DNA of 64,000 bases from Sphingobium sp. DEHP117 (GTDB lineage Bacteria; Pseudomonadota; Alphaproteobacteria; Sphingomonadales; Sphingomonadaceae), in contig NZ_JAPFBJ010000001.1 in NCBI RefSeq assembly GCF_030867385.1, positions 620,001 through 684,000 of the forward strand. Direction: 5' to 3'. This document shows, one piece after another, positions 1 through 64,000 of the stretch (position 1 is its first letter; every line of letters starts with the position of its first letter). The notes under the pieces are model-generated. The model was given only the letters and a program-made list of their open reading frames with translations, was not told the DNA's origin and did not search any database. Made by a program: the position numbers and the translations under genes.

Positions 1-72
1 GTCAACAGCCGTCGTCGCAACAATGTCGCGTTGGGCGGTCCAACGCCGCGTGACGAAAAGGCGGTCAAGTAA
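1..72 (+). CDS. C-terminal end of an unidentified protein (cut by window edge)
   Basis: Frame 1 is open from the first base to a TAA at 70-72 and ends in a basic tail, RRRNNVALGG...EKAVK. Only 23 residues are visible, so the family cannot be named. It is the gene upstream of erpA on the same strand, 77 bp before the erpA start. The frame could be open by chance in GC-rich DNA. Confidence 0.35.
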   Translation, partial: VNSRRRNNVALGGPTPRDEKAVK

Positions 73-149
73 CGGCGCAGGGACAGATGGGCGCCGCCAT
101 TGCGCCTGCCGCACTTGCCCCGATCCCTGCCGTGCCCTATCTTGATGGC

Positions 150-476
150 ATGACCGACATTGTCCTTACACCCTCTGCGGCCAAGCGCGTCGCCTTCATC
201 GCCGACAAGCAAGCCAAGCCGGCGATTTTGCGCCTTGCGGTGGAGGGGGGAGGATGCTCCGGCTTTCAGTATCGCTTCGGGCTTGCGGATACGGTCGACG
301 CCGAGGATTGCGCGGTCGAGACGGATGGCGTGACGCTGGTCGTAGATCCGGTAAGCCTTGATCTGGTGCGCGGCGCAGCGGTCGATTATGTCGAGGATCT
401 GGGCGGGGCCGCGTTCAAGGTGACGAATCCCAACGCCGTCGCAGGTTGCGGCTGCGGCTCCAGCTTCTCCGTATAG
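150..476 (+). CDS. erpA: HesB/IscA-family iron-sulfur cluster insertion protein ErpA
   Basis: This A-type carrier delivers Fe-S clusters to apo-proteins in the cytoplasm. The 108-residue product has the family's three cysteines: C36 in GGGCSGF, and C100 and C102 in the C-terminal GCGCG. The start was taken at MTDIVLTPSA because family alignment begins there; an in-frame ATG at 87 would add 21 Ala/Pro-rich residues that look non-coding. It is followed after 19 bp by xthA on the same strand, a spacing that allows co-transcription. Assignment to ErpA rather than another A-type carrier rests on its length and general resemblance. Confidence 0.9.
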   Translation: MTDIVLTPSAAKRVAFIADKQAKPAILRLAVEGGGCSGFQYRFGLADTVDAEDCAVETDGVTLVVDPVSLDLVRGAAVDYVEDLGGAAFKVTNPNAVAGCGCGSSFSV

Positions 477-495
477 CGCTTGCAGCTTCCGCCCT

Positions 496-1269
496 GTGCG
501 CATCGCCACGTTCAACATCAACGGCATCAAGGCCCGCCTGCCACGGCTGATCGAATGGCTGGAGGAGACCCAGCCGGATGTTGCGTGCCTGCAGGAGATC
601 AAGACCTCGGACGACACCTTTCCGGTGAAGGACATCGAGGCGGCGGGCTATGGCGCGATCTGGCACGGGCAGAAGGGCTTCAACGGGGTTGCGGTCCTCG
701 CGCGCGGCACTGTTCCGGTGGAGGTACGGCGCGGGCTTGAGGGCGAAGCAGAGGACGAACATAGCCGCTATCTCGAGGCGGATGTGATGGGTATGCGCGT
801 GGCATCGATCTATCTCCCCAACGGCAACCCGGTTCCCGGCCCGAAATTCGATTATAAGTTGCGTTGGATGAAGCGCCTGCGGGCCCGCGCGGCGGAGATT
901 TGGGCTGAAGAGGTGCCGGCGGTGCTTGCGGGGGATTATAATGTGATCCCCTATGATCGCGATGTATTCTCCGTGTCGGCAATGGCCGACGATGCGTTGA
1001 TGCAGCCCGAGAGCCGGGCCGCGTTTCGCGCGCTGACCGGCGATGGCTGGACCGATGCGCTGGCCGCGCGCCACCCCGGAGGCGGCGTGTGGACCTATTG
1101 GGATTATCAGGCCGCCGCCTGGCCGCGCAATGCGGGTTTTCGCATCGATCATCTGCTGCTTTCGCCCAGTGCTGCCGACCGCCTGACCGATGCGCAGGTC
1201 GACAAGGAGTATCGCGGACGCGAAAAGGCGAGCGATCACGCGCCGACCTGGGCTGAATTTGCTGATTAG
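496..1269 (+). CDS. xthA: Exodeoxyribonuclease III (AP endonuclease)
   Basis: This enzyme cleaves at abasic sites and removes 3' blocking groups in base excision repair. The 257-residue product is of normal length for the EEP-fold family. It opens with MRIATFNINGIKARL, carries the acidic metal ligand in LQEIKT, the GDYNVIP catalytic motif in the middle, and ends with SDHAPTW, the conserved Asp-His active-site motif. The start codon is GTG at 496, where the conserved N-terminus begins. It probably shares a transcript with erpA upstream. Confidence 0.95.
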   Translation: MRIATFNINGIKARLPRLIEWLEETQPDVACLQEIKTSDDTFPVKDIEAAGYGAIWHGQKGFNGVAVLARGTVPVEVRRGLEGEAEDEHSRYLEADVMGMRVASIYLPNGNPVPGPKFDYKLRWMKRLRARAAEIWAEEVPAVLAGDYNVIPYDRDVFSVSAMADDALMQPESRAAFRALTGDGWTDALAARHPGGGVWTYWDYQAAAWPRNAGFRIDHLLLSPSAADRLTDAQVDKEYRGREKASDHAPTWAEFAD

Positions 1270-1351
1270 CATGCATTAATTTGGTTAGCGGGGATGCCTT
1301 GGGCAAAGGAATTGGCTAGACCGTCCGCAATAGTTGTTCAGGGTCGCATTG

Positions 1352-2707
1352 ATGGAAAAATTCCTCTTCTCCAAGGTTGAGAGGTGGCTGGTGCTCGCGC
1401 TGATGTTGCTCGGTGCGGTCTTTTGCATTGGCTTTGGCTATCTCGTCCTCGATTCCGGGCGTGACCCGGCCCATCATCCCACCGCTTCCGCCATCGCCCG
1501 CAATATTGCCGAGGTTCCGGACACGTTTCTAAGGCTGGTGGGCAAGGATACCGTGCTGTTGGCTCAGCCTGACCGCCTTGTTGCGGCCAAGCCGACGGGG
1601 TGGAGCTTCCCGCAGGGGCGCCCCACAGGTCCATCGGGCTATCTGCTGCTCAGCCGCTATGACGGCACGGCGCGGCGACATGCGATCGAGCTGGTATCGT
1701 TGCCGGATATGCGGACCCGGCACCGCTGGGTGCTCGACGCCGATACCTTGCTGCGCGATGTGCACCACATCTCGCGTTTTTCGGACAGTCAGAACTGGAA
1801 CCAAACGCATTTCCGCCAGATCCACCCGTGGATGGCGGAAAACGGCGATCTGATCGTCAAGGATCATTACTCGCCGCTGGAGCGGGTGGATGCGTGCGGC
1901 AACCCGAAGTGGGTGATCGATTCGCAGATATTCCACCACTCGACGGAGCCTGATGCCGACGGCAATCTCTGGATACCCTCGCTGGCGGAGAAGCACAGTA
2001 TCCCGAGGATCAAGGACAGCTTCCGCGAGGACGTGATCTCCAAGGTCTCTCCGCAAGGCAAGGTGCTCTATACCCATTCGGTTCCGCAGATGCTGATGCG
2101 CCACGGCTATACCAACTGGCTGTTCGCCACCGAGATGTACAACGACGACCCTACCCATCTCAACGACATCGAGCCGGTGTTGAGCGACGGGCCATACTGG
2201 AAGAAGGGCGACGTTTTCCTCAGTCTTCGCAACATTTCGACGATCCTGCTCTATCGCCCGTCGACCGGGCAGATCGTCTGGCTGAAGCGTGGGCCGTGGA
2301 TGTCTCAGCATGACGTGGACATTCTCGATGACCACCGCATCAGCATCTACGACAATGAGGGGCAGGACCGGGGTAAGGTGTATTTCGTCGACGGCCATTC
2401 CAGCATCAAGGTGTATGACTTCGCCGACGACAGCGTGACCAACATTCACGAGGACGCGATGAAGGCGAACAACATTCGCACGACGACGGCGGGCCTCTAT
2501 ACGGCGCTGCCCGGCGGCTATGCGCTGATCGAGGATGTGACAAATGCCCGCATGTTTTTCCTGCGCCCCGATGGCCGCGTCAGCGCCGATTATGTGAATC
2601 GCGCCGAGGATGGCTCCGTCTATCATCTGGGGTGGAGCCGGTTCATCCCCAAGGTAGAAGGCGACCGCGCGCTTGCTGCTTTGACCAAGGCCAGGTGCGC
2701 GAGTTAA
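1352..2707 (+). CDS. Arylsulfotransferase (ASST)-family membrane-anchored protein
   Basis: The product is 451 residues. An N-terminal membrane segment (about residues 10-31, WLVLALMLLGAVFCIGFGYL) is followed by a large periplasmic domain with beta-propeller-like repeats. The stretch HLNDIEPV, then KKGDVFLSLRNIS, then the IVW-x13-QHDVD region, resembles PQQ-like/ASST propellers, which transfer sulfate between phenolic compounds. Whether this protein is an active sulfotransferase cannot be told from sequence. The start was placed at ATG 1352; a TTG at 1334 in frame is less likely. Its stop is 6 bp before a miniature inverted-repeat element. No operon partner is obvious. Confidence 0.65.
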   Translation: MEKFLFSKVERWLVLALMLLGAVFCIGFGYLVLDSGRDPAHHPTASAIARNIAEVPDTFLRLVGKDTVLLAQPDRLVAAKPTGWSFPQGRPTGPSGYLLLSRYDGTARRHAIELVSLPDMRTRHRWVLDADTLLRDVHHISRFSDSQNWNQTHFRQIHPWMAENGDLIVKDHYSPLERVDACGNPKWVIDSQIFHHSTEPDADGNLWIPSLAEKHSIPRIKDSFREDVISKVSPQGKVLYTHSVPQMLMRHGYTNWLFATEMYNDDPTHLNDIEPVLSDGPYWKKGDVFLSLRNISTILLYRPSTGQIVWLKRGPWMSQHDVDILDDHRISIYDNEGQDRGKVYFVDGHSSIKVYDFADDSVTNIHEDAMKANNIRTTTAGLYTALPGGYALIEDVTNARMFFLRPDGRVSADYVNRAEDGSVYHLGWSRFIPKVEGDRALAALTKARCAS

Positions 2708-2713
2708 ACCAGC

Positions 2714-2883
2714 CTAGGGGCTGTGGGGATTCAGCCCATATAGGCCTGCAAAGCGCTATTTTCTGCGCTTCGGTGCTCACGTACCTTTGAGTACGCTGCG
2801 CTCCGATGCTCGAAAATCCCCCTTTTGCCCTGCGGTCGCCTGCGGCCCCGGCTCCATCTGACCTGAATCCCCACAGCCCCTAG
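2714..2883. mobile_element. 170-bp miniature inverted-repeat element (MITE-like) with CTAG ends
   Basis: Perfect 21-bp inverted repeats (2714-2734 and 2863-2883) bound the element; both read CTAGGGGCTGTGGGGATTCA plus G from outside inward. CTAG at both borders fits insertion into a CTAG target with duplication of TA or CTAG, as IS630- and IS5-type transposases do. The 128-bp interior is too short for a transposase and holds an imperfect 15-bp direct repeat (2764-2778, 2797-2811, two differences). The right CTAG contains the motB stop codon. The same 21-bp end recurs alone at 54195-54215. Confidence 0.7.
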
Positions 2884-3953
2884 TGGGCCTTTTTGTGGCC
2901 CTGCTTGCCAGAAGTTGCCGGTGGCGCATTGATGATGGTCGCGCCCGTGGGCAAGGCGGTGCTGCCCATATCAAATTGAGCTATAGCGGGGTTCGTCCGC
3001 TTGGCAGGAGTGGCGTCCTGCGCGATCACCGCCCTGTCGTCCGATGACGTATCGTCCGCGTCGTCCAGATCCGGTAGGTCGGCGCCCGCGCTCCAGGCGA
3101 GGATGACGGACATGCGCCGGTTGCGCGGATCGTAGAGATCGCCGGGGATATAAGGCTCACGGTCCGCCACGCCCTCGATCTTCGCGAAGCGTGCATTGGG
3201 GATGCCGCGCTCGGCAAAGGCCTTGCGGGTCGCCTCCGCGCGGGAGGATGAGAGCATCCAGTTGTTCATGCTGCGCCCGCTGGAATAGGGCAGACCATCG
3301 GTGTGGCCGCGCACGATCACGTCGTTGGGAACGCCCGCGATCACCTGGGCAACCTCGGCGACCAGCGCGCGCGCCTGCGGCAGCAGCCGATCCGTGCCCA
3401 TGCCGAACATCGCGAAGTCGGCTTCGTCGATCAGGTCAATGCGCAGCCCTTCGCGCGTTTCGGTGAAGCGCACATTCTTGAGCATTTTGCGCAGTGCCGG
3501 GTCATTCGCCAGCTTGGCCTCCAACTTTGCCTTGACCGCGCGGAATTGTGCCATGTCCTTGTCTCGCGCCTTCGCGCGATCCTTGGACTTGTCCGCCCCG
3601 CTCGTTTCCCTGGGGATGGTAATGGAAAGGCTGCCCTGGCCGCCGCTGGTGGGGTAGTTTTCCTTGCCCTCCATGCTGTCGCCGCCCAGCAGGCCGTTCG
3701 ATCCGGCGCTGCCTTCCTTCATTTCGACGAGAGTGGGCGTGAAATAGTCGGCCAGCCCCTTGCGCTGTTGCTCGGTGGTGGCGCCGAGCAGCCACATCAG
3801 CAGGAAAAACGCCATCATCGCCGTCACGAAGTCCGCATAGGCGACCTTCCACGCGCCGCCATGATGGCCGCCGTGCCCGTCGACTATGATTTTCTTGACG
3901 ATGATCGGCCGTGGTTCCGGCTCGTTCACCTGGCGCTTGTTGCCCCCAGCCAT
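2880..3953 (-). CDS. motB: Flagellar motor stator protein MotB
   Basis: MotB anchors the proton-conducting stator to peptidoglycan. The 357-residue product has a basic N-terminus, one membrane helix beginning AYADFVTAMMAFFLLMWL with the proton-binding aspartate at D41, a plug/linker region, and a C-terminal OmpA-like domain (about 190-290) with VRGHTDGLPYSSG and NNWMLSSSRA. The C-terminus beyond the OmpA domain is low complexity. It lies 3 bp after motA, so the two form one operon. The TAG stop falls inside the CTAG border of the adjacent miniature element, so insertion may have changed the last codons. Confidence 0.95.
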   Translation of the reverse strand: MAGGNKRQVNEPEPRPIIVKKIIVDGHGGHHGGAWKVAYADFVTAMMAFFLLMWLLGATTEQQRKGLADYFTPTLVEMKEGSAGSNGLLGGDSMEGKENYPTSGGQGSLSITIPRETSGADKSKDRAKARDKDMAQFRAVKAKLEAKLANDPALRKMLKNVRFTETREGLRIDLIDEADFAMFGMGTDRLLPQARALVAEVAQVIAGVPNDVIVRGHTDGLPYSSGRSMNNWMLSSSRAEATRKAFAERGIPNARFAKIEGVADREPYIPGDLYDPRNRRMSVILAWSAGADLPDLDDADDTSSDDRAVIAQDATPAKRTNPAIAQFDMGSTALPTGATIINAPPATSGKQGHKKAH

Positions 3954-3956
3954 GGC

Positions 3957-4820
3957 TTACTTGCCCCGCATCCCGTCAAACACCTCGGCGAAGGCGGGCT
4001 GATTGGCGTGTGTGAGGCTGGAGCGAGCGGCTTCGATCACCAGCGGCTGCGGATGGCCGTGGAGCGAGGCGACGATGATCTGCTTCACCACATGATAGAT
4101 GGCGGCATCCGCCTCGATCACCGCGCGGCAGCGATTGGCGAAGGGACCCACGAGGCCGTAGGCCAGCAACACGCCGAGAAACGTACCGACGAGCGCCGAA
4201 CCGATCATCGCGCCGAGGATGGCGGGCGGCTGGTCAATCGAGCCCATGGTCTTGACCACGCCCAACACCGCCGCGACGATGCCCAGCGCCGGCAGCGCGT
4301 CTGCCAGACCCTGAAGATTGTCGGCCGGGCGCACGGCTTCGTGATGATGCGTCTTGAGGCCGTTATCCATCACTTCTTCGACCGCATGCGGATCGAGCGT
4401 GCCGGATGACACGACGACGAGGCGCAGCGTATCGCAAATGAGGTTGGTGAGGCCGTGATCCTTGGCCAGCCGGGGATATTCATTGAACACCGACGACGAG
4501 TGTGGATCCTCGATATGCGGCTCCAATGCCACCGGGCCTTCCACGCGCAGCATCTTCATCAGCTTTGACACGAGAAAGATGCAGTCGAGAAAATCCTGCT
4601 TCTTGTATTTCGGTCCCTTGAAAACCTTGGCGAGGCCGCCGCCCAGTGCCTTGAGGTCCGCGCCGCTGTTGCCGATGATGAGCGCGCCGACGGCAGCGCC
4701 GCCGATGATCAGCATTTCGTGGGGCAGGGCGTGCAGCACCGGGCCGATGTCGCCGCCGGTAAAGATGAACCCGCCGAATACCATGGCGAGCAGAACGACG
4801 ATGCCGATGATGGCGAACAT
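3957..4820 (-). CDS. motA: Flagellar motor stator protein MotA
   Basis: MotA forms the ring of the proton channel that drives flagellar rotation. The 287-residue product matches the long MotA type: membrane helices at about 1-20 and 33-52, a large cytoplasmic domain with the conserved HHHEAVRP region, and paired C-terminal helices containing LGIVAAVLGVVKTMG and GTFLGVLLAYGLVGP. ATG at 4820 is the only sensible start. motB follows 3 bp downstream. No clear flagellar promoter was found in the 180 bp upstream. Confidence 0.95.
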   Translation of the reverse strand: MFAIIGIVVLLAMVFGGFIFTGGDIGPVLHALPHEMLIIGGAAVGALIIGNSGADLKALGGGLAKVFKGPKYKKQDFLDCIFLVSKLMKMLRVEGPVALEPHIEDPHSSSVFNEYPRLAKDHGLTNLICDTLRLVVVSSGTLDPHAVEEVMDNGLKTHHHEAVRPADNLQGLADALPALGIVAAVLGVVKTMGSIDQPPAILGAMIGSALVGTFLGVLLAYGLVGPFANRCRAVIEADAAIYHVVKQIIVASLHGHPQPLVIEAARSSLTHANQPAFAEVFDGMRGK

Positions 4821-4946
4821 GCTTTACCCCGTGCAACAGATCTTTTGCTTGTCGGCGCCGACCGACGCGTAACATGCTATAGAACGGCGCGTTTCAGATA
4901 TGGTTTAGCGGGATGGTTACTCAGGCGTTTACCAGCCGATACAGCA

Positions 4947-4979
4947 AGGGCGCGGGTGGCTCTCGAGCCTCCGCGCCCT
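4947..4979 (-). terminator. Hairpin downstream of flgL, possible terminator
   Basis: AGGGCGCGG pairs with CCGCGCCCT, and an inner GGCTC pairs with GAGCC around a 2-nt loop, giving a strong stem 24 bp past the flgL stop. There is no U-tract on either strand, so it may act as an mRNA 3'-end stabiliser rather than an intrinsic terminator. It lies in the motA/flgL intergenic space. Confidence 0.45.
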
Positions 4980-5002
4980 CAAATCATGAGCCGGTGAGTG
5001 CT

Positions 5003-5848
5003 TCAGCTGATCAGATCGAACAGCGTCTGGCGGTTGATCCGCGCGAAGGCCGCCTGCGCCGCCTCCAGCGACAGCAGATTCGCGTTGATGCGGGCCAGCG
5101 TTTCGGTGAGATCCGTGTCTTCCAGCCCCGAACGGCGCTCCTTGAGGTCAAGCTGGATGCTCGTATTCTGGCCCTTCGCGGTGTCCAGCCGGTCGCTGCG
5201 AATGCCTTGAACCGATTGCTGGAGGATGACGTGGTTCAGCCCCGCGTCGGTGGAGGTCAGCGCGGCGTTGAGCGCGGTCTGGGTGCCAGCGTTGACGGCG
5301 TTGTAGGCCTCAAGCAGGATATCGTCGAGCGTGCGCGATACGCTGTTTACCATGATACCCGATTCGACGCTCTGGCGCGTGCCCACCGCCTCAAGCGTCA
5401 GCCCGCGCGAGACCGGAACCATTGTGGGGGTGGTATCGTCGAAGATAGCAACGCCCTGATAGTCTTTCTCGTTGAGCAGATCGTAGGTGCTGGTACGGAT
5501 CGCCGAGAGCTCCGCCAGCACAGCCGCCTTGCCCGCGGCATCAAGCGTGGAGGTGGAAGCCCGGACCAGAAGTTCGCGCGCGCGGATGAACTGGGTGTTC
5601 ATTTCGTGCAGGTTGGTCTCGGCCTTGTCCGACCGCCCGACGGCGTACGAGATATTGTCCGCCCATGCGCCATTTTGGGCCTGCGCCCGGCCTATGTCCG
5701 AGATCTGCACCCAGGCCTGAGGATCGTCCGACGGGCGATTGATTTTCTTGTGGCTCGACACCGCAGCCTGATCGGCCGCAATGGCCTGCGAAAGGCGCTG
5801 TTGGCGGCGGATTTCATCGGCCATCGCCTGTGTCGTCATCGCTACCAT
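5003..5848 (-). CDS. flgL: Flagellar hook-associated protein FlgL (HAP3)
   Basis: FlgL joins the hook-filament junction between FlgK and flagellin. The 281-residue product has the flagellin-like helical N-terminus, including SHKKINRPSDDPQAW, and the C-terminal helix DLTETLARINANLLSLEAAQ followed by a hydrophobic end, with a short variable middle. It is the last gene of the flg run, 20 bp after flgK. It is on the short side for the family, suggesting a reduced surface domain. A hairpin follows. Confidence 0.9.
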   Translation of the reverse strand: MVAMTTQAMADEIRRQQRLSQAIAADQAAVSSHKKINRPSDDPQAWVQISDIGRAQAQNGAWADNISYAVGRSDKAETNLHEMNTQFIRARELLVRASTSTLDAAGKAAVLAELSAIRTSTYDLLNEKDYQGVAIFDDTTPTMVPVSRGLTLEAVGTRQSVESGIMVNSVSRTLDDILLEAYNAVNAGTQTALNAALTSTDAGLNHVILQQSVQGIRSDRLDTAKGQNTSIQLDLKERRSGLEDTDLTETLARINANLLSLEAAQAAFARINRQTLFDLIS

Positions 5849-5868
5849 GGTTCAAACCCTTCTCATGC

Positions 5869-7206
5869 TCAGGACAACCGCAAAATGGTGTCCGCGATTT
5901 CCTTGGCGGCCTGAATTATCTTCGCGGCAGCCTGATAGGCCTGCTGTGTGCGCAATAGATCCGCCGCCTCGCGGTCGAGGTCGACGCCGCTCACGCGCTC
6001 TCGCGCAGACCGGGCGGTTTCATCGCGCAGTTCTGCTGCTTCCTGCTCGGCCTGGGCCGTGCTGAGGGTGGAGGCCTGGCTGGCGATCAGCGCGGTCCAG
6101 CCCTTTTCCACACTGCTGTTGCCGCGCGTGGTGCCGATGTTCAGCAGATTGCCGTTCGGGCGGCCGTCCGACGTCTTTGCAGCGATCTGGGTGATGTTGC
6201 CGATGGAGGTGGCGAGGCTCGCTGCCGTAGTGCCCACCGAAAACAGCGCGCCGCCGGCCGCGTTGGCATCGGTGAGGCCCTGTGCATGCCAGGCGTTCAT
6301 GTCTGTCGAGAATTGCACGGCGAGCGTATCGAGGCTGTCCAGCCGCTGGCGCGCCAGTGTCGCGCTGGCGAATGCGCCGCCGAGCAGGCCGTCCGCAGGA
6401 GTAGCGGTAGCCACACCGTTGAGGCGGAAGGTGAGGGTGCCGTTGGCGTTTTGCAGCGTATCGAAGCTGCTGGCCGTGTTGCCTTGCAGGATCGTGCTGC
6501 CGTTATAGGTCAGGATCGCATCGTCATTGGGGCCGAAGCTGATGCCGACATTCAGGCGTTGCGTGATCTTGGTGAGTTCCGCGTCGCGATTGTCCATCAG
6601 CTGGGCGTAGTTGGCGGTGCCGGGTTGCGAGCGCAGCAAATCCTCATTGATGCGGGTCAGCGCCGTCAGGCTGTCGTTGACGATCGTGGTGTCGTTTTGC
6701 GCGGTGGTGAACGTGCCCTGCATCACCGTGGTCAGGCCGTCCGAGCTACGGTGGAAGGCGTTCACAACCTGGTCCATCGTGTAGATCATGTTGGTGCGCA
6801 GTGCGGTATCGGTGGGGCTGGCGGCGAGCTTGTCGATCGCGCCATACATGGTGTTGAGCGTGCCGCCTACGCCGAGCGCGTCGTCACCCAGCGCGGTTTC
6901 CATGTCCGAAAGCCAGCGCACGCGCGAATTGGCATAGCCCAATGCGGTGCCGGTCTGGCGCGCGGCGGCATCGAGATAGATATCATTGGCGCGGTCGACG
7001 CTGACGATCTCCGACCCGCCGAAGCTGGCGCGCGGCACATAGAGCGGTTCGCTCGACGCCGCCACGGAGGATTCCTGCAGCAGCACAGTGCGGCGGTTGT
7101 AGTTCTGGGTGTTCGCGTTGGCGATATTGTCTGCGATCGCGCCCATCTGCGCGCGCATGCTGCGCAGGCCAGAGGAGCCGATGGAAAAAAGGTCGGCTGA
7201 GCTCAT
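5869..7206 (-). CDS. flgK: Flagellar hook-associated protein FlgK (HAP1)
   Basis: FlgK caps the hook and connects to FlgL. The 445-residue product starts with the rod/hook-type motif (SIGSSGLRSMRAQMGAIADN, then IANANTQNYNRR) and ends with VDLDREAADLLRTQQAYQA and the hydrophobic heptad end ADTILRLS. The middle (about 150-360) is the variable domain. It overlaps the preceding flgJ-like gene by 4 bp (ATGA), so translation is coupled. Confidence 0.93.
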   Translation of the reverse strand: MSSADLFSIGSSGLRSMRAQMGAIADNIANANTQNYNRRTVLLQESSVAASSEPLYVPRASFGGSEIVSVDRANDIYLDAAARQTGTALGYANSRVRWLSDMETALGDDALGVGGTLNTMYGAIDKLAASPTDTALRTNMIYTMDQVVNAFHRSSDGLTTVMQGTFTTAQNDTTIVNDSLTALTRINEDLLRSQPGTANYAQLMDNRDAELTKITQRLNVGISFGPNDDAILTYNGSTILQGNTASSFDTLQNANGTLTFRLNGVATATPADGLLGGAFASATLARQRLDSLDTLAVQFSTDMNAWHAQGLTDANAAGGALFSVGTTAASLATSIGNITQIAAKTSDGRPNGNLLNIGTTRGNSSVEKGWTALIASQASTLSTAQAEQEAAELRDETARSARERVSGVDLDREAADLLRTQQAYQAAAKIIQAAKEIADTILRLS

Positions 7207-7565
7207 GGCGCGCTATCCTGGGCTGCGGGCGCGGGTGCGCCGAGGGCGATTTCCGGCCGGGCGGTAAGGGCAGGGTCGCTCACGCGCGCTCCGAACTGGC
7301 GGATCAGCAGCTCGGCAATGCCGAACTTGCCGGTTTGCGCCATGTTCTCCGCCGTCTTGGCATCCGCCATGTCGCGAAACTGCTCGGTCGCCTGATTGTC
7401 GAAAATGCCTTCGCTGATGCTCGACGCGCGCATCGCACCGATCATCTGGCGCAGGAAGATGCTCTCGAACGCCTGCGCCGCCTTGACCAGCGCCGGATCG
7501 CGCGCGGGCGCGGCCTGCTGTGCCGTGGCGTTGAGGGCAATTCCTGTCGTCGTGCCGATATCCAT
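7203..7565 (-). CDS. flgJ: Rod-binding protein, FlgJ N-terminal domain only
   Basis: The 120-residue product contains only the rod-capping domain, with the family signature KAAQAFESIFLRQMIGAMRA and FRDMADAKTAENMA. It has no C-terminal muramidase domain, unlike enterobacterial FlgJ. Peptidoglycan cleavage for the rod may instead come from the transglycosylase-like gene at 16185-17054. The stop overlaps the flgK start by 4 bp. The start abuts the flgI stop by one base. Confidence 0.85.
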   Translation of the reverse strand: MDIGTTTGIALNATAQQAAPARDPALVKAAQAFESIFLRQMIGAMRASSISEGIFDNQATEQFRDMADAKTAENMAQTGKFGIAELLIRQFGARVSDPALTARPEIALGAPAPAAQDSAP

Positions 7566-8686
7566 CAGATCACCACCAGTTCCGCCTTCATCGCGCCCGC
7601 CTGCTTCAGGGCTTCGAGGATGGCGACCATGTCTGCAGGCGAAGCGCCGATTGCGTTCAGCCCTTTCACTATATCGGCAAGATTCGCGCCTCCTTTAAAA
7701 TCTATTACCGGGCGCTTCTCTTCCTCGACCTTGATCGAGCTGGATGGCTCCACCGCCGTCTCGCCCTTGGAGAAGGGCGCGGGCTGCACGATGCGCGGTG
7801 CTTCCTGCACGCTGACCGTCAGCTTGCCGTGCGCGATGGCGGCAGGCGCGATCCGCACAGCGCCGTTGATGACGACGGTGCCGGTGCGCGCGTTGACGAT
7901 CACCTTGGCGGGTGCATCAGCGGGCTTGACGACGATGTTCTCTATGAGTCCCATCATCATGATGCGGCCCTCCGCGCCCGGCTGCGCGTCGATCTGGATC
8001 GTCACGGCGTCCATCGCGCGGGCGCGCTTGTCACCGAAGGCGAGGTTGATTGCATCGGCCACGCGCAGGGCGGTGGTGAGGTCTGCCTCGGCGAGATTGA
8101 AATCGAGCTTGGGCGCGGTGTCGAACCCGGTAGCCACCGCCTGTTCAACCGTCGCGCCGCCGGGAATGCGCCCGGCAGACGGAATGTTGACCGAGACCTG
8201 GCTGCCGTCGGACCCCGAAACGCCCAAGCCGCCGACTTCGAGGTTGCCCTGCGCCATCGCGTAAATCTGGCCGTCCGCGCCGCGTAAAGGCATCATGACG
8301 AGCGTGCCGCCGCGCAGCGACTTGGCCTTGCCGAGCGCCGAGACGGTGATGTCGAGCCGCTGGCCGGGCTTGGCGAACGGGGGAAGCTCGGCCGTGACCA
8401 TCACAGCCGCCGCGTTCTTGAGCGAAGGGTTGACGCCGGGCGGAAGTGTCAGGCCGAAGCGCGAGATCACGCCCTTCATGCCCTGCGACGAATATTCGAG
8501 GCTGTCGTCGCCCGTACCCGCGAGGCCGACGACGATGCCATAGCCCGTCAGCTGGTTGGGGCGCACCCCCTGGAATGTGCCCAGATCCTTGATGCGCTCC
8601 GCATGGGCAGGCGCGCTCGCAAGCGCGGCCAGAGCCATGAGGGGGAGCAGGAAGAGGCGGAGAAGCGTCATGGGGTTTCTATCCAT
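7565..8686 (-). CDS. flgI: Flagellar P-ring protein FlgI
   Basis: FlgI polymerises into the periplasmic P-ring around the rod. The 373-residue product has a signal peptide (MTLLRLFLLPLMALAALA, cleavage near APAHA-ERI) and the family opening RIKDLGTFQGVRPNQLTGYG, IVVGLAGTGD, and the C-terminal LADIVKGLNAIGASPADM. The start is either ATG 8686, within a TGATG overlap with the flgH stop, or ATG 8671, which gives a cleaner signal peptide. Export of FlgI normally needs the chaperone FlgA, encoded at 14848. Confidence 0.95.
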   Translation of the reverse strand: MDRNPMTLLRLFLLPLMALAALASAPAHAERIKDLGTFQGVRPNQLTGYGIVVGLAGTGDDSLEYSSQGMKGVISRFGLTLPPGVNPSLKNAAAVMVTAELPPFAKPGQRLDITVSALGKAKSLRGGTLVMMPLRGADGQIYAMAQGNLEVGGLGVSGSDGSQVSVNIPSAGRIPGGATVEQAVATGFDTAPKLDFNLAEADLTTALRVADAINLAFGDKRARAMDAVTIQIDAQPGAEGRIMMMGLIENIVVKPADAPAKVIVNARTGTVVINGAVRIAPAAIAHGKLTVSVQEAPRIVQPAPFSKGETAVEPSSSIKVEEEKRPVIDFKGGANLADIVKGLNAIGASPADMVAILEALKQAGAMKAELVVI

Positions 8687-9372
8687 CAGAAGGGGCTGAG
8701 CATGCTGAAGAAGCGCTGGAGCCAGCCCTGGCGGCTGGCGCGAGCGATCTCGCCCTTGCCGGTGTAGGTGATCTTTGCGTCCGCGACACGGGTGGAGAGT
8801 ACCTTGTTATCAGGCGATATATCCGCCTGCCGTACCAGCCCCGCGATCTGGATGAATTCGTCGCCGCGGTTGAGCGTCAGCGCCTTCTGCCCGCGCACCA
8901 GCATGGTGCCGTTGGGGAACAGACGGGCGACCGTGACGGTGATCTCGCCGTTCAGGCTGTTGGACTGGCTTGCCGCGCCGGTGCCCTTGAAGCTCTGTGT
9001 ACCGCTCGATGCAATGTCGGTCGACTTGAGGAGGCCCGACAGCGGCCCGGTGCTCGGCGGCGTCAGGCCGATGCTGCCGTCGCGCGCGGTATTGGCGGCG
9101 GTGCTCTTCGATGCCTGCGTGCTTTCGACGAGCTGGATGGTGATGATGTCGCCGACCATGGCCGCGCGCGCGCCGCTGGTGAGCGGGGCATAGCCGTTCA
9201 CCGCCTGAAAGATGCTGCCGTTCGGGGCCATGCCTTCTGGCGCGGGCTGCGAATAGGTGGGGGTATAATCCAGCGCTTCCTTCTTCTTGCCCGCCAAAGC
9301 AGGCGAGGAAAGCAGAAGGGCGGAGCTGAACAGCAGTAATGCGGAAGGGCGCATGATACGGGCTATCCTCAC
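8686..9372 (-). CDS. flgH: Flagellar L-ring protein FlgH without lipobox cysteine
   Basis: FlgH forms the outer-membrane L-ring. The 228-residue product is recognisable from GDIITIQLVESTQASKST, NGTMLVRGQKALTLNRG and the C-terminal LVRQADISPDN segment. The family is usually a lipoprotein with a C immediately after the signal peptide. Here the signal sequence ends LLLSSPALAGKKK and the whole protein has no cysteine, so it cannot be lipidated in the usual way. ATG 9372 or the internal Met at residue 7 could be the start. It overlaps flgG by 4 bp. Confidence 0.93.
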   Translation of the reverse strand: MRIARIMRPSALLLFSSALLLSSPALAGKKKEALDYTPTYSQPAPEGMAPNGSIFQAVNGYAPLTSGARAAMVGDIITIQLVESTQASKSTAANTARDGSIGLTPPSTGPLSGLLKSTDIASSGTQSFKGTGAASQSNSLNGEITVTVARLFPNGTMLVRGQKALTLNRGDEFIQIAGLVRQADISPDNKVLSTRVADAKITYTGKGEIARASRQGWLQRFFSMLSPF

Positions 9373-10157
9373 AACTGCTGGTTCACATATTGCAGCATTT
9401 CATCGGTCGACTTGATCATCTTGCTGTTGACCTCATAGGCGCGCTGCGTCTCGATCATGTCGACCAGCTCCTCGACGATGTTGACGTTGGAGCCTTCGAG
9501 GCTGCCCTGCTTGATCGTGCCGCGCCCGTCGAGACCGGCCGCGCCGACCTGCGGCGCGCCGCTCGCTGCCGTCTCCAGCAACACGTTGCCGCCAACCGAT
9601 TGCAGGCCCGCCGGGTTGGCGAAGCTGGCAAGCTCGATCTGCCCGAGTTCGGTGGGGGCGCTCTGGCCTGCAAGTACGGCGGAGACGGTGCCATCATTGC
9701 CGATGGAGATCGAGATGACGCCATCGGGCACCTGAATCTGCGGGATCAGGGGCAAGCCATCAGAGCTGACGAGCGTGCCTTCCGCCGTGCGGCTGAAATT
9801 GCCGTCGCGGGTGTAGCCGATCGCGCCGTCAGGCCGCTGAACCTGGAAATAGCCGCCGCCCTCGATCGCGAGATCGAGCGCGTTGCCGGTATTTTGCAGC
9901 GTGCCCTGCGTGTCGATGCGACTGGTGCCCGCAAGCGAGACGCCGGTGCCGAGCGAGAGGCCGGTCGCGAACTTGTTCTGGCTGTCCGACGCGGAGCCTG
10001 CGGCGATCAGCTGCTGATAGGCGAGCGTCTCAAAGTTCGCGCGGTCTTTCTTGAAGCCGGTGGTGTTCACGTTCGCGAGGTTGTTCGCGATCACCTGCAT
10101 CTTGGTGTTCTGCGCATCAAGCCCGGTGCGGGCGACGTGGAGTGCGGCGTTGGTCAT
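9369..10157 (-). CDS. flgG: Flagellar distal rod protein FlgG
   Basis: The 262-residue product has the standard FlgG length. The N-terminus includes TGLDAQNTKMQVIANNLANV and NTTGFKKDRANF, and the C-terminus VNIVEELVDMIETQRAYEVN. FlgG builds the distal rod that crosses the P- and L-rings. The stop overlaps the start of flgH by 4 bp. Upstream, 133 bp containing a strong 24-bp-stem hairpin separate it from flgF, an interruption in an otherwise tight gene run. Confidence 0.96.
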   Translation of the reverse strand: MTNAALHVARTGLDAQNTKMQVIANNLANVNTTGFKKDRANFETLAYQQLIAAGSASDSQNKFATGLSLGTGVSLAGTSRIDTQGTLQNTGNALDLAIEGGGYFQVQRPDGAIGYTRDGNFSRTAEGTLVSSDGLPLIPQIQVPDGVISISIGNDGTVSAVLAGQSAPTELGQIELASFANPAGLQSVGGNVLLETAASGAPQVGAAGLDGRGTIKQGSLEGSNVNIVEELVDMIETQRAYEVNSKMIKSTDEMLQYVNQQL

Positions 10158-10186
10158 GGAATGGTAGTCCTTCGTTTCATTTCATG

Positions 10187-10277
10187 ATCCCCTCACGGGG
10201 ATGGTCGGTTCCGGCCCTCTCCCCCTCCCAACCTCCCGACAGGGTAAACTATTGGGAGGTTGGGAGGGGGAGAGGGC
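10187..10277. repeat. 24-bp-stem palindromic repeat, copy 1 (within flg operon)
   Basis: A perfect 24-bp inverted repeat (10214-10237 and 10254-10277, loop 16 nt) of pyrimidine/purine-biased sequence, GCCCTCTCCCCCTCCCAACC then TCCC. It is preceded by a smaller hairpin ATCCCC-TCAC-GGGGAT at 10187-10202. Near-identical stems lie at 39037-39099 and 49433-49495. It separates flgF from flgG and may shape mRNA decay or polarity there. Confidence 0.85.
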
Positions 10278-10290
10278 TGGCGCCGCTACA

Positions 10291-11037
10291 TTAAGATCCA
10301 GGCAACTTCATGAGGCTGGCGCCGCCGTCGTCGATCTGTTTTGCTGTGTCGATCATCTTCACCTGCGTTTCCCAGGCGCGACTGGCCTCGATCATCTGCA
10401 CGAGCATTTCGGTGGCGTTGACGTTCGATCCTTCGAGCGAACCGCCGGTTACGCGGGCAAGCGGATCGTCAGGCAGCACGCCGCCGTTCACCTCGCGGAA
10501 CAGGCCGTCCAGCCCTTTGGCGATCTGGGACCCCTTGGGATTGGCGAGCTTGAGCCTGTCGATCTGCTGCGGCGATTTGGGGTCGCCGCCCTGCGGAACG
10601 ATGGAGATACTGCCGTCCTTGGCAATCACGATGCTGTCATAAGGCGGGAGGGTGATCGGCCCGGAATTGCCGATCACGGGGAGTCCATCCCCCGTGGTCA
10701 GCAGGCCGCTGTCTGACAGCTGAAGGTCGCCCCGCCGCGTATAGGCCTCGCTGCCGTCGGTCGCCTGCACGGTGAGGAATGCCTCCCCGTTGACGGCGAC
10801 GTCGAGCGGATTGCCGGTCGAGACGACGGAGCCTTCCTTCATGTCGGCGCCCAGCACCTGCTCGCCCGCCTGGGCGCGTGTCCGAAAGGTCTGGCCGTCG
10901 ATCCACACCGTGTTGGCATTGGCGATTTCCGCGCGAAAGCCGGTGGTGTTGGCGTTGGCGAGATTGTTCGCGATCGTGCTCTGGCGCGAAAGCGCCGCGC
11001 GCATCGCCGTGAGAGCGGTATCGACCAATCTGTCCAT
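10291..11037 (-). CDS. flgF: Flagellar proximal rod protein FlgF
   Basis: The 248-residue product carries the rod N-terminal motif (STIANNLANANTTGFRAE) and the C-terminal VNATEMLVQMIEASRAWE. The opening MDRLVDTALTAMRAALSRQ distinguishes FlgF from FlgG. It sits between flgE and flgG in the canonical order. The stop is 13 bp from the right arm of the palindromic repeat, which would be transcribed in the same message. Confidence 0.93.
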   Translation of the reverse strand: MDRLVDTALTAMRAALSRQSTIANNLANANTTGFRAEIANANTVWIDGQTFRTRAQAGEQVLGADMKEGSVVSTGNPLDVAVNGEAFLTVQATDGSEAYTRRGDLQLSDSGLLTTGDGLPVIGNSGPITLPPYDSIVIAKDGSISIVPQGGDPKSPQQIDRLKLANPKGSQIAKGLDGLFREVNGGVLPDDPLARVTGGSLEGSNVNATEMLVQMIEASRAWETQVKMIDTAKQIDDGGASLMKLPGS

Positions 11038-11068
11038 GGTTCAGACCCTTCGGATGCTCAAGTCAGGT

Positions 11069-11893
11069 TTAGCTGCGCAGGTTCACGATCGCGTTCGAGA
11101 TGGTCGACGCGGTTTCGATCGCCTTGGCGTTCGCCTGGAAGTTGCGCTGGGCGGAGATGAGCGCCACCAGCTCTTCCGTCAGGTCGACGTTGGAGCGTTC
11201 GAGCGCGCCCGAGCGGATCGCGCCGTAAAGACCGGCGTTCGCGGCGCCATAAACCGGCGCGCCCGATTGCAGCGTCGCTTCCCAGTGCGCGTCGCCTTTC
11301 TGGCGCAGACCCTCGTTGGACGGGAACGCCGCCATCGCGATCTGGCCCAGAACCTGGGTGGTCGAGTCCGCGAAGGTGGCCGTCACGGTGCCATCCACCG
11401 TCACGCCGACGGAAGAGAGCTGGATCGTCGGCGCACCGGGTTTGGTCAGCGGGATCTGGAGGTCGGTCTGCGTAGCCATGTTGATGCTGCTGGTTGCCGT
11501 GTTATAGGGAAACACCTGCAAGCGGCCACCGACCGTGTCCACCACGTTACGGTTGTCATCGAGCGAGAACGCACCGTTACGGGTATAGCTGACCTGCAGC
11601 GTCGGCGGCGGGGTCTTCACGGTGAAGAAGGCTTCACCGGTGATCGCGAGGTCGAGCGTCTTGTCGGTGGTTTCAACCGTACCCTGCGTGAACTGCTGCT
11701 GGATGCCGGTGATGCGCGTACCCTGACCCGCGACCTGCGTGGTCGTCTGCATCGGCGCGGCGGCGAAGATGTCACCGAAGTTGGTGCGGCTCTTCTTGAA
11801 CGCGGTCGAGTTCACGTTGGCGACGTTGTTCGAAACGGTCGCGAGGTCAGACTGCGCCGCTTTGAGGCCGGTGAGTGAGGTATAAAAGGACAT
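11069..11893 (-). CDS. flgE: Flagellar hook protein FlgE, unusually short
   Basis: FlgE polymerises into the hook. The product has the family N-terminus (TGLKAAQSDLATVSNNVANV, NSTAFKKSRTNFGD) and C-terminus (VDLTEELVALISAQRNFQAN, AKAIETASTI). At 274 residues it is far shorter than the roughly 400 or more usual for FlgE, so the outward-facing middle domain is reduced. Position between flgD and flgF supports FlgE rather than another rod protein. Spacing to flgF is 31 bp. Confidence 0.88.
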   Translation of the reverse strand: MSFYTSLTGLKAAQSDLATVSNNVANVNSTAFKKSRTNFGDIFAAAPMQTTTQVAGQGTRITGIQQQFTQGTVETTDKTLDLAITGEAFFTVKTPPPTLQVSYTRNGAFSLDDNRNVVDTVGGRLQVFPYNTATSSINMATQTDLQIPLTKPGAPTIQLSSVGVTVDGTVTATFADSTTQVLGQIAMAAFPSNEGLRQKGDAHWEATLQSGAPVYGAANAGLYGAIRSGALERSNVDLTEELVALISAQRNFQANAKAIETASTISNAIVNLRS

Positions 11894-11926
11894 GGACTAG
11901 GCTCCTTAGGTTGAACTGGTGAGAAA

Positions 11927-12598
11927 TCAGGTGAGTTTGAGCGCTTCTGCGGGCGAGAAGCTTCCCAACGGGGTAATGAGCTTGGCCTGGCTGCCATCGG
12001 CGGGGGATTGCACCGCCGCGATACTGGCCCAGGTGGCGACAGTGGTCGGGCTGGCGCCGCGCACCTTCACTTGCAGAGGCTGGCCGGCGACATAGTTGCC
12101 CGCGTCATCGCGCCCGTTCCAGTAGAAGGCGCTCTCGCCCGCTGGCCGCGCGCCGAGATCTATGGTCTTGACGGTATTGCCGCTGCCGTCGACGAGGTCG
12201 ATGCTGAGCGCGTTGGCGTCTGCGTCAGTAGTGATCTGGCCCGCGTAACTGCCCTGTGCATCCGGCGCGGCGATGTTGCTCTTGACCAGCATAGATCGAC
12301 CGATCCAGCTCGCCGCGTCGTTGATGCGGCTGCCCGATACGGCTGCCGATATGGCCGCCAGCGACTTGTTCATTTCCGCGATGCCGCTGGTGTTGCTGAT
12401 CGTTGCCATCTGGGCGACGAGGTCTGCGTTATCCATCGGGTTGAACGGATCCTGCGACTTGAGCTGCGCCGTGAGCAGCGTCAGGAAATCGGTCTGCGCC
12501 ATGCTCTTTTGCGTGACGCCCGTGGACTTCTGGTTGAGGGTGTCGGCGGAACCCGTGTAGGTCAGGGTACCGTTGTTATTGGTGGCGGTTACGGTCAT
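11927..12598 (-). CDS. flgD: Hook-capping protein FlgD
   Basis: FlgD is the scaffold that caps the growing hook. The 223-residue product has the N-terminal signature DFLTLLTAQLKSQDPFNPMD with NADLVAQMA, and a C-terminal FlgD Ig-like region (about 110-220) containing FYWNGRDDAGNYVAGQPLQ. The start overlaps the flgC stop by 4 bp, indicating translational coupling. flgE follows after 33 bp. Confidence 0.94.
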   Translation of the reverse strand: MTVTATNNNGTLTYTGSADTLNQKSTGVTQKSMAQTDFLTLLTAQLKSQDPFNPMDNADLVAQMATISNTSGIAEMNKSLAAISAAVSGSRINDAASWIGRSMLVKSNIAAPDAQGSYAGQITTDADANALSIDLVDGSGNTVKTIDLGARPAGESAFYWNGRDDAGNYVAGQPLQVKVRGASPTTVATWASIAAVQSPADGSQAKLITPLGSFSPAEALKLT

Positions 12599-13008
12599 TT
12601 GCCCATCCTAACTGTGTCTAGCATGAGGGATTTGGCGGTCTGCAAGACCTGCACGTTGTTCTGATACATGCGGGAGGCTTCGAGCATGTCGACCAGCTCG
12701 GTGCTGCTGTCGACCGCGGCCTCCCACACATTGCCGTCCTTGTCTGCGAGCGGATGATTGGGGTCATGACGCTTCACGGGCTTCGCGTCGGTCGTAACCA
12801 CGCTCTCGACCTTGACGGTGGAGACGCCGGGGCTTTCGGTGACCGAACGGAAGATCGGGCGGATCGCGCGATAGGCCTGTTTTTCGCTGCCGGTGACGGC
12901 GCCTGCGTTCGCCATGTTCGACGCGGTGGCGTTGAGGCGCACCAGCTGGGCGGACATGGCGCGGCCGGCGATATCGAAGACGTTCATGGGCGTGTCAGCC
13001 ATGCTCAT
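12595..13008 (-). CDS. flgC: Flagellar proximal rod protein FlgC
   Basis: The 137-residue product is normal FlgC size. It contains NVFDIAGRAMSAQLVRLNAT with ASNMANAGAV near the N-terminus and STELVDMLEASRMYQNNVQV with LQTAKSLMLDTVR at the C-terminus. It overlaps both flgB and flgD by 4 bp. It builds the proximal rod with FlgB and FlgF. Confidence 0.95.
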   Translation of the reverse strand: MSMADTPMNVFDIAGRAMSAQLVRLNATASNMANAGAVTGSEKQAYRAIRPIFRSVTESPGVSTVKVESVVTTDAKPVKRHDPNHPLADKDGNVWEAAVDSSTELVDMLEASRMYQNNVQVLQTAKSLMLDTVRMGK

Positions 13009-13373
13009 TCTCCTTTCAGGGCGCGGGTGATCGTGTTGAGGCGGCTCTCCAGGAAGGAGAGGGTGGTCTGATATTTGACCGCGTTCTCTGCGAATAAAGT
13101 CTGCTCGGTCGACAGCTCGACCGTGTTGCCGTCAAGCGCGGGCTGCAGCGGAATACGATAGCCCATAGCGGCGGTCGCAGCCTGGCTTGCGCTCTCGCCC
13201 TTGTCGGTAGCGTCGCGCAGCGCGGCCTCGAAATCGATGTCCCGCGCCTTGTATCCGGGCGTGGAGGCATTGGCGATGTTGGAGGCGAGCAGGTTGAGAC
13301 GCTGCGAGCGGAGCTCCAGCGCCTTGCCATGCAGGCCGAACAGTGCGTCATCCAGTCCCATTTTTCCGGTCAA
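13005..13373 (-). CDS. flgB: Flagellar proximal rod protein FlgB
   Basis: The 122-residue product contains RLNLLASNIANASTPGYKAR and the FlgB-type C-terminus FAENAVKYQTTLSFLESRL. It is the first gene of the minus-strand flg operon (flgB to flgL). A near-perfect sigma-54 promoter lies about 75 bp upstream at 13446-13462, so the operon is probably switched on as an early or middle flagellar class by RpoN and an enhancer-binding protein. Confidence 0.95.
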   Translation of the reverse strand: MTGKMGLDDALFGLHGKALELRSQRLNLLASNIANASTPGYKARDIDFEAALRDATDKGESASQAATAAMGYRIPLQPALDGNTVELSTEQTLFAENAVKYQTTLSFLESRLNTITRALKGE

Positions 13374-13445
13374 CCCTCTAAACTTCCATCCGAACCCGCC
13401 GTTCTACCCCTATGGAGTGCCGGGCAGGTTCATCCGACATGATAT

Positions 13446-13462
13446 AAGCAAAGCCCGTGCCA
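13446..13462 (-). promoter_or_regulatory. Sigma-54 promoter of the flgB operon
   Basis: Read on the minus strand the sequence is TGGCACGGGCTTTGCTT, matching the RpoN consensus TGGCACG-N4-TTGC with exactly 10 nt between the GG (-24) and GC (-12) elements. The start site would fall near 13436, giving a leader of about 60 nt before flgB. Confidence 0.9.
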
Positions 13463-13557
13463 GTTTTGCCTAAACGGCAGAAATGCGTGGGTTTCGGGTC
13501 AAGCCGGGTTTGCAGGAGCGGGTGCTCCGGCAAGCGCGGCATCATTTTGCCTCAGGG

Positions 13558-13573
13558 CGGCAAATTTTTGCCG
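13558..13573. promoter_or_regulatory. Palindrome upstream of the flgB promoter, candidate enhancer
   Basis: CGGCAAATTTTTGCCG is a perfect 16-bp palindrome about 100 bp upstream of the flgB sigma-54 promoter and about 70 bp upstream of the motA-like gene at 13643. Related half-sites TTTTGCC and GGCAGAAA lie nearby at 13464-13485 and 13545-13552. Position and form fit a binding site for a FlbD/FlrC-type activator, as in the ftr elements of Caulobacter (resemblance recalled, not computed). Confidence 0.5.
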
Positions 13574-13642
13574 GTCGTTAAGCATAACCCTATGCGCTTT
13601 GGTAAATTGTGCCCGGTATGATGCGCGCAAAGAGGCCGAACG

Positions 13643-14308
13643 ATGCAAGTGCTGACCCACCTTCTCGATCCGATCACGCTTGGCGCAATGCTGTTGGGCT
13701 GCGCCCTGTTCGCGCTCATGCAGACCGGGGCGAAGGCCACCGCGCGCGGCTTTATGGCATTGCCCGCGCTGTGGCGCGCGGACCCGGAGCGGGATATGCT
13801 GCTCGCCCGCGCGACGATGACCCGCGTGGATCATGTGGCGCAGTTGCGCGGCCTTCAGTGCACGGACCGTGTGCGCGCCGCCAATCCGTTTCTCGCGCTG
13901 GCAATCCGCAAGCTCGCCGATACCGAAACTGTCGACCGGTTCGAGATGTGGGCGGAGCAGGCGTTGGCCGACCGGCGCGCACGGCACGAGACCGCGCATA
14001 AATTCTGGCTTTCCGTCGCCGATGTCGCGCCCGCGCTCGGCATGGCGGGGACGATCATCGGCCTTGTCGGCATGTTTGCCGGGATGGACGATCCCGCCAA
14101 GATCGGCCCGTCGATGGCACTTGCACTGCTGACCACTCTCTATGGCGTGGTGTTGGCGAACCTTGTCGCTGCGCCGATCGCGACGCGCCTTGCGGACCTT
14201 AGCGAGCGCGAGCTGGCCTGGCAGACCGAGCTGTGCCAGCGCATGCTGCGCGTGGCGCGGCGCGAGACAGCCCCTGTGCGCCGCGCCTCGATCCGCGAGG
14301 TCGCATGA
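13643..14308 (+). CDS. Second MotA/ExbB-type proton-channel protein
   Basis: The 221-residue product has an N-terminal membrane helix (about 10-30), a cytoplasmic region with NPFLALAIRKLADTE, and two C-terminal helices with PALGMAGTIIGLVGMF and MALALLTTLYGVVLANLVAA. This is the MotA/TolQ/ExbB fold; the C-terminal helix pair resembles MotA. It starts divergently from flgB and overlaps the next gene by 4 bp (ATGA), making a stator-like pair separate from motA/motB at 2.9-4.8 kb. It could be an alternative or auxiliary flagellar stator; TolQ-like energisation of another process is the alternative. Confidence 0.8.
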   Translation: MQVLTHLLDPITLGAMLLGCALFALMQTGAKATARGFMALPALWRADPERDMLLARATMTRVDHVAQLRGLQCTDRVRAANPFLALAIRKLADTETVDRFEMWAEQALADRRARHETAHKFWLSVADVAPALGMAGTIIGLVGMFAGMDDPAKIGPSMALALLTTLYGVVLANLVAAPIATRLADLSERELAWQTELCQRMLRVARRETAPVRRASIREVA

Positions 14309-14784
14309 CCGCGCGGGCTGCGTCAGCGACCGGCCGCCGCAACCGCTGGGCGCTGAGCTTTGCTGACCTCGCCCTGCTTTTGCTCGGGTTTTTCGTGTTG
14401 CTACAAGCCAGCAACGGCCGCCAGCGTGAGGTTGTGAACGGAGTGGCGCAGCAGTTCGGCGCCCCGGCGGCGCAGATGGACCGGCTTGCCGCCCACAGTC
14501 TGTTCCAGCCCGGCGAGGCGTTGCTCACCCCCGCAGGCGAGCAGGCCATTGCGCAAGTGGCGAGTCGCTATAAGGCGGGCAAGCAGTCCATCGAGATTCG
14601 CTCGATCGGCCTCGATGCGGCAACAAACCGCTTCGACAATTGGGATCTGGCGGCCGCACGCCTTGGCGCGACGGCGCGAGCGCTGGCGGCGCATGGCATC
14701 GCGCGTGAGCGCATCCTCATTCGCGGGCTGGATCAGCAGTCCGAAAGCAAGGCCGGGCAGCAAATCCTGATCCGCGCCAAGTAA
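14305..14784 (+). CDS. Minimal MotB-like stator partner (OmpA-like domain)
   Basis: The 159-residue product has a basic N-terminus, a single helix WALSFADLALLLLGFFVLLQ that aligns with the MotB helix and keeps the channel aspartate (D21), and a small OmpA-like domain from about residue 65 (SLFQPGEALLTPAGEQAIAQ ... NWDLAAARLGATARALAAHG). It lacks the usual GHTD peptidoglycan-binding motif, having SIGLD instead. At less than half the length of the true MotB it has almost no linker. The start ATG at 14305 overlaps the partner gene; longer frames upstream are not supported. Confidence 0.75.
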   Translation: MTARAASATGRRNRWALSFADLALLLLGFFVLLQASNGRQREVVNGVAQQFGAPAAQMDRLAAHSLFQPGEALLTPAGEQAIAQVASRYKAGKQSIEIRSIGLDAATNRFDNWDLAAARLGATARALAAHGIARERILIRGLDQQSESKAGQQILIRAK

Positions 14785-14795
14785 GCCGCCCGATC

Positions 14796-14812
14796 TGGCA
14801 CGAACCTTGCTT
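14796..14812 (+). promoter_or_regulatory. Sigma-54 promoter of flgA
   Basis: TGGCACGAACCTTGCTT matches the RpoN consensus, with 10 nt between the -24 GG (14797-14798) and -12 GC (14809-14810). Transcription would begin near 14821, ahead of the Shine-Dalgarno at 14834-14840 and the flgA GTG at 14848. Confidence 0.9.
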
Positions 14813-14847
14813 AATTTCCTGACGAAGACTTGTCAGGAGATAATAGC

Positions 14848-15402
14848 GTGCCACGCATTGCCACCCAGTTCATGATCGCCTGTGCCGCCACCGGCCTAGG
14901 GGTCGGCCTCTGCGCCGCAGCCGCGCGCGCGCAGTCGTTCGAGAATCTCGACCGGCTCGACAGCATCGTGGCGATGACCGTTGGCGCGAACGTCGGCACG
15001 CCCGGCGGCGCGACCGCACCGGTTGATCGAAGGCTGAAACTCGCCGCCTGTCCGCAGGTGCCCGAAGTCTCAGGCCCGATTTTCGGCGCGGCGATGGTGG
15101 AATGCAAGCCGCTGGGCTGGCGCATCCGTGTGCCGCTCAACGCCGGCGGCGCGCAGCAGGCGCAGGCCAGCAGTGGCTATGCCCGCTCCGCCGCGATGCA
15201 GAAGCAGGTCGTCGTCAAGAAGGGCGATCCGGTGCAGCTCGTGGCGGGCGGCACCGCCTTCACCGTGTCTCGCATGATGATCGCCGACGAGGATGGCGCG
15301 GCGGGGGACATGATCCGCGTGCGCGAGGACAAGAAGTCTGACCCCGTTCTCGCGCGGGTGCAGGAAATGGGCGTCGTTCGAGCCCCGGATCGGTTCCAGT
15401 AA
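14848..15402 (+). CDS. flgA: Flagellar P-ring assembly chaperone FlgA
   Basis: FlgA is a periplasmic chaperone for P-ring polymerisation. The 184-residue product has a signal peptide (ending near AAARAQS), a SAF-like domain, and the C-terminal KKGDPVQLVAGGTAFTVSRM followed by GDMIRVREDKK. GTG at 14848 was chosen because AGGAGA lies 7 nt upstream; a TTG at 14830 in frame would place the start in the leader. It is preceded by a strong sigma-54 promoter. Confidence 0.9.
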   Translation: MPRIATQFMIACAATGLGVGLCAAAARAQSFENLDRLDSIVAMTVGANVGTPGGATAPVDRRLKLAACPQVPEVSGPIFGAAMVECKPLGWRIRVPLNAGGAQQAQASSGYARSAAMQKQVVVKKGDPVQLVAGGTAFTVSRMMIADEDGAAGDMIRVREDKKSDPVLARVQEMGVVRAPDRFQ

Positions 15403-15474
15403 AAAGGCTTTGCGGATTTAAAGATTTCTGAAACTTGTCGTATCTAAGATGGCAAGTCGGAAAGGACAGAAACC

Positions 15475-15753
15475 GTGATCAAGTCTGTTGGCCCATCCTA
15501 TGGAACGCCTGTCGGCCTCGGCTCCGTGCGCGAGAACGGCAAGAGCAAGGCCGCCGATAAGATCGGCCACGGCAATGCCGTCGCCTCTGTCGCATCCAGC
15601 AATGCCACGCCGATCCGCAACATGGCCGACGAAGGTGCGCCGGTGGACTTCGACAAGGTGCTGGCGATCAAGGAAGCCATCGCCAACGGCAAATATCCGG
15701 TCAATGCCGATGTTATTGCCGAGCGGATGATCGCCCTCGATCTGGGCGAATGA
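15475..15753 (+). CDS. flgM: Anti-sigma-28 factor FlgM
   Basis: FlgM holds FliA inactive until it is secreted through the completed hook. The 92-residue product has the conserved C-terminal sigma-binding segment VDFDKVLAIKEAIANGKYPV, then ADVIAERMIALDLG. The start is GTG with AAGGA about 10 nt upstream. A TAAAGATT sequence at 15418 might be part of a sigma-28 promoter, but the -10 match is weak. It overlaps the next gene by 4 bp; the target fliA is about 3.5 kb downstream on the same strand. Confidence 0.9.
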   Translation: MIKSVGPSYGTPVGLGSVRENGKSKAADKIGHGNAVASVASSNATPIRNMADEGAPVDFDKVLAIKEAIANGKYPVNADVIAERMIALDLGE

Positions 15754-16061
15754 TGCCCAACGGCATCGCCTCACTCGAAAAGCTCACTGACGCGTTCAAC
15801 GAACTGCGCCGGGCGCTCGACAGCTATGATCCAGCCCAGATCAACGCCGCCGCCGCTATGGTGAAGGCCGCGACCGACGAGGTGCGCGCGCAAGGTGTCT
15901 GGGCGAAAGATCCTGCGTTGAAAGAAAAGATCGAGGCGCTCAAGCCGATGATCGAATCGGCGCGGGTGCGCGCCAATCTGGCATCTGACACGGTGCGCCA
16001 GCGCCTCGGGCTGCTCGCGCAGACCGGGGCGGAGAACGCATCGCTCACCTATCAGCGCTGA
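15750..16061 (+). CDS. Probable FlgN-like export chaperone
   Basis: The 103-residue product is predicted to be almost entirely helical (SLEKLTDAFNELRRALDSYD, then AAAAMVKAATDEVRA and later LKEKIEALKPMIESA), the usual form of FlgN, the chaperone for FlgK and FlgL. The call rests mainly on position: directly after flgM with 4-bp overlap, as flgMN are arranged in many bacteria. Sequence similarity to FlgN is faint by eye. Confidence 0.6.
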   Translation: MMPNGIASLEKLTDAFNELRRALDSYDPAQINAAAAMVKAATDEVRAQGVWAKDPALKEKIEALKPMIESARVRANLASDTVRQRLGLLAQTGAENASLTYQR

Positions 16062-16184
16062 ATAGCCTCTAAGTCCTTATACGGCGCATATTTATCAACG
16101 CGCGTTAACCATATCTTCGGCATCTCGGCTGTTTAATAGCCCTGCCTGCGGTCGGGACCCCCGCGGGCATGGGGACTGTTATTC

Positions 16185-17054
16185 ATGGCAAATTTTCCCG
16201 CTATCGGATTTGATGGGGCAGGCTCGACCAAGAGCCGCGTCACCAACGCCATTGCCCTCGCCAGCCAGCGGACGGGCGTGGATTTCGGCTATCTGCTCGG
16301 CCAGGCGAAGCTGGAGAGCAGCCTAAATCCCACAGCCAAGGCGGGCACATCGTCTGCGACCGGCCTCTACCAGTTCATCGACCAGAGCTGGCTCGGCGTC
16401 ATCAACAAGCACGGGAGCCAATATGGCCTCGGCTGGGCGGCGAACGCCATCGGCCAGACCCCGAGCGGCCAATATTATGTCGCAGACCCGGAGCTGCGTC
16501 AGCAGATACTCGACCTGCGCAACCACCCGGAAACCGCCTCTGTCATGGCCGCTCAGCACGCGGCGGACAACAAGGCGGCGCTGGAGGCGAGGCTGGGGCG
16601 CGAGGCGCAGCCGGTAGACCTTTATCTCGCGCATTTCCTCGGCGTAGGCGGCGCGGGCAAGTTTCTGGAAGTGCATGACCAGAACCCGTGGGCATCTGGT
16701 GCATCGCTGTTTCCTTCAGCGGCGCGGGCGAACCGCAATATCTTCTACGACAAGGCGGGCAATCCGCGCAGCCTTGCCGATATCCGCAACAGCTTTGCCG
16801 CGCGCCTGCAACGCGGCGCGGATGGGGCGCTCGACAGCGGCAATACGGTCGCGCCCTCGGACTGGCTCGCCGCGCGCGGACGCAATGTCGATCTTGCGGA
16901 TGCCTCCGCAGCGCTGGAGGACGAGAACCCCGCCGATTACGCGCGCGAGCAGACGCAGCGCCTGCAAAACTCGATCGCGGCGGAAGACCTGATCCGCCCG
17001 CAGCCGCAGACGGCGCGGCTCGCCTATCTCATGCTCGCCACCCTCGGCCGATAA
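16185..17054 (+). CDS. Transglycosylase SLT-domain protein of the flagellar locus
   Basis: The 289-residue product has an N-terminal lysozyme-like domain: FGYLLGQAKLESSLNPTAKA contains the catalytic-type Glu in KLESS, followed by SSATGLYQFIDQSWLGVI. The C-terminal 120 residues are not recognisable. There is no Sec signal peptide, so it may leave through the flagellar exporter. Because the FlgJ homologue here lacks its muramidase domain, this enzyme is the likely cutter of peptidoglycan for rod passage, like SltF of Rhodobacter. flhA follows after 22 bp. Confidence 0.8.
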   Translation: MANFPAIGFDGAGSTKSRVTNAIALASQRTGVDFGYLLGQAKLESSLNPTAKAGTSSATGLYQFIDQSWLGVINKHGSQYGLGWAANAIGQTPSGQYYVADPELRQQILDLRNHPETASVMAAQHAADNKAALEARLGREAQPVDLYLAHFLGVGGAGKFLEVHDQNPWASGASLFPSAARANRNIFYDKAGNPRSLADIRNSFAARLQRGADGALDSGNTVAPSDWLAARGRNVDLADASAALEDENPADYAREQTQRLQNSIAAEDLIRPQPQTARLAYLMLATLGR

Positions 17055-17076
17055 CGCAAAAAGGTAATTACGGCTC

Positions 17077-19206
17077 ATGACACGCAGCGAAGTGAACGGC
17101 AAAGTCTGGGTGCAGGCGGCGAGGGGGGCGGTGCTCCCCATAGCGACGCTGTTGCTGGTGATGTTCATGGTGGTGCCGGTGCCCGCCTTCATTCTCGACG
17201 TCGGGTTCATCGGCAATATCGTGATCTCGCTCGCGGTGCTGATGGTGGCGCTGAATGCCGCCAAACCGCTTGATTTTTCAAGCTTTCCCACCGTGCTGCT
17301 GTTCGCCACGTTGATGCGGCTTGCCCTGAACGTTGCGTCCACGCGCGTGGTGCTGGTTGACGGGCATACCGGCGCGGACGCGGCTGGCCATGTGATCGAG
17401 GCATTCGGCCATTTCCTGATCGGCGGCGACTATGTCGTCGGTCTGTTCGTGTTCGCGATCTTGATGATCATTAACCTTGTCGTCATCACCAAGGGCGCGG
17501 GCCGCGTGTCCGAGGTGTCTGCCCGCTTCACGCTGGATGCGTTGCCGGGCAAGCAGATGGCGATCGACGCGGACCTGAACGCAGGGTTGTTGACGCCGGA
17601 AGAGGCCAAGGCGCGCCGCGCCGAAGTCGCCACCGAGGCGGACTTCTACGGCTCGATGGACGGTGCCAGCAAGTTCGTGAAGGGCGATGCCATTGCGGGC
17701 GTGCTCATCCTCGTCATCAATATCGTCGGCGGCATCATATTGGGCATGGTGAGCCACGGGCTTTCCATCTCCGAAGCGGCGCAGACCTATATCATCCTTG
17801 CCATTGGCGACGCGCTGGTCGCGCAGATCCCGGCGCTGTTGCTCTCGATCGCGGCGGCAAGCATCGTCACCCGCGTCAACAGCGAGCATGACCTTTCGGG
17901 CCAGATCGCCAGCCAGTTCGGCAGCGCGAGGGCATGGACTCCGGTTGCCGCCATCCTCGGAATACTGGGCGTGCTGCCCGGAATGCCCCACTTCATGATC
18001 CTCTCCGCCGCCGGGGGGGCAGGCTATGTCGCTTGGCGCCTGAAGCAGAAGGCGAAGGAAGTCGCCGCCGCGCCTCCGCCCGCGCCGGAGCCTGAAAACC
18101 CCGCCAACATCGAGTGGGAAGATGTGTCCGAAGGTGCGGTGCTGGGCCTTGAGATCGGTTACGGCCTCATCGGCCTCGTCGACGATCGCAAGGGCGCGCC
18201 CCTGATGGGCCGCATCACCGGCATCCGCAAGCAGCTGTCCAAGGAGCTTGGCTTCGTCGTGCCGATGGTGCGGGTGAAAGACAATCTGGCGCTGGAGCCG
18301 AACAGCTATCGCATCAGCATCGGCGGCGTGATCGTGGGCGAGGATGAGATATTCCCGGACGATCTGCTGGCGCTCGATAGCGGGGCGCTGGAATCCACCG
18401 TGCCGGGCCGGGCGGCCAAAGACCCGACCTTTGGCCTCGATGCCGTGTGGATTACGCAGGACAAGCGCAGCGAGGCGGTGGTGGCGGGTTATACCGTCGT
18501 CGATCCTTCGACCGTGGTTGCAACCCACATGAACCAGCTCATCGCGATGAACGCGGCCGAGATGTTCGGCATGGACGAGGCGCGCAAGCTGCTCGATGCG
18601 CTGAAGGAAAACGCGCCGCAGCTCGTCGATGGGCTGACGCCCGCGTTGCTGAGCCTGGGGCAGGTAGCGGCTTTGTGCCGCGCGCTGCTCGCCGAAGGTA
18701 TCCCCCTGAAGGATTTCCGCCGCATCTGCGAGGCAATGGTCGCGGCCTACAAGCCCGAGATGAGCCACGAGCAACTGGTGGAGGCGGTGCGCCAGCGCAT
18801 TGGCTCGCTCATCATCCAGACGCTCGTGCCGGTGAAGATGCCGCTGCCCGTCATTACGCTCGACGGCGAGCTGGAAGGCTTGCTCGCGCAGGCGATGCGC
18901 GTGGCGGGAGACGCCAAGCATCCGATCGAGCCCGCCCTGAGCGAACGAATCACCGACGCGGTGGTCAATGCCGCGCGGCCGCTGATGGCCGAGGCGCGCA
19001 ACTTCGCCATCGTCACCTCGCCGGTGGCACGCGCGGCGCTCGCCCGTTTGTTCAAGCCGCATCTGCCCGAAACGCCGGTGCTCTCGTTCCTCGAGATTCC
19101 GGACGGCAAGCCGGTCGAGGTGTTCGCGGTCGTCGGTGGTGCGGAAAAGCCACGGCACGATCCGGTGCCCGGCGCGCCGGGAATCTTGCGTGAAAGAATT
19201 GCCTAA
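17077..19206 (+). CDS. flhA: Flagellar type III export gate protein FlhA
   Basis: FlhA is the main export gate component. The 709-residue product has eight membrane helices in the first 330 residues, including the FHIPEP-family signature region (PKQMAIDADLN-type, here GKQMAIDADLNAGLLTPEEA) and MDGASKFVKGDAIAG, then a cytoplasmic domain with EIGYGLIGLVD and a C-terminal domain. Length is typical. It is the only export-gate gene in the window; flhB and the fli genes must lie elsewhere. Confidence 0.97.
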   Translation: MTRSEVNGKVWVQAARGAVLPIATLLLVMFMVVPVPAFILDVGFIGNIVISLAVLMVALNAAKPLDFSSFPTVLLFATLMRLALNVASTRVVLVDGHTGADAAGHVIEAFGHFLIGGDYVVGLFVFAILMIINLVVITKGAGRVSEVSARFTLDALPGKQMAIDADLNAGLLTPEEAKARRAEVATEADFYGSMDGASKFVKGDAIAGVLILVINIVGGIILGMVSHGLSISEAAQTYIILAIGDALVAQIPALLLSIAAASIVTRVNSEHDLSGQIASQFGSARAWTPVAAILGILGVLPGMPHFMILSAAGGAGYVAWRLKQKAKEVAAAPPPAPEPENPANIEWEDVSEGAVLGLEIGYGLIGLVDDRKGAPLMGRITGIRKQLSKELGFVVPMVRVKDNLALEPNSYRISIGGVIVGEDEIFPDDLLALDSGALESTVPGRAAKDPTFGLDAVWITQDKRSEAVVAGYTVVDPSTVVATHMNQLIAMNAAEMFGMDEARKLLDALKENAPQLVDGLTPALLSLGQVAALCRALLAEGIPLKDFRRICEAMVAAYKPEMSHEQLVEAVRQRIGSLIIQTLVPVKMPLPVITLDGELEGLLAQAMRVAGDAKHPIEPALSERITDAVVNAARPLMAEARNFAIVTSPVARAALARLFKPHLPETPVLSFLEIPDGKPVEVFAVVGGAEKPRHDPVPGAPGILRERIA

Positions 19207-19256
19207 CCTTTTGTGTGTAAAACTGTTCTCAGGGATCGCGGGGACGATAAGCGCCT

Positions 19257-19997
19257 ATGTATGTTAACAGGATCGGAGCGGACGGAGAGGCGCTGACCTA
19301 TGGCCGCAAAGCCGGGGTGCAAAGCCCCGAGCGGCTGGCCCGTCAGTATATGCCGCTCGTCCGCAAGATCGCCTGGCATGTCCATGGCCGCGTTTCCAAC
19401 GCCATCGAGATAGAAGATTTGCTCCAGATTGGCATGGTCGCGCTGGTCGAGGCCGCCAATGGCTATGAGGATCGCGGCTTCGGCTTTGCTACCTATGCGC
19501 AGATGCGCATCCGTGGGTCGATGATCGACCATCTGCGCCGCCACGCCACGCTCTGCCGCTCCGGCATGGCCAAGCGCAAGGAACTCGCGGCTGTCCGCGC
19601 CCGGCTGGAACAGAAGCTGGGCCGCGTGCCGCTGGAGGCGGAAATGTCCGCCGAGATGGGGCTTGCCCCTGCTGAATATCGTGAGCTGGCCGATGCCGCC
19701 GAGTTCGTGCAGGAACACAGCATCGACGAGGTCTATTCCGATCAGTCGATGTGGTTCGCCGATGTCGAGGACCGTGTCGACGATGTGATGGAGCGGGAGT
19801 CGCTCAAAAAGGCACTCGGTGCCTGCATCGGCAAGCTGCCCGAGCGCGAAGCCATGGTATTGCAGCTCTATTTCGTCGAGGAGATGAACCTTGAGGAAAT
19901 CGGCGCGACGCTGGACATCGGCGCCGCGCGCGTTTGCCAGATCAAGAAGGCGGCGCTGGACAAGCTGCGCGCGTTGCTGAAAGATTGGGTTTCCTGA
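19257..19997 (+). CDS. fliA: RNA polymerase sigma-28 factor FliA
   Basis: FliA directs RNA polymerase to late flagellar genes. The 246-residue product has region 2 (HGRVSNAIEIEDLLQIGMVA, FGFATYAQMRIRGSMIDHLR), region 3 (AAVRARLEQKLGRVPLEAEM) and region 4 (LPEREAMVLQLYFVEEMNL, IGAARVCQIKKAALDKLRA). It follows flhA by 50 bp and is antagonised by FlgM encoded upstream. ATG 19257 gives a standard N-terminus. Confidence 0.94.
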   Translation: MYVNRIGADGEALTYGRKAGVQSPERLARQYMPLVRKIAWHVHGRVSNAIEIEDLLQIGMVALVEAANGYEDRGFGFATYAQMRIRGSMIDHLRRHATLCRSGMAKRKELAAVRARLEQKLGRVPLEAEMSAEMGLAPAEYRELADAAEFVQEHSIDEVYSDQSMWFADVEDRVDDVMERESLKKALGACIGKLPEREAMVLQLYFVEEMNLEEIGATLDIGAARVCQIKKAALDKLRALLKDWVS

Positions 19998-20014
19998 CCT
20001 GATCGGGAATACCA

Positions 20015-20692
20015 ATGGCAAAACGCACCGTCTCGAAAACCACTGCGCGCACTATCTTCATCGGCACGATGGCCGGTGCGATCCTGCTCGTGGTGGCTGT
20101 AGCGGGCAGCGGGCTGCTTCGCGGGCGGGGAGGGGCTGAGCCGGCCAGCGGACCAGCTGCAACCGCTCCGCCGCCACAAGCACCTGCGCCGAAGCCAGCG
20201 CAGCCGGCAGCACCGAAGGCTTCCCCCGCAGCGCAATCGCCGTTCACCGTCAAGCGCGTGCTTGATATCAGGGAGCCGCTCGATCATGGCGACTGGGTGT
20301 GGGACGATGCTGGCGTGCCCTCCGGCCCGATGGTCGTCACTATCGACATGCAGGCGCAGACGCTGTCCGTCTTTCGTGGCGGCTACGAGATCGGCGTTGC
20401 CGTCATCCTCTATGGCGCGACCGACAAACCGACGCCGGTTGGCAGCTATCCGATCATGGAGAAGGACATAGACCATGTCTCCAACATCTACGACAATGCG
20501 CCCATGCCCTACGGCCTGCGCCTCACCAACGACGGCGTGTTCATTCATGCCAGCGATGTCAAATGGGGCAATGCGACGCACGGATGCATCGGAGTGCCCA
20601 AGCCCTTTGCCAAGCGGCTGTTCGCCGCCGTGAAAGTCGGCGATCCCGTCGTTATCACCAACGGCAAGAAGATGGACCTGAGCCACCTTTGA
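20015..20692 (+). CDS. L,D-transpeptidase (YkuD domain)
   Basis: The 225-residue product has an N-terminal membrane anchor (about 14-35), a Pro/Ala-rich linker (40-75), and a YkuD domain with the catalytic motif FIHASDVKWGNATHGCIGVP, nucleophile C191. Such enzymes form 3-3 crosslinks in peptidoglycan or attach proteins to it. It follows fliA after 17 bp on the same strand, so it may be co-expressed with flagellar genes, but a flagellar role is only inferred from position. Confidence 0.88.
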   Translation: MAKRTVSKTTARTIFIGTMAGAILLVVAVAGSGLLRGRGGAEPASGPAATAPPPQAPAPKPAQPAAPKASPAAQSPFTVKRVLDIREPLDHGDWVWDDAGVPSGPMVVTIDMQAQTLSVFRGGYEIGVAVILYGATDKPTPVGSYPIMEKDIDHVSNIYDNAPMPYGLRLTNDGVFIHASDVKWGNATHGCIGVPKPFAKRLFAAVKVGDPVVITNGKKMDLSHL

Positions 20693-20816
20693 GAGCGAGG
20701 GGCTTTGCGGCTACCGATCGGCCCGGTTTCGTTTGACAGCTCAGGGTCGGAAGTGACATAGGCCCGCACATGGCGAGCGCCCCGCGCCGCCAGCGCTGCG
20801 ATTGATGACACGCAGA

Positions 20817-20896
<80 letters not shown>

Positions 20897-20920
20897 TTCA
20901 GCGTTTCAGAAACAGCGCCC

Positions 20921-21670
20921 TTATTGCCCGCGGCCGCCGCCGCGATCGAAGTGTCCAAGCCCGTGATCGGTGCGGCACAGCCGATCCCACAGGCGGAAAT
21001 AGAGGCCATAATTGCAGCGATAGCTGTCGTGGTGAAGCTGGTGGTGGGTCGCGGTGATCAGCCAGCGACCGGCCCGGCCGTGGACAAGGCGGGTGGGGAA
21101 CAGCTCCCAGCCCATGTGGTTGGTCACGCCCATCAGTGTCATCGTCACAAGCACCGCGAGCACGACGCCGATATGCAGCGGTATCACGAACACCAGCGCC
21201 GGGATGACGAACGCTCCGGTCAGCGCTTCTCCGGGGTGAAAGCTCATGGCGGCCCATGCTGTCGGCGGTCTGCTGGCGTGATGGACGGCGTGCAGCGCGC
21301 GGAAAATCGCGGGGCGATGCATCAGGCGGTGGGTCCAGTAAAACCAGCTGTCGTGGATCAGCAGGCAGAGCAGGAAAGACACCGGCATCCACCAAAGCGG
21401 ATAGGCCGTTGCGTCCTGGTAAATCAGGGTCCAGCCTCGCTCGTGCCAGCCCCATGCGACAATACCGGCGGGCAGGCCATATATGGCCGCGCTGAGCAGG
21501 GACCAGCCGATTTCCCGGCGTATCTGAGCGCCGAGCCCTGCATGCAGCCCGGGGCGCAGGCGCTCACCCCACAAGGCGAACAGGCCGCTGGTGACCAGAT
21601 AGCGGACTGCGACGATGATAATCATCACCAGGCTTGACGCTGCCATCGCGATCAGTGCGGGTTGAGACAT
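20921..21670 (-). CDS. Sterol desaturase / fatty acid hydroxylase family protein
   Basis: The 249-residue integral membrane protein has the family's di-iron histidine clusters: HDSWFYWTHRLMHR, HAVHHAS and TATHHQLHHD. Helices flank these motifs. Such enzymes hydroxylate or desaturate lipids or carotenoids; the substrate cannot be told. It stands alone between tRNA-Pro and a LysR gene that is transcribed in the same direction 26 bp upstream, so the LysR protein may control it. Confidence 0.85.
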   Translation of the reverse strand: MSQPALIAMAASSLVMIIIVAVRYLVTSGLFALWGERLRPGLHAGLGAQIRREIGWSLLSAAIYGLPAGIVAWGWHERGWTLIYQDATAYPLWWMPVSFLLCLLIHDSWFYWTHRLMHRPAIFRALHAVHHASRPPTAWAAMSFHPGEALTGAFVIPALVFVIPLHIGVVLAVLVTMTLMGVTNHMGWELFPTRLVHGRAGRWLITATHHQLHHDSYRCNYGLYFRLWDRLCRTDHGLGHFDRGGGRGQ

Positions 21671-21696
21671 GCAGGGGGTTTATCAGCGCGCGCAGG

Positions 21697-22620
21697 CTAA
21701 AGCGAGCGGGCAAGCGATGACCCGATCCCTTCCGCATCGCTGGCCGATGCTTTCGGCGCTTGCGCGACGATCCCGTCCAGCCACTCAATGAAGGCCTGAA
21801 CGCGCGGTTGCCCCGCCACATCGCGATGCACGGCAAGCCAGAAGGCGCGGCGGATCGATATGTCCGGCCGGATCGGCGTCAGCCGATCGTCCCGGCCCGC
21901 CATGAAGTGAGGCAGAACGCCAATGCCCGCGCCGCCGGCGATCAGCTCTTGCTGCGCCACGATGCTCGTCGAGCGCACCGAGGCTTCCAGGCCGCTTTCG
22001 ATCTCGTCGAGATAGCGCAGCTCGGGCGCGTAGATGAAGTCCGGCACATAGCCCACGAACGGGATGCCGCATTCACGCAGGCTGCGCTGGCCCAGAGCGA
22101 GTGTCCAATCGTCGCGCTGGCTGGGGGCGTATAGTCCCAGCCCATAGTCGATGAGCTTGCGCACCTTCAGCAGCCCGCGCCGTGGTCGCGTTAGCAGAAT
22201 CGCAAGGTCGGCTTCGCGCTTGGAGGGATTGAGAAACCCGCTCGATGCCACAAGATCAATGTCCAGCTGGGGATGCGCGCTCGAAAACTCGGCCAGGCGC
22301 GGTGCGATGAAACGGGCGCCGAAGCCCTCGGAAACGCTGACGCGCAGCTGCCCGGACAGGGTCTTTCGGCTCGCGCTTGCCAGTTCGATGCGGCTGGCAA
22401 CCGCTTCCATCTCCTGAGCGTGCGAAAACAGCGAGCGCCCGTGGTTCGTCAGCACGAAACCCTCGTGGGTCCGCTCAAACAACGCCTGTTGCAGCACCCG
22501 CTCCAGCGCGCTGACCCGGCGGCTCACCGTCGTGGGGTCCATCTTGAGCGCGCGCCCGGCGGCAATCAGATTGCCATGGCGGGCGACGTTCAGGAAAATT
22601 CGCAACTCGTTCCAGTTCAT
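21697..22620 (-). CDS. LysR-family transcriptional regulator
   Basis: The 307-residue product has a winged helix-turn-helix at the N-terminus (MNWNELRIFLNVARHGNLIA, GRALKMDPTTVSRRVSALER) and a LysR substrate-binding domain from about residue 90. It is divergent from the valine-catabolic operon starting at 22717, and upstream of the hydroxylase gene on its own strand. Either could be its target; divergent organisation favours mmsA. Effector unknown. Confidence 0.9.
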   Translation of the reverse strand: MNWNELRIFLNVARHGNLIAAGRALKMDPTTVSRRVSALERVLQQALFERTHEGFVLTNHGRSLFSHAQEMEAVASRIELASASRKTLSGQLRVSVSEGFGARFIAPRLAEFSSAHPQLDIDLVASSGFLNPSKREADLAILLTRPRRGLLKVRKLIDYGLGLYAPSQRDDWTLALGQRSLRECGIPFVGYVPDFIYAPELRYLDEIESGLEASVRSTSIVAQQELIAGGAGIGVLPHFMAGRDDRLTPIRPDISIRRAFWLAVHRDVAGQPRVQAFIEWLDGIVAQAPKASASDAEGIGSSLARSL

Positions 22621-22634
22621 GGTACTGCATTTAT

Positions 22635-22649
22635 GCAGTTCGAAGCTGC
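22635..22649. promoter_or_regulatory. Candidate operator between lysR and mmsA
   Basis: GCAGTTCGAAGCTGC is an imperfect dyad with arms GCAG/CTGC around TTCGAA, placed 15 bp upstream of the LysR start in the divergent intergenic region. LysR proteins usually bind such interrupted dyads. No other support. Confidence 0.3.
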
Positions 22650-22716
22650 GAGTCTATCCGTTGAGTTACACGGAAAGCCCCATATGATGCCGCATCATTT
22701 TTCGAGAGGTGCTCCC

Positions 22717-24213
22717 GTGAGGCAAACAGATCATTTCATCGTCGGCGGACCGGCCGGCGAGGCCAGCCGCTTCGGCGATATCTTTGACCCCAATAGCGGC
22801 GCGGTGCAGGGCCGCGTCGCGCTCGGCGATGCGGCGGTGCTCGATCGCGCGGTTGCGGCGGCGCAGGCCGCGCAGCCCGGCTGGGCCGCCACCAACCCCC
22901 AGCGCCGCGCCCGCGTGATGTTCGAGTTCAAGCGGCTGGTCGAGGCCAATATGGACGAGCTGGCGCATATGCTCAGCTCCGAGCATGGCAAGGTCATCGC
23001 GGACAGCAAGGGTGATATCCAGCGCGGACTGGAAGTGATCGAGTTCTGCTGCGGCATTCCCCATGTGCTCAAGGGTGAATATACGCAGGGCGCGGGGCCG
23101 GGGATCGACGTCTATTCGATGCGCCAGCCGATCGGCATCGGTGCGGGCATTACACCGTTCAACTTCCCGGCGATGATCCCGTTGTGGATGTCCGGCGTTG
23201 CGATCGCGGTCGGTAATGCGTTCATCATCAAGCCGTCCGAGCGCGATCCCTCCGTACCCGTGCGTCTGGCGGAGCTGTTCATCGAAGCCGGGCTGCCCGA
23301 GGGTATCTGTCAGGTCGTCCATGGCGACAAGGAGATGGTCGATGCCATCCTCGACCATCCGGCCATCGGCGCGGTGAGCTTCGTCGGCTCGTCAGACATC
23401 GCGCATTATGTCTACAACCGCGGTGTCGCGAACGGCAAGCGGGTGCAGGCGATGGGCGGCGCGAAGAATCATGGCATCGTCATGCCCGATGCCGATCTCG
23501 ATCAGGTTGTGAATGACCTGACCGGTGCGGCCTTCGGCTCCGCTGGTGAGCGCTGCATGGCGCTGCCCGTGGTTGTGCCGGTGGGCGATGCCACGGCAGA
23601 AGCGCTGAAGGCCAAGCTGATCCCGGCGATCGAAAAGCTGAAAGTCGGCGTCTCGACCGATCCTGATGCGCATTACGGCCCGGTCGTTACCGCCGCGCAC
23701 AAGGCGAAGGTGGAAGGCTGGATCCAGACCTGCATCGACGAGGGTGCGGAGCTGGTCGTCGATGGCCGCGGCTTCACGCTTCAAGGGCATGAGAACGGTT
23801 TCTTCGTCGGCCCGACGCTGTTCGATCATGTCACCACCGACATGCAGAGCTACAAGGAGGAGATCTTCGGCCCGGTGCTTCAGATGGTGCGCGCAGCCGA
23901 TTTCGAGACCGCGCTCTCGCTGCCCACCAAGCACCAATATGGCAATGGTGTCGCGATCTTCACCCGCAACGGCCACGCCGCACGCGAATTCGCCGCGCGG
24001 GTCAACGTCGGCATGGTCGGCGTCAACGTGCCGATCCCGGTGCCAGTCGCCTATCACACGTTCGGCGGGTGGAAGCGCTCGGCGTTCGGAGACACAAACC
24101 AGCACGGCATGGAAGGCGTGAAGTTCTGGACCAAGGTCAAGACCGTGACGGCGCGCTGGCCGGATGGATCGCTCGACGGCGGAAATGCCTTCGTCATCCC
24201 GACCATGGGGTGA
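22717..24213 (+). CDS. mmsA: Methylmalonate-semialdehyde dehydrogenase (CoA-acylating)
   Basis: The enzyme converts methylmalonate semialdehyde plus CoA to propionyl-CoA in valine degradation. The 498-residue product is of typical size, with the NAD-binding ITPFNFPAMIPLWM region, the glycine motif VGSSDIAHYVY and the catalytic cysteine C280 in GSAGERCMALPV. GTG 22717 was chosen over ATG 22684 because GAGAGG lies 8 nt upstream and the protein then begins MRQTDHFIVGG as family members do. It heads an operon with the next three genes. Confidence 0.94.
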   Translation: MRQTDHFIVGGPAGEASRFGDIFDPNSGAVQGRVALGDAAVLDRAVAAAQAAQPGWAATNPQRRARVMFEFKRLVEANMDELAHMLSSEHGKVIADSKGDIQRGLEVIEFCCGIPHVLKGEYTQGAGPGIDVYSMRQPIGIGAGITPFNFPAMIPLWMSGVAIAVGNAFIIKPSERDPSVPVRLAELFIEAGLPEGICQVVHGDKEMVDAILDHPAIGAVSFVGSSDIAHYVYNRGVANGKRVQAMGGAKNHGIVMPDADLDQVVNDLTGAAFGSAGERCMALPVVVPVGDATAEALKAKLIPAIEKLKVGVSTDPDAHYGPVVTAAHKAKVEGWIQTCIDEGAELVVDGRGFTLQGHENGFFVGPTLFDHVTTDMQSYKEEIFGPVLQMVRAADFETALSLPTKHQYGNGVAIFTRNGHAAREFAARVNVGMVGVNVPIPVPVAYHTFGGWKRSAFGDTNQHGMEGVKFWTKVKTVTARWPDGSLDGGNAFVIPTMG

Positions 24214-24225
24214 TAGGCTGACCCT

Positions 24226-25368
24226 ATGAGCCAGTTTGACCTCACCGACGACCAGCGCGCCATCCAGGATATGGCGCAGCGCTTCACCGCCGACGCCATC
24301 ACCCCCTTTGCAGGGGAGTGGGACGAAAAGCACCATTTCCCGCGCGATGTGGTGAAGGCGGCGGCAGAGCTGGGCTTCGCCGGCATTTATGTGAGCGAGG
24401 AAGGCGGCGGCATTGGGCTGGGGCGGCTGGAAAGCGCGCTGATCATGGAGGCGATGGCCTATGGCTGCCCCTCCACCTCTGCGTTCATTTCTATCCACAA
24501 CATGGCCGCGTGGATGATCGACCGCTTCGGTGGTGCGGCTGTGAAGGAAAAATATCTGCCCGCGCTGGTCTCCGCCGATCTGCTGGCAAGCTATTGCCTC
24601 ACGGAGGCGGGCGCAGGCTCTGACGCGGCCAGCCTCAAGACCAAGGCGGTGCGCGAAGGTGACTATTATGTCGTCACCGGCTCCAAGCAGTTTATCTCCG
24701 GCGGCGGTGAAAACGACCTCTACGTCACGATGGTGCGCACAGGCGAAGACGGGCCCAAAGGCATCAGTTGCCTCGTGATCGAAAAGGACATGCCGGGCGT
24801 CAGTTTCGGCGCGCAAGAGCGCAAGCTGGGCTGGCATTCACAGCCCACGGCGCAGGTCAATTTCGACGGTGTGCGCGTGCCGATAGGCAATCTGGTCGGT
24901 GTGGAAGGGCAGGGCTTTTCCATCGCGATGGCGGGCCTGGATGGCGGGCGGCTCAACATCGGTGCCTGCTCGCTGGGCGGGGCGCAGCGATGCCTTGACG
25001 AGGCTGTGCGCTACACGAAAGACCGCAAGCAGTTCGGCCAGACGATCGCGGATTTCCAGAACACGCAGTTCACGCTGGCGGACATGGCGACGGAGCTGGA
25101 GGCCGCCCGCGCGCTGTTATATCTGGCCGCCGTCAAGGTGACGGAGGGCGCGGCCGACAAGACCCGCTTCGCCGCGATGGCCAAGCGTTTCGCGACGGAC
25201 ACAGGCAGCAGTGTGGTTGACCGCGCGCTGCAGCTGCATGGCGGCTATGGCTATCTGATGGACTATCCGATCGAGCGGATCTGGCGGGATTTGCGCGTCC
25301 ACCGCATCCTTGAAGGGACCAACGAGGTCATGAAGCTGATCGTCGGCAGGGAGATGGTGCGGCAATGA
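24226..25368 (+). CDS. Acyl-CoA dehydrogenase, probably isobutyryl-CoA dehydrogenase
   Basis: This flavoenzyme would oxidise isobutyryl-CoA to methacrylyl-CoA. The 380-residue product has CLTEAGAGSDAASLKTKAV, KQFGQTIADFQNTQFTLADM and the C-terminal RILEGTNEVMK with the catalytic Glu at about E363. Substrate assignment follows from its place between mmsA and the 3-hydroxyisobutyryl-CoA hydrolase gene, which it overlaps by 4 bp. By family alone it could act on other short branched acyl-CoAs. Confidence 0.9.
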   Translation: MSQFDLTDDQRAIQDMAQRFTADAITPFAGEWDEKHHFPRDVVKAAAELGFAGIYVSEEGGGIGLGRLESALIMEAMAYGCPSTSAFISIHNMAAWMIDRFGGAAVKEKYLPALVSADLLASYCLTEAGAGSDAASLKTKAVREGDYYVVTGSKQFISGGGENDLYVTMVRTGEDGPKGISCLVIEKDMPGVSFGAQERKLGWHSQPTAQVNFDGVRVPIGNLVGVEGQGFSIAMAGLDGGRLNIGACSLGGAQRCLDEAVRYTKDRKQFGQTIADFQNTQFTLADMATELEAARALLYLAAVKVTEGAADKTRFAAMAKRFATDTGSSVVDRALQLHGGYGYLMDYPIERIWRDLRVHRILEGTNEVMKLIVGREMVRQ

Positions 25369-26408
25369 CCGATGAAGTGCTGACTTTCAAAGAAGGCGGG
25401 GCGGGGCGCATCCGCCTCAACCGGCCTAAGGCGATCCATTCGCTGACATTGGGCATGTGTGATGCGATCAACGCTGCGTTGTCGGGCTGGCGCGCCGACC
25501 CGGGCGTACAGGCGCTGATAATCGACCATGCCGAGGGCAGGGGCTTTTGCGCTGGCGGAGATGTCCTCGCCCTGCACCGGAGCGGGACCAGCGACGGCGT
25601 GGAGGCACGGGCTTTCTTCCATTCCGAATACCGCATGAATCACGCGCTGTTCACTTATGCCAAGCCGAGCATAGCCTTCATGGACGGGATCGTGATGGGT
25701 GGCGGCGTCGGCATTTCCCAGCCCTGCACATTTCGCGTCGCCACCGAGAACACCCGCTTTGCCATGCCGGAAGGGACGATCGGCCTGTTCCCCGATGTCG
25801 GCGGTGGCTGGTATCTTTCCCGTCTGCCTGGGCAGATCGGCAAATATCTCGCCCTCACCGCCGCGCGCATTGACGGGGCGGATTGCCGGGCCATAGGCCT
25901 TGCCACGCATTATATCGAGAGCGGAAAGCTGGACGATGTGAAGGCGCGGATCATGGCCGATCCGGCGAATGCGAAGGCCATTCTCGATGCAGCGGAAGAG
26001 GCACCGCCTCTGTCGCGCCTCGTTGAGAGCCAGGCCGAGATCGATCGGCTGTTCGCGGCCGATACGCTGGAAGCCATTCTGGCGGATCTTGCGGCAGATC
26101 CGTCAGACTGGGCGCGCGAGCAGCATCAGACCGTGCTGTCCAAATCACCGCAGACCGGCAAGGTCTCGCTCCGCCTGCTGCGGGAGGGCGCCGCCATGCC
26201 GAGCTTCGCTGACGAGATGCGCCAGGAATATGCCGTGGCCAGCAGGATCGTGATGACGGCTGATTTCGCCGAGGGCGTGCGCGCGCTGCTGATCGACAAG
26301 GACAATGCGCCCCGCTGGAACCCCGCTACCCCCGAGGGCGTGACGGACGCGTTGATCGACGCGATCTTCGCGCCGCTGCCTGCAGAAGAAGAATGGAGTC
26401 CGCTGTGA
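25365..26408 (+). CDS. 3-Hydroxyisobutyryl-CoA hydrolase (enoyl-CoA hydratase fold)
   Basis: It releases 3-hydroxyisobutyrate from its CoA ester in valine breakdown. The 347-residue crotonase-fold product has RGFCAGGDVLALHRSG, FMDGIVMGGGVGIS and the hydrolase-type MPEGTIGLFPDVGGGWYLSR, whose Glu and Asp distinguish hydrolases from hydratases. The C-terminal 130 residues are the extra domain of this subfamily. Start overlaps the previous stop by 4 bp. Confidence 0.92.
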   Translation: MTDEVLTFKEGGAGRIRLNRPKAIHSLTLGMCDAINAALSGWRADPGVQALIIDHAEGRGFCAGGDVLALHRSGTSDGVEARAFFHSEYRMNHALFTYAKPSIAFMDGIVMGGGVGISQPCTFRVATENTRFAMPEGTIGLFPDVGGGWYLSRLPGQIGKYLALTAARIDGADCRAIGLATHYIESGKLDDVKARIMADPANAKAILDAAEEAPPLSRLVESQAEIDRLFAADTLEAILADLAADPSDWAREQHQTVLSKSPQTGKVSLRLLREGAAMPSFADEMRQEYAVASRIVMTADFAEGVRALLIDKDNAPRWNPATPEGVTDALIDAIFAPLPAEEEWSPL

Positions 26409-27277
26409 AAATAGCCTTTATCGGCCTTGGCAATATGGGCGGCGGCATGGCCGCCAATCTCGTGAAAGCAGGACACGAGGTTCGTGCGTTCGATCTTGCC
26501 GAGGCGGCGCTGGAGCGTGCGCGCGAGAACGGCTGCGCCACCTTCACCAGTGTCAAGGAGGCGGTAGAGGGAGTCGACGCGGTCGTATCGATGCTCCCCA
26601 ATGGCAAGATCGTGGATGCGGTGTACGCCGGTGACGTTATCGGCCACGCGCCCGTCTCGGCATTGCTGATCGATTGCTCCACCATCGATGTCGCCACTGC
26701 GCGCAAGGTGGCGGCTGAGGCCGAGGCCAAGGGCTATGCGATGGTCGATGCCCCGGTTTCCGGCGGGATCGCGGCGGCAAACGGCGGTACGCTCACCTTC
26801 ATGGTCGGCGGGTCGGGCGCCGACTTCGCGCGGGCGCAGCCGATCCTCGCGGCGATGGGCAAGGCGGTCATCCACGCCGGGGCCGTCGGCAACGGGCAGG
26901 CCGCCAAGATCTGCAACAACATGTTGCTGGGCGCGAGCATGATCGCCACGTGCGAAACATTCGCCATGGCGCAAAAGCTCGGCCTCGATCCGCAGACCTT
27001 CTATGATATTTCGAGCGTGTCCTCGGGCCAGTGCTGGTCGATGACAAGCTATTGCCCGCTGCCGGGCGTCGGCCCGACCAGCCCCGCCGACAACGGCTAT
27101 CAGGGTGGGTTCGCCACCGCGCTGATGCTGAAGGACCTGAAGCTTGCGGTCGAGGCTGCTCATGCTGTGGGCGCACAAGTTCCCATGGGCGAGCGGGCAG
27201 AGGCGCTCTATCAGGCCCATGCCGACGCGGGGCAGGGTGGCACGGATTTCTCGTCGATCATCAAGACGCTGGGTTAA
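26405..27277 (+). CDS. mmsB: 3-Hydroxyisobutyrate dehydrogenase
   Basis: It oxidises 3-hydroxyisobutyrate to methylmalonate semialdehyde, the substrate of MmsA. The 290-residue product has the Rossmann motif FIGLGNMGGGMAANLVKAGH, the substrate-binding DAPVSGGIAAANGGTL and the catalytic lysine in GQAAKICNNMLLG. GTG 26405 overlaps the previous stop as GTGA, with GGAG 7 nt upstream; an ATG at 26393 in frame is less well placed. The stop overlaps that of the convergent flavoprotein gene. Confidence 0.95.
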   Translation: MKIAFIGLGNMGGGMAANLVKAGHEVRAFDLAEAALERARENGCATFTSVKEAVEGVDAVVSMLPNGKIVDAVYAGDVIGHAPVSALLIDCSTIDVATARKVAAEAEAKGYAMVDAPVSGGIAAANGGTLTFMVGGSGADFARAQPILAAMGKAVIHAGAVGNGQAAKICNNMLLGASMIATCETFAMAQKLGLDPQTFYDISSVSSGQCWSMTSYCPLPGVGPTSPADNGYQGGFATALMLKDLKLAVEAAHAVGAQVPMGERAEALYQAHADAGQGGTDFSSIIKTLG

Positions 27278-28386
27278 GGGCGCGGATTGGTTACGACGCG
27301 GGTGGCGGTGATGGCGAGGCGCGCCAGCGCCGGCATGTGCGCCATCAGGCCCAATAGCGGTCCGTGCGCGTACGGGCGCTCCGCAAGCCATTTCAGCCCG
27401 CCCGCGACCTGAAGCGGCAAGCGCGTTCGCGCGCTTAAACTGGACTGGAAGCGCGCGCTCGCTTCCGCGCCGCCTCTTTGCCACGCAGACGCCGCCATGC
27501 AGCCGCTGGCCAGCGCGATGCCGATGCCGTCTCCCGCAAGGCTGGCGATCACCGCGCCTTGATCCCCAAGCCGGAAGATGCCGGGTCGGTCCGGCTCCGC
27601 GCGCCAGCCATAAGGGATGTTGGCGATGCTCGCCCATGGTCCGGTTGCATGGGCCTGAGCCAGACGATCGCCGAGGAGCGGGTTGGTTCGGGCAAGTGCA
27701 GCAACCAGTGCGGCGGGAGAGCGTGCTGCGGCGAGATGCGAACGTGATACCGAAAGGCACAGGTTGGCCGCGCCGTCTTCGAGCAACAAAAGCCCGGCAT
27801 ATCCTCGTGGAAAAACATGCAGTTCAATTACATTATTGAGAATATATGAAAGATGGGTGGAGGGTGCGAGCCGCGCGCGAAGCCCAACCGCCGGATCGCT
27901 GCCGCGCGCGTCGGGTGGGCGGAGCGCGCCGCGCAGATCATGCTTGCCGGTGCCGAGCATGATCGTGTCGCCGGAAAGCGTCGAGCCATCATTGAGGTGA
28001 ACACGGCGCTGTGTGCGGTCGAGCATTTTCAGCGTTACGCCGCGCTCGATCCCCGCGCCAGCATCGCCAGCCTGCGCCAGCAGGGCGGCGTCGAGCGTGC
28101 GGCGCGACAGGCCGAAGGCCATGAACGGCAGCGCCATTTCCTGAACCCGCTCGCCTGCAATGACGCGCAGTCGCGTGATCGGGTGCGCCCCCAGCGCGGA
28201 CGCGGACAAGCCCACATGCTCCAGCAGGCCGACGGTATCGGCGCTGAGGAAGCCACCGCAGACAATGTCCTGCGGCGCGCGGGTACGCTCCAGCACCAGG
28301 GGTTTGGCGCCCGCGCGCGCCAGCAGCGTCGCGGCGGCGCATCCGGCGGGTCCACCACCGAGGATCAGCGGAGACGTTCGACGCAC
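27274..28386 (-). CDS. FAD-dependent oxidoreductase of the geranylgeranyl-reductase type
   Basis: The 370-residue product begins with an FAD-binding fold (PLILGGGPAGCAAATLLARA), has CGGFLSADTVGLLE typical of the GGR/monooxygenase group, and GDQGAVIASLAGDGIGIALA, the second FAD motif. GTG 28386 was chosen; the longer frame would run back through the methyltransferase gene. It overlaps the methyltransferase by 22 bp and ends the type III polyketide synthase operon, so it probably oxidises or reduces the polyketide or its methylated form. Confidence 0.85.
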   Translation of the reverse strand: MRRTSPLILGGGPAGCAAATLLARAGAKPLVLERTRAPQDIVCGGFLSADTVGLLEHVGLSASALGAHPITRLRVIAGERVQEMALPFMAFGLSRRTLDAALLAQAGDAGAGIERGVTLKMLDRTQRRVHLNDGSTLSGDTIMLGTGKHDLRGALRPPDARGSDPAVGLRARLAPSTHLSYILNNVIELHVFPRGYAGLLLLEDGAANLCLSVSRSHLAAARSPAALVAALARTNPLLGDRLAQAHATGPWASIANIPYGWRAEPDRPGIFRLGDQGAVIASLAGDGIGIALASGCMAASAWQRGGAEASARFQSSLSARTRLPLQVAGGLKWLAERPYAHGPLLGLMAHMPALARLAITATRVVTNPRP

Positions 28387-29063
28387 AGCCGAAACGGGAA
28401 GGTGCGCACGATCCGCACCGGAGAGCAGCTCAGACCGGCAGTATCCAGCTTGGCTCGCCATTCGGCCGGTCGAAATGAGCGGGCAATCGAGACCAGCCCA
28501 TCATGACGGACTATCGGATGTGCGCGCAGCATCGTCGTCAGCACGGGAAACAGCGCGTAGGCCAGCCGGTGCCGGTGCAGATCGTTCACCAGCCAGCCGA
28601 CGCGGCTGTGTTGCTCCATCGCGCGCAGAAATGCCGCTAGCTGTGGCTCGCTCATATGATGCGCCACGAGGCTGCTGATGATGACGTCATAGCCATCGCC
28701 CAGAAGATCCGCATAGTCGCCGGTGCGATAGTCTATGCCGAGTGCAGGGTCAGTGGCTGCGCGGGCGATGGCTTCGCTCATGGGGTTAAGGTCAACCCCC
28801 ACGAGATGCGCCTCAATGCCGCGTTTTCGCGCCCAGCGCGCCACGGCGCGCAGCATGTCGCCCTGGCCGAAGCCGACATCGAGCAGCCGCAGCTTGGTGC
28901 GCCCCCGCATAGCGCGCGCGAGGAAAGACAGCGTCGGCCGCGCGGCGAACGTCCAGCGGTTCACGCGCGCGAGATCCTTCAGCACCGCAGCATATGTCGC
29001 GGGGTCCAGCCCCGGATCGTCCATCAGTTCCTCCTGAAGGACGGGAGCGGCGAGCGATGGCAT
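28365..29063 (-). CDS. SAM-dependent methyltransferase of the type III PKS operon
   Basis: The 232-residue product has the class I SAM motif LRLLDVGFGQGDMLRAVARW, an acidic loop VGVDLNP, and VIISSLVAHHMSE as motif post-I. The start ATG is inside the TGATG overlap with the polyketide synthase stop. Together with the flanking genes it suggests methylation of a polyketide-derived phenol, quinol or pyrone. The exact methyl acceptor cannot be read from sequence. Confidence 0.88.
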   Translation of the reverse strand: MPSLAAPVLQEELMDDPGLDPATYAAVLKDLARVNRWTFAARPTLSFLARAMRGRTKLRLLDVGFGQGDMLRAVARWARKRGIEAHLVGVDLNPMSEAIARAATDPALGIDYRTGDYADLLGDGYDVIISSLVAHHMSEPQLAAFLRAMEQHSRVGWLVNDLHRHRLAYALFPVLTTMLRAHPIVRHDGLVSIARSFRPAEWRAKLDTAGLSCSPVRIVRTFPFRLCVERLR

Positions 29064-30124
29064 CAGGCGGCCCGGCGGAATGAAAAGCCTTCGGCGGCGA
29101 GGCCGGGGCCGAAAGCCATGGCGACGCCATTCTCCTTGCGCCCGGTCATCAGCTTTTCGAGTACGAACATGAGCGTGGCCGAAGACATGTTGCCATTTTC
29201 CTCGAGCACCGCGCGTGCCTCGGCCAGCGCCCCCTGCGGGAGGCGCAGGCCCTTCTCCACCGCATCGAGGATTGACCGCCCGCCAGCGTGGACTGCCCAT
29301 GCCTCGATGTCGATCGGATCCCGGCCTTGAAGAATGGCGGCGCGGAAGCTTTCATCGGTTAGTGCTTGCGCGATGCGGCCGGGCACCGCGCCGGAGAGAT
29401 GCATCGCAAAGCCATGATCGCCAATCGTCCAGCGGATCAGCTCATGGGTGTCGGCAACGGTCTGGGCGAAGAAGCCCTCGATCGCCATGCCTTCGGACTG
29501 GGAACTTATCAGCGCTGCGGCCGCGCCATCCCCGAATTGCAGCATTGCCAGCAACGGCTCTACCGTGTCAGCATCTTGCAGATGCAGGGTCGAAAGCTCG
29601 ACCGTCACCACGAGAATGCGGGCTTCGGTGTCTGAGCGGGCGATATGATGCGCGGTGCGCAGCGCGGCCACGGCGGCGTAGCACCCCATGAACCCCACCA
29701 GCGTGCGCTCTACCGATCCCGCAAGACCCAGTTCGCGCGCGATGATCTGGTCTATCCCCGGGGCGACGAAGCCGGTGCAGCTCGCCACCACCAGATGGGT
29801 CACGCCTGCCAGCGACGTTTTTTCCGAAAGCGAGGCAATGGCTTTGAGCGCAAGGTTCGGCGCCTCCCTGGCATAAGTCTCCATGCGCGCGGCGGTGCCG
29901 GGCTGGCCATCACCGTAAAAGCCGCCCTGATCGACTGGGGAACCGCCGTCCGCCGTGGCGGGCAGGACCGACCAGCGATGCCTGATCCCTGATCGTGCCG
30001 CCATGCGATCGAACAGCTTCCGGTCTGCTCCTGCCGCGATGCGCCTCTCCGCCCAGCCGATGAACGCGACATGGATATCATGATCCGGAATGGCTGTGCC
30101 GATGGCATGGATATGCGCCGTCAT
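29063..30124 (-). CDS. Type III polyketide synthase (chalcone/alkylresorcinol synthase-like)
   Basis: The 353-residue thiolase-fold enzyme extends an acyl-CoA with malonyl-CoA units and cyclises the product. The catalytic triad is visible: C116 in VVASCTGF, H279 in WAVHAGGRSILDA and N312 in EENGNMSSATLMF. GFGPG-type loop appears as AFGPGLAAEGF near the end. The ORF starts the operon with a methyltransferase and a flavoprotein, the layout of phenolic-lipid clusters such as Streptomyces srsABC (only functional analogy, families differ). Product is likely an alkyl-pyrone or alkyl-resorcinol derivative. Confidence 0.92.
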   Translation of the reverse strand: MTAHIHAIGTAIPDHDIHVAFIGWAERRIAAGADRKLFDRMAARSGIRHRWSVLPATADGGSPVDQGGFYGDGQPGTAARMETYAREAPNLALKAIASLSEKTSLAGVTHLVVASCTGFVAPGIDQIIARELGLAGSVERTLVGFMGCYAAVAALRTAHHIARSDTEARILVVTVELSTLHLQDADTVEPLLAMLQFGDGAAAALISSQSEGMAIEGFFAQTVADTHELIRWTIGDHGFAMHLSGAVPGRIAQALTDESFRAAILQGRDPIDIEAWAVHAGGRSILDAVEKGLRLPQGALAEARAVLEENGNMSSATLMFVLEKLMTGRKENGVAMAFGPGLAAEGFSFRRAA

Positions 30125-30162
30125 GTTCGCGTGTCCTTGTCCCGGAGAGGCGGGAGATGAGT

Positions 30163-30193
30163 GTCAGTCTGACGAATTGCCAGCGGTTGGCAA
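30163..30193. promoter_or_regulatory. Two palindromes upstream of the type III PKS operon
   Basis: GTCAG-T-CTGAC (30163-30173) and TTGCCA-N5-TGGCAA (30177-30193) are adjacent perfect dyads 39-69 bp upstream of the PKS start. Their size is right for dimeric repressors (TetR/GntR-like or LacI-like). No regulator gene adjoins them, so the binding proteins are unknown. Confidence 0.5.
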
Positions 30194-30268
30194 GCCTGTC
30201 CGTTGGGGCGGGATTGTCATGATAAACGCGCCAGTGCGCAAAAGGATCGGCGCGTTTGTTCGCTCCGC

Positions 30269-30700
30269 CTAGGCGAACAAATCCACCACATCTGCGTCAG
30301 GGAAGGCTGCCTCCACCAGCAGCGAGCGGTGGCACGCCGCCGGATCCCGCTCAAAACAAAGCAGCGCCGTCGGTTTCTCCTCGGCCAATGCCTTAAGCTG
30401 CGCCATTTGCGCCAATGCTTCGGGTAGTTCGAGTTGCCCGGCGTAGATGGTGCGGAGCAAGGCGTGGTCGCTCTTGCGCGCCGCCTCCCGTCCAGCCGGC
30501 GGGGTGCCCAGAGCCTTGAGGCCGACATAGTCGATCCCTGCCTCACGCAGCCCTGCCGCCAGAATGTTCTTGGAGAACCCGGGGCGGCGGGAGAGCGGCA
30601 CCGCGCGAACATCGGCAAGTAGCTCCACGCCAGCATTGCCAAGGGCCGCGATTACGTCGGCCTGCGCCGCTCCTTCATAGCCAATGGTGTATAACCGCAT
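30269..30700 (-). CDS. DUF488 family protein
   Basis: The 143-residue product matches the DUF488 family by MRLYTIGYEGAAQADVIAAL, VRAVPLSRRPGFSKN and the C-terminal LLCFERDPAACHRSLLVE, with the conserved Cys-His. The biochemical role of this family is unknown. It precedes the PKS operon on the same strand but is separated by 144 bp holding two palindromes, so it is probably a separate transcription unit. Confidence 0.88.
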   Translation of the reverse strand: MRLYTIGYEGAAQADVIAALGNAGVELLADVRAVPLSRRPGFSKNILAAGLREAGIDYVGLKALGTPPAGREAARKSDHALLRTIYAGQLELPEALAQMAQLKALAEEKPTALLCFERDPAACHRSLLVEAAFPDADVVDLFA

Positions 30701-30813
30701 AGGCTTTATGTAGCATGCTCAATGCGGGGTTTCCACACTGGCCGTGTCGATGCCGGTTCGCGCATCCCCGGAACCGCTGCTCCGGGCCGCCGTTTCTGAC
30801 CCGTACCCCTCAG

Positions 30814-31662
30814 ATGCTGGAGATTTCCCGTGGCTGGATATCGATTGTGTTGAAGCAGCTCATCGCCAGGCAAGTCCGCGCCATTTTTGACGAGGGGAAA
30901 GGAGAGACGCGACGTGTCGCGCGGCGGAGCGACGGGCTGTTCGGCCCGGCGTCGATGGCGTGGCGCGTCCATGGCGATGTGACCACGATGCTGGTGGGCG
31001 GTGTCGCGGCGCTGTTGATGCAGATGCTTCACCCCCGGGTGCTCGCAGGTGTGTGGGATCACTCCAGTTTCAGGGCCGATCTGCACGGACGGTTGCGGCG
31101 CACGGCCCGGTTCATCGCGGTAACGACCTATGGCAGCCGCGCCGAGGCCGAAGCGATGATCGCCAGGGTTTGCCGCGTCCACAGCGCGATCGAAGGAAGC
31201 ACTGCGGACGGGCAGGCCTATCATGCTCAGGATCCCGAGCTGTTGCGCTGGGTTCATGCAACGGAGGCCTCGTGCTTCCTTGACGCATGGGTCCGCTATG
31301 CCGCGCCGTTTACGTCTCGCCCGGAGCAGGACCGTTATTTCCGCGAGGTCGCTGTTGTTGCCGGGAAGCTGGGTGCAGACGAGGTGCCGCTGTCCCACCG
31401 GGATACGCGGGATTATATCAACGGGATGCGTCCGCAGCTGCGCGCGGACGCGCGGACAGCGGAGATCGCCCGCCTCGTGCTGACGCCGCCGCAACACGCT
31501 GCGGCTATCCTGCCGTTCGAGATGATCACTCGCGCGGCGATCGACCTGTTGCCCGGCTGGGCGCGGAGGATGCACGGGCTTCCCGATGCTGGCCTCGCCG
31601 CGCCACTGCTGACGGCTGGCACGGCGACGGTGGCGCGGACAGTGCGCTGGGCGCTGGCCTGA
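30814..31662 (+). CDS. DUF2236 / oxygenase MpaB-like family protein
   Basis: The 282-residue product has the DUF2236 signatures FGPASMAWRVHGDVTTMLVG, QMLHPRVLAGVWDHSSFR and ATEASCFLDAWVRYAAPF. Members resemble the latex-clearing and MpaB oxygenases and may bind haem through the conserved His. Start uncertain: ATG 30814 is used, while an in-frame start about 99 bp upstream has no support. The reaction is unknown. Confidence 0.8.
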   Translation: MLEISRGWISIVLKQLIARQVRAIFDEGKGETRRVARRSDGLFGPASMAWRVHGDVTTMLVGGVAALLMQMLHPRVLAGVWDHSSFRADLHGRLRRTARFIAVTTYGSRAEAEAMIARVCRVHSAIEGSTADGQAYHAQDPELLRWVHATEASCFLDAWVRYAAPFTSRPEQDRYFREVAVVAGKLGADEVPLSHRDTRDYINGMRPQLRADARTAEIARLVLTPPQHAAAILPFEMITRAAIDLLPGWARRMHGLPDAGLAAPLLTAGTATVARTVRWALA

Positions 31663-31680
31663 GACCGAAGCGCGTCAGTC

Positions 31681-32883
31681 CTATTTCGGCGCCAGCCGCA
31701 GAAGGCGACCGCTTGCCTTGTCCTCTATCACCCAGATCGCTCCGTCCGGTGCGACCTCCACGTCCCTGATCCTGGCGCCCATCTCCCAGCGCTCTGCCTC
31801 GAAGGCGCCGCCCTTGCCATCGAAGCTGATGCGGATCAGCGCCTTGCTGGAAAGGCCGGCGGCGAAGGCAGACCCCTTCCAGCCAGAGAACAGGCTTGCT
31901 TCATAAAAGGCCAGCCCGCCAGGCGAAATCACCGGCGTCCACGAGATGGCAGGCTTTGCAAAATCAGGGCGTGTCTCATGCTTGGGAATGGGTACGCCAT
32001 CATAGTTGATGCCGTTGGATACAAGCGGCCAGCCATAGTTGGCGCCGGGCTCGATACGGTTCAGCTCATCACCGCCGCGCGGGCCCATCTCGATTTCCCA
32101 GAGCGTGCCATTGGCGTCAAAGGCCATCCCGAGCGGATTGCGATGGCCCGTAGTCCAGGTTTCGGAAGGGGTCAGGTTGGGGCCGGGAAGCGTAGCCGTG
32201 CGCCCCTTTGTGGTCTTGGCGATTTCCGTGTTACGGGGAGGGTCGGTCACGGTGACGGTGGACGCACCAGTTTTGCCTGTCATCGGATTGCCGGGTGCGG
32301 GCTTGCCGTCGAGCGTCAGGCGCAGGATTTTGCCCGTGGCCTGATTGGGGTCCTGCGCGGGCGTGAAGCGCTGGCGCTCGCCAACCGCGAGAAACAAATA
32401 TGCGCCGGTCGGGTCGAAGGTGACGATGCCGCCCAGCTGCCCGCCCTTGCCGAACGGCACCTGACGCCAGAGAACGCGCAGATCCTTCAGGCCGTCTTCC
32501 TCAAGCCGCGCACGGGCAAGCGCCAGTCCGGACCCTCCCTCGCCCGGCTCGGCATAAGTGAGATAGATCGACTTGTCGGTGGCGAAAGTTGGGGAGAGCA
32601 CCACGTCGAGCAGCCCCTGCTGACCCTCATAAACCACCTTAGGCACGCCCGCCAGCTCGCGTTTGTCTCCGGCCTGCGTAACCAGAAACAAACGGCCGGG
32701 CTTTTCCGTGACGAGCATCCGGCCATCGGGAAGGAAGGCGATGCGCCAGGGGTATTTGAACGTGGCAACCGATTTGACCGCGAACGGCATGGCCGACGGC
32801 GCGGGCGCTTGCGCGGCGTTGTCCTGTGCCGAGGCGCAGGATGCGGCCAAGAGCCCTATTCCCGCAAAGACAGGCAGTTTCAT
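31681..32883 (-). CDS. PQQ-dependent sugar dehydrogenase (soluble GDH/YliI type)
   Basis: The 400-residue secreted protein has a signal peptide ending LLAASCAS, possibly lipidated on that cysteine although the lipobox is weak, and a six-bladed propeller: YPWRIAFLPDGRMLVTEKPG, GGIVTFDPTGAYLFLAVGER, TTGHRNPLGMAFDANGTLWE, MGPRGGDELNRIEPGANYGW. The last motif is the PQQ/Ca site of the aldose dehydrogenase family. It would oxidise aldoses in the periplasm if PQQ is available. It is convergent with the MpaB-like gene. Confidence 0.9.
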   Translation of the reverse strand: MKLPVFAGIGLLAASCASAQDNAAQAPAPSAMPFAVKSVATFKYPWRIAFLPDGRMLVTEKPGRLFLVTQAGDKRELAGVPKVVYEGQQGLLDVVLSPTFATDKSIYLTYAEPGEGGSGLALARARLEEDGLKDLRVLWRQVPFGKGGQLGGIVTFDPTGAYLFLAVGERQRFTPAQDPNQATGKILRLTLDGKPAPGNPMTGKTGASTVTVTDPPRNTEIAKTTKGRTATLPGPNLTPSETWTTGHRNPLGMAFDANGTLWEIEMGPRGGDELNRIEPGANYGWPLVSNGINYDGVPIPKHETRPDFAKPAISWTPVISPGGLAFYEASLFSGWKGSAFAAGLSSKALIRISFDGKGGAFEAERWEMGARIRDVEVAPDGAIWVIEDKASGRLLRLAPK

Positions 32884-33024
32884 CGTCCGTTCCTCCTGAG
32901 GCGTGTGCAGGCTTCAACACCCTGCGAGGGGCGCCGTTCCAACGACTATCGCTCCGGAACGTCCTGAAGGCAAAGGCTGGAACCGTCCATCTCCTGTCCC
33001 GTTCTACGTGTGAAGGAGATCAAG

Positions 33025-33918
33025 GTGGCAGCACGCGCATATTGGCAGGGGCAGATCAGGCTGGCGCTGGTATCGATTCCGGTGGAAATCTATCCGGCGG
33101 TCAAGAGCGGCGCCGCCATCAGCTTTCGCCAGATACACGAGCCGTCCGGCAAGCCCATTCAGTATGAGAAAGTCGTTCAGGGCGTCGGCCCGGTGGACCG
33201 GGACGAGATCCTTAAAGGCTATGAGGTCTCCAAGGGAAATTACGTTCTGCTCGAAGAAGACGAGATCGAGGCGGTGAAGCTGGAGAGCAAGCGCACGCTC
33301 GAGCTTGTCCAGTTTGTCGAAGCCGATGCGATCGACGTACTCTATTACGAGAAGCCCTATTATGTCGTTCCGGCGGACGAGCTGGCGGAGGAGGCCTATG
33401 TCGTGCTGCGCGAGGCACTGCGCCAGGCGCGCAAGGTTGGCATCGGCCAGCTTTCCGTGCGTGGGCGCGAGCAACTGGTGAGCCTCAAGCCTTGCGGCAA
33501 TGGCCTGATCCTGGAAGTGCTGCGCTATGCCGACGAGGTGAACGCAGCCACCAGCTATTTCCGCTCCATCGGCAAGTCCAAGGCCGACCCCGAACTGCTC
33601 GACCTGGCCTCCAGCCTGATCGAGCGCAAGAGTGCACCCTTCGACGCATCGGAATTTCATGACCGCTATGTCGATGCGCTGCATCGGCTGATCGACAAGA
33701 AGGTGAAGGCGAAGGGCAAGCGCGTGATCGAGGAGGTCGACGAGCCGGGCGCGAAATCCGGAGCCAGCGTGATCGACCTGATGGCCGCGCTCAAGGCGTC
33801 GGTTGAGGGCAAGGCGTCTGCTCAATCGAAAACGCGAGCCGCGTCCCCCCGATACCGGACGAAAAAGACGCGCGCTGCCGCCGCACCGCCCGCCCGCCGC
33901 AAGAGAAGCGCGGGCTGA
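33025..33918 (+). CDS. ku: Ku protein for non-homologous end joining
   Basis: Bacterial Ku binds DNA double-strand ends and recruits LigD. The 297-residue product opens ARAYWQGQIRLALVSIPVEI, with ISFRQIHEPSGKPIQYEKVV and the central YYEKPYYVVPADEL, followed by a Lys/Arg/Ala-rich tail that may bind DNA. GTG 33025 has AAGGAG 6 nt upstream; GTG 33010 is an alternative. It overlaps the MgtC-like gene by one base and lies in an operon with ligD. Confidence 0.95.
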   Translation: MAARAYWQGQIRLALVSIPVEIYPAVKSGAAISFRQIHEPSGKPIQYEKVVQGVGPVDRDEILKGYEVSKGNYVLLEEDEIEAVKLESKRTLELVQFVEADAIDVLYYEKPYYVVPADELAEEAYVVLREALRQARKVGIGQLSVRGREQLVSLKPCGNGLILEVLRYADEVNAATSYFRSIGKSKADPELLDLASSLIERKSAPFDASEFHDRYVDALHRLIDKKVKAKGKRVIEEVDEPGAKSGASVIDLMAALKASVEGKASAQSKTRAASPRYRTKKTRAAAAPPARRKRSAG

Positions 33919-34400
33919 TGGAGCTCAATCCGCCCATGCAGTTCGAATGGCCGGATGCGGAGATCGCGCTGCGCCTCGGCGTCGCCACTTTGGCGGGGCT
34001 GATTCTCGGGTTCGACCGGGAAGTGCGCGGCCATGCCGCCGGGCTGCGCACCCATGGCATGATCGCGCTGACGTCGGCGATGATGACGGTTTCCTCCATT
34101 CTGCTCTACCATCAGCTCGGCGGGGAAGAGTCTTCGATCGATCCGCTACGCATGTTCGAGGCGACTACGGCTGCAATCGGCATCATCGCCGCGGGTATCA
34201 TCATCGTGCGAGGTGGAGACGTGCGGAACCTCACCTCGGCCACGCATGTCTGGCTGACGGCGATGGTGGGCATCGCCAGCGGGGCGGGCCAATATCCGCT
34301 GGTGCTGCTGGGCGGGCTGACGGCGCTTGTGCTGCTGGTGGTTGTGCGAGTGGCGGAGCGGTATCTCCCGCGCAAGAACGAGCCGGCTGACCATGGCTAA
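33918..34400 (+). CDS. MgtC/SapB family membrane protein
   Basis: The 160-residue product has four to five membrane helices and the MgtC motifs LAGLILGFDREVRGHAAGLR with THGMIALTSAMM, and TTAAIGIIAAGIIIVRGG. MgtC proteins affect Mg homeostasis and ATP synthase in some species. It is placed between ku (1-bp overlap) and ligD (8-bp overlap), so all three genes are translated from one message. A link to end joining has no known biochemical basis. Confidence 0.88.
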   Translation: MELNPPMQFEWPDAEIALRLGVATLAGLILGFDREVRGHAAGLRTHGMIALTSAMMTVSSILLYHQLGGEESSIDPLRMFEATTAAIGIIAAGIIIVRGGDVRNLTSATHVWLTAMVGIASGAGQYPLVLLGGLTALVLLVVVRVAERYLPRKNEPADHG

Positions 34401-36909
34401 GGACCTTGCAGAATACAACGCCAAGCGCGACTTCACGCGCACGCGCGAGCCTGCGGGCCGCAAGGAGAAGGGCGGGGGCAACCGCTTCATCGTCCAGAAG
34501 CATGACGCGACGCGGCTGCATTACGATTTCCGGCTGGAGGTCGATGGCGTGCTCAAGAGCTGGGCGGTGACGCGCGGGCCAAGCCTCGATCCGGCTGACA
34601 AGCGTCTGGCCGTGCGTACCGAGGATCATCCGCTCTCCTACGCCGAGTTTGAGGGCAGCATCCCCAAGGGCGAATATGGTGGCGGCACCGTGATGCTGTG
34701 GGACAGGGGCACATGGGCGCCGGTTGCAGGCAAGAGCGCGAAGGATATCGAGAAGGGGCATCTTCACTTCACACTCGATGGTGAGCGGATGAAAGGCGAA
34801 TGGCTGCTTGTCCGCATGAAGGGCCGCAAGGGCGAGAAGCGCGAAAACTGGCTGCTGCGCAAGGTTGAGGACGCCCATTCCGGAGGCGCTGACGATCTGG
34901 TGAATCAGCAGCTGACGAGCGTGCTGACCGGACGCACGATGAGCGAGATAGCGCATGACGACGGCGGGGTGAGTTCGCTCGCGGGCAAGAGCGGGGACGC
35001 TTTCGCAAAGGCAATGGCCACGACGGCGCGGCATAATCTTAAGGTCTCACGCCGCACCAAGGCCAAAGGAAGCGCCAAGCCGCCCGCATTCCGCGCAGTG
35101 CAGCTCGCGACGCTGGTGGACTCTGTGCCTTCGGGAAACGACTGGTTCCATGAGATCAAGTTCGATGGCTATCGCGCGCTGGTGGCGGCGAGCGGCGACG
35201 CCGTGACAATCTACACCCGCACCGGGCAGGACTGGACCGACAAATTCGTGCCGCTGCGCGATGCGATTGCCACCCTCGATCTGCCCTCCTGCCTCATCGA
35301 CGGCGAGATCACCGCCCCCGGGGCGGACGGCAACCCGAGTTTTGCTGCCCTGCAGGATATGCTGAAGCGCGGCCATGGCGAGCAGGGCGAGGGCCAGCGG
35401 CTCGATTATCATGCGTTCGACCTGCTGGAATTGAACGGCGAGGATTTGAGCGGCCTTGGCAATCTTGAGCGCAAAGAGCGGTTGGCTTCGCTGCTCGCCG
35501 CCGCGCAGCCGCCGGTCCATGTCGCCGATCACGTCATCGGCGCGGGCGAAAAGCTGTATGCAGGGATGTGCAAGGCGGGGCAGGAGGGTATCATCGCCAA
35601 ACGCGCCGCAGCGCCCTATCGCGGCAGGCGCACGCGCGAGTGGCTCAAGGTTAAATGCACGCTGCGGCAGGAGTTCGTCATCGTCGGCTGGCAGCCGAGC
35701 AAGGCGAAGGGCAGGGCTTTCGCCTCGTTGTTGCTCGCGCAGAACGAGGCGGGCGGTCTTGTGTACAAGGGCAAGGTCGGCACCGGTTTCGACGATGCGG
35801 CGATGAAAGAACTGGCTATCCAGCTCGGGCCTCTGGCTGCCGACGAAGCCGTTGTCGAGGCGCCGCGAGCGGAAATCCGCCACGCCCGCTGGGTCAGGCC
35901 GGAGCTGGTGGCCGAAGTCGCCTTCGCCACCTTTACGGCCGAGGGTAGGGTACGGCATGGTTCGTTTCTCGGCCTGCGTGCCGACAAGGAGGCAAAGGAC
36001 GTGACACCGGAAACTCCGTCTCCCGCTCCGAAGGCGAAAGCGCCCGCCACGGCGATCACGATCACACACCCTGAGCGCCTTATCTTTCCCGACGGCAAGC
36101 TCACCAAGGGCGACCTCGCGCAATATTATCAGGCTGTCGCGCCGATCATGCTGCCCCATGTTGCCCGTCGCCCGATCAGCCTGATGCGCTGTCCGCAGGG
36201 GAGAGGGAAGAAATGCTTCTTCCAGAAGCACGACAGCGGCAGCTTCGGCGAGAGCGTGCGGCATGTGGCCATCACCGAGAAGGATGGCGGGGCAGAGGAC
36301 TATCTCTATGTCGAGGAGGCAGACGGCATCCTCGCCTGCGTGCAGATGGGCACGATCGAGTTCCACGGCTGGGGCGCGCATGTTGCCGATGTAGAGCAGC
36401 CGGACCGGATGATCTTCGATCTCGATCCCGACGAGGGTCTAGGCTTTGAGGAAGTAAAAAGGGCCGCGTTCGATCTGCGCCAGCATCTGTCCGACATCGG
36501 CCTCGTCAGTTTCGCGCTGCTCTCCGGCGGCAAGGGCGTGCATGTCATCGTGCCACTCATCCCCGGCCATGGCTGGGAGGCGCACAAGGATTTCTCCCGT
36601 CGTTTCGCCGACGCGCTGAGCATGGCCGAGCCGGATCGCTTCGTCGCCACCATGAGCAAGGCGAAGAGGAAAGGGCGGATCTTTATCGACTGGCTACGCA
36701 ACCAGCGCGGATCAACCGCGGTGGTGCCCTATTCGGCCCGCGCCCGCGCGGGTGCACCCGTGGCTGCGCCCGTGGGGTGGGAGGAGCTGCGCGATATCAA
36801 GAGCCCGGCGCGCTATACGAACAGGGACGCGGACGAACTGCTCCGCCGGGCGGGAAGCGCAACGTTGAAAGGCTGGGGGTTTATGGAACAGCAGCTGCCA
36901 GAGGTGTGA
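34393..36909 (+). CDS. ligD: Multifunctional DNA ligase D
   Basis: LigD seals double-strand breaks with Ku. The 838-residue product has an N-terminal 3'-phosphoesterase domain (about 25-190; [30 protein letters not shown]), a central ATP-dependent ligase (about 235-530) with the nucleotidyl lysine K256 in [11 protein letters not shown], and a C-terminal primase/polymerase domain (from about 555; [28 protein letters not shown] with metal ligands D676 and D678). The domain order is that of Pseudomonas LigD. ATG 34393 starts inside the end of the MgtC-like gene. Confidence 0.96.
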
Positions 36910-36939
36910 GACAACCGCATCACTGGACAGAACAGAAAA

Positions 36940-37016
36940 TGGCGCACCCAAGAGGATTCGAACCTCTGGCCTCTGCCTTCGGAGGGCAGCGCTCTATCCA
37001 GCTGAGCTATGGGTGC
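36940..37016 (-). tRNA. tRNA-Arg (anticodon CCG)
   Basis: On the minus strand a 77-nt cloverleaf with CCA: acceptor GCACCCA pairs with TGGGTGC, anticodon arm CTGCC-CTCCGAA-GGCAG gives CCG (36980-36982), and the T-arm contains GGTTCGAATCC. It is convergent with ligD. No integrase is nearby. Confidence 0.97.
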
Positions 37017-37116
37017 TTGTAAGCCGGTGCTTGGGGGCGCTTAGCAAAGCGCGGGGCCAAGCGCCAGCCGCAACTGCGCCCCGCCCGCGCTTTTTATCGC
37101 TCAAGGATGAAAGCCG

Positions 37117-37509
37117 CTATTTCTTCGGCTTTTCCATCTTCTGGAACTTGCCGAGACCGCAGCTTGGCCCCTGGCTCAACCCACCGCCGAAGGATTGCAG
37201 CACGGTGATGATGTCGACCGAGCACAGCTGATTGGTGGAGAGCTTATAGGCGAAGCGTTCCTCGAAGCCGAGGCCGGAGCATTTATAAGGCAGGGTGTTG
37301 CGATAGATCGTGTTGCCGCTCATCTCGAAGTCGATCGTCTGGTCATCACGCACATGGGTGCTGCGGATGAGGCGCGGATTGATGCAGTCGATCGGCTCGC
37401 CGACGGCAACGAGATTGTCGGGCTTCTTTTCCCTGGCGATGGCGGGGCTGGCGAGCGTGGCGGCGATGAGCAGGGCCGCGGCTGATCGGGCATAGGCAGA
37501 TTTTTGCAT
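37117..37509 (-). CDS. Secreted hypothetical protein with paired cysteines
   Basis: The 130-residue product has a signal peptide (AALLIAATLASPAIA) and a small domain with EPIDCINPRLIRSTHVRDDQ, YRNTLPYKCSGLGFEERFAY, NQLCSVDIITVL and a terminal SCGLGKFQKM, four cysteines after cleavage that could pair in the periplasm. It resembles small secreted proteins common in sphingomonads (possibly DUF6491), but the function is unknown. It stands alone between tRNA-Arg and nth. Confidence 0.75.
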   Translation of the reverse strand: MQKSAYARSAAALLIAATLASPAIAREKKPDNLVAVGEPIDCINPRLIRSTHVRDDQTIDFEMSGNTIYRNTLPYKCSGLGFEERFAYKLSTNQLCSVDIITVLQSFGGGLSQGPSCGLGKFQKMEKPKK

Positions 37510-37573
37510 GGCAGGCTCCTTTCCTTGGCAGGCAGCTTATCATGTGCCGAATGAACGGCAGATGACAACTGAG

Positions 37574-38215
37574 TCAGGCTGGCGCGGGGGTCTTGGGCTT
37601 GAACCGACAAAGGTCCGCAACCGGGCAGCGCCAGCATTCGGGGCGCCGCGCCTTGCAGATATAGCGGCCGTGCAGGATCAGCCAGTGGTGCGCATCGCGG
37701 CGGAAGGGGGCGGGGGTGCTTTTCTCCAGGGCTTTTTCCACATGGAGAGGCGTTTTGCCCGGCGCCAGGCCGGTGCGGTTTCCAACACGGAAAATATGGG
37801 TGTCGACCGCGAAGGTCTCCGCGCCGTAGGCGGTGTTCATCACGACATTGGCGGTTTTCCGCCCGACTCCGGGCAGGGCGGTGAGCACGTCCCGGTCTTG
37901 CGGAACCTGCCCGCCGAAATCGCGCACGAGGATTTCCGAAAGCGTGATCACGTTCTTCGCCTTGGCGTTGAACAGGCCGATGGTCTTGATGTGCTGCTTC
38001 AACCCCTCCTCACCGAGCGCGACCATCTGCGCGGGGGTTTTGACGTCACGGAAGAGGGCGCGGGTGGCCTTGTTGACGCCGACGTCAGTCGCCTGCGCGG
38101 ACAGCACCACGGCGACCAGCAGCTGATAGTCATTGCCATAGTCTAGTTCGGTGCGCGGATCGGGGTTCAGCTCCGCCAGCCTTCGGTAAAACTCGAATAT
38201 ATCAGCCTTTTTCAT
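37574..38215 (-). CDS. nth: Endonuclease III (DNA glycosylase/AP lyase)
   Basis: It removes oxidised pyrimidines. The 213-residue product has the helix-hairpin-helix LPGVGRKTANVVMNTAYG with the catalytic Lys, the catalytic Asp in FAVDTHIFRVGNR, and a C-terminal [4Fe-4S] cluster loop with C187, C194, C197 and C203. It lies 9 bp downstream of dapB on the same strand, so both are probably co-transcribed. Confidence 0.96.
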   Translation of the reverse strand: MKKADIFEFYRRLAELNPDPRTELDYGNDYQLLVAVVLSAQATDVGVNKATRALFRDVKTPAQMVALGEEGLKQHIKTIGLFNAKAKNVITLSEILVRDFGGQVPQDRDVLTALPGVGRKTANVVMNTAYGAETFAVDTHIFRVGNRTGLAPGKTPLHVEKALEKSTPAPFRRDAHHWLILHGRYICKARRPECWRCPVADLCRFKPKTPAPA

Positions 38216-38224
38216 TGGGTTATA

Positions 38225-38956
38225 TTACAAACCTAAAACATTTTTCATGTCATAGCGACCCGCGCCTTGCGCCCCAAGCCACAGCGCCGCCTTCACCGCT
38301 CCACGCGCGAAGATGGCGCGGTTTTCGGCGCGATGGCCGATCTCGATTCGCTCGTCGTCAGTCGCGAAGATCACCTGATGATCCCCCGCCACCGAGCCGC
38401 CGCGCAGCGCCGCAAAGCCGATCGCCCCGCGTGCCCGCGCGCCGATAATCCCGTCGCGCCCGCTTTCCTTATGCTCGGCCAGCGCGATCCCCCGACCGCG
38501 CGCCGCCGCCTCGCCCAGCAGGAGCGCGGTGCCGGACGGCGCATCGACCTTGTGGCGATGATGCATCTCGACAATCTCGATGTCCCAGTCGTCCCCCAGC
38601 CTGCGCGCGGCATCCTCCACCAAAGCGGCGAGCAGGTTGACGCCCAAAGACATATTGCCGGTCTGGAGTACGGGGATGGCGTGGGAGGCGGCGTCGATCA
38701 GGTGATGATGCGCCTCCTCCAGCCCGGTGGTGCCGATGACGACGGGCTTCTTCGCCAGCATGCAGTCCTCCAGCGTTTCCTTGAGCGCGGCGGGCGTGGA
38801 GAAATCGATCAGTACGTCGCTGTGCTGGATCAGCGCGGAAAGATCGCCTTCGCCCTTGTCCACACCGCCGGCATAAGGAAGGCCCTTCGCCTCCAGCTCC
38901 GCGCGGATGGCCCGGCCCATGCGTCCGTTGCACCCGATGATCCCGATGGCCGTCAT
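38225..38956 (-). CDS. dapB: 4-Hydroxy-tetrahydrodipicolinate reductase
   Basis: DapB acts in lysine and diaminopimelate synthesis. The 243-residue product has the NAD(P)-binding IGIIGCNGRMGRAIRAEL and the substrate-binding EMHHRHKVDAPSGTALLLGE with the catalytic His-His and Lys. It is divergent from the sirtuin gene; the intervening 200 bp carries a 24-bp-stem palindromic repeat. nth follows 9 bp downstream. Confidence 0.96.
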   Translation of the reverse strand: MTAIGIIGCNGRMGRAIRAELEAKGLPYAGGVDKGEGDLSALIQHSDVLIDFSTPAALKETLEDCMLAKKPVVIGTTGLEEAHHHLIDAASHAIPVLQTGNMSLGVNLLAALVEDAARRLGDDWDIEIVEMHHRHKVDAPSGTALLLGEAAARGRGIALAEHKESGRDGIIGARARGAIGFAALRGGSVAGDHQVIFATDDERIEIGHRAENRAIFARGAVKAALWLGAQGAGRYDMKNVLGL

Positions 38957-38996
38957 GGCTTGCGTCCTTCCCCTTCGCGCTGCATCAGTTTCTGAT

Positions 38997-39137
38997 CTGA
39001 AATTCCGTTGTTGCGGAATTTCAGGGGTCGGTCCCGGCCCTCTCCCCCTCCCAACCTCCCGATATGGTATCCTATGAGAGGTTGGGAGGGGGAGAGGGCT
39101 GGTGCGGCTCTCAAAATTCGCGGTAAAGCGAATTTTG
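38997..39137. repeat. 24-bp-stem palindromic repeat, copy 2, with flanking hairpins
   Basis: The main stem pairs 39037-39060 with 39076-39099 (one mismatch, loop 15 nt) and is almost identical to copies at 10214 and 49433. It is bracketed by two further perfect hairpins: CTGAAATTCCG/CGGAATTTCAG (38997-39024) and CAAAATTCGC/GCGAATTTTG (39112-39137). The array fills the divergent dapB/sirtuin intergenic space. Confidence 0.85.
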
Positions 39138-39158
39138 AATCAGAAGTAGGACACGCGG

Positions 39159-39860
39159 ATGCCAGACTATCGCTCGATTGTCATCCTCACAGGCGCGGGA
39201 ATTTCCGCCGAGAGCGGGCTTGCCACCTTTCGCGGGCCGGATGGGCTGTGGGAGGGGCAGCGGGTAGAGGACGTGTGCACGCCAGAGGCGCTGGCGCGCA
39301 ACCCGGCGCTGGTCCACCGCTTTTATGATGAGCGGCGGGCAAAGCTGGCCGAGGTAAAGCCCAACCCGGCGCATGCGGCGCTGGCCCGGCTGGAGCGGGA
39401 ATGGAGCGGCGAGCTGTTGCTCGTCACGCAGAATGTCGATGATCTGCACGAGCGGGCAGGGTGCAGCCAGGTGCTGCACATGCATGGGGAGCTATTGTCC
39501 GCCCTGTGCGCGCACTGCGGCGAGAGCGGACGATGGGCGGAGAGCCTGCCGCCGGGTAGTGCCTGCCCCGCCTGTGGGTGTAGTGCGCTCCGGCCCGACA
39601 TCGTGTTCTTCGGCGAAATGCCCTATCAGATGGAGCTGATCGACGCGGCGCTGCGCAATTGCGACCTGTTCGTCTCGATCGGCACCTCAGGCGCGGTCTA
39701 TCCCGCCGCCGGTTTCGTCCAGACCGCCCGCTATGTTGGGGCCGACACGCTGGAGCTGAACCTCGATCCTTCGGCGGGCAGCGTGTATTTCAGCGAGAGC
39801 AGGATGGGCAGGGCGGGGGAACTGGTGCCGCAGTGGGTGGGGGAGGTTTTGGGGGGATAG
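39159..39860 (+). CDS. cobB: NAD-dependent protein deacylase, CobB-type sirtuin
   Basis: The 233-residue product has the sirtuin motifs TGAGISAESGLATFRG, TQNVDDLHERAG and the catalytic histidine in VLHMHGELL, plus a zinc site from LCAHCG and CPACG. The RFYDERRAKL segment supplies the Tyr and Arg typical of class III sirtuins, so it could remove succinyl as well as acetyl groups. GADTLELNLDPSAG is the NAD adenine-site region. It stands upstream of the GIY-YIG repeat array. Confidence 0.93.
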   Translation: MPDYRSIVILTGAGISAESGLATFRGPDGLWEGQRVEDVCTPEALARNPALVHRFYDERRAKLAEVKPNPAHAALARLEREWSGELLLVTQNVDDLHERAGCSQVLHMHGELLSALCAHCGESGRWAESLPPGSACPACGCSALRPDIVFFGEMPYQMELIDAALRNCDLFVSIGTSGAVYPAAGFVQTARYVGADTLELNLDPSAGSVYFSESRMGRAGELVPQWVGEVLGG

Positions 39861-39956
39861 TGAATGCGGACTGCTGGGGGGCGACGACATTGCGGACATC
39901 CCCTCCGTCGTCGCCCCGGGCTTGACCCGGGGTCCCGCTTTTTTGATGTTCCGACG

Positions 39957-40256
39957 ATGCGGGACACGAAACAGGGCGGATGGGTCTATATGATGGCGGA
40001 CCGCTATCGCGGCACTCTGTATGTGGGCGTCACATCCGATCTCCCGGCGCGCATTTACCAGCATCGAAGCGGCACCGGCTCCGACTTCTGCGCAAAATAT
40101 GGCCTATCTCGGTTGGTATGGGCGGTGCATGGCGAAGATATCCTGAGTTGCATTGCGCAGGAGAAGCGTATCAAGCGCTGGCGGCGTCAGTGGAAGTTCG
40201 ACCTGATCGAGCGCGGCAATCCGGAATGGCGCGATTTGTTCGATCTGCTGGCCTGA
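39957..40256 (+). CDS. GIY-YIG nuclease family protein, array copy 1
   Basis: The 99-residue product is a minimal GIY-YIG domain of the COG2827 type: W9-V10-Y11 stands for GIY, Y22-V23-G24 for YIG, R32 is the conserved catalytic Arg, and E69 in AQEKRIKRWRRQWKFDLI is the probable metal-binding Glu, with NPEWRDL at the end. The family is annotated as putative endonucleases of unknown role. The gene is 18 bp inside a 29-bp inverted-repeat arm. The start ATG at 39957 is shared by all three copies. Confidence 0.82.
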   Translation: MRDTKQGGWVYMMADRYRGTLYVGVTSDLPARIYQHRSGTGSDFCAKYGLSRLVWAVHGEDILSCIAQEKRIKRWRRQWKFDLIERGNPEWRDLFDLLA

Positions 40257-40423
40257 AAGAACAGCGGGACCCCGGGTCAAGCCCGGGGTGACGGTGAGGA
40301 TTAGGCAGCTCACCTCTTACATATCAGCCCCTTCGGACCGACTTGTGACGACAATATTGCGGACATCCCCTCCTTCGTCACCCCGGGCTTGACCCGGGGT
40401 CCCGCTTTTTTGATGTTCCGACG

Positions 40424-40723
40424 ATGCGTCACACGAAACAGGGCGGATGGGTCTATATGATGGCGGACCGCTATCGCGGCACTCTGTATGTGGGCGTCAC
40501 ATCCGATCTCCCGGCGCGCATTTACCAGCATCGAACCGGCACTGACTCCGACTTCTGCGTAAAATATGGACCAACTCGGTTGGTATGGGCGGAGCATGGC
40601 GATGATATCCTGAGTTGCATTGCGCAGGAGAAGCGTATCAAGCGCTGGCGGCGTCAGTGGAAGTTCGACCTGATCGAACGCGGTAATCCGGAATGGCGCG
40701 ATCTGTTCGATCTGCTGGCCTGA
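40424..40723 (+). CDS. GIY-YIG nuclease family protein, array copy 2
   Basis: Same 99-residue architecture as copy 1, with W9-V10-Y11, Y22-V23-G24, R32 and E69 all kept. It differs from copy 1 at eight residues: D3H, S38T, G41D, A46V, L50P, S51T, V57E and E60D. Seven of these fall between residues 38 and 60. No stop or frameshift is present, so the copy appears intact despite being a duplicate. It lies exactly 467 bp from both neighbours. Confidence 0.82.
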   Translation: MRHTKQGGWVYMMADRYRGTLYVGVTSDLPARIYQHRTGTDSDFCVKYGPTRLVWAEHGDDILSCIAQEKRIKRWRRQWKFDLIERGNPEWRDLFDLLA

Positions 40724-40890
40724 AAGAACAGCGGGACCCCGGGTCAAGCCCGGGGTGACGGTGAGGATTAGGCAGCTCACCTCTTACATATCAGCCCCTT
40801 CGGACCGACTTGTGACGACAATATTGCGGACATCTCCTTCTTCGTCACCCCGGGCTTGACCCGGGGTCCCGCTTTTTTGATGTTCCGACG

Positions 40891-41190
40891 ATGCGGGACA
40901 CGAAACAGGGCGGATGGGTCTATATGATGGCGGACCGCTATCGCGGCACTCTGTATGTGGGTGTCACATCCGATCTCCCGGCGCGCATTTACCAGCATCG
41001 AAGCGGCACCGGCTCCTATTTCTGCGCAAAATATGGCCTATCTCGGTTGGTATGGGCGGCGCATGGCGAAGATATCGTGAGTTGCATTGCGCAGGAGAAG
41101 CGTATCAAGCGCTGGCGGCGTCAGTGGAAGTTCGACCTGATCGAACGCGGTAATCCGGAATGGCGCGATCTGTTCGATCTGCTGGCCTGA
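40891..41190 (+). CDS. GIY-YIG nuclease family protein, array copy 3
   Basis: Intact 99-residue copy, differing from copy 1 only at D43Y, V57A and L63V, all in the central segment. Its 3' synonymous changes match copy 2, which suggests copies 2 and 3 share a later duplication or exchanged their ends. The right inverted-repeat arm is followed directly by unrelated sequence and the end of the MHS transporter gene. Confidence 0.82.
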   Translation: MRDTKQGGWVYMMADRYRGTLYVGVTSDLPARIYQHRSGTGSYFCAKYGLSRLVWAAHGEDIVSCIAQEKRIKRWRRQWKFDLIERGNPEWRDLFDLLA

Positions 41191-41241
41191 AAGAACAGCG
41201 GGACCCCGGGTCAAGCCCGGGGTGACGGAGAGGTAGGGTCG

Positions 41242-42570
41242 TTACCTTTCCCCCAAATCCCGATCAATCAGGCTCGCCACCTTCGTCTCGCTCATCAAAA
41301 TGTAAGTGAGTAGCGATACGCCGCAAAGCGCCGAGACATACCAGTAAAACCAGCCCTCCACGCCCCATGTCTTGAGCTGGAGCGCGACATATTCGGCGCT
41401 GCCGCCGAACAGCGCGTTGGCGATGGCGTAGGGCAGGGCGACGCCGAGCGCGCGGATGTGGGCGGGGAACAGCTCTGCCTTCACCACCGCGTTGATCGAG
41501 GTGTAGCCGCTCACCGCAATGAGCGCCGCCATCACGAGGGCGAAGGCGCTGATCGGATCATGCGCCTGTTCGAGCGCGCGGAACAGAGGCACCGTGCCGA
41601 TCGTGCCCGCGAGCCCGAAGCCGATCATCAGCGGTTTTCTGCCGATCCGGTCAGACAGTGCACCAAAAGCAGGTTGCAGCGCCATGAACAGGAACAGCGC
41701 CCCGGCCATGATCCAGCTCGCCTGCTGCCGGTCAAAACCCGCTGAATTGACGAGATATTTCTGCATATAGGTGGAGTAGGTATAGAAAGCGAGCGTGCCG
41801 CCTGCGGTCAATGCCACCACCAGCCCCGCCGCGCCGGGATGCTGTTTGAGCAGCACCAGCACGCCGGAGCGGGGCGCATCTTCCTTGGCGGCGGCAGTGA
41901 GATAGTTCTCCGTCTCCAGCAGGCGTCTACGCAGCACCAGCACGACGAGCGCCAGCACCGCGCCCACGCCAAAGGGTATGCGCCAGCCCCAGCTTTCGAG
42001 CGCCGCCTCGCTCATGCTCGCCTGAAGCAGCAGCAACAGCGCCAGCGCGACAAGCTGACCCATGATCAGCGTGACATATTGAAAGCTGGACCAGAAGCCG
42101 CGCCGCTGTGCCCCCGCCATTTCGGAGAGATAGGTCGCGCTCGCGCCATATTCGCCGCCGACGGAGAGGCCCTGGATCAGCCGCGCTACCACCAGCAGGG
42201 CGGGCGCAGCGACCCCTATCGCGTCATAGCCGGGCGTGATCGCGATCAGCAGCGAACCGGCGCTCATCATCAGGATCGAGAGGGTAAGCCCCGCCTTGCG
42301 GCCGCGCCGGTCGGCATAGACGCCCATGATCCACGCGCCGATGGGGCGCATCAGGAAGCCGACGGCGAAGATCGCGCCCGCACTCAGCAGCTGGGCGGTC
42401 TGATCCTGCGCGGGAAAGAAGACCGGCGCGAAGTAGAGGGTGAAGGCGGCGTAGGCGTACCAGTCATACCATTCGACAAGATTGCCCGCCGAGCCGCCGA
42501 GGATGGAGAGCAGGCGGGAGCGGGCGCTGGCGTCTCTGCCTGCCCGCGCGCCTGCCCCCGCCGCGCTCAT
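41242..42570 (-). CDS. MFS transporter of the metabolite:H+ symporter (MHS) type
   Basis: The 442-residue product has twelve predicted helices and the MHS signatures GNLVEWYDWYAYAAFTLYFA, GFLMRPIGAWIMGVYADRRG and RLIQGLSVGGEYGASATYLS, as in alpha-ketoglutarate and proline/betaine permeases. The substrate is likely a carboxylate or betaine. ATG 42570 lies 4 bp after the enoyl-CoA hydratase stop, indicating an operon; an in-frame start further upstream would overlap that gene. Confidence 0.9.
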   Translation of the reverse strand: MSAAGAGARAGRDASARSRLLSILGGSAGNLVEWYDWYAYAAFTLYFAPVFFPAQDQTAQLLSAGAIFAVGFLMRPIGAWIMGVYADRRGRKAGLTLSILMMSAGSLLIAITPGYDAIGVAAPALLVVARLIQGLSVGGEYGASATYLSEMAGAQRRGFWSSFQYVTLIMGQLVALALLLLLQASMSEAALESWGWRIPFGVGAVLALVVLVLRRRLLETENYLTAAAKEDAPRSGVLVLLKQHPGAAGLVVALTAGGTLAFYTYSTYMQKYLVNSAGFDRQQASWIMAGALFLFMALQPAFGALSDRIGRKPLMIGFGLAGTIGTVPLFRALEQAHDPISAFALVMAALIAVSGYTSINAVVKAELFPAHIRALGVALPYAIANALFGGSAEYVALQLKTWGVEGWFYWYVSALCGVSLLTYILMSETKVASLIDRDLGER

Positions 42571-42574
42571 GCGC

Positions 42575-43351
42575 TCAGCGCCCCTTCCAGACGCCGGGGC
42601 GCTTCTCGACAAAGGCGGCCATGCCTTCCTTCTTGTCCTCGGTCGCGGTGAGGATCTGGAAGCTGCGACGCTCGCTGAGTAGCCCCTGCGCCAGCGTCGT
42701 CTCGAACGCGAGGTTGACCATTTCCTTGTTAATCATCGCGGCCATCGGCGGCATGGCGGCGATGGTGGCGGCGGTCTTCAGCGCTTCATCCAGCAGATCG
42801 GCGGCGGGGACCACGCGCGCAACAAGGCCTGCGCTTTCCGCCTCGGTGGCGTCCATCATCCGCCCGGTGAGGCACATCTCCATCGCCTTTGCCTTGCCGA
42901 CGGCGCGGGCCAGCCGCTGTGACCCGCCCATGCCGGGCGCGACGCCGAGCTTGATCTCGGGCTGACCGAACTTGGCTGTGTCGGCAGCAATGATGAAATC
43001 CGCCATCATCGCGAGCTCGCACCCGCCGCCGAGCGCAAAGCCCGCCACGGCGGCGATCCACGGCTTGCGTGTGGCGGCGACATGGCTGGTCCAGCCGGAG
43101 AAGAAATCCTCCAGGAAGAAGTCCGCAGCTTCCTTGTCCGCCATCTGCTTGATGTCCGCCCCGGCGGCAAAGGCCTTTTCGCTGCCGGTCACAACCGCGC
43201 AATGCTGGGTCGGGTCGGCATCATAGGCGGCGAGCGCGGCCTTCATATCCGCCAGAACCTGCGTATTCAGGGCATTCAATGCCTGCGGGCGATTGAGGGT
43301 GATGAGCGTGACGGCGCCACGCTGTTCGACGAGAAGGGTTTCGTAGGACAT
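42575..43351 (-). CDS. Enoyl-CoA hydratase
   Basis: The 258-residue crotonase-fold enzyme has [20 protein letters not shown], the oxyanion-hole segment [15 protein letters not shown], and [20 protein letters not shown] with [20 protein letters not shown], which holds the two catalytic glutamates of true hydratases. ATG 43351 has GGAG about 10 nt upstream. It hydrates short-chain enoyl-CoA in beta-oxidation. It is co-transcribed with the MHS transporter downstream. Confidence 0.93.
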
Positions 43352-43434
43352 GAAAGCAGGCTCCTGCATTGAGACGTCAGATGGGCGCATCGGTAGCCAC
43401 GCTTTGCCCCGTTTGGCAAGCGAAGGATGCGCGA

Positions 43435-43959
43435 TCAGGCCTTGCAGCGTGCGTAGCGATAGGTGCCGGGCGGGCCGTCATCCGGGTCTTCCTGCCGGAT
43501 CAGGGTCTGGCCGTTGTCCTGCACGGTGAGGGTGATCGTCGACTGCCAGGTCATGCCTTCGCCGTTGAACGTAAACCGGCCCTTGATCCGCGTCGGCTCG
43601 CGCTCTGTCAGCGCCTTGAGGGTGCCGCGCGATTCGTAAAACGTCAGGTCGGTGGCCGAGATTTCGAGCAGGCCCTTCGCGTCGCCATGCAGGCTGGTGC
43701 AGTCCTTCGGCACCATGCCCCAGCGCCCACGCAGGGCAGGGGGGATGGCGGTGGCGCTGTCCTGCGCGATGGCCGGCGGTGCGTCGGCGCGATCCGCTGC
43801 CCCGTTCGCGATGCCGTTTGCCGGGGCTTCGGGGACCTGCGCCATATTGTCTTCGAGGATCATATCGTTGTCTGCCTGCGCGTTCTGCTCCTTTTCGCCG
43901 GGCGAGCAGGCGCCGAGCGACATCAGCGTCGCCAAAGTGAGAAGGATGGGTATGCGCAT
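43435..43959 (-). CDS. Hypothetical lipoprotein
   Basis: The 174-residue product has a lipoprotein signal peptide ([13 protein letters not shown], lipidated Cys at about 18), an acidic Asn/Ala-rich linker (20-75), and a C-terminal domain beginning [20 protein letters not shown], with a second and third Cys that could pair. The domain looks like a small beta structure with [20 protein letters not shown]. Function unknown. Confidence 0.75.
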
Positions 43960-44111
43960 CGGTATGCTCCTTGGTTGCGCGCCATGCTATCAATCGACCC
44001 GCGACGCCGCCAGCCGTCTTTCGCAGTAATTCGCGCAAGCATCTTGTGTTCCGCGCGCATCGCCGCCACAAGAACGCACATTATGACCGGCGCAAAGAGA
44101 ACCGCACCCAG

Positions 44112-44744
44112 ATGAACCCCGGACCCAAGCCCGCGCGCACACTTGCTCTGCCCAAGAGAGCCGATTTCGCCGAGGCGGCGCGCGAGAATATCGAATTTTT
44201 CAAGGGTTGGTTGCGCAAGCCGAGGCAGACGGCGGCAATCGTGCCCTCCAGTCGCTTCCTCGCGCGCGAAATGGTGCGCGGCATAGACCCCGAAGGCGGC
44301 CGCGTGCTGGAGCTGGGCGGGGGCACGGGCGCCTTCACCCGCGCTATCCTGTCCACCGGATTGCCCGCCGATCAGCTCGAGGTGGCGGAGATCAACCCGA
44401 TGTTCGCTCATGCGCTGGAGCGGCAGTTTCCCGATGTCAGCATTTTGCGGCACCGCGCCGAGACGATCAGCGCGCATGTTGCGGGCGAGGCGGGCAGCTA
44501 TCAGCGCGTCGTGAGCGGCCTGCCGATGCTCGCCTTCAACCAGCAGACGCAGCGCGCGATCCTGGAGGATGCGTTCCGCCTGCTGATGCCCGGCGGCGTT
44601 TTCGTGCAGTTCACCTATTCCGCCCTGTCGCCCGTGAGCCGCCCGGTGCTGGAGCAGGCCGGGCTGGAGGCGGTGCCGGCGGGCCGTGTGTTGCTCAATA
44701 TTCCGCCGGCCACGGTGTTCCATTTTCACCGAAACGAGGAGTGA
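44112..44744 (+). CDS. Phospholipid N-methyltransferase-like SAM methyltransferase
   Basis: The 210-residue product resembles PmtA-type phosphatidylethanolamine N-methyltransferases: FFKGWLRKPRQTAAIVPSSR near the N-terminus, SAM motif RVLELGGGTGAFTRAIL, and the post-motif VVSGLPMLAFNQQTQRAILE. Its neighbours, an LplT-like lysophospholipid transporter and pgsA, also concern phospholipids. ATG 44112 starts the conserved part. Related family members methylate other substrates, including rRNA, so lipid specificity is inferred. Confidence 0.8.
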   Translation: MNPGPKPARTLALPKRADFAEAARENIEFFKGWLRKPRQTAAIVPSSRFLAREMVRGIDPEGGRVLELGGGTGAFTRAILSTGLPADQLEVAEINPMFAHALERQFPDVSILRHRAETISAHVAGEAGSYQRVVSGLPMLAFNQQTQRAILEDAFRLLMPGGVFVQFTYSALSPVSRPVLEQAGLEAVPAGRVLLNIPPATVFHFHRNEE

Positions 44745-44783
44745 CGCAACAGGGTTAACGCCCCATAAGGGGACAGTTGCATT

Positions 44784-44826
44784 TTAACCATCTATTTACC
44801 TTTTACACGAGTAAACAAAGCGTTAA
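44784..44826. promoter_or_regulatory. Two CtrA-type boxes upstream of a small ORF
   Basis: TTAA-N7-TTTA (44784-44798) and TAAA-N7-TTAA (44812-44826) each differ from the CtrA consensus TTAA-N7-TTAA by one base and keep the 7-nt spacing. The second ends 9 bp before the ATG at 44836, so CtrA binding there could repress it. CtrA itself is encoded at 51488. Confidence 0.5.
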
Positions 44827-44835
44827 CCCAGGGGC

Positions 44836-45015
44836 ATGAAGCGCCGTGCCCTTGTCCTCACCAGCGAATGCGCCCGGCATCCGTTCCGGCAGACCCTGCC
44901 GCCGGATGTGCTGAAGCCGCTGCCCGACCCGGCCAAGCGCAACAACGAGGACATCAAGCTGTTCGTGACCAGCTTCGCCGCGTTCTTCGTGGCGACCTAC
45001 AGCTTTATTGTGTGA
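44836..45015 (+). CDS. Small tail-anchored membrane protein, unknown
   Basis: A 59-codon frame from ATG (AGGGG just upstream) to TGA. The cytoplasmic part is basic and Pro-rich (RQTLPPDVLKPLPDPAKRNN), and the C-terminal 20 residues (KLFVTSFAAFFVATYSFIV) form a single hydrophobic helix ending at the stop, as in tail-anchored proteins. The frame is confined between CtrA-like boxes and the convergent transporter gene. I do not recognise a family. Confidence 0.6.
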   Translation: MKRRALVLTSECARHPFRQTLPPDVLKPLPDPAKRNNEDIKLFVTSFAAFFVATYSFIV

Positions 45016-45065
45016 CAATTTGATCCGGAACAGGTCGCTTTGCGGCGTTTCGGATTTCGGCAAGA

Positions 45066-46364
45066 TCAATCACACGCCAGATGCAGCTTCTGCGCCAGCC
45101 AGGCGGAGAGCAAAGTCATCGAGGCGGTGAACAGCAGCTGGTTGACGACACCCACGCCGGCCGCGCTCATGCCCAGCGTGATGACCGCACCCACGACCAT
45201 CGCGCCTGCATTGACGATATTGTTCGCGGCGACCGTGCGCGCGGCCTGAGACGTGTCGACCGTGGTGGTGAGGAAGGCATAGAGCGGCACAACGAACATG
45301 CCGCCGGAGACCGCGATGCCGAGCAGTGACAGCACCAGCGCGAACGCATATTCATGAGCGAGGAAATCGTGCATCGACATGAAATGGCCCGCGGGCACCC
45401 CGCTGTCCCACAGGCGGCAGATGATGTGGAACGCGATTACGAAGCCGCCCATCGCCAGCACCGATGACGGCGCATATTTTGCCGAGACCTTGCCCTGCAA
45501 GAGCCGGTTGATGATGATGGAGCCAATCGCGACGCCGACCGAGAAGATGCCGAGGAACAGGCTGGCGATTGCCTTGTCGGCGCTCAACACATTCTTCACC
45601 AGCGGCGGGAACTGGATGAACAGCACGGTGCCGATCGTCCAGAAAAAGCTGATCGATACGATGGCTAGGAACAGGCGCGGGATGTGCATGGTCGCGCTCA
45701 CCAGCCGGATCGAGGCGCGCGCGATGTGAAAATCGAGCTTGGCGCACTCGCCAGTCGGCGGCGCAGGCGGGACCATGCGCCCGCTGATATAGCCCAGCAC
45801 AGCCACGGCCAGCACCGCGACCGCCGCCACCTCCACCGCGATCAGCCCGGCGAGGATAGTGCCTGCGAGGATCGCGATATAGGTGCCCGCCTCGACGAGG
45901 CCGGTGCCGCCCAATATCTCGTCCGCCTCCAGATGCTGCGGCAAAATCGCGTATTTGATAGGCCCGAAGAAGGTGGAGTGGACGCCCATAGCCAGCATTG
46001 CCGCCATCATCAGCGGGATAGCCACCGCCTGCACGGCATAGCCCATCCATGCCATCGCCAGCCCCGCCGCGCCGACGAGCATGATCAGGATTTCCGCCAG
46101 CTTCACCAGCCGGATGATTGCCGCCTTGTCGCGCTGGTCGGCCAGCTGGCCCGCCAGCGCGGAGAGCAGGAAGAACGGCATCGTCGCCGCCGCCGTCGCC
46201 AGCGCGCTGAACCAGGTTTCCGCTTTGGGGTCGCTATAGACCGTGAACACCACGAACAGCACCATGGCATTCTTGAACAGATTGTCGTTGAAGGCGCCCA
46301 AGAGCTGGGTGACGAACAGCGGCGCGAAACGTCGCTTCGTCAGCAGGCGCAGCGAGGCTTTCAT
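45066..46364 (-). CDS. MFS transporter, lysophospholipid transporter LplT-like
   Basis: The 432-residue product has twelve helices and the LplT-type opening LTKRRFAPLFVTQLLGAFND with NLFKNAMV, and MGVHSTFFGPIKYAILPQHL. In many bacteria this domain is fused to a lysophospholipid acyltransferase; here it stands alone. ATG 46364 is chosen because the family N-terminus begins there, although the frame stays open for 211 codons further upstream. It is near a phospholipid methyltransferase-like gene and pgsA. Confidence 0.85.
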   Translation of the reverse strand: MKASLRLLTKRRFAPLFVTQLLGAFNDNLFKNAMVLFVVFTVYSDPKAETWFSALATAAATMPFFLLSALAGQLADQRDKAAIIRLVKLAEILIMLVGAAGLAMAWMGYAVQAVAIPLMMAAMLAMGVHSTFFGPIKYAILPQHLEADEILGGTGLVEAGTYIAILAGTILAGLIAVEVAAVAVLAVAVLGYISGRMVPPAPPTGECAKLDFHIARASIRLVSATMHIPRLFLAIVSISFFWTIGTVLFIQFPPLVKNVLSADKAIASLFLGIFSVGVAIGSIIINRLLQGKVSAKYAPSSVLAMGGFVIAFHIICRLWDSGVPAGHFMSMHDFLAHEYAFALVLSLLGIAVSGGMFVVPLYAFLTTTVDTSQAARTVAANNIVNAGAMVVGAVITLGMSAAGVGVVNQLLFTASMTLLSAWLAQKLHLACD

Positions 46365-46526
46365 ATGTGGCGGTTTGATCCCGTCGTTGTCATTGGTCCG
46401 CGCTTTAGCGGGTGCGCCGGGGCGTGTCCAACAGGGAAAATGAATGGACGTTAAAAGCTGCGTCACTTGGGGACAGCGGGCGCTGAACACTTGCCAGCGC
46501 ATGTGGGCTATGGCAGGCGGGAGGCC

Positions 46527-47090
46527 ATGTTGACGCTGCCCAATCTGCTGACGCTCTCGCGCATTTTTGCGGTGCCGATTTTGGTCGCGTTGCTTTGGCC
46601 GGCGGAGCAGGGGCATGAGTGGCGCACGGGCTATAGCCTGGCGTTTCTGCTGTATTGCCTGATGGGCATCACCGATTATTTCGACGGCTATCTGGCGCGG
46701 GCGCAAGGCGCGGTGTCGCGGCTGGGCGTGTTCCTCGATCCGATTGCCGACAAGATCATGGTCGGCGCCGTGATCCTGATGCTCACCGCCACGCACGACA
46801 TCGAGGGCGTTCATATTATCGCCGCGATGGTGATATTGCTGCGCGAGATTGCGGTGTCCGGCCTGCGAGAGTTTCTGGCGGGGTTGCAGGTTTCGATGCC
46901 GGTGTCGCGCCTCGCCAAGTGGAAGACGACGTTTCAGCTTATCGCCTTGGGGGCGCTGATACTGGGTGGTGCATTGCCGCAATGGGCGTTCGTGCATCAG
47001 GTCGGGCTGCTAACCTTGTGGGCGGCGGCGATCTTGACGCTGTTAACCGGGTGGGATTATCTGCGGGTTGGCCTCAAGCATATGGATTAA
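46527..47090 (+). CDS. pgsA: CDP-diacylglycerol-glycerol-3-phosphate 3-phosphatidyltransferase
   Basis: PgsA makes phosphatidylglycerol phosphate. The 187-residue membrane protein opens MLTLPNLLTLSRIFAVPILV and holds the CDP-alcohol phosphotransferase motif DYFDGYLARAQGAVSRLGVF followed by LDPIADK. ATG 46527 has a GGGAGG Shine-Dalgarno. moaD and moaE follow directly, an arrangement also found elsewhere in Sphingomonadales as far as I recall. Confidence 0.95.
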   Translation: MLTLPNLLTLSRIFAVPILVALLWPAEQGHEWRTGYSLAFLLYCLMGITDYFDGYLARAQGAVSRLGVFLDPIADKIMVGAVILMLTATHDIEGVHIIAAMVILLREIAVSGLREFLAGLQVSMPVSRLAKWKTTFQLIALGALILGGALPQWAFVHQVGLLTLWAAAILTLLTGWDYLRVGLKHMD

Positions 47091-47094
47091 TGCA

Positions 47095-47355
47095 TTGGTT
47101 ACGCTGGATATTCTCTATTTCTCCTGGGTGCGCGAGGGCGTGGGGAAGGATGGTGAGACGATCGACCATCCGGGCGCCGAGGTGACGGTGAGCGAGTTGA
47201 TCGCTCGGCTGGCGGAACGCGGTGAAGGCTATGCGCAAGCCTTTGCACAGACGGACCGAGTGCGCGCGGCGTTGGACCAGCAGTTCGTGCCGCTCGATAC
47301 GCGGCTCGGCCAAGCCAAGGAGCTGGCGCTTTTCCCGCCGGTGACGGGCGGATGA
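47095..47355 (+). CDS. moaD: Molybdopterin synthase small subunit MoaD
   Basis: MoaD carries the sulfur for molybdopterin synthesis on its C-terminal Gly-Gly, visible here as PPVTGG. The 86-residue ubiquitin-like product begins VTLDILYFSWVREGVGKDGE. The only suitable start is TTG 47095, four bases after the pgsA stop; TTG 47068 inside pgsA is an alternative. MoaE overlaps by 4 bp, giving coupled translation of the two synthase subunits. Confidence 0.9.
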   Translation: MVTLDILYFSWVREGVGKDGETIDHPGAEVTVSELIARLAERGEGYAQAFAQTDRVRAALDQQFVPLDTRLGQAKELALFPPVTGG

Positions 47356-47798
47356 CAGACGTGCATATCGCGGTGGGCGAGGCGGATTTCGACCCTGCCG
47401 TCCAGCTCGCGCGGCTCGAAGCTTTGGGCGGCGGCGCGGTGGCGAGCTTCACTGGCATCGTGCGCGGTGGCGACGGGTTGCAGGCGATGCAGCTCGACCA
47501 TTATCCGGCGATGACGGATGCGCAGATCGCGCGGATCGTCGATGAGGCGCAGGGCCGCTGGCCGCTGCTCGGTGTAGTGGTGATCCACAGGGTGGGCGAA
47601 CTCAGGCCGGGAGAGCGCATCGTCTTCGTCGGTACCGCATCGGCGCACCGGGCCGCCTCGCTCGAAAGCTGTGCCTTCCTGATAGACTGGCTCAAGACCT
47701 CGGCGCCGTTCTGGAAGAAGGAGCGGTTTGACGACGGCCGCGCGGAATGGGTGGAGGCGCGGGCCGAGGACGACGCCGCGAGGGATCGCTGGGGCTGA
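47352..47798 (+). CDS. moaE: Molybdopterin synthase catalytic subunit MoaE
   Basis: MoaE adds two sulfurs to precursor Z. The 148-residue product has GGGAVASFTGIVRGGDGLQA, LDHYPAMTDAQIARIVDEAQ, VVIHRVGELRPGERIVFVGT and the catalytic-lysine segment WKKERFDDGRAEWVEAR. It ends the pgsA-moaD-moaE run. A palindromic repeat cluster follows. Confidence 0.95.
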   Translation: MTDVHIAVGEADFDPAVQLARLEALGGGAVASFTGIVRGGDGLQAMQLDHYPAMTDAQIARIVDEAQGRWPLLGVVVIHRVGELRPGERIVFVGTASAHRAASLESCAFLIDWLKTSAPFWKKERFDDGRAEWVEARAEDDAARDRWG

Positions 47799-47826
47799 TC
47801 GGCCTGTCAGCTAAGACGCTACCCCC

Positions 47827-47991
47827 GTCATCCCGGACATAGCGTTGCCCGGAAAAGCATTTGCTTTTTCGCGGCAATGCTTGATCCGGGATCCAGCTGC
47901 ACTATGCCGCGCCCGGATAGCTGGATCCCGGATAGCACGATTTCCTACTCAAATCCGTCCGGATTTGGAGGAAACCGGCTTCCGGGATGAC
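47827..47991. repeat. REP/BIME-like palindrome cluster without a gene
   Basis: Outer arms GTCATCCCGG (47827-47836) and CCGGGATGAC (47982-47991) enclose inner arms GATCCGGGATCCAGCT (47883-47898) and AGCTGGATCCCGGAT (47919-47933), and a small hairpin CAAATCCG-T-CCGGATTTG region near 47950-47966. The pattern GTCAYCCCGG then GCTTGAYCCGGGRTCC is that of the inverted-repeat arms of the GIY-YIG array. It lies between convergent moaE and oxyR, the common position of REP elements. Confidence 0.75.
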
Positions 47992-48016
47992 ATATTCCCC
48001 TAATTCCGCGCAGCGT

Positions 48017-48934
48017 TCAAGCGGCCCCGCCATTCTGTGACAGGTTCCGCAAAATATCCGACAACATATTGAATTCCTTGTCGCGCGGGCTGCCCTTGCG
48101 CCACACCAATGCGATTTCGCGCGCGGCGTTGGCGGCGGAGAGGGGACGGGCGCTGATTTGCGTGTGCTCCAATATTCCGCCGCTGATCGCCATTTCCGGC
48201 AGGATCGTGAGGCCCAGTCCATTGTCCACCATTTGCACGAGGGTGTGCAGCGAAGTGCCCATCATCGTCGCCTCGGCGCGCAGCTCCGGCCGGTTGCAGG
48301 CGGCGAGCGCGTGGTCCTTGAGGCAGTGCCCGTCCTCCAGCAGCAGCAGCCGCGTTTCGTCGATCATGTCCGGGCGGATGCTGGGCGGCGGATCGCGTGG
48401 ATCGTCCTTGGGGAAGGCGACATAGAGCCGGTCGTCGAACAGGTGCGCGTGTTCCACTTCGCCGGTGGCATAGGGCAGGGCCATCAGCACGCAATCGACA
48501 TGCCCGTGGCGCAGCGACTCCATCGCGGACTGGCTGGTCTCCTCGCGCAGATAGAGCTTCAGTTCCGGCTTTTCGCGCCGCAGATGGGGCAGCAGGCGCG
48601 GCAGCAGGAATGGCGCGATGGTGGGGATCACGCTCATGCGCAGATCACCGGTCAGCGGCTTGCCCGAGGCCTGGGCCAGTGCCGCTAGCTCCTCCGCCTC
48701 GCGCAGCACGCGATAGGCTTTCTCGACGATGCGGTCACCCAGCGCCGTGAAGCGGACTACGCGGCGGGTGCGCTCGACCAGCGTCACACCGATCAGGCTT
48801 TCGAGTTCGCGGATACCGGCAGAAAGCGTGGACTGCGTGACGTAGCAGCTGTCCGCCGCGCGGCCGAAATGGCCCTGCTCCTTGAGGCTGACGAGATAAT
48901 GCAGTTGCTTGAGCGTGGGAATGTGGGCCGACAC
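48017..48934 (-). CDS. oxyR: Hydrogen peroxide sensor OxyR (LysR family)
   Basis: OxyR activates peroxide defence after disulfide formation. The 305-residue product has the HTH GHFGRAADSCYVTQSTLSAG and the redox pair C204 and C213 in DGHCLKDHALAACNRPEL, spaced nine residues apart as in C199/C208 of the Escherichia coli protein. A match to the four-part OxyR operator lies just upstream of its start, consistent with autoregulation. No catalase or peroxiredoxin gene is adjacent. Confidence 0.92.
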   Translation of the reverse strand: MSAHIPTLKQLHYLVSLKEQGHFGRAADSCYVTQSTLSAGIRELESLIGVTLVERTRRVVRFTALGDRIVEKAYRVLREAEELAALAQASGKPLTGDLRMSVIPTIAPFLLPRLLPHLRREKPELKLYLREETSQSAMESLRHGHVDCVLMALPYATGEVEHAHLFDDRLYVAFPKDDPRDPPPSIRPDMIDETRLLLLEDGHCLKDHALAACNRPELRAEATMMGTSLHTLVQMVDNGLGLTILPEMAISGGILEHTQISARPLSAANAAREIALVWRKGSPRDKEFNMLSDILRNLSQNGGAA

Positions 48935-48945
48935 TTATCGCTCCT

Positions 48946-48982
48946 ATAGATTACAGGGGCGACACTAATCGTTCTATTCTAT
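48946..48982. promoter_or_regulatory. Candidate OxyR operator
   Basis: The layout ATAG-N7-GGGC-N7-ATCG-N7-CTAT keeps the exact spacing of the OxyR consensus ATAG-N7-CTAT-N7-ATAG-N7-CTAT. Quarter sites one and four are exact and three has one change; the second does not match. It starts 11 bp upstream of the oxyR initiation codon. Confidence 0.4.
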
Positions 48983-48986
48983 CATT

Positions 48987-49406
48987 TCAATCGAACGACA
49001 CTCTGCCGCGCCCCTGCTTCACCGAGGACCGCGCTTTCTTGGCGTCCACGCGCCGCGCTTTCGCCGCCTTGCCCGGCTTGGTGGGGATGCGCCGGGCGTC
49101 GCGCTGATGCGCCTTTTCGAGCAGGTCGAGGAGGCGGGCGCGGGCATCCTGCCGGTTGGCATCCTGCGTGCGATAATTCTGGGCGAGGATCAGCAGCACG
49201 CCGTCCGCCGTCATGCGCGATCCGGCGAGCGCGCGCAGCTTGCGATAGGCATGGAGCGGCAGGCCGAGGCGGGTGGCATGGACGCGGAGTTGCACTGCGG
49301 TCGCGACCTTGTTGACATTCTGCCCGCCCGGCCCGCTCGCGGTAATGAAGCGCTCTTCCAGCGCATCGGCCGGGATTACGTAGCTCTCTCGGTCAAAGCC
49401 CGGCAT
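48987..49406 (-). CDS. arfB: Ribosome-rescue peptidyl-tRNA hydrolase ArfB
   Basis: ArfB releases peptides from stalled ribosomes. The 139-residue product has the release-factor motif FITASGPGGQNVNKVATAVQ and a C-terminal basic tail (GKAAKARRVDAKKARSSVKQ) that enters the mRNA channel. ATG 49406 (MPGFDRESYVIPADALEERF) begins the homologous part; an upstream in-frame start at 49508 would run through a palindromic repeat. It shares no close spacing with oxyR downstream. Confidence 0.92.
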   Translation of the reverse strand: MPGFDRESYVIPADALEERFITASGPGGQNVNKVATAVQLRVHATRLGLPLHAYRKLRALAGSRMTADGVLLILAQNYRTQDANRQDARARLLDLLEKAHQRDARRIPTKPGKAAKARRVDAKKARSSVKQGRGRVSFD

Positions 49407-49432
49407 TATCTGTTCCGTCGGCGGCGGTTCCG

Positions 49433-49539
49433 GCCCACTCCCCCTCCCAACCTCCCGATATGGTATCCTATGGGAGGTTGGGAGGGGGAGTGGGCTGGTA
49501 CCGCACATCCAAAACGCAGCGAAGCTGCCTGTTTTGGAT
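49433..49539. repeat. 24-bp-stem palindromic repeat, copy 3
   Basis: Perfect 24-bp stem (49433-49456 with 49472-49495, loop 15 nt). Compared with copies 1 and 2, stem position 5 is A instead of T on the left and the partner is T instead of A on the right, a compensatory pair. A second hairpin ATCCAAAAC-GCAGC/GCTGC-GTTTTGGAT follows at 49507-49539. It separates arfB from the pseudouridine synthase gene. Confidence 0.85.
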
Positions 49540-50234
49540 CAGACATTGAGCAAGCTTTCCGTGAAATCCCCCGCAGCGAACCGTTCCGGCAGCGGCGCGG
49601 TCGCCTCCACCGGCGGTTTGCCGGTGCGGGGCATGGATATGCTCCGCGCATGGAGCAGCATCGGCACACCCGGCTCTATCGCCTCCGCGCCATAGATCGG
49701 ATCGCCGATGATCCCCAACCCAAGCCCCTCGCGCAGATGAACGCGGATCTGATGCGTGCGCCCGGTTTCGGGGAAGCAGGCGATTAGCGAGCGGCCATGC
49801 TTCACCGCGATCAGCCGCCAGCGGGTGCGGGCCGCCTTGCCCTTGGGGTCGGCGACCATGCGCCAGCCCTGCTGTGCACTGCTGGTCTTGGCCAGCGGCA
49901 GGTCAATGAGTCCCTCTCGCGCCTGCGGTTCGCCCTCCACCACCGCGACATAGACCTTCTCGACCGTGCCGGCCTCGAACGCGGCGGCAAAGCGCTTGTG
50001 CGCCTTGGGGTTGCGCGCCAGCAGCAGGCAGCCGGACGTATCCCGATCCAGCCGGTGAACGGCGAGCGGCCAGCGCTGAAACCCGAATGTCAAAGAGGCA
50101 AGATGGTTCTCCAGGCTCAGCGATCCGTCGCGCGGGGCATCGACCGGCAGCCCGGCGGGCTTGTCCAGGACAATCGCCTCGCCGTCGATCATCAGCACGC
50201 GCTCGGTCAAAGGGGAAATGAGGGGAGTTTTCAC
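49539..50234 (-). CDS. RluA-family pseudouridine synthase
   Basis: The 231-residue product has the catalytic motif AVHRLDRDTSGCLLLARNPK (catalytic Asp D63), LDKPAGLPVDAPRDGS and FPETGRTHQIRVHLREGLGL. It modifies uridines in rRNA or tRNA; the target cannot be assigned within the family and there is no S4 domain. GTG 50234 is used as start since the frame upstream overlaps the divergent acyltransferase gene; internal ATG 50192 is possible. Confidence 0.88.
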   Translation of the reverse strand: MKTPLISPLTERVLMIDGEAIVLDKPAGLPVDAPRDGSLSLENHLASLTFGFQRWPLAVHRLDRDTSGCLLLARNPKAHKRFAAAFEAGTVEKVYVAVVEGEPQAREGLIDLPLAKTSSAQQGWRMVADPKGKAARTRWRLIAVKHGRSLIACFPETGRTHQIRVHLREGLGLGIIGDPIYGAEAIEPGVPMLLHARSISMPRTGKPPVEATAPLPERFAAGDFTESLLNV

Positions 50235-50301
50235 AGATGTCTCTTGCGCGAGGGGCGGGGATGGCGATGCTATAAGAGGTTGAGACACGGGGGCAAGCAC
50301 A

Positions 50302-51258
50302 ATGGAGCACAAGGGGGCGCGCGGCAGGCTGGCGTGGCTGGATGCCGCCAAGGGCGTGGGCATCGTGCTGGTGGTGATCGGCCATGCGTGGACGAGCATA
50401 AAAGTACGCGATCCGATCTACGCGTTTCACATGCCGTTCTTCTTCATCGCGGCCGGTTATGTCGCGAAGCCAGCGCCGCTGTGGGATTTCGCGGTCAAGC
50501 AATGGCGCGCGCTGGGAGTGCCCTATATCGCGTTCCTCGTCTGCCTGATGGCGGCAGACCCGCTGATCGAATGGTCGCGCGGGTTCCGCCCGATGTTCCG
50601 GGACTTCGGCAGCGCCGTGCAGGCGGGGCTGATGGGCGGCACATCGCTGCACGGGCCGTTGACGGTGTTCTGGTTCGTGCCGTGCCTGATGATCGCGCGG
50701 CTGGCGCAGGTGATGCTCTACAAGCTGTGGCCCGATGCGCGCGACTGGCGCTGGGTCCTGAGCATGGCGGTGGTGGCGGCGCTGGGTGTGTGGTGGGGCA
50801 GGGAGAGCAATTTTTCGCCGCTGGGTATTATTGCCGCGCCGGTTGCGCTCGCCTTCCTGTGGCTCGGCGCGCTGTGGCGGACGGTGGAACGGGACAACTG
50901 GCTGCTGCTGCTCTGTGTTGCGGTGTCGGCCGCGGCGGTGCTGATCTATGGCCCGCTTGCGCCGCTCAACATGAAATATGGGGATTATGGCGCGCGGCCT
51001 TATGTCACCCTGCCGCTGGCGGTCGCGCTGTCATTGGCGTTGTGCTGGCTGATGCGGCTTGTCGCATGGCGGCCCTTCGTGGCGCTGGGGCGGATGTCGC
51101 TGGTCATCATGTTCCTGCATGTGCCGATGATCCACTATCTGCGCCCCTATTTCGGCGTATGGAACCTGACCATCCTCGCGGTGATCATCCCCGTTGCAGC
51201 TTTTTATCTGTTTGATCGCACCAGAATGGGACGGATTTTGTTCCTTGGCACCCGCTAA
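50302..51258 (+). CDS. Acyltransferase 3 family membrane protein
   Basis: The 318-residue protein has about ten membrane helices and the family N-terminus LDAAKGVGIVLVVIGHAWTS with the conserved His, then HMPFFFIAAGYVAK. Members O-acylate surface sugars or other extracytoplasmic substrates. It is divergent from the pseudouridine synthase gene and stands alone upstream of ctrA, with a 229-bp regulatory gap between them. Substrate unknown. Confidence 0.85.
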   Translation: MEHKGARGRLAWLDAAKGVGIVLVVIGHAWTSIKVRDPIYAFHMPFFFIAAGYVAKPAPLWDFAVKQWRALGVPYIAFLVCLMAADPLIEWSRGFRPMFRDFGSAVQAGLMGGTSLHGPLTVFWFVPCLMIARLAQVMLYKLWPDARDWRWVLSMAVVAALGVWWGRESNFSPLGIIAAPVALAFLWLGALWRTVERDNWLLLLCVAVSAAAVLIYGPLAPLNMKYGDYGARPYVTLPLAVALSLALCWLMRLVAWRPFVALGRMSLVIMFLHVPMIHYLRPYFGVWNLTILAVIIPVAAFYLFDRTRMGRILFLGTR

Positions 51259-51273
51259 GTTCACCGCAAATTC

Positions 51274-51397
51274 GAGTCGATTCATCATGTTTTCCACTCC
51301 GTTAAGGCGTTGAAAACCGACTCAGTTCGTCGCGACTCGCGGGATTTAGCGGGTTAGGAGAAAATTAACCTTTTGCATTGATGATGTTTTTAGTTAA
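51274..51397 (+). promoter_or_regulatory. ctrA control region: four GANTC sites and a CtrA box
   Basis: GANTC sites occur at 51274-51278, 51279-51283, 51319-51323 and 51334-51338. TTAG-N7-TTAA (51354-51368), one base off the CtrA consensus, follows, and a third half-site TTAA lies at 51394-51397. In Caulobacter the ctrA promoter is controlled by CcrM methylation of GANTC and by CtrA itself. The same logic may apply here; the promoter start has not been located. Confidence 0.6.
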
Positions 51398-51487
51398 TAT
51401 CATCGTGCGTCGGCCGTTCTATGAGCAGAATGGGGCTGGCGTTTTTGTCAAGCCTTTTATTGGGCGATAAGGAACAAGGGGCTTCAT

Positions 51488-52192
51488 ATGCGCGTGCTGC
51501 TCATCGAGGACGAACCGACCACGGCAAAGGCCATCGAGCTGATGCTCACGACGGAAGGGTTCAACGTCTATACCACCGATCTGGGCGAGGAAGGCCTCGA
51601 TCTCGGCAAGCTCTATGATTATGATATCATCTGCCTGGACCTCAACCTGCCGGACATGCATGGCTATGACGTGCTCAAGAAGCTGCGCAACGCCAAGGTG
51701 CAGACGCCGGTGCTCATCCTTTCCGGCATCTCGGAGATGGATAGTAAGGTCCGCTCCTTCGGTTTCGGCGCCGATGATTATGTGACCAAACCGTTCCACC
51801 GCGAGGAGCTGATCGCCCGCATCCACGCGGTCGTCCGTCGCTCCAAGGGCCATTCGCAAAGCGTTATCAAGACCGGCAAGCTTTCGGTCAATCTGGATGC
51901 CAAGACCGTGGAGGTCGATGGCAACCGCGTCCACCTCACCGGCAAGGAATATGCGATGCTGGAGCTGCTCTCGCTCCGCAAGGGCACCACGCTCACCAAG
52001 GAAATGTTCCTCAACCACCTTTATGGCGGCATGGACGAGCCGGAACTCAAGATCATCGACGTGTTCATCTGCAAGCTGCGCAAGAAGCTGGCGCTGGCCT
52101 GCGGCGGCGAAAATTATATCGAGACGGTCTGGGGCCGTGGCTATGTGCTGCGCGATCCGGAAGTGGAAGGCGGCGCCGTCCGCGCGGCCTGA
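51488..52192 (+). CDS. ctrA: Cell-cycle response regulator CtrA
   Basis: The 234-residue OmpR-type regulator begins [20 protein letters not shown], has the phosphoacceptor D51 in [18 protein letters not shown], the switch segment [20 protein letters not shown], and a winged-helix domain (from about 125) with [20 protein letters not shown] and [20 protein letters not shown], which is characteristic of CtrA. It controls cell-cycle and flagellar genes in alphaproteobacteria. A strong terminator follows the gene. Confidence 0.96.
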
Positions 52193-52226
52193 GCCGCATC
52201 TCGATCACAGGTTTAGAGTGGGATTG

Positions 52227-52254
52227 GCCGGCGCAGCAATGCGTCGGCTTTTTT
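52227..52254 (+). terminator. Rho-independent terminator of ctrA
   Basis: A stem GCCGGCGCA-GCAA-TGCGTCGGC with one G-T pair is followed by six T residues (52249-52254), 35 bp after the ctrA stop. Confidence 0.85.
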
Positions 52255-52299
52255 GTGGTGCAGGGTCTTGAGCCAACGCAGGTTCGTCCGTTTTGCTGA

Positions 52300-52941
52300 T
52301 CATCTCACCCGCTCGAACCGCATCTCGCCCTCTTTGCGATGCAGGATGACCTTGCCGGCGTCCTCCTCCAGGCACGCCGCTTCGAAGTTCACGACGCCAA
52401 GATCATTGGGCGTCAGAATGATGCGCACTGCGCCATGATCATTATCGTCAAGCATTATTCGCCCGGACGTCAGTTGATGCATCGGCACGCTCAGCTCGAC
52501 CCAGCGCGGCACCCTCATGTCGCCTTCCGGCATCGACCAGCCGTAACTCTGGGTGTAGCCTTCCAGGGGTTCGCCGCTGTCGAAGCCGATGCGGAAATCG
52601 ACCCCAGCGATGCCCCCACCATCGGGCCAGGTGACCAACAGCGTCGGCGTGGCGCCGTCAATGGAGACGAGCGCTCCCCTTGAAAACGCGGGCGGGACCG
52701 GCTTCGGCTCGGTGAAAAGGCAGGTCTTGCCCTCCACGATCTGCCAGCGCCCTTGCGCGCTTTCATCGAGCGCGCCAGCAGCGAGACCGTAGCGAAACCT
52801 GCCATCGGCGGTCAGCTCCAGCCCGCCTGCGACATCAGGCCCTTCGGCAAGCCGGTATCGACCGACCAGCGCCGGCGCCGCCAGGCCGGCCTCGGGGATC
52901 AGTATCATCGCCGCAGCGATCAAGGCAGGAAGACGTCGCAC
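52300..52941 (-). CDS. Secreted hypothetical protein
   Basis: The 213-residue product has a signal peptide (ALIAAAMILIPEAGLAAP) and a domain of alternating beta strands beginning LVGRYRLAEGPDVAGGLELT with DGRFRYGLAAGALDESAQGR, as in small secreted proteins that report on cell growth media. The start is GTG at 52941. It is convergent with ctrA across the terminator. Function unknown; alternative start codons downstream would shorten the signal peptide. Confidence 0.7.
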   Translation of the reverse strand: MRRLPALIAAAMILIPEAGLAAPALVGRYRLAEGPDVAGGLELTADGRFRYGLAAGALDESAQGRWQIVEGKTCLFTEPKPVPPAFSRGALVSIDGATPTLLVTWPDGGGIAGVDFRIGFDSGEPLEGYTQSYGWSMPEGDMRVPRWVELSVPMHQLTSGRIMLDDNDHGAVRIILTPNDLGVVNFEAACLEEDAGKVILHRKEGEMRFERVR

Positions 52942-53123
52942 GGCGGGATAGTGAAGCCAATCCCCTTAAAGCGCCACAGATTTTCACGCGTCGGGCGTGC
53001 TAGGGCTTCCTCCGGGCTATGCAACCGGGTCTGCAGATGGTAACCGGCGACGCACAAGAAGCGCACGCATGCGAGCGTTTCCAAGGCTTTGTGCGACGTC
53101 TTCTTGGAGGGGTTGGAATGCAA
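52920..53123 (-). CDS. Possible small hypothetical ORF
   Basis: A 67-codon frame (LETLACVRFLCVAGYHLQTR ... ENLWRFKGIGFTIPPC) overlaps the start of the downstream secreted-protein gene by 22 bp. Its composition is protein-like, but no family is recognised and it could be a chance frame. The remaining part of the 213-bp gap 52942-53154 shows no other signal. Confidence 0.25.
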   Translation of the reverse strand: MHSNPSKKTSHKALETLACVRFLCVAGYHLQTRLHSPEEALARPTRENLWRFKGIGFTIPPCDVFLP

Positions 53124-53154
53124 AGCCCTTCAACAGTTGACGAAATGACGAACA

Positions 53155-54198
53155 ATGTCGGACCTGAATAACGGACTAGATTATCTCAAAGCGCAAAGGC
53201 CAGCCATCGGCAGCGGCGATCAGGTTGAAATCGCGCCGGGCGTTCACTGGGCCGCGATGCCGCTGGGAGGGCGGCTGGAGGCGATCAACGTCTGGGTGCT
53301 GCGTGACCGCGCCAACTGGTCGATTGTCGACACCGGTTTGCGCAACGCCGCGACGATCACGGCATGGCGAGCCTTGATGAACAGCCTGTTCGATAATGGA
53401 CGGCCTGACCGGATATTCTGCACCCATATGCATCCAGACCACGCCGGCCTTGCAGGCTGGTTCGCCGCCGATTTCGGGGCGCGTTTATGGATGTCGCGCC
53501 TCGAATATTTCGTCTTGCGGATGCTGACGGCGGATCAAGGCAAGGCAGCACCGGGAGAGGCGATTGATTTCTATCGCTCGACTGGCTTTAGCGATGCCTC
53601 GATCGACCAGCTGAGGTCGCGCTTCGGCGAATTCGGGCGTATGGTCTATCCGCTGCCTCAGGCCTTTCATGCCGTGGCACATGCCGACCTGATCGATATC
53701 GACAATGACGAATGGCAGGTGATCGTGGGGGAGGGGCACTCACCCGAACATTGCTGTCTCTACAACCCATCGCGCAAGCTGTTCATATCGGGGGATCAGG
53801 TGCTGCCGACCATTTCCAGCAATGTGTCGGTTTACCCCTATGAGCCGGATGCCGATCCGCTGACGCGCTGGTTGTCCACCTTGCAGCGTATCAAGGAGAT
53901 GGTACCTGCCGACGTGCTGGTCCTGCCCGCACATGGCCAGCCTTTCTTCGGCCTGCATCAGCGTATTGACCAGTTGCTGGAAGAGCATGAGCGCGGGCTT
54001 GCAGCACTGGACGAAAAATTGTCTGTTCGCTCGCGACCGGTCGATCTTTACGGCGCTCTGTTTCGCCGCGAGATCACGCCCGTCCTTGAAATCATGGCGG
54101 TCGGCGAGACGCTCGCTCATCTCGCGTGCCTTCGGTCGCGGGGGCAAGCGGCGATGGAGATGGATGACGCGGGCATCCAGTGGTGGTCGCGGTCCTAG
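53155..54198 (+). CDS. Metallo-beta-lactamase-fold hydrolase (glyoxalase II-like)
   Basis: The 347-residue product has the metal-binding motif FCTHMHPDHAGLAG (H91, H93, D95, H96), GEGHSPEHCCLYNPSRKLF with the second His and KLFISGDQVLPTISSNVSVY with the bridging Asp. A C-terminal helical extension of about 100 residues follows. It probably hydrolyses a thioester or ester. The TAG stop (54196-54198) lies inside the CTAG border of a repeat end, so the last residues may come from an insertion. Confidence 0.85.
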   Translation: MSDLNNGLDYLKAQRPAIGSGDQVEIAPGVHWAAMPLGGRLEAINVWVLRDRANWSIVDTGLRNAATITAWRALMNSLFDNGRPDRIFCTHMHPDHAGLAGWFAADFGARLWMSRLEYFVLRMLTADQGKAAPGEAIDFYRSTGFSDASIDQLRSRFGEFGRMVYPLPQAFHAVAHADLIDIDNDEWQVIVGEGHSPEHCCLYNPSRKLFISGDQVLPTISSNVSVYPYEPDADPLTRWLSTLQRIKEMVPADVLVLPAHGQPFFGLHQRIDQLLEEHERGLAALDEKLSVRSRPVDLYGALFRREITPVLEIMAVGETLAHLACLRSRGQAAMEMDDAGIQWWSRS

Positions 54199-54282
54199 GG
54201 GCTGTGGGGATTCAGCCGATAACTTGAGCGGAACGAATACGTCTGCCTTTCTCGTTGAAGACCGGCTTGCGCATTTGCTCCT
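54195..54282. mobile_element. Solitary end of the CTAG element, possible IS remnant
   Basis: The 21 bp at 54195-54215 are identical to both ends of the element at 2714-2883, but no inverted partner is visible within the next kilobase. On the minus strand, an open frame ending MRKPVFNEKGRRIRSAQVIG stops with TGA inside this repeat, as transposase genes often stop at an IS end. The remnant is bounded by the dioxygenase-like gene at 54283. Confidence 0.5.
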
Positions 54283-55149
54283 TCAGATCGCGTTCATTGG
54301 CAGCTTCAGGTAGACGTGGCCATTTTGTGTAATGGGAGGTAGCGCGCCTCCGCGAATATTCACCTGCAGAGAGGGCAGGATGAGAAGCGGCGCTTCGAGC
54401 TGCGCATCCCGCGCCCGGCGCATCGCAACGAAGTCGGCCTCGCTGACGCCCTCATGCATGTGGACGTTACCGGCGTTTTGCTGGGCAACGCTCGTTTGCC
54501 AACGATACTCCTGGCGCCCTTCGGGAAGATAATCATGGCCCACAAACATCCGCGTATCGCCCGGCAGGGCAAGGATCTTCCGGATCGAGCGATAGAGGGC
54601 CTCCGCACTGCCGCCAGGAAAATCGCTACGTGCTGTGCCATAGTCAGGCATGAACAGCGTATCGCCTACGAAAGCAGCGTCGCCGATGTGATAGGTGACA
54701 CACGCAGGCGTATGACCCGGGGTATGCAGCACGCGGATTTCGAGTTCACCCAGCGGGAGTGTGTCGCCGTCATCAACAAGCCGGTCGAACTGGCTGCCGT
54801 CTGGCGCAACGTCATCAGCCTCGAACAGCGTCGCGAACACCTTTTGCACCTCGGTGATGTGCGCGCCGATCACCACCGGCGCGCCCGTCTTTTCGCGCAG
54901 ATAATGCGATGCCGAGAGATGATCGGCATGCGCATGGGTTTCAAGCAGCCATTTCAGCTGCAACCCCCTGGTCTGGACATAGTCGAGCAGTTTGTCGGCT
55001 GACTGGGTCGAGGTGCGCGCATTGCGGGGGGTGAAATCCAGCACGGGATCGATGATCGCGGCGTGGAGGGTGGCGGGGTCGTGAACCACATAGCTCACGG
55101 TGAAGGTGGCGGGATCGAAGAAGGCTTCGACATGAGGTTGCGAGGACAT
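54283..55149 (-). CDS. Persulfide dioxygenase-like metallo-hydrolase (Blh type)
   Basis: The 288-residue product has ETHAHADHLSASHYLREKTG with metal ligands H72, H74, D76 and H77, LHTPGHTPACVTYHIGD with another His, and FVGHDYLPEGRQEYRWQTSV, hallmarks of the ETHE1/Blh group that oxidises glutathione persulfide to sulfite. It is divergent from an ArsR-type regulator with the BigR cysteine pair, and both genes face a palindromic operator. ATG 55149 has GGAGA just upstream. Role in sulfide detoxification is a strong inference. Confidence 0.88.
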   Translation of the reverse strand: MSSQPHVEAFFDPATFTVSYVVHDPATLHAAIIDPVLDFTPRNARTSTQSADKLLDYVQTRGLQLKWLLETHAHADHLSASHYLREKTGAPVVIGAHITEVQKVFATLFEADDVAPDGSQFDRLVDDGDTLPLGELEIRVLHTPGHTPACVTYHIGDAAFVGDTLFMPDYGTARSDFPGGSAEALYRSIRKILALPGDTRMFVGHDYLPEGRQEYRWQTSVAQQNAGNVHMHEGVSEADFVAMRRARDAQLEAPLLILPSLQVNIRGGALPPITQNGHVYLKLPMNAI

Positions 55150-55169
55150 GGGCGTCTCCTTTCTCACTA

Positions 55170-55187
55170 TATTAGGTGTTGCTAAAT
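55170..55187. promoter_or_regulatory. BigR-type operator between the dioxygenase gene and bigR
   Basis: The dyad TATTAG-GTGTTG-CTAAAT (TTAG-N6-CTAA core) is AT-rich in a GC-rich region and lies between the two divergent starts (55149 and 55213). BigR of Xylella and Agrobacterium represses a comparable divergent arrangement. Confidence 0.65.
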
Positions 55188-55212
55188 TAGAATCAATACA
55201 TATATTGCACAC

Positions 55213-55545
55213 ATGTTTGATTTGACCCGCTTCGACCTTAGCCTGTTCCAAGAAAGCGCCCACCGCGCGGCCGCCCTGTTGCGCCTGTTGGGCAATGAAA
55301 AGCGCCTCATGATCCTCTGCCAGCTCGTCGATGGCGAGCTGTCGGTGGGGGCGTTGCAGGCGCGTATCGGCCTATCGCAATCGGCGCTGTCGCAACATCT
55401 CGCGCTGCTTCGGGAAGAAGGTATCGTCGCCACCCGGCGGGAAAGCCAGACTATCCACTACCGCATTGCCGATCCTGCGGCGTTGCGGGTGATCCAGACA
55501 CTGGCGGAGCTGTTCTGCCCGCCCGAACTGAGGAAAGACGTATGA
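55213..55545 (+). CDS. bigR: ArsR-family persulfide-responsive repressor BigR
   Basis: The 110-residue winged-helix protein has LLGNEKRLMILCQLVDGELS and a recognition region GLSQSALSQHLALLREEGIV. Two cysteines, C36 and C102 (LFCPPE near the C-terminus), match the redox pair of BigR/SqrR, which form a di- or trisulfide in response to sulfide. It overlaps the rhodanese gene by 4 bp and faces the persulfide dioxygenase-like gene, so the locus is a sulfide/persulfide detoxification unit. Confidence 0.9.
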   Translation: MFDLTRFDLSLFQESAHRAAALLRLLGNEKRLMILCQLVDGELSVGALQARIGLSQSALSQHLALLREEGIVATRRESQTIHYRIADPAALRVIQTLAELFCPPELRKDV

Positions 55546-56072
55546 CCGCCATGCTTCACAAGCTTTCGCCGCGGGATGTGCAGGGCCGCCTGGCAGCCGG
55601 CCGCGCCGTGCTGGTCGATATCCGCGAGCCGGACGAATTCGCCCGCGCCCATATCCCATCCGCTGTTTCCCAACCCCTATCCGCTCTCGAGCAGGCGCAC
55701 CTGACGGTCGATCCCGGCACCGACGTGATCTTCACCTGCCGCACCGGCATGCGGACGGCTGGCGCCTGCGACCGCCTCGCCGCACGGGTCGAGGGTGATG
55801 CCTATGTGCTCGACGGTGGACTCGATGCCTGGGCAAAGGCCGGTCTGCCGATCGAGCAAAACCGCAGGGCACCGCTGGAAATCAACCGGCAGGTCCAGAT
55901 GACCGCAGGCTTGCTGATCCTCACCGGCGTCGCCCTTGGCTTTGCGGTTGCGCCCGCATGGTTCGGCCTTTCCGCCTTCGTCGGTGCGGGGCTCACCTTC
56001 GCGGGCGTGACCGGGACATGCGGCATGGCACGGCTTCTTATGCTCGCGCCATGGAACCGCGTGCGGGCCTGA
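55542..56072 (+). CDS. Rhodanese-domain protein with C-terminal membrane segments
   Basis: The 176-residue product has a rhodanese domain (about 8-110; VLVDIREPDEFARAHIPSAV and the catalytic loop CRTGMRT with nucleophile C66) and two hydrophobic segments (about 122-165) of the DUF2892 type. It would transfer sulfane sulfur near the membrane. It overlaps bigR by 4 bp and precedes the TauE/SafE gene by 1 bp, so the three form one operon. Confidence 0.9.
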   Translation: MTAMLHKLSPRDVQGRLAAGRAVLVDIREPDEFARAHIPSAVSQPLSALEQAHLTVDPGTDVIFTCRTGMRTAGACDRLAARVEGDAYVLDGGLDAWAKAGLPIEQNRRAPLEINRQVQMTAGLLILTGVALGFAVAPAWFGLSAFVGAGLTFAGVTGTCGMARLLMLAPWNRVRA

Positions 56073-56073
56073 G

Positions 56074-56841
56074 ATGGGGTGGGAGGCCTTTTTTCTGGCA
56101 GCAGCCGGGGGCGCCCTGGTCGGATTTCTGCTGACGCTGTTTGGTGGCGGTGGGTCCGTTCTGGCGACGCCGTGGCTGATCTATGTGGTGGGCCTCGCTG
56201 ATACCCATGTCGCGATAGGCACTTCGGCGGCAGCGGTTGCAGTGAACGCCGCCGCTGGTCTCGTGGCACAGGCGCGGGCGGGCAAGGTCAAATGGCCCTG
56301 CGCCACGGTGTTCGCCCTCGCCGGACTGTCAGGAGCGCTGATCGGCGCCCATGTTGCGAAGGAGATCGATGGTCGCGCGCTCCTGTCCTGGTTCGCGATC
56401 GCGATGATCGTGGTGGCCCTCTCGATGCTGGTTCCCCGTCGCAGCGAAGGCGACCCAGGGGTACATCTGACGCCCGCCCTCGTGCTCAAGCTTGCGCCGG
56501 TAGGGCTCGTCACGGGCCTCGCCGCGGGGTTCTTCGGGATCGGTGGCGGGTTCCTCATCGCGCCCGGCCTTATGGCCGCGACCGGCATGACGCTCGCCAA
56601 CGCCGGCGCGTCCTCGCTTGTATCGGTGGCGTTGTTCGGCTCTGCCACAAGCGCCTCGTATGCCGCCTCGGGACTGGTATCGTGGCCGCTGTTCGGAGCG
56701 TTGGTGCTGGGCGGAATAGCCGGTACTTTCGGCGCGATGCCGGTTTCGCGGAGGCTGGCAGGGCAGCCTCGTGTGGCGCGCGCTATGTTTGCAGCGATGG
56801 TCATTGGCGTAGCGGTTTTCATCCTTTTAAACCGGCACTGA
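56074..56841 (+). CDS. TauE/SafE family sulfite/sulfonate exporter
   Basis: The 255-residue protein has eight predicted helices and the family's two-fold repeat: FGGGGSVLATPWLIYVVGLA in the first half and GFFGIGGGFLIAPGLMAATG in the second. It probably exports sulfite produced by the upstream persulfide dioxygenase and rhodanese. Its gene is 1 bp after the rhodanese gene. It is convergent with the P-type ATPase gene. Confidence 0.9.
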   Translation: MGWEAFFLAAAGGALVGFLLTLFGGGGSVLATPWLIYVVGLADTHVAIGTSAAAVAVNAAAGLVAQARAGKVKWPCATVFALAGLSGALIGAHVAKEIDGRALLSWFAIAMIVVALSMLVPRRSEGDPGVHLTPALVLKLAPVGLVTGLAAGFFGIGGGFLIAPGLMAATGMTLANAGASSLVSVALFGSATSASYAASGLVSWPLFGALVLGGIAGTFGAMPVSRRLAGQPRVARAMFAAMVIGVAVFILLNRH

Positions 56842-56848
56842 CTGCCTT

Positions 56849-59440
56849 TTATTCCAGCAGCAGGCTTCGCCACATTGGCTTGACCCGTTCAAGCATCAGC
56901 ACCGCCACGATACTGGCGACCACGATAACGGCCATTTCGTGCATGCCGACGGGAGTAAAAGCGAACAGGCTGGTGACCGGGGCAACAAACTGCGTCGCCA
57001 ACAATATGATGGCCACACCGCCCAAGACCCATCCCAGCGCGGGATTTGGTCTGCGCAACGCAGATGTCACCGACGCGCTGAAGCGGCGGTTAATGAGGAT
57101 AAGCCCCGTGATCCCCAGCACCAGTGCGATGAATGCGGCCGCACGAAGCTGTTGGGCCTCTAGACCTGAGTGCCAGAAATACAGGGTAAGACCTCCGGTA
57201 AACCCTGTTATGACGGCTCCCTGTATCAGCGACCAAAAAACCAGCCGCCGCGAAAGCAGGGGTGTATCGACCCGGCGGGGCGGCCTTTGCATCACGTCCT
57301 TTTCTTCCACCTCTGCCTCAAAGGCGAGCGAACAGACCGGATCGATGATCATTTCGATAAAGGCGATGTGGATCGGCCCCAGCAGCAGCGGCATACCCGT
57401 CAGCAAGGGCAAAAGCGCCATGCTAGCCACGGGGATATGCACTGCGATGATGAAACCCATCGCCTTGCGCAAATTGTCATAGATCCGCCGCCCCATCCGC
57501 ATCGCCTTGACGATAGACCCGAAATCATCGTCGAGCAGAATGATAGCCGAAGCTTCCCGCGCCACGTCCGTTCCACGGCCGCCCATGGCGATACCGATAT
57601 GAGCCGCCTTGAGCGACGGCGCATCGTTGACACCATCACCGGTCATGGCGACAACTTCACCGGCAGCCTTTAGTGCTTCGACCAGGCGCAGCTTTTGTTC
57701 GGGCATGATGCGTGCCCATATACGGACAGAGGCAATGCGTTGCTGAAGCTCCCTATCATCCATCGCCGCAAGGTCATTGCCGGTCAGGATGTCACCCGCG
57801 TCTATTCCTGCCTGCTCCGCTATGGCGCGGGCAGTCTGCGGATAATCGCCGGTGATCATGACGACGCGAATGCCAGCCTGGCGGCACAACCGAACCGCGT
57901 CAGGAACGGATGGCCGCAAGGGATCGGCAAGACCAACGAGCCCCCTAAAGTTAAAAGAAAATTCCCGCTGGGACATGGGAAGGTCCCGATCAGGCCAGCG
58001 GGCATCGGCAATTCCCAGTACGCGCAGGCCGCTGGCTGCCATGGCATCAACCGTTTCGTTCAACGCGCTTCTGGCGTCTGCGGACAAACCGCAGAGGTCA
58101 GCAATGGCCTCGGGCGCACCCTTGGTGGCGACAATCCGCTCGTTGCCCTGCGCGTCATTGCCCCACACATGCGACATCGCCAACAGCTCCGGATCAAGCG
58201 GATAGTGACGGTGCAGCGTCCAGCCTGCCTGCTGGCGCCTCCTGACTGTGTCGGGCGCGTGTTGATCGCCCAGTTCATGAAATGCGACTTCCATCGGGTC
58301 GCTGGCCTGCTGGGCACTCGCAAGGATGCCCAGTTCAGCCAGCAGGTGGAACCCGTCCTCCGGTTGCAGGTCGCCAACTCCATCGCGGACGAGCACACGA
58401 CCATCAGGCAGATGCAATTCGGCGATCCGCATGCGGTTCTGGGTCAGAGTGCCCGTTTTGTCGGTGCACAGAACGGTTGCGGAGCCCAGGGTTTCGATCG
58501 CGGCGGCGCGCCGCGTAAGCACCCGCTCGCCTGACATACGCATGGCTCCCATTGCCATGAAGATCGTCAGCACTACCGGAAATTCTTCCGGAAGCATCGA
58601 CATGCCGAGCGCTATCCCCGCGAGCGTCGCTTCCAGCCAGCTTCCGCGGAACATCCCGTACAGGACAATGGCCAAAAGGCTGGCAGTTGCGCCTATGGCC
58701 GCAAACCAAAGGACCACCCGGCGCGTCTGCTCCCTCAGTCGAGGCGTCTCGGTCTCCAGGGTGGAAAGGACCTGTCCGATCCGGCCGATTTCGCTGGCGG
58801 TGCCGGTCGCGGTGACGGAGCAACAACCGCTACCGCGAACCACAAGCGTTCCCGAATAGACGAATGGCAGATCATCTCCACCGGGACGCTCAAGCTTGTC
58901 CGGCGGGTTTGGGCCGCAAGCAGATTTGCGGACGGCGACGGACTCGCCCGTCAAGAGCGATTCATCGATATGGAGCCCATCACATTCGCAAAGCCACCCG
59001 TCCGCAGGGACACGATCGCCCTCGCGGAGCAAGACGAGATCCCCGCTTACCACTTCGCGGCTGGGGATGCGTTTGCGCATACCATCACGGATAACCAGAG
59101 CATGCGGGCTTGTCAGATCGCGCAAGGCTTCCAGCGCATGTTCGGTGCGGGTTTCCTGCACAACGGTAATCACGATCGACAGGCAGGCGAAGGCGACGAG
59201 AATCAATGCTTCATGAAGATCGCCCAACAGAAGGTAGATGAAGCCCGCCGCCACCAGCAACGCGATCATGGGTTCGCGCACGACATCCACGACAATCCGA
59301 AGGACCGTCCGCCCGTTCGATCGTGGCAGTTCGTTGGGGCCGTCCGCAAGGAGACGCGCCGCCGCTTCTGGTTCGCTCAGACCGGAACGGCCAAGCAATC
59401 TCCCTGCCTGCAGGGACTCAGGATTTGCAGCGGCTGTCAT
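56849..59440 (-). CDS. Cation-translocating P-type ATPase
   Basis: The 863-residue product has the P2-type layout: actuator motif LLTGESVAV, phosphorylation motif TDKTGTLTQNRM (D327), MTGDGVNDAPSLKAAHIGIA hinge, and ten helices. The fourth helix contains SMLPEEFPVVL (PEEFP) where calcium pumps have PEGLP, so the transported ion (Ca, Mn or other) is uncertain. It lies 73 bp downstream of the PRPP-synthase homologue on the same strand. This gene set probably forms one cassette. Confidence 0.92.
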   Translation of the reverse strand: MTAAANPESLQAGRLLGRSGLSEPEAAARLLADGPNELPRSNGRTVLRIVVDVVREPMIALLVAAGFIYLLLGDLHEALILVAFACLSIVITVVQETRTEHALEALRDLTSPHALVIRDGMRKRIPSREVVSGDLVLLREGDRVPADGWLCECDGLHIDESLLTGESVAVRKSACGPNPPDKLERPGGDDLPFVYSGTLVVRGSGCCSVTATGTASEIGRIGQVLSTLETETPRLREQTRRVVLWFAAIGATASLLAIVLYGMFRGSWLEATLAGIALGMSMLPEEFPVVLTIFMAMGAMRMSGERVLTRRAAAIETLGSATVLCTDKTGTLTQNRMRIAELHLPDGRVLVRDGVGDLQPEDGFHLLAELGILASAQQASDPMEVAFHELGDQHAPDTVRRRQQAGWTLHRHYPLDPELLAMSHVWGNDAQGNERIVATKGAPEAIADLCGLSADARSALNETVDAMAASGLRVLGIADARWPDRDLPMSQREFSFNFRGLVGLADPLRPSVPDAVRLCRQAGIRVVMITGDYPQTARAIAEQAGIDAGDILTGNDLAAMDDRELQQRIASVRIWARIMPEQKLRLVEALKAAGEVVAMTGDGVNDAPSLKAAHIGIAMGGRGTDVAREASAIILLDDDFGSIVKAMRMGRRIYDNLRKAMGFIIAVHIPVASMALLPLLTGMPLLLGPIHIAFIEMIIDPVCSLAFEAEVEEKDVMQRPPRRVDTPLLSRRLVFWSLIQGAVITGFTGGLTLYFWHSGLEAQQLRAAAFIALVLGITGLILINRRFSASVTSALRRPNPALGWVLGGVAIILLATQFVAPVTSLFAFTPVGMHEMAVIVVASIVAVLMLERVKPMWRSLLLE

Positions 59441-59513
59441 GCCTCAGGCCTCGCTCCTGTCACCCCATATACTGTGTGTTGATGCCTCGATGAGAAGTGT
59501 GGACCCGCCGGCA

Positions 59514-60404
59514 TCAGACGAAGTTGTGCGCGCAAATGGCTTCGGCCAGTGCCGGTGCAATAGAAATATCAGCCGCTGGCCCCGGAATCGTATCCGTGGC
59601 ACGCACCGGGTCGATCCCGTTCTCGAAAAGACTATCAAGATCCTTCCCGTTGGCCAGGCAATGCGTTGCCACAGCGCTTATTCTTGTGGCGCCGCCCGCT
59701 CTGAGCAATCTGGCACATGCATTGAGGGTGCCTCCGCTGGAGATGATATCGTCTACCAGCATGACCGGGCGACCGGACGCCCGGCTTTTATCGGGCAGAG
59801 CGATTTCCACTGTGCGATCGCCCCGCCTTGTTTTCGTGCAGATCATAACGTCCAGCCCCAAGGGGGCGGCGATAGCGTCCACCCATTGCCGCGATTCCTC
59901 GTCGGGTCCGACGAGCAGCGTATCGGGCGTTGTCATCGTTGCAAGAGTGCGCGCAATGGTGGCAGCCGCTGATACCGTGATTGCAACGATGCCCGGCGCG
60001 ACCGCTTGCAGGGACGGCGTGCGATGCAGATGCGGATCGACCGTGATCAGGCCATCGAAACTGGCGGCGATCAGCTTCCCGATCACGCGCTGAGAGACCG
60101 CTTCACCGGCCGAGAACGCCCTGTCCTGTCGCATGTAACAGAGATAGGGAGCGATCAGGACAATGCGGTTGGCACCGCCGTCCCGCAGCGCCGACGCGGC
60201 GAGAAGCAACGGGACCATCTTGGCGTCCGGTCGATCCAGCGAACAATACAGCAAAGCCGTAGAGGTGCTCTTGCCGACCCGCACGAAGCTCTCACCGTCC
60301 GGGAACGGACGCGTTTCTATGGGCAGGCTCGCGATCCCAAGCCCAGAGGCCAATCGCTGTGCTTCGGCCCGGTTGGCCATGAAATAGTGGAGCGTGGTGC
60401 TCAT
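59514..60404 (-). CDS. Ribose-phosphate pyrophosphokinase homologue
   Basis: The 296-residue product has FPDGESFVRVGKSTSTALLY, the active-site segment YLCYMRQDRAFSAGEAVSQR, TVDPHLHRTPSL and the PRPP-binding loop VMLVDDIISSGGTLNACARL. It is the short class of PRPP synthase, lacking about 20 residues of the canonical enzyme. The start overlaps the phosphorylase stop by 4 bp, suggesting PRPP or ribose-bisphosphate handling with that enzyme rather than general housekeeping synthesis. Confidence 0.88.
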   Translation of the reverse strand: MSTTLHYFMANRAEAQRLASGLGIASLPIETRPFPDGESFVRVGKSTSTALLYCSLDRPDAKMVPLLLAASALRDGGANRIVLIAPYLCYMRQDRAFSAGEAVSQRVIGKLIAASFDGLITVDPHLHRTPSLQAVAPGIVAITVSAAATIARTLATMTTPDTLLVGPDEESRQWVDAIAAPLGLDVMICTKTRRGDRTVEIALPDKSRASGRPVMLVDDIISSGGTLNACARLLRAGGATRISAVATHCLANGKDLDSLFENGIDPVRATDTIPGPAADISIAPALAEAICAHNFV

Positions 60405-61888
60405 GGCGTCACATCATAGCCTGGGTTTTCCGATGCGAGTTCCTTTGCAAAACCCAGGCCTGTCTGAGATGTCGCGTGGATGCGGTAGAGTGGTTCTCCT
60501 TTTCCCACAATATCCCCAACTTTGCAAAGCAGGTCGATCCCGGCACCCTTGTCCATTGGCGCTCCAGCAAGGCGAGCGACCCGGGCTATCAGGTGACAAT
60601 CGATCGATGCAACCCTGCCGTCACGCGGGGCGGGCACTTCATGACTGAATTTGCCGATTTGGGCTTGCTCCGGTTGCTTCCCCTGTGCGGCGATCAGACG
60701 TTCCATTGCCTGCAGCGCTGCGCCGGATGCCAATAGTTCGGCTGCGCGCGCGTAGCCCTGTCCACCGCGTAGCCGTGGATCGAAATCGAGCACGCGCCCG
60801 GCCAGCATGACCGACCGGTCGCGAAGATCGGCAGGGGCATCGAGGTCGTTCCGCAAGACGGCCATGACATCTCTGGCTTCCAGCACCGGGCCGATGCCCC
60901 TGCCAATGGGCTGCGAACCGTCGGTGAGGACGACATCGACTGTGATACCGATCTTGTGGGCGACATATTCGAACAATTTGCGCAGCTGCACCGCCTGGCT
61001 TTGATCGCGCACCTTGGCGGTAGGGCCGACGGGAATGTCAATCACCAGATGGGTCGAGCCTGCAGCCAGTTTCTTCGACAGGATTGAGGCCACCATCTGT
61101 TCGAATGTGTCTATCCTCAATGGACGCTCGACCGAGATGAGAACGTCGTCCGCCGGTGAAAGGTTAACCCTTCCGCCCCAGGCCAGAACAGCAGATTCCG
61201 CCGCAACGATCTCCTGCATCCGTTCCGCCGAGATGTCGACATTGGCGAGGACTTCCATTGTGTCCGCAGTACCGGACGGCGAGGTAATCGCCCGCGAGCT
61301 GGTCTTCGGAATGATGAGGCCATGGGCCGCGACGATAGGCACAACGATCATCGACGTGCGGTTGCCGGGAACGCCGCCGATGCAATGCTTGTCCACCACC
61401 AATGGAGAAGACCATTTGAGGTTGTTGCCCACACCGGCCATGGCGCGCGTCAACGCCAATGTTTCCTGCGTGGTCATGAATGCGGCGCAAGCAACCAGGA
61501 ATGCCGCGATTTCCATCGGCGAATACCGATGTCTCGCGATATCCCGGATGATGGCGACAATATCTGCTTCTTCCAGAGTGTCTCCGCCGATTTTACGGCG
61601 CACCGCCTCAAGGCTGGCGGGCGGTTTAGCTTGAGCAATGGAGACTTTTGTTCCTTCGGGAACGCCCAGGCGCCGAAAGGCCTGTTCGCCCAGGCCTATC
61701 TCACCCGCGCGCAAAAGATGCTCGTCATCCATGATCGCCAGGGTCGCAAGAATGGCGTTGCTGGCATGACATATCTCGATCTTGCGCAGCGCCTGGAACT
61801 GTTCGGCGCCATACCCATTGCCGGTGCGAGGAAGAAATGCAGTATTTTCGGGGTAAGTATCGATCGCGACAAGGCGGACCTTAAACAT
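60401..61888 (-). CDS. AMP phosphorylase / thymidine phosphorylase family protein
   Basis: The 495-residue product resembles archaeal-type AMP phosphorylase: N-terminal extension (1-85; NAILATLAIMDDEHLLRAGE) absent from ordinary thymidine phosphorylase, then the phosphate-binding loop DKHCIGGVPGNRTSMIVVPI (K167) and SSRAITSPSGTADTMEVLAN. AMP phosphorylase forms ribose 1,5-bisphosphate and adenine from AMP and phosphate. With the adjacent PRPP synthase homologue (4-bp overlap) it may salvage nucleotides into PRPP or a pentose-bisphosphate route. The 182-bp gap to the ABC gene upstream shows no clear promoter. Confidence 0.82.
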   Translation of the reverse strand: MFKVRLVAIDTYPENTAFLPRTGNGYGAEQFQALRKIEICHASNAILATLAIMDDEHLLRAGEIGLGEQAFRRLGVPEGTKVSIAQAKPPASLEAVRRKIGGDTLEEADIVAIIRDIARHRYSPMEIAAFLVACAAFMTTQETLALTRAMAGVGNNLKWSSPLVVDKHCIGGVPGNRTSMIVVPIVAAHGLIIPKTSSRAITSPSGTADTMEVLANVDISAERMQEIVAAESAVLAWGGRVNLSPADDVLISVERPLRIDTFEQMVASILSKKLAAGSTHLVIDIPVGPTAKVRDQSQAVQLRKLFEYVAHKIGITVDVVLTDGSQPIGRGIGPVLEARDVMAVLRNDLDAPADLRDRSVMLAGRVLDFDPRLRGGQGYARAAELLASGAALQAMERLIAAQGKQPEQAQIGKFSHEVPAPRDGRVASIDCHLIARVARLAGAPMDKGAGIDLLCKVGDIVGKGEPLYRIHATSQTGLGFAKELASENPGYDVTP

Positions 61889-62070
61889 CGCAAAGTGCCC
61901 TTTCCGCTGAGACTTCGTGACCGACGTGCTCCCACGCAGGATGTTTACGTGATACTATACCCGCAGGGGTCAGCCATATAATTGTTCTGGCGCAAGGTCA
62001 GCAAATCGAGCAGCCTGCACAATGGCGCAGGCGACGAAGCCCCCCGGCAGATGTGAGGGACTTGATTGCG

Positions 62071-62811
62071 ATGCATATGGATGGTCCCATCACCGGCATT
62101 TCCCCGCAGGCGCCTGCCTTCGTTGCTACTGGCTTGTGCAAGATATACAAGACTGGAGAAACCGAGGTTCACGCGCTGCGCGGTGTCGATCTCTCGATTC
62201 CCTCGGGTGAGATATTGGTCCTTCTCGGGCCTTCTGGCAGCGGCAAGTCGACTCTGCTCAACATTATCGGCGGACTGGACCGCCCTTCCTCCGGATCTTT
62301 GCTCTTTGGCGAGACGGAGCTGACCCAGCTGGATGATGCGGATTTGACCCGATTTCGCAGGGCACAGGTCGGTTTCATATTCCAGTTCTATAATCTGCTG
62401 CCGAGCCTCACTGCAGAAGAGAATGTCAGGCTCGTCACCGACATTGCCGAACACCCGATGGACCCGGCCAAGGCGTTGGCATTGGTTGGCCTTGCCGAAC
62501 GAAGCGACCATTATCCTGCGCAACTATCGGGAGGCGAGCAACAGCGGGTCGCCGTCGCCCGCGCGATCGCCAAGCAGCCTGGCGTGCTGCTCTGTGACGA
62601 ACCCACCGGCGCGCTTGACAGCGGCACGGGCATTCACGTCCTGAAGACGCTGGCGCAGGCCAATCGCGAACTGGGCACGACCGTCGTCATCATTACCCAC
62701 AACGCCGGCATCGCCGCCATGGCACATCGCGTCATCCGCTTTCTGGACGGTCGCATCGCGCGAATAGAGGTCAATGACCAGCCGGCCGATCCTTCGGATA
62801 TCCGGTGGTGA
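62071..62811 (+). CDS. ABC exporter ATP-binding protein (LolD/MacB type)
   Basis: The 246-residue ATPase has Walker [19 protein letters not shown], the Q-loop region [20 protein letters not shown], signature [15 protein letters not shown] and Walker [14 protein letters not shown]. It is of the MacB/LolD/FtsE group that powers type VII ABC proteins. ATG 62071 has GAGGGA 10 nt upstream; GTG 62053 is an alternative. The permease gene follows with GTGA overlap. Confidence 0.92.
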
Positions 62812-64000
62812 GGGCGCTCGATCTCAAGTTGATGCGCGACCTGTGGCGGTTGCGTGGCCAGGTGCTCGCCATCGCGTTGGTGCTGGCCGCCGCCACGGCG
62901 ACCTTCGTAATGTCCCGCGGAGTCCACCATTCCCTAACCGTAACCCGAGACGCCTATTATGCCCGAAATCATTTTGCCGATGTCTTTGCCGGATTGACCA
63001 GGGCACCGCGCAGTGTCGTATCCCGGATCGCAGAAATACCAGGCGTGCGGCGGGTCGAGGGAACGCTCCAGCAATATGTCACGATCGATTTTCCGGACCG
63101 GGTCGTTCCGGTGCGTGCGCTGCTCAACTCCATCGACGAGAAGGGGCGGAATCAACTCAACCAGTTGACTTTGCGCCGGGGACGCCTGCCGCAAGCGGGT
63201 GCCCCGGGCGAGGCCGTGGTGGACGAGGCATTCGCCGAGGCCAACCGGCTTGCCATCGGCAGCGAGATCGACGCGCTGATCTACGGCCGTAAGCAGCGCC
63301 TGCGCATTGTCGGCATCGGCTTGGCGCCCAACTATATTTACGCGATCGCGCCCGGGGATATTATTCCCGATAACAGCCGGTTCGGCGTGCTCTGGGTTGG
63401 ACGAAGGGCGCTGGAGGCGGCCACGGACCGCACCGAGGCGATCAACACGGTCTCGCTTACGCTTGAGCGCGGCGCATCGGAGCCGGATGTCATACGCGCG
63501 GTCGATGCTACGCTGGCGCCTTATGGAGGGACGGGCGCCTATGGCCGCAAGGACCATCTCAGCCACGCCTTTCTCGACAACGAGCTGACGCAACTCAGCG
63601 CGATGACGCGGGTCATTCCGCCGATATTCCTGCTCGTGGCCGTCTTTCTGGTTTACATCGTCCTAGGCCGCCTGATCCGGACAGAACGCACGCAGATAGG
63701 GCTCATCAAGGCGTTTGGATATTCTGATTGGGCGATTGGCGGCCACTATCTCAAATTTGCGCTGGTTGTGGCTCTCCTCGCTGCCGCGTTGGGCGCGATC
63801 GCGGGTATCTGGATGGGCGGGGCGATGACCCGTCTCTATGCCCAATATTATCGCTTCCCACTCCTCTATTACCGGATTTCTCCGTCGGTCATACTCAGTG
63901 CTGCAGTGCTCTCCTTCGGCGCGGCGGGGGCGGGGGCGATCGGCGGCATGCGATCGGCCGTCCGGTTGACGCCAGCCGTCGCGATGTCACCTCCGCCGCC
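62808..64000 (+). CDS. FtsX/MacB-type ABC permease (truncated by window end)
   Basis: The frame opens with GTG 62808 inside the ATPase stop (GTGA) and continues without a stop to the end of the window, 397 codons. It begins [20 protein letters not shown] with a first helix, a periplasmic domain of about 220 residues, then a helix [20 protein letters not shown] and the FtsX-type [20 protein letters not shown]. This is a type VII ABC exporter permease; the missing C-terminal part should add one or two more helices. Confidence 0.9.

Follow-up and report, generated by a model that had tools for sequence, protein, structure and literature searches.

A GIY-YIG nuclease gene between inverted CGTC-tagged REP palindromes: a candidate mobile element in Sphingobium and other bacteria

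Introduction

Repetitive extragenic palindromes (REPs) are divided into the GTAG- and CGTC-tagged superfamilies (Di Nocera, De Gregorio & Rocco 2013, PMC3733652). The passages of that survey dealing with CGTC-REPs describe them as palindromes of 20-40 bp with an unpaired CGTC tag at one end, 8-9-bp stems and 4-5-nt loops, which occur mainly in alphaproteobacteria and mainly as head-to-head dimers, and which include the Neisseria dRS3 and Rickettsia RPE-4/6 repeats (PMC3733652). According to the same passages, CGTC-REPs "apparently lack a dedicated transposase": no tyrosine transposase gene was reported to be flanked by CGTC repeats, and the few links to other transposases were considered fortuitous (PMC3733652).

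A 64-kb stretch of the 3.59-Mb genome of Sphingobium sp. DEHP117 (C1:620001-684000, hereafter the window), a member of the same genus as the genome, taken to be S. fluviale, used for comparison, contains three tandem copies of a short gene for a GIY-YIG nuclease, each enclosed by inverted palindromes. What are these units, and could the nuclease act on the palindromes that flank it? The initial annotation of the locus proposed a mobile-looking, REPIN-like unit of a kind not previously described, and left to be asked whether homologues carry such arms, whether related genomes have empty sites, and how close strains differ. The evidence presented below argues that each unit is probably an autonomous REP element, whose sole enzyme would drive its own movement and that of gene-less derivatives.

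Results and Discussion

Organization of the tandem array

Tandem Repeats Finder placed the array at positions 39882-41233 of the window (period 467, 2.9 copies, 95% matches), and both this analysis and the open reading frames bear out the proposed arrangement of three equal-length genes at a 467-bp pitch between 29-bp inverted arms (Table 1). The two arms are 317 nt apart in every unit, the element measures about 385 bp from REP to REP, and the repeated 467-bp unit comprises an 82-bp spacer besides the gene and arms. Extended arm lengths are 34 nt in unit 1 (94% complementarity), 34 nt in unit 2 (97%) and 43 nt in unit 3 (91%). The arms had been described as reverse complements of each other; they are indeed inverted, but not all are perfect, since the left arm of unit 1 reads CGTCGCC instead of CGTCACC. 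Relative to protein 3, identity is 97% for protein 1 and 90% for protein 2. With up to three mismatches allowed, the palindrome core has six matches in the window, all in the array, compared with 0.09 expected in shuffled sequences, which excludes chance.

Table 1. Features of the triplet array (positions in the window; gene rows begin at the ORF start)
Feature	Position	Strand	Remarks
Left extension outside REP	39861..39908	.	common to the S. fluviale copy at another locus
Unit 1 left CGTC-REP	39909..39937	+	CGTCGCCCCGGGCTTGACCCGGGGTCCCG; one change relative to the other arms
Unit 1 GIY-YIG nuclease gene	39957..40256	+	99 codons and stop
Unit 1 right CGTC-REP, inverted	40265..40293	-	
Spacer between units 1 and 2, 82 bp	40294..40375	.	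right flank and left flank of the element, duplicated along with it
Unit 2 left CGTC-REP	40376..40404	+	CGTC tag, stem ACCCCGGG, loop CTTGA, stem CCCGGGGT, tail CCCG
Unit 2 GIY-YIG nuclease gene	40424..40723	+	99 codons
Unit 2 right CGTC-REP, inverted	40732..40760	-	
Spacer between units 2 and 3, 82 bp	40761..40842	.	
Unit 3 left CGTC-REP	40843..40871	+	
Unit 3 GIY-YIG nuclease gene	40891..41190	+	99 codons
Unit 3 right CGTC-REP, inverted	41199..41227	-	

Because every spacer joins the right flank of the element to its left flank, the triplet appears to be a later tandem duplication of one inserted copy together with its flanks. Short stretches of the first spacer recur in the flanks of a deletion derivative on contig C3 (see below) and in those of the S. 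fluviale copy. Flanking sequence is shared among the window copy, the C3 derivative and the copy in S. fluviale, and part of it is also present at the triplet site in two relatives with no visible element. Since the parts that persist at this site in G042 and G054 include stretches of the left extension, the latter may be a target repeat rather than a component of the element. The array is located between a sirtuin-like and a transporter-like gene, as named from their translations. Directly upstream of the sirtuin-like gene there is also a 25-bp inverted repeat (39034-39102, CCGGCCCTCTCCCCCTCCCAACCTC / GAGGTTGGGAGGGGGAGAGGGCTGG, 19 nt apart) forming a hairpin that has no CGTC tag.

The arms as CGTC-tagged REPs

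Each arm core folds on its own, as the initial annotation had noted, and consists of a CGTC tag, an 8-bp stem, a 5-nt loop and a tail; folded as DNA, the three stretches examined in unit 2 give -10.3 to -10.7 kcal/mol (z -2.8 to -3.9). The impression that this palindrome was a private sequence did not hold, as the arms appear to represent one type of the published CGTC-tagged REP superfamily, arranged in head-to-head dimers, and different nuclease lineages have their own types. In the features that PMC3733652 describes for CGTC-REPs, the arms agree in the unpaired CGTC tag, the palindrome size, the 8-bp stem opening with an A-T pair, the 5-nt loop, the short tail and the predominance of head-to-head dimers. 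They differ in the second stem pair, which is C-G here whereas it is almost always A/T in the superfamily, and in the tail, which is CCCG in the window whereas CCA is the commonest published form; CCA-type tails are present in relatives. A further difference is that the published repeats were described without a dedicated transposase, the term GIY-YIG being absent from the text of that paper as retrieved.

The GIY-YIG protein

The only Pfam match of the protein is PF01541 (41.6 bits, cut-off 22.6). In an alignment of 126 rows, which excludes eight loci with in-frame stops and short matches, E69, K73 and N88 are invariant, R32 and H36 are conserved in 125 and 124 rows, respectively, W75 and K80 are nearly invariant, and Y22 is conserved. 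We take R32, H36, E69, N88 and Y22 to fill the catalytic-residue roles of the GIY-YIG fold. Sequence comparisons show a conserved nuclease under purifying selection, with dN/dS of about 0.11 relative both to the S. fluviale copy (0.031/0.288) and to a further copy of the source genome at C1:51304 (0.18/1.69); the ratios among the three tandem copies are higher (0.17 to 0.58) and are based on few changes.

The AlphaFold2 model has a pLDDT of 91.7. Among solved folds, Foldseek ranks highest the UPF0213 protein BH0048 (E 2.8e-3) and, with E 0.019 and above, the branched-DNA nuclease Slx1; no hit reaches E 0.001. Such a fold would be compatible with a structure-specific nuclease whose substrates are extruded hairpins. 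UPF0213-type proteins and Slx1 are thus the nearest structural relatives, but the UPF0213-type genes differ from the REP-type genes in phylogeny and context: 30 such proteins form a separate clade (support 0.885) without any REP-type protein, and no tagged hairpin was found on either side of the gene at any of 30 UPF0213-type loci from the same bacterial family. COG2827, to which the protein had originally been assigned, is presumably the group of the UPF0213-like gene, and the label is accordingly a loose one for the REP-type protein.

The source genome contains nine PF01541 matches, seven of which are located between inverted CGTC hairpins; the other two are the UPF0213-like gene and a UvrC-sized gene. 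The seven REP-flanked paralogs have hairpins of four types, namely CCCCGGG (four copies), ATTCCCGC, ATCCCCGC/ATTCCCGC with another loop, and ATGCTGAA, so that paralogs within one genome have different, gene-matched hairpins; the C3:121727-type paralog, for example, has CGTCATGCTGAACTTGTTTCAGCATCCA arms.

Association of the nuclease gene with REPs across bacteria

Loci came from a pattern search across the species genomes of GTDB (71 loci), from paralogs within the Sphingomonadaceae (60 loci picked from among the matches listed, mostly in genomes with several hits), from plasmid records and from the source genome. A tagged hairpin was defined by a CGTC, TGTC, CCTC, GGTC or AGTC tag, a stem of at least 7 bp with at most one mismatch, a loop of 3-6 nt and a distance of at most 260 bp from the gene. 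In the raw set of 139 loci, inverted tagged hairpins were found on both sides of the gene in 95, on one side in 19 and on neither side in 25. After removal of the UPF0213-like gene and one duplicate (L053 = L187), both sides were occupied in 94 of 137 distinct loci and one side in 19, and 74 of the 137 have the exact CGTC tag on both sides. Most of the relatives examined are thus flanked, and by arms of the same kind. Counted by set with the duplicate included, hairpins on both sides were found at 4/4 REP-type paralogs of the source genome, 37/71 loci of the GTDB scan, 3/3 plasmid loci and 51/60 family paralogs. Some of the 43 loci lacking one or both tagged hairpins have inverted repeats of another form and others have none; conversely, a few of the 94 armed pairs may include a neighbouring or chance hairpin. 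The REP-to-REP length falls in a narrow range (median 390, quartiles 382-432, range 329-679).

Random gene-sized placements within the same loci had hairpins on both sides in 1 of 1,286 cases, and a second draw gave 5 of 1,275 (one with the exact CGTC tag). An unrestricted inverted-repeat score, which also detects other tags, was at least 40 in 60 of the 71 GTDB-scan loci, compared with per-locus control maxima of 20-41, one of which reached 40. All 15 same-genus loci selected for DNA similarity to the window unit (ten of them new, five already in the set) have hairpins on both sides. Eight further plasmid-record loci included four with matched tagged arms (Rhizobium CIAT894, Azospirillum, Aeromonas and S. 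meliloti); such arms were absent at the Photobacterium, Rhizobium L51/94 and Planktothrix loci, and the hairpins of Sinorhizobium C101 were unmatched. REP hairpins are terminator-like and common in some genomes, which raises the prospect of a chance arrangement, an assembly artefact or ordinary terminators. The two control draws (6/2,561 placements), the bare UPF0213-type genes (0/30) and the recurrence in independent genomes exclude these as an explanation of the gene-REP association, and we consider the probability of such an origin negligible. The association is well supported.

A census of REP cores is confounded, as the gene's own arms count as cores, and was not relied on (cores in 17 of 19 genomes with a close relative at best E <=1e-36 versus 20 of 130 others, among the matches listed).

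Matching of nuclease and arm types

RAYT transposases are associated with protein-specific REP types, and the GIY-YIG genes follow a similar pattern. In the 94 distinct armed loci the two arms of a locus are a median of two edits apart, and protein distance tracks REP distance (Mantel r 0.57, with none of 999 permutations as high). When arms were shuffled only among paralogs of the same genome, the mean r dropped to 0.25 (maximum 0.45) and none of 999 shuffles reached the observed value; in 48 of 52 loci with diverged paralogs, the arms are nearer to those of the closest homologue in another genome than to those of the paralogs at home. With the duplicate locus still included, these results were unchanged. 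These two comparisons show, at the level of sequence, that nuclease lineages have their own REP types and that the arms follow the gene, not the genome. It should be noted that such tracking is also expected from joint inheritance and would not by itself prove an action of the nuclease on the arms.

The matching bears on the proposal that CGTC-REPs are spread by a RAYT, another IS200-type transposase or an insertion sequence, with the GIY-YIG gene riding along as a passenger or a nuclease serving the host. The source genome does encode two Y1_Tnp (Y1 transposase) proteins with equal scores, at C1:742401 and C1:744330, 1.9 kb apart, and a window-type REP core is present in three genomes (G070, G116 and G195) with no relative of the gene among the matches listed at the cut-off of E 1e-15. 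Against this, neither Y1 gene has perfect hairpins (stem at least 7 bp) in the flanks examined, CGTC repeats have few and fortuitous transposase links in the published description (PMC3733652), and paralog-specific matched arms in tens of loci are not expected for a passenger, which makes this explanation unlikely. A RAYT origin was rejected on the same absence of perfect hairpins in the flanks of the two Y1_Tnp genes.

Gene-less derivatives and element-free sites

The exact REP core occurs 14 times in the source genome, always in inverted, head-to-head pairs. Four of the seven pairs contain the gene at an equal core spacing of 356, namely the triplet and a fourth copy at C1:51304-51678, whose protein is 74% identical. 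The three gene-less pairs are shorter (spacing 125, 173 and 135). Read by eye, the pair at C3:115574 retains both ends of the gene but not its middle, and clearly has the appearance of an internal deletion derivative; the other two retain only traces of the gene 5' end.

Related genomes were compared at one genome per species. The four copies in G170 and the four in G131 have unrelated surroundings; their similarity begins up to 25-30 bp beyond the left REP and breaks off 10-60 bp beyond the right REP (both read by eye). Among eight relatives inspected at the triplet site, seven have neither gene nor core, and G042 is broken there by contig ends. The closest relative, G032 (flanks 94% identical), lacks the element at this site and has one at another locus, which in turn is empty in G042, G044 and the source genome. 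The C1:51304 copy is absent at its site in 3/3 relatives, and so is the C3:115574 derivative, one of the three having a different REP dimer there. The short dimer at C1:331654 is absent in 2/2 relatives; it is flanked by the 10-bp direct repeat TGCGGGTTTA, present as one copy in the relatives, and is the sole site with a clear direct repeat. The dimer at C3:542574 is absent in G042 and present in G032, and is thus inherited.

An element located at the end of a coding gene in G016 and G018 (L288, L289) was found in none of the three relatives examined (G030, G022 and G051). About 20 bp of the element-free sequence are replaced at the G016 site, with no duplication seen, compared with the 10-bp direct repeat at C1:331654. 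In comparison with the three element-free relatives, the L288/L289 element seems to replace the last codons of the host gene. At the L161 site, the element is absent from G198 and the flanks are rearranged. Searches by tblastn found no gene at the element-free sites, the junctions of which are mostly not base-perfect. The motif GCGGAC[AG]T, present outside the arms in 9 of 190 flanks versus 0 of 188 controls, was rejected as a target rule because it is too weak.

The expectation of a mobile, REPIN-like unit is therefore supported by flanked relatives, by sites lacking the element in related species and by gene-less derivatives. Neither outcome that the initial annotation named as contrary to it, homologues mostly devoid of flanking palindromes or a lack of empty sites and movement between related strains, was obtained. 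Mobility is well supported by these genome comparisons; the absence of an element could partly reflect deletion, gain and loss not always being separable. The proposed comparison of close strains gave a divided answer: among four plasmid-bearing Sphingobium strains one short REP dimer is present in three plasmids and missing in one, but the gene element is fixed at one site in all four (frameshifted in one).

This stable position, together with purifying selection and the presence of Slx1 among the nearest solved folds, would suit a structure-specific nuclease akin to Slx1 that serves the host by trimming hairpins or cruciforms formed by REPs, which would be kept nearby either as substrate or as hairpins for its own regulation. 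We regard such a housekeeping role as rather improbable: multiple copies are dispersed and end sharply, some stand in tandem, one has become a deletion derivative and the presence is patchy, all of which points to a selfish element. Homing would be another way for the gene to come to lie between REPs, with pre-existing short REP dimers serving as the target, the nuclease cutting them and recombination between the REP arms then copying the gene into them. Homing endonucleases of the GIY-YIG type are known, and relative G010 has a gene-less REP dimer at the site of the G023 element. That dimer, however, belongs to another REP type, and the element-free sites of G030, G022 and G051 show no REP dimer; moreover, the three gene-less dimers of the source genome retain gene remnants and for that reason look like deletions, not unoccupied targets. 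Homing into REP dimers is therefore quite improbable.

Proposed mechanism and comparison with known systems

The recurrence of the gene-REP pairing across many bacteria makes the nuclease a strong candidate for the enzyme that spreads CGTC-REPs. In the autonomous-element reading favoured here, the nuclease would recognise its own REP type, probably as an extruded hairpin or cruciform, and would nick or cut there, after which host replication or repair may copy the REP-to-REP segment into a new site. Host repair has to be invoked because, to our knowledge, GIY-YIG enzymes do not join strands. The nuclease could also act in trans on gene-less dimers, and such action would explain CGTC-REPs as non-autonomous derivatives, as is thought of GTAG-REPs and the RAYT transposases. 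More tentatively, and with the balance leaning somewhat against it, we suggest an unrecognised class of mobile elements: a 99-aa GIY-YIG nuclease, acting alone and without any strand-transfer enzyme, would copy itself and REP-ended derivatives through REP-hairpin cutting and host repair. This nuclease might be the enzyme that the CGTC-REP superfamily as a whole, Neisseria dRS3 included, has seemed to lack.

The unit resembles the RAYT (TnpA-REP) REPtrons and REPINs, in the form in which PMC3733652 outlines them, in having the gene of a small DNA-cutting protein flanked by inverted REPs, plus gene-less dimers. RAYTs, however, are HUH tyrosine transposases paired with GTAG-REPs, whereas a GIY-YIG nuclease of unrelated fold and chemistry is paired here with CGTC-REPs; the unit encodes no Y1/HUH transposase (PF01541 being the only Pfam match), and its tag is CGTC, not GTAG. 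As with MITEs and their parent insertion sequences, the internally deleted copy retains both ends of the autonomous element, but the unit has no DDE or HUH transposase, its REP ends are self-folding, and there is no consistent target duplication. The GIY-YIG nuclease is the cutting enzyme of selfish homing endonucleases and Penelope-like elements. The unit would share with them the use of such a nuclease to cut for a selfish element, and differs in having no intron or reverse transcriptase, a single 99-aa domain and REP ends. A phage origin was rejected, as a search of 50,697 phage records at E 1e-8 gave no match to the protein.

Consistent with the initial impression that no REP-GIY-YIG element had been described, no paper linking GIY-YIG proteins to REPs was found among the matches listed in the open-access literature, subscription journals and preprints lying outside its scope. 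GIY-YIG combined with 'repetitive extragenic palindromic' or with 'dRS3' gave no open-access paper, and co-mentions with 'RAYT' were judged off-topic from titles and abstract starts. Term searches of the text as retrieved found no 'GIY' in PMC6006769, PMC5896051, PMC5082802 or PMC12306157, and neither 'palindrom' nor 'inverted repeat' in the 2006 survey of the GIY-YIG superfamily (PMC1564403). CGTC-REPs were named as a superfamily in 2013 without a dedicated transposase, and a lineage-paired candidate enzyme makes this question directly testable. If the proposal is correct, unrelated enzymes gave rise to REP-plus-nuclease systems on at least two occasions; a large group of small GIY-YIG proteins that lack a name would gain a function; and a minimal self-spreading element would consist of about 0.4 kb with one 99-codon gene.

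Genomic contexts of individual elements

Several loci deserve mention for their surroundings. Contig C1 of genome G199 has 54 exact REP cores, with at least five inverted pairs 58-59 bp apart in a REPIN-like arrangement; the arms of its resident relative (L178, the one examined) are of a different type from these cores. In Neisseria gonorrhoeae (L155, NZ_CP119142.1 1879719-1883988), a GIY-YIG relative lies between two dRS3-type CGTC hairpins, CGTCATTCCC, with extended inverted similarity; this 2.17-Mb record has a plasmid label in PLSDB and is chromosome-sized. The relative on plasmid p1 of Planktothrix agardhii (L275) is located between an MmeI-type restriction gene and the DISARM gene drmA, and has AT-rich inverted repeats on its flanks that carry no CGTC tag; in cyanobacteria the arms may be of a different type. 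In two genera (C2:617018 of the source genome, L002, and L168 of G131), REP-flanked GIY-YIG genes whose arms are of the ATTCCCGC type are located directly upstream of the same gene, presumably pheS, reflecting either an old shared insertion or one site used repeatedly. Finally, on plasmid AZO_p3 of Azospirillum lipoferum (L272), sufB and sufC are separated by a REP-flanked GIY-YIG gene.
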